Positions 1 to 22,579 of a DNA stretch of 22,579 bases are shown here, piece by piece. Under the pieces are notes generated by a model. It was not told the origin of the DNA, made no database searches, and saw only the letters and a program-made list of their open reading frames with translations. Position 1 is the stretch's first letter, and every line of letters begins with the position of its first letter. The position numbers and the translations under genes are program-made. This DNA is from Chloroflexota bacterium (GTDB taxonomy: Bacteria; Chloroflexota; Limnocylindria; Limnocylindrales; CSP1-4), in NCBI GenBank assembly GCA_021789355.1, contig JAJYJR010000024.1, positions 1 to 22,579 of the forward strand. The letters run 5' to 3'.

Positions 1-77
1 TCGGGGCGTCGGACCTGCCCTACTACTACGAGGGCGACGAAATCGGAGACGGTCAGCCCGAGGCCTTCAGCCGCTGA
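1..77 (+). CDS. C-terminal end of an unidentified protein (partial)
   Basis: An open frame enters from the left edge in frame 3 and ends at TGA 75-77. The 24 visible residues end DLPYYYEGDEIGDGQPEAFSR. The tyrosine/acidic composition and GC-rich third positions look like real coding sequence rather than a shadow frame. It converges on the minus-strand gene ending at 67 and overlaps it by 11 bases. Too little is visible to name a family. Confidence 0.5.
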   Translation, partial: GASDLPYYYEGDEIGDGQPEAFSR

Positions 78-321
78 ATCCCTCGCGGCGCGAATCGGCC
101 ACCGCTTCCTCGACGGCAGCGATCGCCTCGGCCCGCGTCGGCCCGACCTGGTAGTCGTTGATCGTCGCCTTGCCCGGATCGTCCTCGGCGTGCGTCGTGA
201 TGGCGATCTGGTAGACCACATCGGTGCGCTGCCAGAGGACGATCTCGCGGACCATGACGGGCTCGGGGTTCGAGCGGCGGAGCGTGACGCGGCGGATGAC
301 GACCGTGCGGTGGCCGGTCAT
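67..321 (-). CDS. Small hypothetical protein, second of a coupled pair
   Basis: An 84-residue protein with no membrane segment or signal peptide. The N-terminal half is basic and beta-like (TVVIRRVTLRR, then DVVYQIAITTHAED). It ends in an alanine/glutamate-rich helix, AEAIAAVEEAVADSRREGF. Its ATG lies inside the stop region of the upstream gene in a 4-base overlap at 318-321, so translation is probably coupled. The C-terminal helix and its REGF ending resemble the AQGF ending of the upstream gene, which suggests two diverged copies of one small strand-plus-helix fold. I do not recognise a family. Function is unknown. Confidence 0.6.
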   Translation of the reverse strand: MTGHRTVVIRRVTLRRSNPEPVMVREIVLWQRTDVVYQIAITTHAEDDPGKATINDYQVGPTRAEAIAAVEEAVADSRREGFSG

Positions 322-566
322 CGGGCTGGCCTGAAGCCCTGCGCCTCGCGCTCGCGGATGGCTTCCTGATAGCGCTGCTCGGCGTCATCTCGCGACAGTC
401 CGCTTGCGATCGTTACGATCGTGCCCCGCCGATAGCCCGACCCGTCGATGTCACCCACCACTTCCTCGACCGCGAAGCCGGGGTCCTTGTCGTAGATCGA
501 CAGGTGCGAGAGCGGCCGGAGGCCGTTCCCGGGCTTCTCCATGTAGATGCTCACAAGTGCGGGCAA
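318..566 (-). CDS. Small hypothetical protein, first of a coupled pair (TTG start)
   Basis: An 82-residue protein. I place the start at the TTG 564-566 because a perfect AGGAGG sits nine bases upstream. The in-frame ATG eight codons further in has no such site. The order is a short N-terminal strand, a DKDPGFAVEEVVGDIDGSGYRRGTIV core of likely beta strands, and a charged C-terminal helix DDAEQRYQEAIREREAQGF. That helix resembles the end of the downstream gene. No membrane segment is visible. The pair forms a two-gene operon overlapping by four bases. Its function is not recognisable. Confidence 0.65.
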   Translation of the reverse strand: MPALVSIYMEKPGNGLRPLSHLSIYDKDPGFAVEEVVGDIDGSGYRRGTIVTIASGLSRDDAEQRYQEAIREREAQGFRPAR

Positions 567-575
567 CGTCCTGAT

Positions 576-581
576 CCTCCT
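576..581 (-). promoter_or_regulatory. Ribosome binding site deciding a TTG start
   Basis: The minus strand reads AGGAGG, then nine bases, then TTG at 566-564. This is the strongest Shine-Dalgarno match near the gene and favours TTG over the downstream ATG at 542. Confidence 0.6.
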
Positions 582-752
582 GGCTCTTCGATCAGATCAA
601 GCGTCGTGGTGTCCATCAGCTTCGTCAAGTTCCCGGCCCCCGACCGCTGCTGCAGCCGTCGCCTGACACTACTACTTCTGGGGGTTCCTGTGTTAGCGAC
701 CCAAGCCTCTTGCCGGTTGACCGAGACCCGAGAATCAGAGCGAAGGCGGGGA

Positions 753-1079
753 ATGAGCAGACAGAACCTCTGGCTCCTCGGCGCGGCGCTCGGGATCGCG
801 ACCGTGCTGGCGTCGAACCTGATGTTGCTGGGGGGGATCGGGGTCGCTCTGTTGGTGATTCCGCTGGCCCGGCGAACCGGCGGCGTCGCCGCCATCTCTG
901 GAGAACTCACGGCGTTCGGCGCGCTCTGGCTCGCCCTGATCGTTCAAGCGGCGTCCGGCGGCACGCAGGACAACGCGACGTTCTGGGCCGCAGTCGGCGC
1001 TGTGCCGCTGGTGATCGGGATCATGCTGCTCGTTTGGACCCTTGGCGTGCCCCACCGGCGGCCAGACGGCGCGAGCTGA
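753..1079 (+). CDS. Small three-helix membrane protein
   Basis: A 108-residue protein that I start at ATG 753 (MSRQNLWLLG), preceded by a purine-rich GGCGGGGA. The longer open frame upstream has no credible coding character. Two hydrophobic helices fill roughly residues 7-37 (LWLLGAALGIATVLASNLML, then GGIGVALLVIPLA). A third lies around 46-67, and a last one around 78-98 (AAVGAVPLVIGIMLLVWTLG), so three or four membrane passes are likely. Basic residues ARR after the second helix suggest a cytoplasmic loop. It stands alone between two non-coding stretches. The family is not recognised; it is an integral membrane protein of unknown function. Confidence 0.6.
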   Translation: MSRQNLWLLGAALGIATVLASNLMLLGGIGVALLVIPLARRTGGVAAISGELTAFGALWLALIVQAASGGTQDNATFWAAVGAVPLVIGIMLLVWTLGVPHRRPDGAS

Positions 1080-1377
1080 TCAGGCGGCTCCGCCCGTCCG
1101 ACTGCCGAAAGCGGTGGTGCTCTCGGGCCACCGCCCAAAGCCGTGCTGGCGTGCCCCCACGCCACGGGCATCATCAGCGTTCATCCCCAGCCTCGCGGCG
1201 CACAGCGCCAACACCTCGCAACCGGAACCCGGCGAAGATCCATTCGGGAGTCCGTCCTCACCCGGTCCTCCTACCGCCGCGCGCTGCGCCTCGCCTACGG
1301 CCGCATCGCGGGCACCCGCAGGCACCCGACACTGCAGGCAGCATAGGTCCGCCAGACACCCGAAACGCCGATAGCCG
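1080..1377. other. Non-coding stretch between convergent genes
   Basis: About 300 bases lie between a plus-strand and a minus-strand gene that converge. Frames on both strands are open only because of high GC and give Pro/Ala/Arg-rich nonsense. Short imperfect repeats of GGCACCCG occur around 1311-1328. I see no clear hairpin followed by T residues and no RNA gene. Confidence 0.4.
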
Positions 1378-4028
1378 CTACTCGCCGCGGAGGATCGTCG
1401 CCGGCACGGCCCGAAGCGCGAGCAGCGCCGGACCAACTGCCGCCGCTGCGGTCCCGACGAGCGAGGCCCCAAGCGCGATCGAGGCGCCGAGTTCGGCGGC
1501 GCCCGAGCTGGCATGCAGGAGCTGGGCGACCAGGAGGACCGCGGCCGCACCGGCGCAGCCGCCCAGCAGGCCGAGCGCGAGCGCCTGGGTGACGAGGAAC
1601 TGAACGACGAGCCCGGGTGACCAGCCGATCGCGCGCAGGGTAGCGAACGCCACCTCGCGACGCAGATAGCCCAGGCTCACGATCTCGCCGGCGGCGAGGG
1701 CACCGACGCCGAGCGTCAGCCCCGCGATGACCAGATGGAAGGGTCGCACCTGGGCCCCGAGGTAGATCCCGAGGACGGTCGTGTCGAGCCGGCCGTTGAG
1801 GGCCAGCGCGATGAGCGCGACCGATCCCACGAGCACGGCCCCGAGCGCGATGGCGAGGACCCCGAGGGCGGCCTCCACGCGCCGCGGCCCGAGGAGATCG
1901 CGGATCGCGAGCCAGGTCAGCCAGCGGATCGGCCGGCTCCGATGTGCGGGCTCGAGTCCCGCGAGCTGACCCACAGCGGGGCCGCGCAGCATGAGAAGTG
2001 CAGGCACGAGGCCCGCGATGGCGGCGACGGCCAGCGCAAGCGGGATGGCGCCGGCCAGCTGCCAAGGGGCCAGCACGAGTCCCAGCGGCAGCAGCGCGAG
2101 GGTCAGCAGCGTGGCGACGATCCCCACCGCCAGCCCGAGCACGAGCATCTCGGCCTCGACGAGCCAGGCGATGCGGGCCCCCGACCAGCCCACCGCGCGC
2201 AGGGTCGCCAGCTCGGGCGCCCGCTGGCGCACCGCCACGTAGGCCGTGTCGGCCACGAGGAGCACCGCGCCTAGCAGGACGAGCGCGAACAGCGCCAGGT
2301 CCTCGCCTGACACCGCCTCGACGAAGGCGACCGCCACCCCCTTCTTCGACCAGCCCTCCGAGACGGTCAGCGCAGGCCGGCCGAACTGGCCCGCGGGAAG
2401 ATCGACGAGTACCGTGCGCGGCGAGGCGCCCTTGACCACGTCGACCTGGAGCCCCGTGGCGTCCTCGATCTCGGCGGCCACCGCCGCCAGGCGCGCCTCG
2501 GACGCCGATCCCGGCGTCTCGACGCCCTCGACCTTGACCCGGATGGCGCTGATGAAGGCGGCGCCCGGGGCGTTCGTGAAGCGGGCCGGATCCGACAGCC
2601 AGGCGGCGCCGGCGAGCGTGGTCAGCACGAGCGGCGGAGTGTTCACGTAGGAGGCGAGCGAGCGGGTGGGCCCGAGCGTCTGCCCACCGGGGAGCCTCAC
2701 CTGCGGTAGCCCGTACGTCTCGAGGCGCCCACCTGCCAGCGGGTTGAAGCCCGGCACGCAGTCGGGGTTGTACTCGCCCACCGGCGCCCAGCGGCTGAAC
2801 AGCTCCCCGCGTGGTACCTGGTCCTCCCGGCTGACTTGCCGGAACCAGTCGCCGGAGGCCTCGACCGGGGCGAGGTTCTGGAGCTGGCCGTTGGGCTGCC
2901 GCACGACCGAGCTGTTGTAGATGGCGGGATCGGACGGCTGGAGCTGCGCCGCCAGGTGATCGGGGCCAACCTGGCGGTACGTGACCGGACCCGCCGTCCA
3001 GTGCGGCGAGGCGTCGTAGTAATCGGCGTGGGCGATGGTGGCGAGGAAGGCCTGGTAGGCGTCGTTGGCGGTCGCAGTGTGGTTCGCCACCGGGGCCCAG
3101 TCCGCGAGGGCCTCGGGCGCCGCACCCCGCAGCACCCCGGCAGGGTCGGCGGCCCGCTCGGTGGTGATCTGCATCGTCTCGTCGATGAAGCTGCGATCGC
3201 TCACGAGCACCGGGATAGTGAGCTGCGGTCCGGCCGGCGAGGACGCCGTGGCGGGCACGTCGGAGGCGGTCAGGTAGCGGCCCGACACGACGCAGCGATC
3301 GAGGTGCGCGAGCTGCGCCTCGGCGACCGGGTCGACCCCCGCCACCACGATCGGCTCCGACCAACTGAGATCCAGCCCGGGGGTCGAGGAGCGGAAGGCG
3401 CCTTCGAGCGACGCCGACGGGGTCAGGCCGCCCCAGCAGGCGACGGTCGGGGTGCAGGCGATGCGGGCCGTTCCCACCTCCAGCACGGGTGCCGCCGGGG
3501 GACCGATCCGGGTGGCCGCGGGCTGCACGATGCGGCCCTGCGGCGCAGCCACGAGGTACTGGGCGGGCCCGGGCGGGAAATGCGAGAGGCCGGCTTCGCC
3601 CGAGGCCTGGGCACGGAGCCGGAAGACCGTGATGGGCCCCGGGCCGAGCGCGCCCGCGAGGTCCACCGGGAACTCGGCCGGCCACTGCACGAAGCCCACC
3701 ACCGCGATGGGCGCCGCGACGGCCACGTCGGGGACGGCACGGATCGCCGCCAGCTGGGCTTGCGTGATGCCGCCGGTGAGCCCGGAGAGGAAGTTCGGGC
3801 GCACCAGGCCCTCGCTCGCTTCGAGCGCGGTCTGCGAGCCGAGCGGGCGCACGAGGATGTCGTACGGGGTATTCCAGGCCTGGGCGATGTCGCCCGAGAG
3901 CACTGCCTGCGTGGTGCGCGACACGCCGGCCAGCACGAGGAATCCCGACACGGCCGTCAGGAGCCCGCCGCTGCCAGCACGGTGGCCACCCGTCGCGCGA
4001 GCAGCCCGCGCGTGGCCAGCCGGATCAT
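1378..4028 (-). CDS. FtsX-family ABC transporter permease, probably frameshifted near its N-terminus
   Basis: The permease partner of the adjacent ATPase, in the FtsX/MacB superfamily of exporters. The natural start is ATG 4028-4026, which overlaps the ATPase stop in an ATGA. That frame gives MIRLATRGLLARRVATVLAAAG and then a premature TGA near 3957. The continuation LLTAVSGFLVLAGVSRTTQ sits in the next frame and stays open to 1378. Supplying one base, probably a G in the GGCGGG run near 3960, makes 884 codons. The product then has one N-terminal helix, an ectodomain of about 500 residues with several cysteines, and two FtsX modules. Each module carries an AxLRAxGWS motif (ATLRAVGWS, ATLRAIGWS). 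The protein ends PATILRGE, typical of the family. The missing base may be a sequencing error or a true recent mutation. Confidence 0.85.
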
Positions 4029-4777
4029 CGCTCCTCCAGCGCCCGGACCTCGAGCGGCCCCGGCCGATCGAGGCGCTGTTCGCCGTCGACCCGTCCGCCC
4101 ACCAGGCGCACGACCCGCTCCGCGAAGGCGGCCACCGCCGGATCGTGGGTGCACACCACGATCGTGAGCTCATGCTCGCGGCGCACCCGCTCGAGCAGGC
4201 CGATGAGCTCCTCGGTGGTGCCCGCATCGAGGTTGCCTGTCGGCTCGTCGGCGAGGAGGAGCTCGGGCTGTCCCATGAGCGCCCGGGCAAGACCGACCCG
4301 CTGGCGCTCGCCGCCCGAGAGGCGCGACGGTGGGGCGTCGAGGCGCTCGCCCAGGCCGAGCTCGATCAGGAGCCGCCGGGCTTCGGCCTGCAGGTCGCGC
4401 CAGTGTCCGAAGGGAAGACGCGCGGCCACCAGGTTCTCCAGCGCGGTCAGTCCGGAGAGGAGATGGGGGTCTTGGAAGACCAGGCCGAGACGGTGGGCAC
4501 GGAAGTCGGCGAGCTCGCGTTCGGACGCCCCGTCGATCCGCGTGCCCAGCACGGTGATCGTGCCGTCGGTCGGCCGATCGAGCCCGGACACGAGGTTGAG
4601 GAGCGTGGTCTTGCCCGAGCCCGACGGCCCGGTGATCGCGACCGTTTCGCCGCGAGCGACGCGGAGATCGACCTGCGCGAGCGCCGCCACGCTGCTGCCG
4701 CCGCTCGTGTACGTGCGCGAGACGCCGTCGAGCGCGATCGCGGGCAGGCGCTCAGGCAAGCTCAGCGGCACGCTCAT
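4025..4777 (-). CDS. ABC exporter ATP-binding protein (LolD/MacB-type)
   Basis: A 250-residue ATPase that powers the FtsX permease encoded just downstream. All nucleotide-binding motifs are visible: Walker A GPSGSGKT at about 50-57, the Q-loop glutamine in LVFQDP at about 102, signature LSGGERQR at 153-160, Walker B LLLADEP with the catalytic Glu at about 178 followed by TGNLD, and the switch histidine in CTHD at about 211. LADEPTGNLD is characteristic of the MacB/LolD/FtsE branch that pairs with FtsX-fold permeases. Its start overlaps the end of the PadR gene by 26 bases and its stop overlaps the permease ATG by four, so all three are co-translated. The substrate cannot be read from the sequence. 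Confidence 0.93.
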   Translation of the reverse strand: MSVPLSLPERLPAIALDGVSRTYTSGGSSVAALAQVDLRVARGETVAITGPSGSGKTTLLNLVSGLDRPTDGTITVLGTRIDGASERELADFRAHRLGLVFQDPHLLSGLTALENLVAARLPFGHWRDLQAEARRLLIELGLGERLDAPPSRLSGGERQRVGLARALMGQPELLLADEPTGNLDAGTTEELIGLLERVRREHELTIVVCTHDPAVAAFAERVVRLVGGRVDGEQRLDRPGPLEVRALEER

Positions 4778-5297
4778 CCGTCGGCCTCACGCGCGGTCGG
4801 GCGACGATCTTGTCGAGATGGCCGCGCAGTCCCTCCAGCCAGCGGAGCTGCCCCTCGACGGCGCGGATCTCGGCGTCGCGGGCCTCGGCGCGGAAGCCGC
4901 CGGCATCGTCGGCGCGGGCGCCCCGCAGGCGGTGCAGGGCCGCGGTGCGCTCCTCGATCATCGTGCCGAGCAGCACCGGCATGCGGTCCGGGACGACCAG
5001 GCGCGCCACCGCCAGGCGGACCACGAGCTCGTGGGCCGGGCCGCCCGCCAGCCACGCCTCCGCGGCCTGCCGGCCCGCATCGGTCAAGGTGAGGCGTTGG
5101 CGGTCGGGACGCGTCTCCTGCCGGACGCGCTCGCTCGTTACCAGCCCGTCGCGGTGCATGCGTCCGAGCGTCAGGTACACCTGGGCGGGGCGCGTCACCC
5201 AGGTTGAGCCGAGTTCCGCCTCCAGGGTGGCGTCCAACTCATATCCATGGCTCGGCCCGGCGAGCAGGAGCGCCGCGAGGGCACCCGATAGACTCAT
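4752..5297 (-). CDS. PadR-family transcriptional regulator
   Basis: A 181-residue regulator. The N-terminal winged helix-turn-helix shows PadR hallmarks: SGALAALLLAGPSHGYEL at the start, LGSTWVTRPAQVYLTLGRMHRDGLV as the recognition and wing region at about 29-54, then TLTDAGRQAAEAWL. A C-terminal helical half (about 85-170) resembles the PadR dimerisation domain. It heads an operon with an ABC ATPase and an FtsX permease, the usual setting in which PadR proteins repress an efflux system and respond to a drug or peptide. Autoregulation is likely but not shown. A TATAGT box lies about 60 bases upstream of the ATG. Confidence 0.9.
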   Translation of the reverse strand: MSLSGALAALLLAGPSHGYELDATLEAELGSTWVTRPAQVYLTLGRMHRDGLVTSERVRQETRPDRQRLTLTDAGRQAAEAWLAGGPAHELVVRLAVARLVVPDRMPVLLGTMIEERTAALHRLRGARADDAGGFRAEARDAEIRAVEGQLRWLEGLRGHLDKIVARPRVRPTDERAAELA

Positions 5298-5685
5298 CGT
5301 CGGCTCAACCCTGAGTGCGACCGACGGTGGTCCACGAAGGCAGTGGTCATCCGTTGACTATACAGCTGATGTCTATGTCGATGCGCTCACTCCGTCCCCC
5401 CGCGGAAGTTCACGAAGAGCGCCGCGAGCGTGCCGACTACCGCCACACGGTGGGGGCATGCCATGTCACTGGCAAGGCCATCTCGCTCCCGGACGACCGC
5501 CCGACGATGGATCGTCTGCAGCCGTGGCCGGACCGCCCGAATCTCTGGCCGTACGCCCGTCATGGCGGTTCACACTGGCGCCGCGCGGCGTCGACCTCGG
5601 CAAGCGACCGGGACTTGCGCTCTGCGCGACGCTGCATACAGTCGGTTACGGAGTCGCCAACCTCATCTGTGTTGGGTAGTTCCGC
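5298..5685. other. Gene-poor stretch with probable gene debris
   Basis: About 390 bases between the padR start and a truncated permease. Besides the candidate promoter, the minus strand between about 5445 and 5383 reads VAVVGTLAALFVNFRGGTE followed by TGA. This looks like the last helix and tail of a membrane transporter, but it has nothing coherent upstream. I read it as decayed sequence. No RNA gene or terminator is evident. Confidence 0.3.
5350..5385 (-). promoter_or_regulatory. Candidate promoter/operator of the padR-ABC operon
   Basis: An AT-rich island in GC-rich surroundings. On the minus strand TATAGT (5362-5357) matches five of six bases of a -10 box and would start transcription about 50 bases before the padR ATG. 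No good -35 is present at normal spacing. Overlapping it is an imperfect inverted repeat, ATACA/TGTCTAT around 5360-5376, which could be a PadR operator. It was judged by eye only. Confidence 0.35.
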
Positions 5686-5946
5686 ATGCTCTTATCGATA
5701 GGGGTATACGCGCCGGAGTCGGTGAGATCTGGTCTACTCGGTTACATCTCGCCGTTCAGCCCGGCGACCCACGTGCTCGAAGCGGTGCGGGCCGGCCTCA
5801 TCAGCGGCACCCCGGTCACCGCGCTCCTCGACCAGGCCGCGGTCCTCGTCGCGATGGGCATCGTGCTGATCCCCATGGGCATGTGGGTGTTCGGTCGCGC
5901 GGAGCTGTACGCGAAGCGCACCGGCCGGCTCAAGCGAGTCGGGTGA
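5686..5946 (+). pseudogene. C-terminal remnant of an ABC-2 type transporter permease
   Basis: Only 86 residues remain. The stretch from about residue 18 (LLGYISPFSPATHVLEAVR) to the end GRAELYAKRTGRLKRVG matches the last amphipathic segment, final membrane helix (VLVAMGIVLIPMGMWVFG) and basic tail of ABC-2 permeases, which normally run 240-300 residues. An in-frame TAG lies at 5677-5679, immediately before the ATG, so the first five helices are missing. No ATP-binding partner lies next to it. It is probably a truncated, non-functional relic, although expression of the stub cannot be excluded. Confidence 0.7.
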
Positions 5947-6145
5947 CGGGGGTGGAGAACGACCGCGCGGGACAGCCGGACGACATTGCCGCCCCGGCTG
6001 TCCCAGCCCGACCCCCATCCCTCGTGCGCCTGGCCTGGCGCACGGGCAATGCTTGGCGAGGGACTGGCCCCCGAGTGCCGAATGGTGCGGTTCCTTGGCG
6101 CCGCCTCCACGATCGGGCCCCGGGACGCCGCGCGGCTAGAGCCTG

Positions 6146-6874
6146 TCAGTTCCGTGCGGCCGATGGTACGGGTCTCCCGACCCGGACGGCGAGCCACGTG
6201 AGCATGAGACCAGGCGCCGTCCAGAGCCCTACGAGGTGCACGGCCGGCAGGGCGAGGATCGTGAGCGCCAGCGCCAGGATGACGAGCACCAACCATGCCG
6301 CTCGCCACGGCGCACGGACGTGGATCGCTGCGGCGAGCGGCAGTAGGCCGAAGAGCACCGCGATCGCCACGAGGAGCCCGGCCATCGCCGGCGACATCCC
6401 GGCCTGTAGCAGGCCCACCTGCGGCGGGATGTCGAACGGGCCGTTCGGCCCAACACCCGATGTCGCCGTTTCGTACAGCGGACCCGAGACCGCGATCGCC
6501 AGCCCCAGCCAGCCGACGACCGTCGCCGCCAGCGCCGCGCCGAGCTCGTGCGCGTCGCGATCGGCCGGCAGCGCGGGCAGGTGGATGGTCAGCCCGGCCG
6601 CGTCGCAGGCCGCGAAGGCGATCACCGCGGGCAGCACGTACCAGCCGCCCTCGAACACTGAGACGACGCAGATGCCTGCGAAGAACAGGTCGCCGGCGAG
6701 ACGGACAGTCCGCCGGTCGGTCGCCGCCAGCGCGGTCCGGTACAGGACGAGCACGACCGTCCACAGGACGATCAGCCAGAGCCCACCCTCGGGCCACAGC
6801 CTCGCCTCGACGTAGCCGAGCGCGGCCTCGGCGACGAGCCAGGGCACCCAGGGCAGGACCAGGCGAACCGCCAT
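6146..6874 (-). CDS. Polytopic membrane protein of unknown function
   Basis: A 242-residue protein, started at ATG 6874 with a weak AAGG upstream. The longer open frame extending to 7351 is Arg/Ser-rich shadow sequence. Six or seven hydrophobic segments are visible: about 5-21, 30-50, 61-80 (AGDLFFAGICVVSVFEGGWY), 80-92, 112-130 (AALAATVVGWLGLAIAVSGP), 160-184 and 190-215. Loops are short except one at about 130-158 (ETATSGVGPNGPFDIPP). There are no nucleotide-binding motifs, metal-binding clusters or transporter signatures. It stands alone, back-to-back with the first sigma operon. I do not recognise the family. Confidence 0.65.
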   Translation of the reverse strand: MAVRLVLPWVPWLVAEAALGYVEARLWPEGGLWLIVLWTVVLVLYRTALAATDRRTVRLAGDLFFAGICVVSVFEGGWYVLPAVIAFAACDAAGLTIHLPALPADRDAHELGAALAATVVGWLGLAIAVSGPLYETATSGVGPNGPFDIPPQVGLLQAGMSPAMAGLLVAIAVLFGLLPLAAAIHVRAPWRAAWLVLVILALALTILALPAVHLVGLWTAPGLMLTWLAVRVGRPVPSAARN

Positions 6875-7184
6875 CGCGGACCTTAGGATAGGGCAGGGGC
6901 GATAGCGGCAACCGCCGGCAGTCGAGGCGTCCTTCGTCTGCACGAGGCGGCGGTTGCGCCTGGCGCCGAGTATTGAAGCCCGCGAGCCGCCGTGCGTCTC
7001 GCGTGCATGCACCAAGCCGCGTGGCCGGAGGGACGCATCGCCGTGCAGACCGGGACGTCGGAGAGCGGGGTGGCGGTCCCATGCCCTGACGTCACACCGA
7101 TCGTGACCGCGTGTTGAACTCTGAGGGCGGCTCGCACGTCTGGACAGGTGAGGGACACGTCGTCCCGGCCAGCGAGGGGCCAAG
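6875..7184. other. Divergent intergenic region
   Basis: About 310 bases between the minus-strand membrane protein and the first sigma gene. The right end carries the ECF-type promoter described separately. The rest contains only GC-driven open frames and no recognisable RNA gene, repeat array or mobile-element end. Confidence 0.4.
7114..7140 (+). promoter_or_regulatory. ECF-type promoter of the first sigma operon
   Basis: TTGAACT, 16 bases, then CGTC (followed by TGG). The -35 GAAC and -10 CGTC with 17 bases between them fit the known ECF pattern. The same motif occurs before three other genes in this window (11495, 14991 and, on the minus strand, 17131). The predicted transcript start is near 7148, giving a leader of about 38 bases with GAGGGG before the GTG start. 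Confidence 0.65.
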
Positions 7185-7988
7185 GTGGTGGCGCAGGTGA
7201 TCGAGCGTCCAACGCCGGACCGAACGCCTCGGTCGATCGCGCGCGCTCCCTCGGGACCGGCGGCACCGTCGGTCGTCGAGCCGGTGCCTGCGCGACCGGT
7301 GGAGCTGGCGCATCCGAGCGCCATCGGCCGAGCGGAACTGGCCGACCGCATCGAGCGGCGCCTCCCGTCGAGCTACCGCCTGGCGGCGCTGGTCCTGGGC
7401 GACCGCGTGGAAGCGGAGGACGCGACCCACGAGGCCATCCTGTCGGCCTGGGCCCGAGCCCGGACGCTGCGCAACCTCGCGGCGATCGACGCCTGGTTCG
7501 ACCGGATCCTCGTCAACGTCTGCCGCGACCGCCTGCGTCACCACCGGATCCTGCGGTTCGTCGACCTCGAGGCGGCGGCTGATGCTCCTGCGTCCGACGA
7601 GCTCGCGGAGGTGGGGCGGCGCGACGAGATCGCGCACGCCTTCGGCCGCCTCAACGCCGACCAGAAGCTCGCCATGGTGCTCCAGCACTGGGGGGACCGG
7701 TCGACCGACGAGGTCGCCGCAGCGACGGGCACTCGGGCGGGGACGGTCAAGTCCCGGCTGCACTGCGCGCTGCTGGCCATGCGCGAGGCCCTCGACGACG
7801 CCGGCGCCTTCGACGCGCCCGAGGGGAGGACTATCCGATGGCCGGCCAGCGACGGACCGACGACGCGGGACGCGAGCGGAGGCTCCGGGCGTGGCTCGCA
7901 CGCGAGGTGCCCGAACAGGTCCCGGAGTCGCTCTCGGAAACGCTCACCCACCTGCGCACGGGAACCGAGCCCGTGGTCGAGCCCGTGA
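7185..7988 (+). CDS. ECF RNA polymerase sigma factor 1, with a C-terminal run-on
   Basis: A 267-residue sigma-70 family protein. Region 2 spans about 51-118 (SSYRLAALVLGDRVEAEDATHEAI, then DAWFDRILVNVCRDRLR), where core binding and -10 recognition lie. Region 4 spans about 148-202 (LNADQKLAMVLQHW, then GTRAGTVKSRLHCALLAMREAL), containing the -35-binding helix-turn-helix. The start is GTG 7185 or the adjacent GTG 7188; GAGGGG at 7174-7179 suits the second slightly better. The last 49 residues are Arg/Ser-rich and lie wholly inside the next gene in another frame. The usual ATGA stop/start overlap is here ATGG, so the frame reads through to 7988. An ECF-type promoter lies upstream, suggesting autoregulation. 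Confidence 0.85.
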   Translation: MVAQVIERPTPDRTPRSIARAPSGPAAPSVVEPVPARPVELAHPSAIGRAELADRIERRLPSSYRLAALVLGDRVEAEDATHEAILSAWARARTLRNLAAIDAWFDRILVNVCRDRLRHHRILRFVDLEAAADAPASDELAEVGRRDEIAHAFGRLNADQKLAMVLQHWGDRSTDEVAAATGTRAGTVKSRLHCALLAMREALDDAGAFDAPEGRTIRWPASDGPTTRDASGGSGRGSHARCPNRSRSRSRKRSPTCAREPSPWSSP

Positions 7989-10195
7989 CCAGGTCGCCTC
8001 GCCGGTCACGATCCGGCCGCCGGCTGCCGGCGGGCCTCGCGGCCGCGGTCGTCCTCGCTCTGGCCGCGGTCGGGGCGGGACTGCTCGCGATGGCCACGCA
8101 GCGGCAGCCCGGGGCATCGCTGCCCGCATCACCCGCAGCACTGCCGGCATCTCCGTCATCCGCGCCGGCCGCCGGCCTCGCGGTCGGGGCGCCCGTGCTC
8201 GTCGGCCAGCAGACGGGCATCAAGGCCGCGCTCGCCGATACCTCGAGCGGGCCGGTGGTCGCCGTCTACCCGGCCCACGTCGCGGGGCCGATGCCGACCC
8301 GCCTCGCGTCGCCGTGGCCGGCCGGAGCGACGTGCCCCCCGAGCCCGGTCGGCGTCGTTGGCGCCGCGGGCGTCGCGTGGACCATGTCCGACCAGTCGAT
8401 CCTCCTGCTCGCAGGCGACTCGTCCGCGCCGGGGCCGGTCGGGATTGGCTTCACCCGCGACTGCGCGAGCACGACCGCCCTCGCGCCGGCCTCCGCAACC
8501 GCTTGGACGGTGAGCCGCGCCCCGTCGGTGGTCTCGGGAGGGGTGTGGTTCCTGGCGATGAAGCCCGGCGACCCGCAGACCGTGGTCGCCTGGTCGCCCG
8601 CGACGGGCCAGCGCGCCCAGAAGGGTGGCTTCCTGTCGTGGACCACGGATGGCGGCCGGACGTGGACGAGCGGCCAGACCGATCCGGCGATCCCGGCCGG
8701 GTGGGACTGGGCCGGCCGCCTGTGGCACGTCCTCCCCGGGCGGATCGAGTGGTCGTTCGACCCGGCCTCCGGCTTCCAGCCGACCTCGTCGATCCCGACC
8801 GACGTGACCTGGGATCCCACGACCGGCCAGGTTCCGCCACTCATGGCCGCCGGCGTCTTCCGCGACCGGGTCCTGCTCGGCGTCCGGGACGGCGCGCTCG
8901 AGTCGGTCGCGACGGACGGCTCGGGGATCGCCCGGCTGCCGATCGCGGCGTGGCGCATCTCGGCCGGATCGCGGTTCGTCGCCATCGAGGGCCGCGACCT
9001 CGCGACCGGCGCCGCGACAATGGCCGTCTCGTCCGACGGCGTCCATTTCGTGACGCGCGCGCTGCCCGACGAGTTCGCGCAGGCGCCGACCGACTCGGTC
9101 GCCCTGCTCGCGCTCGACGACCGGGTCCTGGTGACCGACTGGCCGCAGGCCGCAAACCCGGCCGACCAGGTCATCCATGTCTGGTCGGTGCCGGTGACCG
9201 GAGCCCCGCCGCCACCGGCCCTGCCAAGCCCTGCGACTCCGCCCTCTCCCACGCCCGCCGTGGCGATCCTCCAGCCCTCGACGCTCGCGTTCTGGGACCA
9301 GCAGCGGGGCCTCGTCGCCGGCTCGTACGGCGTGCCCGGAGAGACCGGCGTGGGGCGGATCCTGCGGACGACCGACGGCGGCCGCACGTGGACGTCCGTC
9401 GACTCGCCGCCGGATCCGGTGAGTGAGCTGTGGGTGACCGGCTCGAGCGACGCCTGGGCACTCTCGAGCTGCCCGGATGGCACGACGCCGTGCCGTTACC
9501 TCCTGAGCAGCACCGACGGCGGGACGACGTGGACCTCGGCCCCGACGAACCTGGCGTGGGTGAGCTTCGGCACGGGGGTCGACGGCTGGGGCGTCGGGGC
9601 CGCGCCGGGCGTGATGGCCAGCGGGCTGTACCGAACGAGCAACGGCGGGTCGACTTGGACGTCGGTTCGGTCACCGTGTCAGGGCTCGACGGCCGGACCG
9701 CTGCGGGCGGTCGCGTTCCGTGCGGCGACGTCCGGCATGGCCGTCTGCGCGGCCACGCTTGGCGCGGGTGGCGAGTTCCACAGCGTCCTCTCGACCTCGG
9801 ACGGTGGCGTCACGTGGCAGGTTCGGGCGTCCGTGGCTCCGGCACCCTCACAGCAGACCGGCAGAGTGCCCTCCGTCGGCTCGCTCCAGTACGGGGGCTA
9901 CATCCAGGGCGTGGTGCTCGCCTCGGACGGCACGGCCTGGATGTGGGGTGGGCGGATGGACGTGCTGCTGAGCACCGACGATGGTGTCACGTGGAGCGGG
10001 GGTGGCCTGACCAGCGACGGGGGCGGGATGGCGGAGGCCTGGCCGCTCGACGCAGGGCATGGGTTCGCGCTCCTGTGGGACCCGAACCGCCAGGCGACGC
10101 TGCTCGAGGCGACGGGGGACGGCGCGCATACATGGCAGGAGCGCATGGCGTGGCCGCTCACCGGGTTGTCGCCGGCGGGCCCGGGACAGCCGTAG
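7838..10195 (+). CDS. Membrane-anchored anti-sigma-like protein with an extracellular Asp-box propeller
   Basis: A 785-residue protein with a strong GGGGAGGA seven bases before ATG 7838. Residues 1-65 are cytoplasmic, charged and helical, with no HxxxCxxC zinc motif. A single membrane helix fills about 66-86. An Ala/Pro/Ser linker follows, then a very large outside domain. Asp-box (BNR) motifs of the type S/T-x-D-G-G-x-T-W occur near 269, 511, 557, 600, 652 and 712, with a weaker one near 758. A Pro-rich hinge at about 456-474 divides the ectodomain into an N-terminal half with one clear box and a C-terminal propeller with most of them. Coupling to an ECF sigma gene suggests that it holds the sigma factor and senses an envelope signal. 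That role is inferred; glycosidase activity is not indicated. Confidence 0.8.
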   Translation: MAGQRRTDDAGRERRLRAWLAREVPEQVPESLSETLTHLRTGTEPVVEPVTRSPRRSRSGRRLPAGLAAAVVLALAAVGAGLLAMATQRQPGASLPASPAALPASPSSAPAAGLAVGAPVLVGQQTGIKAALADTSSGPVVAVYPAHVAGPMPTRLASPWPAGATCPPSPVGVVGAAGVAWTMSDQSILLLAGDSSAPGPVGIGFTRDCASTTALAPASATAWTVSRAPSVVSGGVWFLAMKPGDPQTVVAWSPATGQRAQKGGFLSWTTDGGRTWTSGQTDPAIPAGWDWAGRLWHVLPGRIEWSFDPASGFQPTSSIPTDVTWDPTTGQVPPLMAAGVFRDRVLLGVRDGALESVATDGSGIARLPIAAWRISAGSRFVAIEGRDLATGAATMAVSSDGVHFVTRALPDEFAQAPTDSVALLALDDRVLVTDWPQAANPADQVIHVWSVPVTGAPPPPALPSPATPPSPTPAVAILQPSTLAFWDQQRGLVAGSYGVPGETGVGRILRTTDGGRTWTSVDSPPDPVSELWVTGSSDAWALSSCPDGTTPCRYLLSSTDGGTTWTSAPTNLAWVSFGTGVDGWGVGAAPGVMASGLYRTSNGGSTWTSVRSPCQGSTAGPLRAVAFRAATSGMAVCAATLGAGGEFHSVLSTSDGGVTWQVRASVAPAPSQQTGRVPSVGSLQYGGYIQGVVLASDGTAWMWGGRMDVLLSTDDGVTWSGGGLTSDGGGMAEAWPLDAGHGFALLWDPNRQATLLEATGDGAHTWQERMAWPLTGLSPAGPGQP

Positions 10196-10249
10196 CCGAG
10201 CCGGAGAGATGGATCCTTGCGTCTTGGTGGAAGGACCGGAGCGTCTGGG

Positions 10250-11428
10250 ATGAAACCTCGAATCCGCATGCTGCCGCTCCGGCAGTTCGCCGTGCTGCCG
10301 GCCGCGCTCGCGCTCCTTGCTGCCTGCGCCTCGGCTCCGTCGATCGGATCTCCCTCGGAGGCGTCGCCTCCCGCGCCGTCGGCGTCATCCGCTCCGACGC
10401 GGATCCAGGTCCCGTCACCGGCGCCCGTCGGGTCGGCGCCTGCGGGCTCGGAGCCCGTCGGGTCGGCGCCCGCGGTGACGTCCGTCTCGCCCCCGATCGC
10501 GGTGCCCGCGGGGACCCGGACCGACGCGATCGACGGAGTGGCGTTCTTCAGCGCGGAGCGCGGTCTCCTCGTGGGCGGGACCGGTGGCGAGGGCGGCCTC
10601 GTGGCGACCGGCGAGGGGCTCGTGTGGCGCACCGAGGACGGTGGCGCGCACTGGGCGAAGGCGACGATGTCGCCAGGTCCGTTGCGCTCCGTGGCGGTGG
10701 TCGGCAGCTCGCTCGCCTGGACGAGCTCGGTGTGCGGGTCGGGCGACCCGTCTGGTTGTCGGCCACAGCTGCTCGCAAGCCGGGACGGCGGTGTGACCTG
10801 GCGGACGATCGCAGACCACGGCTTCGTCGCCCTCGACTTCCTCGACGCGACCCGCGGCTGGGGCCTGGAGGCCACCCTCCGGCCGTCGCTCCAGATGACC
10901 AGCGACGGTGGCCGCAGGTGGTCTCCTGCGCCGTCGCAGCCCTGCCCGACCTACCCGCCGCTGGCGGCCGACGGGGTGAGCTTCACCGACCGGGTGCATG
11001 GCTGGGTCGCCTGCTCGGGGTTGGGCGAGGCTGGCAACTCGGACAAGGCGGTCGTTGCCACCGACGATGGCGGCCGCACCTGGCACGTCGTGGCCAGCGC
11101 CTATCCGGTGCAGGGCTATCCGGCGCCGACCACTGGCTCGATCCCGGAGCTCGACGCGCTGTGGGGGATCGCGATGCGGACGAACGGCACCGGCCTCATC
11201 TGGATGCCCCTCGGCGGCGCCGACGGGACCTGGCTCACGGCCGACAGTGGCCGCACCTGGGCCGCGATCCAGATGGGCGCCGAGCCCGGTGCCTTCGGGG
11301 CGGTCGCCGGATGGCTGGTCGACGACGGGACCTGGTTCCTCGTCCTCGACGCGACGCCGCCCGCCGAGCAGCTCGTCCGCAGCACCGACGCCGGCCGAAC
11401 GTGGGAGGCGATCCGGACGCCCGGCTGA
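10250..11428 (+). CDS. Asp-box beta-propeller lipoprotein
   Basis: A 392-residue lipoprotein. A signal peptide (MKPRIRMLPLRQ, then hydrophobic) ends in the lipobox LAAC, with the lipidated cysteine at about residue 26. A Ser/Pro/Ala linker follows, containing two copies of PVGSAPA. The rest is a six-bladed-looking propeller whose blades carry RTEDGGAHW, ASRDGGVTW, TSDGGRRW, TDDGGRTW, TADSGRTW and STDAGRTW. I start at ATG 10250 with GGAG eight bases upstream. TTG 10217 also has GGAGAG at good spacing and would add 11 residues before the signal peptide. It sits between two sigma/partner operons whose partners carry similar propellers, so a shared ligand or interaction outside the membrane is plausible. 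Confidence 0.8.
   Translation: MKPRIRMLPLRQFAVLPAALALLAACASAPSIGSPSEASPPAPSASSAPTRIQVPSPAPVGSAPAGSEPVGSAPAVTSVSPPIAVPAGTRTDAIDGVAFFSAERGLLVGGTGGEGGLVATGEGLVWRTEDGGAHWAKATMSPGPLRSVAVVGSSLAWTSSVCGSGDPSGCRPQLLASRDGGVTWRTIADHGFVALDFLDATRGWGLEATLRPSLQMTSDGGRRWSPAPSQPCPTYPPLAADGVSFTDRVHGWVACSGLGEAGNSDKAVVATDDGGRTWHVVASAYPVQGYPAPTTGSIPELDALWGIAMRTNGTGLIWMPLGGADGTWLTADSGRTWAAIQMGAEPGAFGAVAGWLVDDGTWFLVLDATPPAEQLVRSTDAGRTWEAIRTPG
10423..10470 (+). repeat. Two-copy direct repeat inside the lipoprotein linker
   Basis: GCCCGTCGGGTCGGCGCC occurs at 10423-10440 and again at 10453-10470, a 30-base period. It encodes the repeated PVGSAPA in the flexible linker after the lipobox. This is consistent with slippage-driven length variation of a spacer. 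Confidence 0.7.
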
Positions 11429-11494
11429 TCCGGCGCCCTCGTGGCGGCCGGCCTGGGTCGATCCGCCGGACGCGCGATGGCGGCCCCGCGAAGA

Positions 11495-11521
11495 TGGAAC
11501 GATCGCCCGTCGCCGTTCGTC
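11495..11521 (+). promoter_or_regulatory. ECF-type promoter of the second sigma operon
   Basis: TGGAACG, 16 bases, then CGTC (followed by AGG). It has the same GAAC-N17-CGTC arrangement as the promoter at 7114. The CGTC ends eight bases before ATG 11530, so transcription probably begins at or next to the start codon. Confidence 0.65.
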
Positions 11522-11529
11522 AGGACGGC

Positions 11530-12099
11530 ATGGTCGGGGCGGAGGAGCTGGAGAGGGCCGCGCTGGTGGACCGCACGTCCGGGGAGATGCTGACCGGATC
11601 GCGGAAGGCGTTCGAGCGCCTCACGGCGGCGCGGCTCGACCGAGCGTATCGGCTCGCGGGCATCGTCCTCGGCGATCCATCCGAGGCGCAGGACGCGGTG
11701 CACGATGCCGCCCTGCGGGCGTGGCGCCACTGGGGAGACCTGCGCGACTCGCAACGGTTCGACGCATGGTTCGACCGCATCGTCGTGAACGTTTGCCGGG
11801 ACCGGTCGAGGCGCCGCCGCCTCTCGCCCGTGAGTCTCGCCACGCCGATCGACCTGCCCGGCCCCGACGCCTCGGCGACGCTGACCGAGCGCGACGCCCT
11901 GGATCGTGCGCTCGCGGACCTCCCGGCTGAACAGCGGCTGGTGCTCGCGCTCCGGTTCGTCGAGGACCTGACGGTCCCGGAGATTGCCGCGCGGACGGGC
12001 GTGCCCGACGGCACGGTGAAGAGCCGGCTGCACCGCGGGCTGTCGGCGCTCCGGGCGAGCTATGACGCGGCCCAGCGGACGGCGCGTGTGGCGCGATGA
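11530..12099 (+). CDS. ECF RNA polymerase sigma factor 2
   Basis: A 189-residue ECF sigma factor of normal length. Region 2 is at about 34-96 (LDRAYRLAGIVLGDPSEAQD, then DAWFDRIVVNVCRDRSRRRR). Region 4 is at about 120-178 (LPAEQRLVLALRF, then EDLTVPEIAARTGVPDGTVKSRLHRGL, a complete helix-turn-helix). I chose ATG 11530 over the in-frame ATG 11494 because the ECF promoter elements occupy 11495-11521. With this start the message would be leaderless. The stop overlaps the ATG of the membrane partner in an ATGA. Region 2 is clearly related to that of the sigma factors at 7185 and 16670. Confidence 0.9.
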   Translation: MVGAEELERAALVDRTSGEMLTGSRKAFERLTAARLDRAYRLAGIVLGDPSEAQDAVHDAALRAWRHWGDLRDSQRFDAWFDRIVVNVCRDRSRRRRLSPVSLATPIDLPGPDASATLTERDALDRALADLPAEQRLVLALRFVEDLTVPEIAARTGVPDGTVKSRLHRGLSALRASYDAAQRTARVAR

Positions 12100-14237
12100 A
12101 GGACAACCATGGCGCCGCGCCGAGCAACCGCGGCGAAGACTGGAGTGGAGCGATGAACGGCGACCAGGCGCACAGCGCCGTCCCGACCGAAAGGGCGCGG
12201 GGTGACGACCCAGGTGCTGGCGACGAGCGTTTCGAGCGGGCAGTGCGCGATGCGCTCCTCCGGCGCAGTCCCGGCGAGGCGCCGGTGTCGCTCCGCGCGA
12301 ACGTGCGGGCCATCCCCGACGCGGACGCGGGGCGGCCGCGTCGGTCCATCGGCCGGTTAGGGATGCGACTCGTCGCCGCCCTCGCCGCTGCGGCGGTGGT
12401 CGTGGTGGCGGCCGGGATCCTCGTGGCGACGAGGCCACCGGCCGAGACTGGAACCGTGCCAGTCGCATCGTCCCGCCCGTCCGCCTCGACACTGATCCCG
12501 TCTCCGACGCCCAGCTCTCCGACGCCAGGCCCATCCGTGGAGCCCACCCCGTACGAGCCCGCAGGCCCCCCGTTCGTGTTCGTCGGAGGCCAGTGGGGCA
12601 CCCTCGATTGGTCCGCGCGCTCCACGTTCCCGGATCCCTCGGGACCCGAGGATCTGGTGTTCTTCTTTGACCAGGTCTACGCCACCGGGCAGGTACAGGT
12701 CGGCTCGTCGACCGAGACCGCGTTCTGGAGCTCCGTCGACGGCCTCAGCTGGACCGAGCTCCGCAGCGGCGATCCGGCGTTCGCCGGGGCAGGGCCGCTG
12801 ACGCTCGTCGCGACGACGTCCGGTCTCGTCGCGTGGGGCCAGGACGGCGAGCCCGCCTGCTCGGCCCCTGGCGCGGGCAAGACGTGCGGCCCGGTGCCGC
12901 AGGCGATCTGGACGTCGCCCGACGGGGTGTCTTGGACGCGGGCCGTGGGACCCGCCGACCTCTCCGGGGCCACCATCAGCAGCATTGCCACGGCACCCTC
13001 GGGACTCGTGGCTGTGGGCCAGACCGCTTCGGGCAGGGCTGCCGTCTGGACCTCGGCGAGCGGTGCCCGCTGGCAGCGCGAGTCGCTCGGGGCGCTGTTC
13101 ACCGACGCGCACCTCTACTCCGTGCGCGCGGCCGGACCGGGCTTCGTCATCGGCGGCGGCACGGGCTCCCAGCAGGTCAGCGTGACGGGCGGACCCGCGT
13201 CGACGGTCCCCGTGACTGCCGCGACTTGGTGGTCCGCCGACGGGCGCAGCTGGACGAAGGGGACGGTCGAGCGGTCGGCAGCGGGGGGCGCCTACGTGTC
13301 CGGGATCTTCGTCGGCGAGGACGGCCTCGTCGCCGTCGGTTCCGCAAGTGGCGGCAAAGAGGGGACCGCCTGGACGTCGACGGACGGGCAGACCTGGACC
13401 CCGATCGCCGCGGCCGTTGGAGGTCCCGGGTCGCCGCCGCCAGGTGGGTCAGTGCTGCCCTCCTACACGATCGCCGACGACGGGGTCCACCTGATCGCGA
13501 CGAGCTACGGGGACCGTGACGCGGTGGTCTGGTGGAGCTCGACCGATGGCAGGAACTGGCAGCGGCTCGCCGAATCTGGAGCCACCGGCACGAGCCCGGT
13601 GTTCCAGGGCGACGCCGCGCAGGCGGATCGCTGGATGTCCCGCAGCATCGTTGTCCCCGACGGCGTCCTCGTGATCGGCGCGAGCGCCGGGGACCCGCCG
13701 CTCACCCGCGTGTGGCGGGCGACGGCCAGCGCGTCGACAGCGGTGGCGTCGCCCTCGCAGCCGGTCTCGGCTCCGGTGTGCACGACCGGGCAGCTCCGGA
13801 TCTCGACGGTCGAAACGGGCGCGGCGGCGGGAACCGTTGGCGGCTGGCTCAGGTTCGTGAACGTCGGCAGCGCCGCCTGCTCCATGCGGGGGTGGCCCAC
13901 CGTCGTCGCCATCACGGCATCAGGATCCGAGACCCGCGCGAAGGACGCGCCGGCCGTGCTCGACTCGCCGCCGCTTCAGGCGGCCCCGACCGTGACCCTG
14001 GATCCCGGACTGGACGCCTTTGCCGCGTTCGCCGGCGGCGACAACCCGGCCGGTCCGGCAAGCACCTGCCCGCCGCCGTACTCGACGCTCCGGGTCACGC
14101 CGCCGAGCGCGTCGGGGTCAACCACGGTGTCCGCCTGGCTGGCCGGCCTGGGTGCCAACCTGCCGGCTTGCGTCAGCATCGAGGTCACGATGGTCCTGCC
14201 GCGCTCGCTGGTTCCCTTCGTCCCGCTGACGCCATAG
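12096..14237 (+). CDS. Membrane-anchored anti-sigma-like protein with propeller and DUF4232-like domains
   Basis: A 713-residue protein. The cytoplasmic segment (about 1-88) contains DERFERAVRDALLRRSPGEAP, a likely sigma-contact helix without zinc ligands. One membrane helix lies at about 89-111, then a Pro/Ser/Thr linker to about 158. A propeller spans about 160-545 with degenerate Asp-boxes at 211 (WSSVDGLSW), 272, 318, 378, 426 and 479. The C-terminal domain (about 562-705) starts CTTGQLRIS, continues WLRFVNVGSAACSMRGWPTV and ends in a cysteine-bearing strand, the pattern of DUF4232. The ATGA overlap with the sigma gene supports ATG 12096, but ATG 12153 has a better GGAG seven bases upstream. 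The likely role is an envelope-sensing sigma regulator, by inference from the operon. Confidence 0.8.
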   Translation: MKDNHGAAPSNRGEDWSGAMNGDQAHSAVPTERARGDDPGAGDERFERAVRDALLRRSPGEAPVSLRANVRAIPDADAGRPRRSIGRLGMRLVAALAAAAVVVVAAGILVATRPPAETGTVPVASSRPSASTLIPSPTPSSPTPGPSVEPTPYEPAGPPFVFVGGQWGTLDWSARSTFPDPSGPEDLVFFFDQVYATGQVQVGSSTETAFWSSVDGLSWTELRSGDPAFAGAGPLTLVATTSGLVAWGQDGEPACSAPGAGKTCGPVPQAIWTSPDGVSWTRAVGPADLSGATISSIATAPSGLVAVGQTASGRAAVWTSASGARWQRESLGALFTDAHLYSVRAAGPGFVIGGGTGSQQVSVTGGPASTVPVTAATWWSADGRSWTKGTVERSAAGGAYVSGIFVGEDGLVAVGSASGGKEGTAWTSTDGQTWTPIAAAVGGPGSPPPGGSVLPSYTIADDGVHLIATSYGDRDAVVWWSSTDGRNWQRLAESGATGTSPVFQGDAAQADRWMSRSIVVPDGVLVIGASAGDPPLTRVWRATASASTAVASPSQPVSAPVCTTGQLRISTVETGAAAGTVGGWLRFVNVGSAACSMRGWPTVVAITASGSETRAKDAPAVLDSPPLQAAPTVTLDPGLDAFAAFAGGDNPAGPASTCPPPYSTLRVTPPSASGSTTVSAWLAGLGANLPACVSIEVTMVLPRSLVPFVPLTP

Positions 14238-14288
14238 CCGCCCCCGGCCCGCGGTCCGCAGCGCGGAGGTCGCGCGCATACTCGCCCC

Positions 14289-14942
14289 GTGAACGTCTCG
14301 TCTCGGCTGCCGGGACTGGTCGCGCTCGTGATCGGCGTCGTGGCCGCCCTGCTCATGCTCGTCGGGCTCGGCGTGCCCGTCGGAGCCGGCCTGCTCGTTG
14401 GGCTGGTCCTCGGATTGGTCGTCCTCCTCGGCGTCGCCGCTCGCCGGCCTGCAGGCGCCGTCTCGTTTCTGACCGCGCGGCCGGCGGGACACGAGCCGGA
14501 CCACGAGCTGATCATGCGGCACGGCCGGGAACAGATGGCCGTCAGTGCGGTCGACGCAAGCGACCTGCGACGCGTGCTGCCGTTCGCGACCGCCGTTGAG
14601 GGTGCGAGTATCCGGGTCGAGCTGGTTGCCCTCGAGCTGCGAGCGGATGGCGGGATCGCCATCCTGGTCGCACGCGCCCGACCGCCGGCCTCGATGGGCC
14701 ACTTCCTCGAAGTTGCGGCCGCAGACGACGTCGGGACGGCATACGGCGCCGCGGGCCAGAGTTCGGGCGGTCCCAATCCCGGCGTGGGCCGGATCGAGCT
14801 GCGCTTCGCGCCCGCGCCGCCACCGGCCGCGCGCCGCCTCACTCTCCGCATTGACGCGTTCCTCGACCCGTTCCCGGCTCCCGCCCGTCGCCTCGCCGGG
14901 CCGTGGGTCTTCGAGCTGGACCTGCCCGGCGACGAGAGCTGA
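14289..14942 (+). CDS. Membrane-anchored protein with a beta-rich tail
   Basis: A 217-residue protein starting at GTG 14289. Two closely spaced membrane helices occupy about 7-27 and 30-50 (LVALVIGVVAALLMLVGLGV, then GLLVGLVLGLVVLLGVAA). The remaining 165 residues are soluble and strand-rich, for example ASIRVELVALELRADGGIAILVARA and GRIELRFAP, with a flexible Gly/Pro loop between them. If the helices form a hairpin, the tail is cytoplasmic. CATACT lies seven bases before the GTG and there is no Shine-Dalgarno, so the message may be leaderless. No family is recognised. It lies between a sigma operon and the duplicated-domain gene. Confidence 0.6.
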   Translation: MNVSSRLPGLVALVIGVVAALLMLVGLGVPVGAGLLVGLVLGLVVLLGVAARRPAGAVSFLTARPAGHEPDHELIMRHGREQMAVSAVDASDLRRVLPFATAVEGASIRVELVALELRADGGIAILVARARPPASMGHFLEVAAADDVGTAYGAAGQSSGGPNPGVGRIELRFAPAPPPAARRLTLRIDAFLDPFPAPARRLAGPWVFELDLPGDES

Positions 14943-14990
14943 CGAGCGGGACGTGCTCGACGCGGTTGCGGCCCGGCTTTCGCTGCGAGC

Positions 14991-15017
14991 GGGAACCGCC
15001 GAGCCGGCTCTGACGTC
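14991..15017 (+). promoter_or_regulatory. ECF-type promoter before the duplicated-domain gene
   Basis: GGGAACC, 16 bases, then CGTC, ending 12 bases before ATG 15030. It has the same GAAC-N17-CGTC arrangement as the three sigma promoters. GGAACC is also the classical -35 of stress ECF sigma factors. It implies that the downstream gene belongs to the same regulon. Confidence 0.6.
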
Positions 15018-15029
15018 GAGACGGGCGCG

Positions 15030-16673
15030 ATGACCGACGAGCGCGACCAGGGCCGGGTTCGGGGCGCCGCCCTGCGCGCGCGCCGCTCGCCGCGCCTGGC
15101 GCTCGCGGCCATGGTGCTGGTGCTGGCGGTCGGGGGCGCCTTCACGGCGCAGGCGACCGGAATCGTCTCGCAACGGCCTCCCGCAACTCCGGCGCCCATC
15201 GCCGTCTTCGACGCAGCGCAGCTGCGGGCGGCGATCGAGCAGGAGCGGGCGGGCGGGATCGAGCCGCGAGACGTGATCGGGGATGTCGCCATCGACCCGG
15301 CCCGACGGACACCGCCGCTCGACCGGGAGTGCGTCCCGCTCGGGCAGTGCACCGTGATCGGGACGCTCGCAGGCTTCGACGCGACGCTCGGCACGGTCAC
15401 GGTTCGTGCGGAGGACCAGCGGGTCCCGCCGCCAACCGATGCCGCCTCCCTGCAGGCGCCGGTCGCGGTGCGCCTTTCCCCGTCCGGCCCGATCGAGTTC
15501 CTGGGCCACGTCAACCTCGGGACGGCAACTCGCGCGTTCGACGTCGCCGGCGCGCTCGCCCTGGGGAAGATGGCGGCGACCGGCGACGTGATCGCCGCGA
15601 CCGGGTGGCTCGTCGGCGTCGAGGGTTTCTCGTGCGGCCCCGTTCCGATGCCGGGCCCGGTTGTCCCGGCGCCGTTCTCCTGCCAGCTGCCAGAGTTCCT
15701 GACCGCGACGCCGATCCGCCCGGTCTCGGGCGGCGGCAACAGCTTCGCGATGTCGGCCCCGACGGGAGCGGTCCAGCTCCAGATGGGCGCCTACCAGGAG
15801 TTCGCCCCCCAGCCGTCGTTCGACGGCGTCAACGACGTGCCGCGACTCGGCACGTACCTGCTGCGCATGGTGGCCATCAACCAGTCGAACTGCGAGCACT
15901 GCCGGGGCTGGCTGGCGGTCGGGCGGCTCGACGCATCGGCGGTGCCCGCGTCCCCGGCTCCGTCCGGCTACCAGCTGCTCGTGCGCTCGCCCGACGAGCT
16001 CGCGCTGGCGCTCGCGCAGGACCGGCCGGCCATCGTCGGTCAGATCGAGTTCGTCGACGGCCGGATCTTCCCCGGCACCGCGAGCGGGTGCACCGGTTCC
16101 GGGCCGTGCTCGCTCGGCGTGCTCGGGGGCACGTCGGAGCAGGTCGTCGCGACGCCCTTCGTTGTCTCGCAGTCCGTCCCCGGCGACGATGCCCAGGTCT
16201 GGGGCGTGCTGGCGCTGCTCGTCCGCCCGACCGGCCTCGAGTACCTCGGCGAAGGCGGCGTCCCGCTCCCGCTGTCCGAGCTCGCCGACCCGTTGATCAC
16301 GAACGGCATCCCGCTCCAGGTCCACCCGGTCGAGGCCTGGCTCGTCGGCGAGGGGGCCGTGCCGTGCGCGTCGTTTGTGCACACCCCACCGGCGGACACG
16401 CCGTTCGACACCTGCGGCGGCTCGTGGCTCACGGCCTCGTCGCAGCAGCCTGTCCAACGCAACGGAGCAGGCTTCTCACACGTCGTGCCGCGCGGCGCAA
16501 TCAGGGTCCAGCCCGGCGCCTACGACGAGTTCGCTCCGTCACCCGCGCCCGAGCCCGACGGCGTCGGGTTCGTGCCGCGCGAGGGGACCTACCTCGTCCG
16601 GATGGTCACGTGGACGCCGCCCGGTGGCAAGGCGGAGATGGGCTGGCAGGTGGTCGCGCGGCTGGCGCCCTAG
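15030..16673 (+). CDS. Membrane-anchored extracytoplasmic protein with an internal tandem duplication
   Basis: A 547-residue protein: a short basic cytoplasmic start (about 1-22), one membrane helix (about 23-43), a Pro linker, then two homologous units at about 57-301 and 313-546. Matching landmarks are CVPLGQC with GSGPC, WLVGVEGFSC with WLVGEGAVPC, QMGAYQEFAP with QPGAYDEFAP, and VPRLGTYLLRMV with VPREGTYLVRMV. Cysteine pairs recur in both halves and suggest disulfides outside the cell. No catalytic motif is recognised. It is controlled by an ECF-type promoter and resembles the other sigma partners in topology, but the only nearby unpaired sigma gene converges on it. Its TAG shares CTAG with that gene's stop. 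It may be an envelope sensor or a regulon target. Confidence 0.75.
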   Translation: MTDERDQGRVRGAALRARRSPRLALAAMVLVLAVGGAFTAQATGIVSQRPPATPAPIAVFDAAQLRAAIEQERAGGIEPRDVIGDVAIDPARRTPPLDRECVPLGQCTVIGTLAGFDATLGTVTVRAEDQRVPPPTDAASLQAPVAVRLSPSGPIEFLGHVNLGTATRAFDVAGALALGKMAATGDVIAATGWLVGVEGFSCGPVPMPGPVVPAPFSCQLPEFLTATPIRPVSGGGNSFAMSAPTGAVQLQMGAYQEFAPQPSFDGVNDVPRLGTYLLRMVAINQSNCEHCRGWLAVGRLDASAVPASPAPSGYQLLVRSPDELALALAQDRPAIVGQIEFVDGRIFPGTASGCTGSGPCSLGVLGGTSEQVVATPFVVSQSVPGDDAQVWGVLALLVRPTGLEYLGEGGVPLPLSELADPLITNGIPLQVHPVEAWLVGEGAVPCASFVHTPPADTPFDTCGGSWLTASSQQPVQRNGAGFSHVVPRGAIRVQPGAYDEFAPSPAPEPDGVGFVPREGTYLVRMVTWTPPGGKAEMGWQVVARLAP

Positions 16674-17095
16674 TGGAGGACGACGACTTCGCGCTGCTCG
16701 GCCGGCAGATCGGCTAGCACCCGTCGCAGCGCGTCCCGCTCGGCCAGCCGGGTCGCCGGGAAGGCCGCCACCGGCTCCGGTGCGTCGTCGATCGACAGCG
16801 TCCGGACACGCCGCCGGCGCCGAAGGCGATCCCGGCATCCGTTCACGAGGATGCGCTGGAACCAAGGACCGAACCGCTCGGCGTCCCGCAGGCTCCCGAA
16901 GCGATCCCACGCCTGGACCGCCGCGTCCTGGACGGCGTCCTGCGCCTCAACCTCGCTGCCGAGGAGGACCGCGGCGAGCCGGTACGAGGCGGCGAGCTGC
17001 CGATCCGCGAGCCGGGCGAACGCCTCGGCACGAAGCGCCTCTCGGCTCCGGGCCGCCGCCCCGGGCTCCGTCACTGCCGCCTCCCGTCCGAACAT
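16670..17095 (-). pseudogene. ECF sigma factor 3, truncated before region 4.2
   Basis: 141 residues from ATG 17095. Region 2 is intact (LAASYRLAAVLLGSEVEAQDAV, then FGPWFQRILVNGCRDRLRRRRR) and the region 4 entry RLAERDALRRVLADLPAEQREVVVLH is present. The protein stops there, about 50 residues before the helix-turn-helix ends (compare LPAEQRLVLALRFVEDLTVPEIA in the sigma factor at 11530). It therefore lacks -35 recognition. The stop lies in CTAG 16670-16673, which is also the stop of the converging gene; beyond it the strand is that gene's antisense. The promoter is intact and the coding part is undamaged, so truncation is recent or the short protein has a role. A sequence breakpoint or assembly join is the simplest explanation. 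Confidence 0.75.
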
Positions 17096-17104
17096 GCCGT
17101 TCCA

Positions 17105-17131
17105 GACGATGCAGCCCCCCGAATCGTTCGA
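17105..17131 (-). promoter_or_regulatory. ECF-type promoter of the truncated sigma gene
   Basis: Read on the minus strand: TCGAACG, 16 bases, then CGTC (followed by TGG), ending nine bases before ATG 17095. It matches the GAAC-N17-CGTC motif of the other two sigma operons, including the short gap to the start codon seen at 11530. Confidence 0.6.
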
Positions 17132-17206
17132 TCCTCGCTCATGCGCCGCGCAAGCGTGACGTCGAAACGCAGGTCCCTGACGGGTCGAAGGCCTCTTGAC
17201 CCCCTC

Positions 17207-17223
17207 GGCTCAGATCCTGAGCC
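17207..17223. repeat. Perfect 7-bp inverted repeat
   Basis: GGCTCAG, ATC, CTGAGCC lies in the divergent intergenic region between the truncated sigma gene and the next operon. It is not followed by a T run on either strand, so it is more likely an operator or chance hairpin than a terminator. Confidence 0.4.
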
Positions 17224-17283
17224 TCGATTTGACGATCGGCCCAAAGATGAGGCGAGCGCTCTCTACGCCGCGACGAGCGCTGG

Positions 17284-17310
17284 TGTCCGGAACCGACGGG
17301 CCGCGACGTT
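17284..17310 (+). promoter_or_regulatory. Second-type ECF promoter before the ABC transporter unit
   Basis: TGTCCGG, 16 bases, then CGTT. It matches the TGTCCGA-N16-CGTC found just before the fourth sigma gene at 21190 and resembles the published TGTCACA-N16-CGTC type of some ECF groups. Predicted start near 17318, with GGAGG at 17334-17338 before ATG 17346. Confidence 0.55.
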
Positions 17311-17345
17311 AGGTTAGTAGTTCCGGGCGCACGGGAGGCGTCAAG

Positions 17346-17546
17346 ATGACAGGTCCCAGTTCTGATCCCCGGCTCCTCGGGGCAGTCTGGGCGAACGAGG
17401 AGCGCGCCGCCGCCGGACAGTCCGACACGGCCCAGGCCAGGCGGCACCGTGCCGCGGATCGTGTCGCGGCGCGAGCCCGAGCCTCCGATACGCCGCGCGA
17501 AGGGGTGCTGCGGCGAGTTGCACGCTGGCTGCGCCTCCGGCGATGA
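17346..17546 (+). CDS. Small basic protein heading the ABC transporter unit
   Basis: 66 residues with a clear GGAGG seven bases before ATG 17346. The composition is Arg/Ala-rich and hydrophilic, probably helical (NEERAAAGQSDTAQARRHRAAD), and it ends in a basic amphipathic stretch, GVLRRVARWLRLRR, that could lie on the inner membrane surface. There is no cysteine or signal peptide. Its stop overlaps the ATG of the next gene in an ATGA, so the two are translated together. By position, directly before a single-helix membrane protein and an ABC transporter, it may be an accessory or regulatory peptide. No family is recognised. Confidence 0.6.
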   Translation: MTGPSSDPRLLGAVWANEERAAAGQSDTAQARRHRAADRVAARARASDTPREGVLRRVARWLRLRR

Positions 17547-17980
17547 AGCGCTGGCGCGCGATGAGCGTGACCGGGCGCGCAGACGAGGCGAGTCAGGCCA
17601 GGCGACGGGACATCACGGCGGCCGCGGTCATGCTCCTCACGTTCGTGTGCCTGGCCGTGATCGGCCGCTTCGTGTTCCTCGAGACCCAGATGGAGCCCAC
17701 CGGCGGAGCGTTCGGGATCCCGACCCGCATCCCGCTGTGCGGTCGCCAGTTCGAGACGTCGCCCGACACGGCACGCCGGTACACGATGGCCGAGATCGAG
17801 GCGACGATCACGCCGGGCTACCGGCCGATCGTCCTTGAGCCGACGATCGGCGATCTCCCGGTGCTGGGGCTCTTCGAGTCGCACCCGTACCCGCCCGGCA
17901 TGGCGGCCTGCGACACGCTGATCTTCCTGCATGTCGGCCCCGACTCGTACCTGAGCTACGGGCTCATGGGGAGCGCGTAG
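17543..17980 (+). CDS. Single-pass membrane protein with an extracytoplasmic domain
   Basis: 145 residues. A basic N-terminus (about 1-23) precedes one membrane helix at about 24-45 (AAAVMLLTFVCLAVIGRFVF), giving an N-in orientation. The outer domain of about 100 residues has two cysteines, in PLCGRQFE and MAACDTLIF, that could pair. The stretch between (TITPGYRPIVLEPTIGDLPVLG) looks beta-rich. ATG 17543 overlaps the previous stop; ATG 17561 is an alternative start. It is probably cotranscribed with the ABC transporter that follows. The family is not recognised; an accessory or sensing role is a guess from context. Confidence 0.65.
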   Translation: MKRWRAMSVTGRADEASQARRRDITAAAVMLLTFVCLAVIGRFVFLETQMEPTGGAFGIPTRIPLCGRQFETSPDTARRYTMAEIEATITPGYRPIVLEPTIGDLPVLGLFESHPYPPGMAACDTLIFLHVGPDSYLSYGLMGSA

Positions 17981-17982
17981 GC

Positions 17983-18042
17983 ATGAAGGAGGGAGAGTCT
18001 GGGGATGGCGAGATCGGACGCGGAGCGAGGACGTGCACGTGA
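17983..18042 (+). CDS. Possible 19-residue leader peptide before the ABC ATPase
   Basis: A tiny frame from ATG 17983 (MKEGESGDGEIGRGARTCT) to TGA 18040-18042. The TGA overlaps the GTG 18039 start of the ATPase as GTGA, the same coupling style used elsewhere here. It begins two bases after the preceding stop codon. It could couple translation across the gap or be chance, and the sequence offers no further test. Confidence 0.25.
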   Translation: MKEGESGDGEIGRGARTCT

Positions 18043-18923
18043 CGGAGCTGGCGCTGGAGGTCCGGCGACTGTCGAAGCGCTACGGCCGCCACACGTGGGC
18101 GCTGCGCGACGTCGACCTCGCGCTCGAGGCGGGCGGCATCATCGGACTGGTCGGGCCGAACGGGGCAGGCAAGAGCACGCTGCTCAAGACCTGGATCGGG
18201 TTCGAGCGTCCGACCGCTGGCGAGGTGCGAGTGTTCGGCGCCGACCCGTGGCGCGAGCGCGCCGCGGTCCTCTCTCACACGGCGTACCTGCCGCAGTCGC
18301 CCGCGCTCTACCGCGACCTGCGCGTGTCCGATCACCTCGAATTCGTCGCCCACTACCGGGGCGCGGGCTTCGACCGGGCATGGGCGGCGAAGCGGCTCGT
18401 CGACCTGCGCGTACCGCTCGACGCCGTGGCGGGCTCGCTCTCGGGCGGTCAGGCCGCCCAGGTGGGACTCGCCATCGCGCTCGGCCTGCGCGCGGCGGTG
18501 CTGCTCCTTGACGAGCCGCTGGCGAACCTCGACCCGCTCGCCCGGCGCGAGTTCATCGAGGTGCTCGTCGACGACCTCTCCGCCTCGGGTGCCACCGCCA
18601 TCCTGTCCTCGCACATCGTGTCGGACATCGAGCGCGCGTGCGGCCGCCTCGTCGTGCTCGGGGTCGGACGTCTGCTGCTCACAGGGGCTGTCGAGGAGAT
18701 CCTCGCGGCGCACGCGATCGCGGGCGAGGCCGACGCGCTGGAGGCGGCGAGGGATCCGGACGCGCGGCCTGCGGATGACAGGTCGGCCATCGTGGCGGAG
18801 CTGCCGGGCGGCGGCACGCTCGTGCGCGTCGGTCCGGCTGTCGCAGCACACGGCTGTCGGCCGGCCACCGTCGATGATGTCGTGCTCGGCTACCTCGTTG
18901 CCGGGCGGGCGCTCGAGGGATGA
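18039..18923 (+). CDS. ABC transporter ATP-binding protein (CcmA/BcrA-type)
   Basis: 294 residues from GTG 18039; GTG 18033 is possible, but GAGG at 18027-18030 is spaced better for 18039. Motifs: Walker A GPNGAGKS at about 39-46, Q-loop in AYLPQSP at about 86, signature LSGGQ at 134-138, Walker B LLLDEPLANLD at about 155-165 and the switch histidine in SSHIVSD at about 192. The signature continues AAQ instead of the usual charged QR/KR residues. The C-terminal 90 residues, after VVLGVGRLLLTGAVEEIL, form the family's extra domain. Its stop overlaps the first permease ATG by four bases. This is the energy-coupling subunit of a transporter with two different permeases; export is likely and the substrate unknown. 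Confidence 0.92.
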   Translation: MTELALEVRRLSKRYGRHTWALRDVDLALEAGGIIGLVGPNGAGKSTLLKTWIGFERPTAGEVRVFGADPWRERAAVLSHTAYLPQSPALYRDLRVSDHLEFVAHYRGAGFDRAWAAKRLVDLRVPLDAVAGSLSGGQAAQVGLAIALGLRAAVLLLDEPLANLDPLARREFIEVLVDDLSASGATAILSSHIVSDIERACGRLVVLGVGRLLLTGAVEEILAAHAIAGEADALEAARDPDARPADDRSAIVAELPGGGTLVRVGPAVAAHGCRPATVDDVVLGYLVAGRALEG

Positions 18924-19816
18924 CCCCCATTCGTCTCTGGTGGCGTGGCAGCCGCCGCCTCGTGCTGCTCGCGGCCGCCGTGGTCGCGGTCGTCGCCATC
19001 GCGGGGATTGCGCGGGCGGCGACCCTCACATGTCCGTCCGAAGTGAATGTCTGGCAGTGCGCGTCGATCGGTGACTCCGACCCGTTCGCGAGCCTCGCAA
19101 CGTTCGTCGTGGCCCTGGTCCCGGTGCTCCTCGGCCTGCTGCTCGGCGTCGACGCGATCGGCGGCGAGATCGAGGCGGGCACAGCGCGACTCGCGTGGTT
19201 GATCGCGCCCGATCGGCGGGGCTGGCTCGTCGGGCGGATCGCCCCCGGCCTGCTCGCCACGCTCGCAGTCGGACTCGTCGCCGGTGCGATGAACACGCTC
19301 GTCGTGGCCCTGCTCCACCCCGGGCACGCCCTGCCGAGCTCGTTCGTCAGCTACGGGCTGTGGGGTCCCATCCTCGCCATGCGCGCGCTCGGCGGGTACG
19401 CGATCGGCGTCCTCCTCGGGCAGGCCCTGCGTCGTGTCGTCCCCGCGGTCGCGCTCGGGCTCCTCGCGGTCGCGATCCTGCTGCCGGGGGCGCTCATTGT
19501 CGGCCGCGCGTTCGAGCCGGCGGTGCCCATCGCGCTCAGCGACCCGACGACGGCCGACGCCCTTCCGGTGGCCACCGGCATGAACGGCCCCGACGGCCAC
19601 CCGCTCGAGGGTCCGTGCCTGGCGCCCAACTTCCCCGATGATCCGACGGGCGAGAAGCAGCTGGCGTGGCAGGACCGGAACTGCATTCCCTGGCAGACGG
19701 TCCTTCCGGGTCCAAAGATGTCGATCGTCGAGCTTCGCGAGTCGGCAGTGCTCGCGGTTGCCGTGCTTCTCTCGGGCGGCGCGGCGTTCGGGCTGGTGGG
19801 GAGCCGGAGGCCGTAG
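18920..19816 (+). CDS. ABC-2-like transporter permease, subunit 1
   Basis: 298 residues with about six membrane helices: 14-34, 62-79 (FVVALVPVLLGLLLGVDA), 102-122, 140-160, 168-192 and 272-295. The segment GGEIEAGTARLAWLIAPDRRGWLVGR after the second helix is the cytoplasmic coupling region typical of ABC-2 permeases. A long outer loop between the last two helices (about 200-265) contains cysteines in EGPCLAPNF and DRNCIPWQT, and another pair (TCPSE, WQCAS) lies in the first outer loop. The start overlaps the ATPase stop. The second permease begins one base after its stop, so the two probably form a heterodimer. Confidence 0.82.
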   Translation: MTPIRLWWRGSRRLVLLAAAVVAVVAIAGIARAATLTCPSEVNVWQCASIGDSDPFASLATFVVALVPVLLGLLLGVDAIGGEIEAGTARLAWLIAPDRRGWLVGRIAPGLLATLAVGLVAGAMNTLVVALLHPGHALPSSFVSYGLWGPILAMRALGGYAIGVLLGQALRRVVPAVALGLLAVAILLPGALIVGRAFEPAVPIALSDPTTADALPVATGMNGPDGHPLEGPCLAPNFPDDPTGEKQLAWQDRNCIPWQTVLPGPKMSIVELRESAVLAVAVLLSGGAAFGLVGSRRP

Positions 19817-19817
19817 G

Positions 19818-20693
19818 GTGCTCGTGACCCTCCGCCTGACGCTCCGGCGGCTCGCCCTCGAAGCGCTCGTCTGCCTCGCCGCCAGCATCGTGATCACCCT
19901 CGGCGGGTACCTTCTCGCCCGGATCGTCGCCACCGCCCGGACGCCCGAGGCGGTCCAGGCCTGGATGGGCCTCGTCCCGTATGCGAAGGAAGCCCTCCTC
20001 GTCGCGCCGATCGTCGCGGCGATCGTGCTCGGCACCTCGCTCGCGGCGTCGGAGATCGAGCGCGGGAATGCGGCGTTCGCCTGGTCGATCGCCCTCGACC
20101 GGCGGCGCTGGCTGGCGGAGACGGCCGCAGCCGGCGCGCTCCTCGCGCTCGTCGTCTCGATCCCGCTCGCCTGGGCGAGCGCCGAGCTCGGCGCCGCGCT
20201 CGGGCCGCTCCTCGACGCGCGGACCTCGGGATGGATCGACCCGGCCTGGCCGCTCGTGCTCGCCCGACCGCTCGTCGCGTACGCCCTCGCCTGGCTGGCG
20301 GGGCTCCTCGTCGGTCGCTCACTGCCGGCGCTCCTCGCCGTCATCCTGGCCGCCGCGGTCGTCATCGGTAGCCTCGAGCTCGGGTTCGCGGCGGGGCGCT
20401 CGGCCGTCGCGATCTCGATCGACCCGGCGACCCCGGCCACGTTCTGGGTGAGCGATGCCGTCCGGCTCACCGATGGCCGGATCGTCCCGGTTGGCGAGGC
20501 GACGGCGCTCACCCAGCCGGTGCCGGGCGTGTTGAGCGAGTCGATGGACCCTCAGTACATTGCGGTCACGCTCGGGCTCTCGCCGGAACTGCGGCAAGAG
20601 GAGCCCGCGATCGAGATCGCGGGCTCGCTGGCCGCCGCATGCGTCGTGCTGATCGGGGCGGTGATCGTCCTCGGCCGTCGTCGGCCCGGGTAG
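19818..20693 (+). CDS. ABC-2-like transporter permease, subunit 2
   Basis: 291 residues, started at GTG 19818 with GGAGG seven bases upstream; the open frame further left overlaps subunit 1 and is not coding. About six helices follow the same plan as subunit 1, including a coupling segment AASEIERGNAAFAWSIALDRRRW after the second helix and a long outer loop (about 202-260) before the last helix (AGSLAAACVVLIGAVIVLG). Unlike subunit 1, the outer loop has no cysteine. The shared plan, with EIE near the coupling segment, suggests that the two permeases arose by duplication. A perfect 12-bp hairpin sequence lies in its 3' end. Confidence 0.8.
   Translation: MLVTLRLTLRRLALEALVCLAASIVITLGGYLLARIVATARTPEAVQAWMGLVPYAKEALLVAPIVAAIVLGTSLAASEIERGNAAFAWSIALDRRRWLAETAAAGALLALVVSIPLAWASAELGAALGPLLDARTSGWIDPAWPLVLARPLVAYALAWLAGLLVGRSLPALLAVILAAAVVIGSLELGFAAGRSAVAISIDPATPATFWVSDAVRLTDGRIVPVGEATALTQPVPGVLSESMDPQYIAVTLGLSPELRQEEPAIEIAGSLAAACVVLIGAVIVLGRRRPG
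20601..20626. repeat. Perfect 12-bp inverted repeat in the permease 3' end
   Basis: GAGCCCGCGATC, GA, GATCGCGGGCTC. Both arms are exact complements separated by two bases, giving a very stable hairpin with a four-base loop in practice. It lies about 70 bases before the permease stop and encodes EPAIEIAGS. It is not followed by a T run. Confidence 0.75.
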
Positions 20694-20736
20694 CGCGCGC
20701 GGAGACCGGTATCGGAGGAACGAGGCGGAGGCTGGC

Positions 20737-21168
20737 ATGAGATGTCGAGGCAGCGGTTTCCCGTTGGGCCCGGGCGGCGGAGCGGCATGCGTCGTCGTCC
20801 TGGCGGCGGCGTTGACGGCGGGGTGTTCCGGGGGAACGGCGGTCAGCGTGTCCGACAGCGTGACGGCGGCTCCGATGTGTCCCCTGGCCACTGGCGCGAC
20901 GGTGGTTCCCGCCTGCACCCCGCAACCGCTGTCGGGCGTCCACCTGACGATCGTCACGGCGACCGGCGGCTCACAATCCGGGACGGTCGTCGCCGAGCCG
21001 GTGACGGACCAGACGGGCTCCTTCGTCGTCGCGCTCCAACCAGGCGAGTACCGCGTCCAGGGGCAGGGCATGCCTGCGCTGGTCGCGCCGTCGCCGGTGT
21101 TCTTCGACGTCGCCGCGGACAGCCGGCCCGTCGAGATCACCCTCAGGTACGACGCCGACATCCGGTAG
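20737..21168 (+). CDS. Lipoprotein with a carboxypeptidase-regulatory-like beta domain
   Basis: 143 residues with GGAGG five bases before ATG 20737. The signal peptide ends in the lipobox LTAGC, with the lipid-bearing cysteine at about residue 30. After a short Ser/Thr spacer, residues from about 60 (PLSGVHLTIVTATGG) through GTVVAEPVTDQTGSFVVALQPGEYRVQG to FFDVAADSRPVEITLRY follow the pattern of prealbumin-like or carboxypeptidase-regulatory-like folds: a strand, a TDxxGxF turn, an LxPGxY turn and a closing strand. Two cysteines (MCPLA, PACTP) could form a disulfide. It lies between the transporter permeases and a sigma gene on the same strand, and is likely an accessory surface protein. Confidence 0.75.
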   Translation: MRCRGSGFPLGPGGGAACVVVLAAALTAGCSGGTAVSVSDSVTAAPMCPLATGATVVPACTPQPLSGVHLTIVTATGGSQSGTVVAEPVTDQTGSFVVALQPGEYRVQGQGMPALVAPSPVFFDVAADSRPVEITLRYDADIR

Positions 21169-21189
21169 CAGCGATATCGGCCGTCCTGT

Positions 21190-21216
21190 TGTCCGAAGTC
21201 GCCTGGGCTGTGCGTC
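21190..21216 (+). promoter_or_regulatory. Second-type ECF promoter before the fourth sigma gene
   Basis: TGTCCGA, 16 bases, then CGTC, ending eight bases before ATG 21225. It has the same -10 and spacing as the other ECF promoters here but a different -35. It matches TGTCCGG-N16-CGTT at 17284, suggesting that this sigma controls both itself and the transporter unit. Confidence 0.55.
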
Positions 21217-21224
21217 TTCAGGAC

Positions 21225-21767
21225 ATGAGCAGCGAGGCAGCCGTCGCGGACGTCGACCAGGCCGCGGTTGGTGTGCACGCCGCCGACGCCCTGGAGGTGC
21301 TCTACCTCACCCACCGGGAAGCTGTCTTCCGCTACCTCCGGGCGATCAGCCGCGACGAGGACGGCGCGCTCGACCTCACGGCGACGACATTCGAGCGCGC
21401 GTTTCGCGAGCTGCGTGCCGGGCGCGAACCCGGTATCGGGTGGCTGCTGCGAACCGCGCGGAACGCGGCGATCGATGCGGACCGGCGGGCTCGGACTGCG
21501 GCGCTCCTCCGTTGGCGATCTGCCGTGGTCGAGCCGTCCGCTCCGTCGCTCGAGGAGCGCGCGCTCGGGCTGGAACGGGCGGAGCGGGTTCGCGCCGCTC
21601 TGGCGCACCTGCCCGGACCCCAGCGCGACACCATCGCGCTGCGCTACACGACCGATCTGACCGTGCGAGAGATCGCCGACGTGATCGGCAAGAGCCCGAG
21701 TGCCACCCAGAAGCTGCTCGATCGTGGCCGCGTCCGCCTCAAGGAGGCGCTCCATGACCTCGCCTGA
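21225..21767 (+). CDS. ECF RNA polymerase sigma factor 4
   Basis: 180 residues from ATG 21225. Region 2 is at about 22-90 (LEVLYLTHREAVFRYLRAI, TTFERAFRELRAG, GIGWLLRTARNAAIDADRR). Region 4 is at about 118-178 (RVRAALAHLPGPQRDTIALRY, then DLTVREIADVIGKSPSATQKLLDRGRVRLKEAL, a complete helix-turn-helix). It lacks the VNVCRDR motif shared by the other three sigma factors and so belongs to a different ECF group, in keeping with its different promoter motif. The ATG lies eight bases after the -10 element, so the message may be leaderless. The stop overlaps its membrane partner by 14 bases. Confidence 0.9.
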   Translation: MSSEAAVADVDQAAVGVHAADALEVLYLTHREAVFRYLRAISRDEDGALDLTATTFERAFRELRAGREPGIGWLLRTARNAAIDADRRARTAALLRWRSAVVEPSAPSLEERALGLERAERVRAALAHLPGPQRDTIALRYTTDLTVREIADVIGKSPSATQKLLDRGRVRLKEALHDLA

Positions 21768-22365
21768 GTTCGAGACGACCCTGCGCTCCGTCCTCGACAC
21801 ACCCATGACGGCTCGTCAGCGCGCCGCGCTTGATGCCCGGCTGGAGGAGCGTCTCGCGGACGCCACGTCGCACAGGATCCGCGTCCGACGCCGGTCCATC
21901 CTCCTGGCGGCCGCGGTGCTGCTCCTCGTCGTGCCCGCGGTGTTCCCGGTCTCGGCACTCATCCGGACGACGGAAGCGCCGCTCGGTCTCGAGTCGTCGG
22001 CGGCGTTCCAGGCCGAGATCGACGCGGCGGAGAAGCTGGTTCCGCTCCCCGCCGGAGCCACGTGGCCCCCGTACCTCGTCGCGCAAGACGGAGCCAACTA
22101 CTCGGCCGGCGGCGGTCGATCGTGGGTGGAGATGGTGGCGTTCTGCAGTTGGAGCCGCTCGTGGCTCGACGCGACGAGGACCGGGGCGTCGGAGCAGGCG
22201 CAGGTGGCGCGGACGACGATCCTGTCCGTGTCGACGTGGGAGTTGTATGGCGGTCAGTTCTCGACGGACAGTTCGCGCAACGCCATTGGACGCGTGGTCG
22301 CGGCCGTGCGCGCTGGTGACGCCTCGACCGTCGCAGGCTTTGTCCAACTCAATTGCGCCGGGTAG
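21754..22365 (+). CDS. Membrane-anchored partner of sigma factor 4 (anti-sigma-like)
   Basis: 203 residues. A perfect AGGAGG lies six bases before ATG 21754, inside the sigma gene. The cytoplasmic part (about 1-48) is helical and charged (MTARQRAALDARLEERLADA) with no zinc-binding motif. One membrane helix lies at about 49-70. The outer domain (about 71-203) has no Asp-boxes; it reads AAFQAEIDAAEKLVPLPAGATWP, then a WVEMVAFCSWSRSWLDA segment, and ends VQLNCAG with two cysteines. Position and topology suggest that it regulates the overlapping sigma factor, although no anti-sigma domain is recognisable by eye. Confidence 0.7.
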   Translation: MTSPEFETTLRSVLDTPMTARQRAALDARLEERLADATSHRIRVRRRSILLAAAVLLLVVPAVFPVSALIRTTEAPLGLESSAAFQAEIDAAEKLVPLPAGATWPPYLVAQDGANYSAGGGRSWVEMVAFCSWSRSWLDATRTGASEQAQVARTTILSVSTWELYGGQFSTDSSRNAIGRVVAAVRAGDASTVAGFVQLNCAG

Positions 22366-22490
22366 CGGAGAACGAGGAGGCCGCGCGACGACCCAGGCCG
22401 ACCGAGACCGCGTGGGCGAGCGTCGCCCCCCGGGCTCGCTCGAACGCCACGGCTTCTCCCAGAACCCGGTTTCGCCGCGCCGCCCCTGCT

Positions 22491-22579
22491 TCAAGTCGCA
22501 CCGGTAGCGGTGCCGCGGTTGTCGTCACGATAGATCGGCGAGCCTGCCTGGCGAGCCTCGGTATCGACGGTCGCCTCGA
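22491..22579 (-). CDS. C-terminal end of an unidentified protein (partial)
   Basis: A minus-strand frame enters from the right edge and ends at TGA 22493-22491. The 28 visible residues include EATVDTEARQAGSPIYRDD and end GTATGAT. The polar composition and GC-rich wobble bases are compatible with real coding sequence. It converges on the sigma partner gene, leaving about 125 bases between them. Too short to identify. Confidence 0.35.
   Translation of the reverse strand, partial: EATVDTEARQAGSPIYRDDNRGTATGAT

Follow-up and report, generated by a model that had tools for sequence, protein, structure and literature searches.

What does it mean that one two-box motif, GAAC-N17-CGTC, stands before three genes for ECF sigma factors and one further gene in a single stretch of Chloroflexota DNA? 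The window analysed here (the whole stretch, 22,579 nucleotides, GC content 72.9%) had been described in an initial annotation as carrying the motif at four places shortly before start codons, and our renewed search of the window located it at the same coordinates and on the same strands: 7116, 11497, 14993 and, on the minus strand, 17129.

The four sites and the genes behind them

Counted from CGTC, the start codon follows after 44 bases in sigma1 (GTG 7185), 8 in sigma2 (ATG 11530), 12 in gene 15030 and 9 in sigma3 (ATG 17095, minus strand), so that the described position shortly before starts, at 8-44 bases, holds. The three sigma sites continue as CGTCWGG, again as annotated; the site of gene 15030 has neither ATT before GAAC nor TGG after CGTC. 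Flanking letters are common to the sigma2 and sigma3 sites, e.g. GAACGAT and GGC-ATG. Three extra copies of GAAC-N17-CGTC lie within genes on the minus strand (9052, 9800 and 15036). The sites and genes are as follows.

7116..7140, plus strand: candidate promoter site of sigma1, GAAC-N17-CGTC, by motif search; both boxes kept in the ortholog locus L210
7185..7988, plus strand: sigma1, ECF sigma factor with regions 2 and 4 and a GTG start; PF04542 and PF08281 over cut-off; motif clade
7838..10195, plus strand: putative anti-sigma 1, with a short cytoplasmic part, one transmembrane (TM) stretch and a BNR-type ectodomain; role suggested by position
10217..11428, plus strand: BNR-repeat lipoprotein-like gene; start uncertain, TTG 10217 or ATG 10250
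11497..11521, plus strand: candidate promoter site of sigma2, GAAC-N17-CGTC, by motif search; L093 retains the boxes at N18 spacing
11530..12099, plus strand: sigma2, ECF sigma factor with an ATG start; PF04542 and PF08281 over cut-off; motif clade
12096..14237, plus strand: putative anti-sigma 2, with a TM stretch and an ectodomain with DUF4232; role suggested by position
14993..15017, plus strand: candidate promoter site of gene 15030, GAAC-N17-CGTC, by motif search; kept in L211
15030..16673, plus strand: gene 15030, membrane-anchored protein with a duplicated ectodomain; related ectodomains stand behind ECF genes in five other genomes
16670..17095, minus strand: sigma3, ECF sigma factor in truncated form, with a complete region 2 and a cut region 4; motif clade
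17105..17129, minus strand: candidate promoter site of sigma3, GAAC-N17-CGTC, by motif search; kept in L151
21225..21767, plus strand: fourth ECF sigma gene, without a suitably spaced GAAC; lies outside the clade and serves as a negative control

The list of sigma genes needed revision. Sigma1 and sigma2 stand as annotated, but sigma3 lacks most of region 4, and beside the three genes with the motif a fourth ECF gene (21225), free of it, had been missed; the motif is thus present at 3 of the 4 ECF genes of the window. The fourth gene has a CGTC 8 bases before its start, without a GAAC at the right distance. For sigma1-3 the best NCBIfam match by E-value is the SigE family TIGR02983, yet their scores (99.3, 127.7 and 80.1 bits, respectively) all fall below its curated cut-off of 141.55 bits, and we do not file them there. 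As for the putative anti-sigma genes, neither 7838 nor 12096 has an anti-sigma match in Pfam; in NCBIfam, 7838 has a weak one (16.4 bits against a cut-off of 100) and 12096 none.

Spacing of the boxes and the sigma clade

The bare number of motifs in the window is weakly unusual: 8 matches with N16-18 were observed against 4.3 expected from shuffles, and 5 of 100 shuffles reached 8. The striking feature is the position before starts. For each spacing value, 0.15% of the 1227 non-ECF genes from relatives have a site whose end lies 0-50 bases upstream of the start (mean over spacings 8-30, leaving out 16-18), a rate near the earlier estimate of about 1 in 1000 per upstream region. That 4 of the 23 called genes of the window have a site corresponds to a binomial P of about 5e-8, a post hoc value for which the spacing was taken from the same sites.

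The independent test is a single N17/N18 peak in the ECF upstreams of relatives. Stretches around PF08281 matches were taken from six related uncultured Chloroflexota genomes, in which a profile built from sigma2 homologs identified 109 ECF genes with usable upstream, and a 300-base stretch ahead of the sigma region 2 domain was scanned for GAAC-Nk-CGTC with k from 6 to 30. In this set, which is partly non-independent through near-identical copies common to genomes G002 and G003, 17 sites were found at N17 and 6 at N18, against 0 to 4 per other spacing (mean 1.7). A second set of 47 ECF upstreams, none of them in the first, gave 25 at N17 and 3 at N18, with 0 to 3 elsewhere (mean 0.8); its members were the top matches of sigma2, sigma3 and gene 15030, which biases the set to their kin. 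The single N17/N18 peak rules out chance as the whole explanation, and the view that the four sites are unlikely to be accidental is borne out.

N17 is raised before non-ECF genes too, with a site 0-50 bases before the start in 12 of 1227 against a mean of 1.9 per other spacing. Of these 12 sites, four reach into the coding end of an ECF gene and a fifth falls within a different called gene; we do not draw a wider non-ECF regulon from the remaining 7.

How the motif is distributed among sigma factors was examined on a quick maximum-likelihood tree of 113 ECF proteins (the 109 from relatives and the window's four), in which GAAC-N17-CGTC, N18-CGTC and N17-AGTC were all labelled as motif. It precedes 34 of the 56 members of one clade (support 96), sigma1-3 included, versus 1 of 57 proteins outside, among which falls the fourth ECF gene of the window. 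In the core of the clade (support 99) the count is 30 of 45. The labels change 15 times on the tree versus 30 times when shuffled, and none of 500 shuffles was as low. These results support that the sites act like a real ECF-type promoter tied to the clade of sigma1-3, as autoregulation predicts.

The remaining 22 of the 56 clade members are without an exact match, and in 16 of these GAAC seems to be retained at N17 or N18, with changes in the -10 box or in the spacing (loose matching by eye, with no chance control). The first base of the -10 box is C in 26 and A in 9 of the 35 motif genes, and this choice tracks sub-clades (5 changes versus 8.1 when shuffled, 0 of 300 as low). Single residues were considered as an explanation of C or A, and none cleanly separated the two groups. 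Judged by eye from the listings, the extended motif is near ATT-GAAC-STTC and CGTC-TGGA.

The distance to the start codon is a further regularity. With the same rule for test and control, namely the first in-frame ATG or GTG 6-12 bases past the -10 box, such a start is found in 33 of 61 motif-bearing ECF genes versus 21 of 263 CGTC places without GAAC, and in 31 of 55 versus 13 of 73 when distance-matched. Transcription typically starts 6-9 bases after the -10 box. Since the start codon would then fall at or close to the transcription start, the mRNAs of about half of the motif-bearing clade genes are probably leaderless. Sigma2, sigma3 and gene 15030 would fit this layout, and sigma1 would have a 44-base leader.

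Conservation, gene 15030 and the truncated sigma3

Alignment of orthologous upstream regions, proposed at the outset, showed that both boxes are kept for all four genes, in one ortholog locus each: L210 for sigma1 (61% identity, tblastn), L093 for sigma2 (83%; the site has an N18 spacer), L151 for sigma3 (82%) and L211 for gene 15030 (74%). Taken alone, the conservation in the pairs of sigma1-3 proves little, because the pairs are close and full retention is also seen at 7 of 111, 7 of 106 and 8 of 106 placements of that layout, respectively. For the pair of gene 15030 only 1 of 106 placements is equally well conserved. The G003 ortholog of this gene retains GAAC-N17-CGTC, with 7 of 17 spacer bases matching, and the distance from site to start is 12 bases in the window and 11 in G003. 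It is this retention of the boxes beside a diverged spacer that makes gene 15030 a plausible member of the promoter group.

What gene 15030 could be doing behind such a promoter is suggested by its relatives. No Pfam or NCBIfam family was found for it. It has matches at E 0.001 or better in 11 of 177 genomes, and in five of them (G004, G013, G018, G021 and G054) the match lies behind a same-strand ECF gene. That ECF gene has GAAC-N17-CGTC upstream in all five genomes; the one of G004 contains an in-frame TAG. By eye, the five proteins have a longer cytoplasmic N-terminal stretch followed by a TM stretch. The N-terminus is short in gene 15030 of the window, in G003 and in P0247, P0250 and P0255, and that of gene 15030 is shorter than those of L213, L214, L215, L216 and L217 (a comparison by eye, not from a family model). 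In G003 an ECF gene comes first, a gene of 973 codons second and the ortholog third, and the gap holds a site of the ortholog's own. Gene 15030 thus resembles the ectodomain of a putative anti-sigma minus the cytoplasmic part, and we infer that it is a former anti-sigma ectodomain used alone. The BNR lipoprotein-like gene 10217, which has 34% identity to the end of putative anti-sigma 1 and is without its own GAAC-N17-CGTC site, may be a second case of a freed ectodomain.

The structure model of gene 15030 has a pLDDT of 79 and a pTM of 0.53. A Foldseek search with it gave no match at E 0.001 or better, and as the matches were only weak we claim no fold for it. Several of these weak matches were single-strand DNA-binding proteins.

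Sigma3 ends in EQREVVVLH-stop, and its stop overlaps that of gene 15030 on the opposite strand. Of the 54 positions in the region 4 profile sigma3 covers 22, scoring 15 bits where the cut-off is 25.7; its orthologs extend through region 4. The truncation is probably real, because the same truncated form, a protein of 141 residues with one substitution (P0128), is encoded on another contig (9041 bases), which makes an assembly chimera unlikely as its source. Region 4 is the part of a sigma factor that reads the -35 box. Since sigma3, without region 4, would not be expected to read it, the promoter of sigma3 would be either a relic or read by another sigma.

Probable autoregulation, possible shared use and meaning

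Judging from the sequences, we take it as the most probable reading that the sites are autoregulatory promoters of a paralog-rich ECF clade. GAAC would be the -35 box and CGTC the -10 box, both read by ECF sigmas of one Chloroflexota clade, and every intact sigma of the clade would sit behind a copy readable by its own product. Release of the sigma from its membrane anti-sigma partner would then switch on its own operon in a positive feedback. Gene 15030 would probably be co-induced as a surface protein, and sigma3, now without the greater part of region 4, is probably in decay while its promoter stays intact.

One could argue that the boxes are common merely through descent of upstream DNA among paralogs, with no present function. 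Sigma1-3 do fall in one clade, and the letters shared near the sigma2 and sigma3 sites would fit such descent. However, the boxes recur at N17/N18 across distant paralogs whose spacers differ, and gene 15030, which is no sigma gene, has an ortholog that keeps the layout with a largely different spacer; we regard descent alone as very improbable. A narrower doubt is that the sigma sites are real and that of gene 15030 is a chance match. It lacks the flanking ATT and TGG, its support comes from one ortholog locus, and some non-ECF genes have such sites too (the 12 of 1227, part of them coding). Against this, the ortholog in G003 retains the site at a near-equal distance despite the spacer divergence, and the layout is rarely as well kept elsewhere in that pair, so that a chance match is unlikely here.

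The initial annotation had gone further and placed the loci in one shared or cross-talking regulon. Real cross-talk would mean that all four promoters respond to whichever sigma of the clade is active, with several surface sensors feeding one output. Within 10 kb the same core does stand before three sigmas of the clade and one gene of another kind. In G004 it precedes up to 10 ECF genes among those fetched, 9 of them in the clade, which makes cross-recognition among clade sigmas possible. Excerpts of a published cross-talk map also report off-target activity between subgroups with similar promoters (PMC3817407). On the other hand, the first -10 base follows the sub-clades, which hints at insulation, and most of the clade members without an exact match seem to have an altered -10 box or spacing, by the same uncontrolled comparison by eye. 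We hold a shared regulon with real cross-talk to be a possible but less probable reading, and autoregulation remains the one that we prefer. It is conceivable, but rather doubtful, that the whole forms a network of many inputs and one output, in which up to about ten paralogs per cell, each with a large surface sensor of its own, read a single family of largely leaderless promoters, and freed ectodomains serve as decoys or buffers that tune the input. The ectodomains concerned would be gene 15030, which has its own promoter, and the BNR lipoprotein 10217, which lies beside the sensors.

Promoters of this kind are already known. AAC in the -35 box, CGT in the -10 box, autoregulation and an anti-sigma partner are named, in the excerpted part of PMC8103513, as hallmarks from the first studied ECFs, and since such boxes and autoregulation have been described the novelty here is modest. 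The box type, the place before the sigma gene and the putative membrane anti-sigma gene that follows it are like those of the autoregulated ECF/anti-sigma operons in that source, whereas the promoters here are predicted, their usual spacing to the start points to leaderless transcripts, one of the targets is a surface protein gene that encodes no sigma, and one of the sigma genes is cut short. Searching for motifs ahead of sigma genes is an established route to ECF promoters, and members of one ECF subgroup are believed to have similar promoters (PMC3817407, in excerpt). As in the subgroup models of that work, our motif is over-represented upstream of the sigma genes of one subgroup; but that work, in the same excerpt, seeks promoters that do not cross-react between subgroups, and here many paralogs of the same clade share the core within a genome. 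The -10 box directly ahead of the start codon recalls the leaderless genes surveyed in PMC3160421, which in the part cited reports them in 4 of 12 Chloroflexi genomes; the boxes of that survey are Pribnow-type, and here the box is ECF-type. A genome paper on Limnocylindria treats sigma factor counts (PMC13212565, in excerpt). In the open-licence PMC literature, a search by title and abstract found no treatment of ECF promoters of this lineage. Three details of the lineage, its leaderless ECF layout, how many paralogs it has and an ectodomain gene with no sigma, were likewise not found in print in that literature, covered mostly at the level of title and abstract.

For this ECF clade of an uncultured lineage the motif offers a promoter signature, from which targets could be predicted without cultures. 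It also presents a natural case for asking how one cell keeps many paralogous sigmas apart, if it does so at all, when their promoters are nearly identical.

Gene ends at sigma1 and sigma3

7185..7988 (+): sigma1, ECF sigma gene
7838..10195 (+): putative anti-sigma gene
15030..16673 (+): gene 15030, membrane-anchored protein
16670..17095 (-): sigma3, truncated ECF gene

The open frame of sigma1 extends into the putative anti-sigma gene, giving an overlap of 151 bases (7838-7988), and its ortholog from a related genome (L210) has 217 residues and a stop that gives a 4-base overlap. The stop seen in the ortholog seems to have been lost from sigma1 of the window, with a tail of about 50 residues added. 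Truncated sigma3 and gene 15030 are convergent and their stop codons overlap at 16670-16673, an arrangement that looks like a rearrangement joint.

Two stand-alone surface proteins of the window (10217-11428 and 15030-16673) are similar to the ectodomains of putative anti-sigma factors.

The putative promoter motif at other genes

In relative G002, a lipoprotein-like gene divergent to an ECF operon (L093, 4119-4808, +) carries GAAC-N17-CGTC 10 bases 5' of its ATG and is a possible further target of this putative promoter motif. The fourth ECF gene of the window has CGTC 8 bases 5' of its ATG without GAAC (21213-21224), and may use a different -35 box.

A motif-bearing ECF gene of relative G004 (G004:C3:3783-4268; L118, L213) contains one in-frame TAG, and the gene behind it encodes a membrane protein of the 15030 type.

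Motif matches derived from coding sequence

At four loci of relatives (L112, L152, L172, L192), the GAAC-N17-CGTC found before the next gene is a product of the coding end of an ECF gene, which reads ELFRG-stop in L112 and L172. Such coding-derived matches call for caution in genome-wide motif scans.
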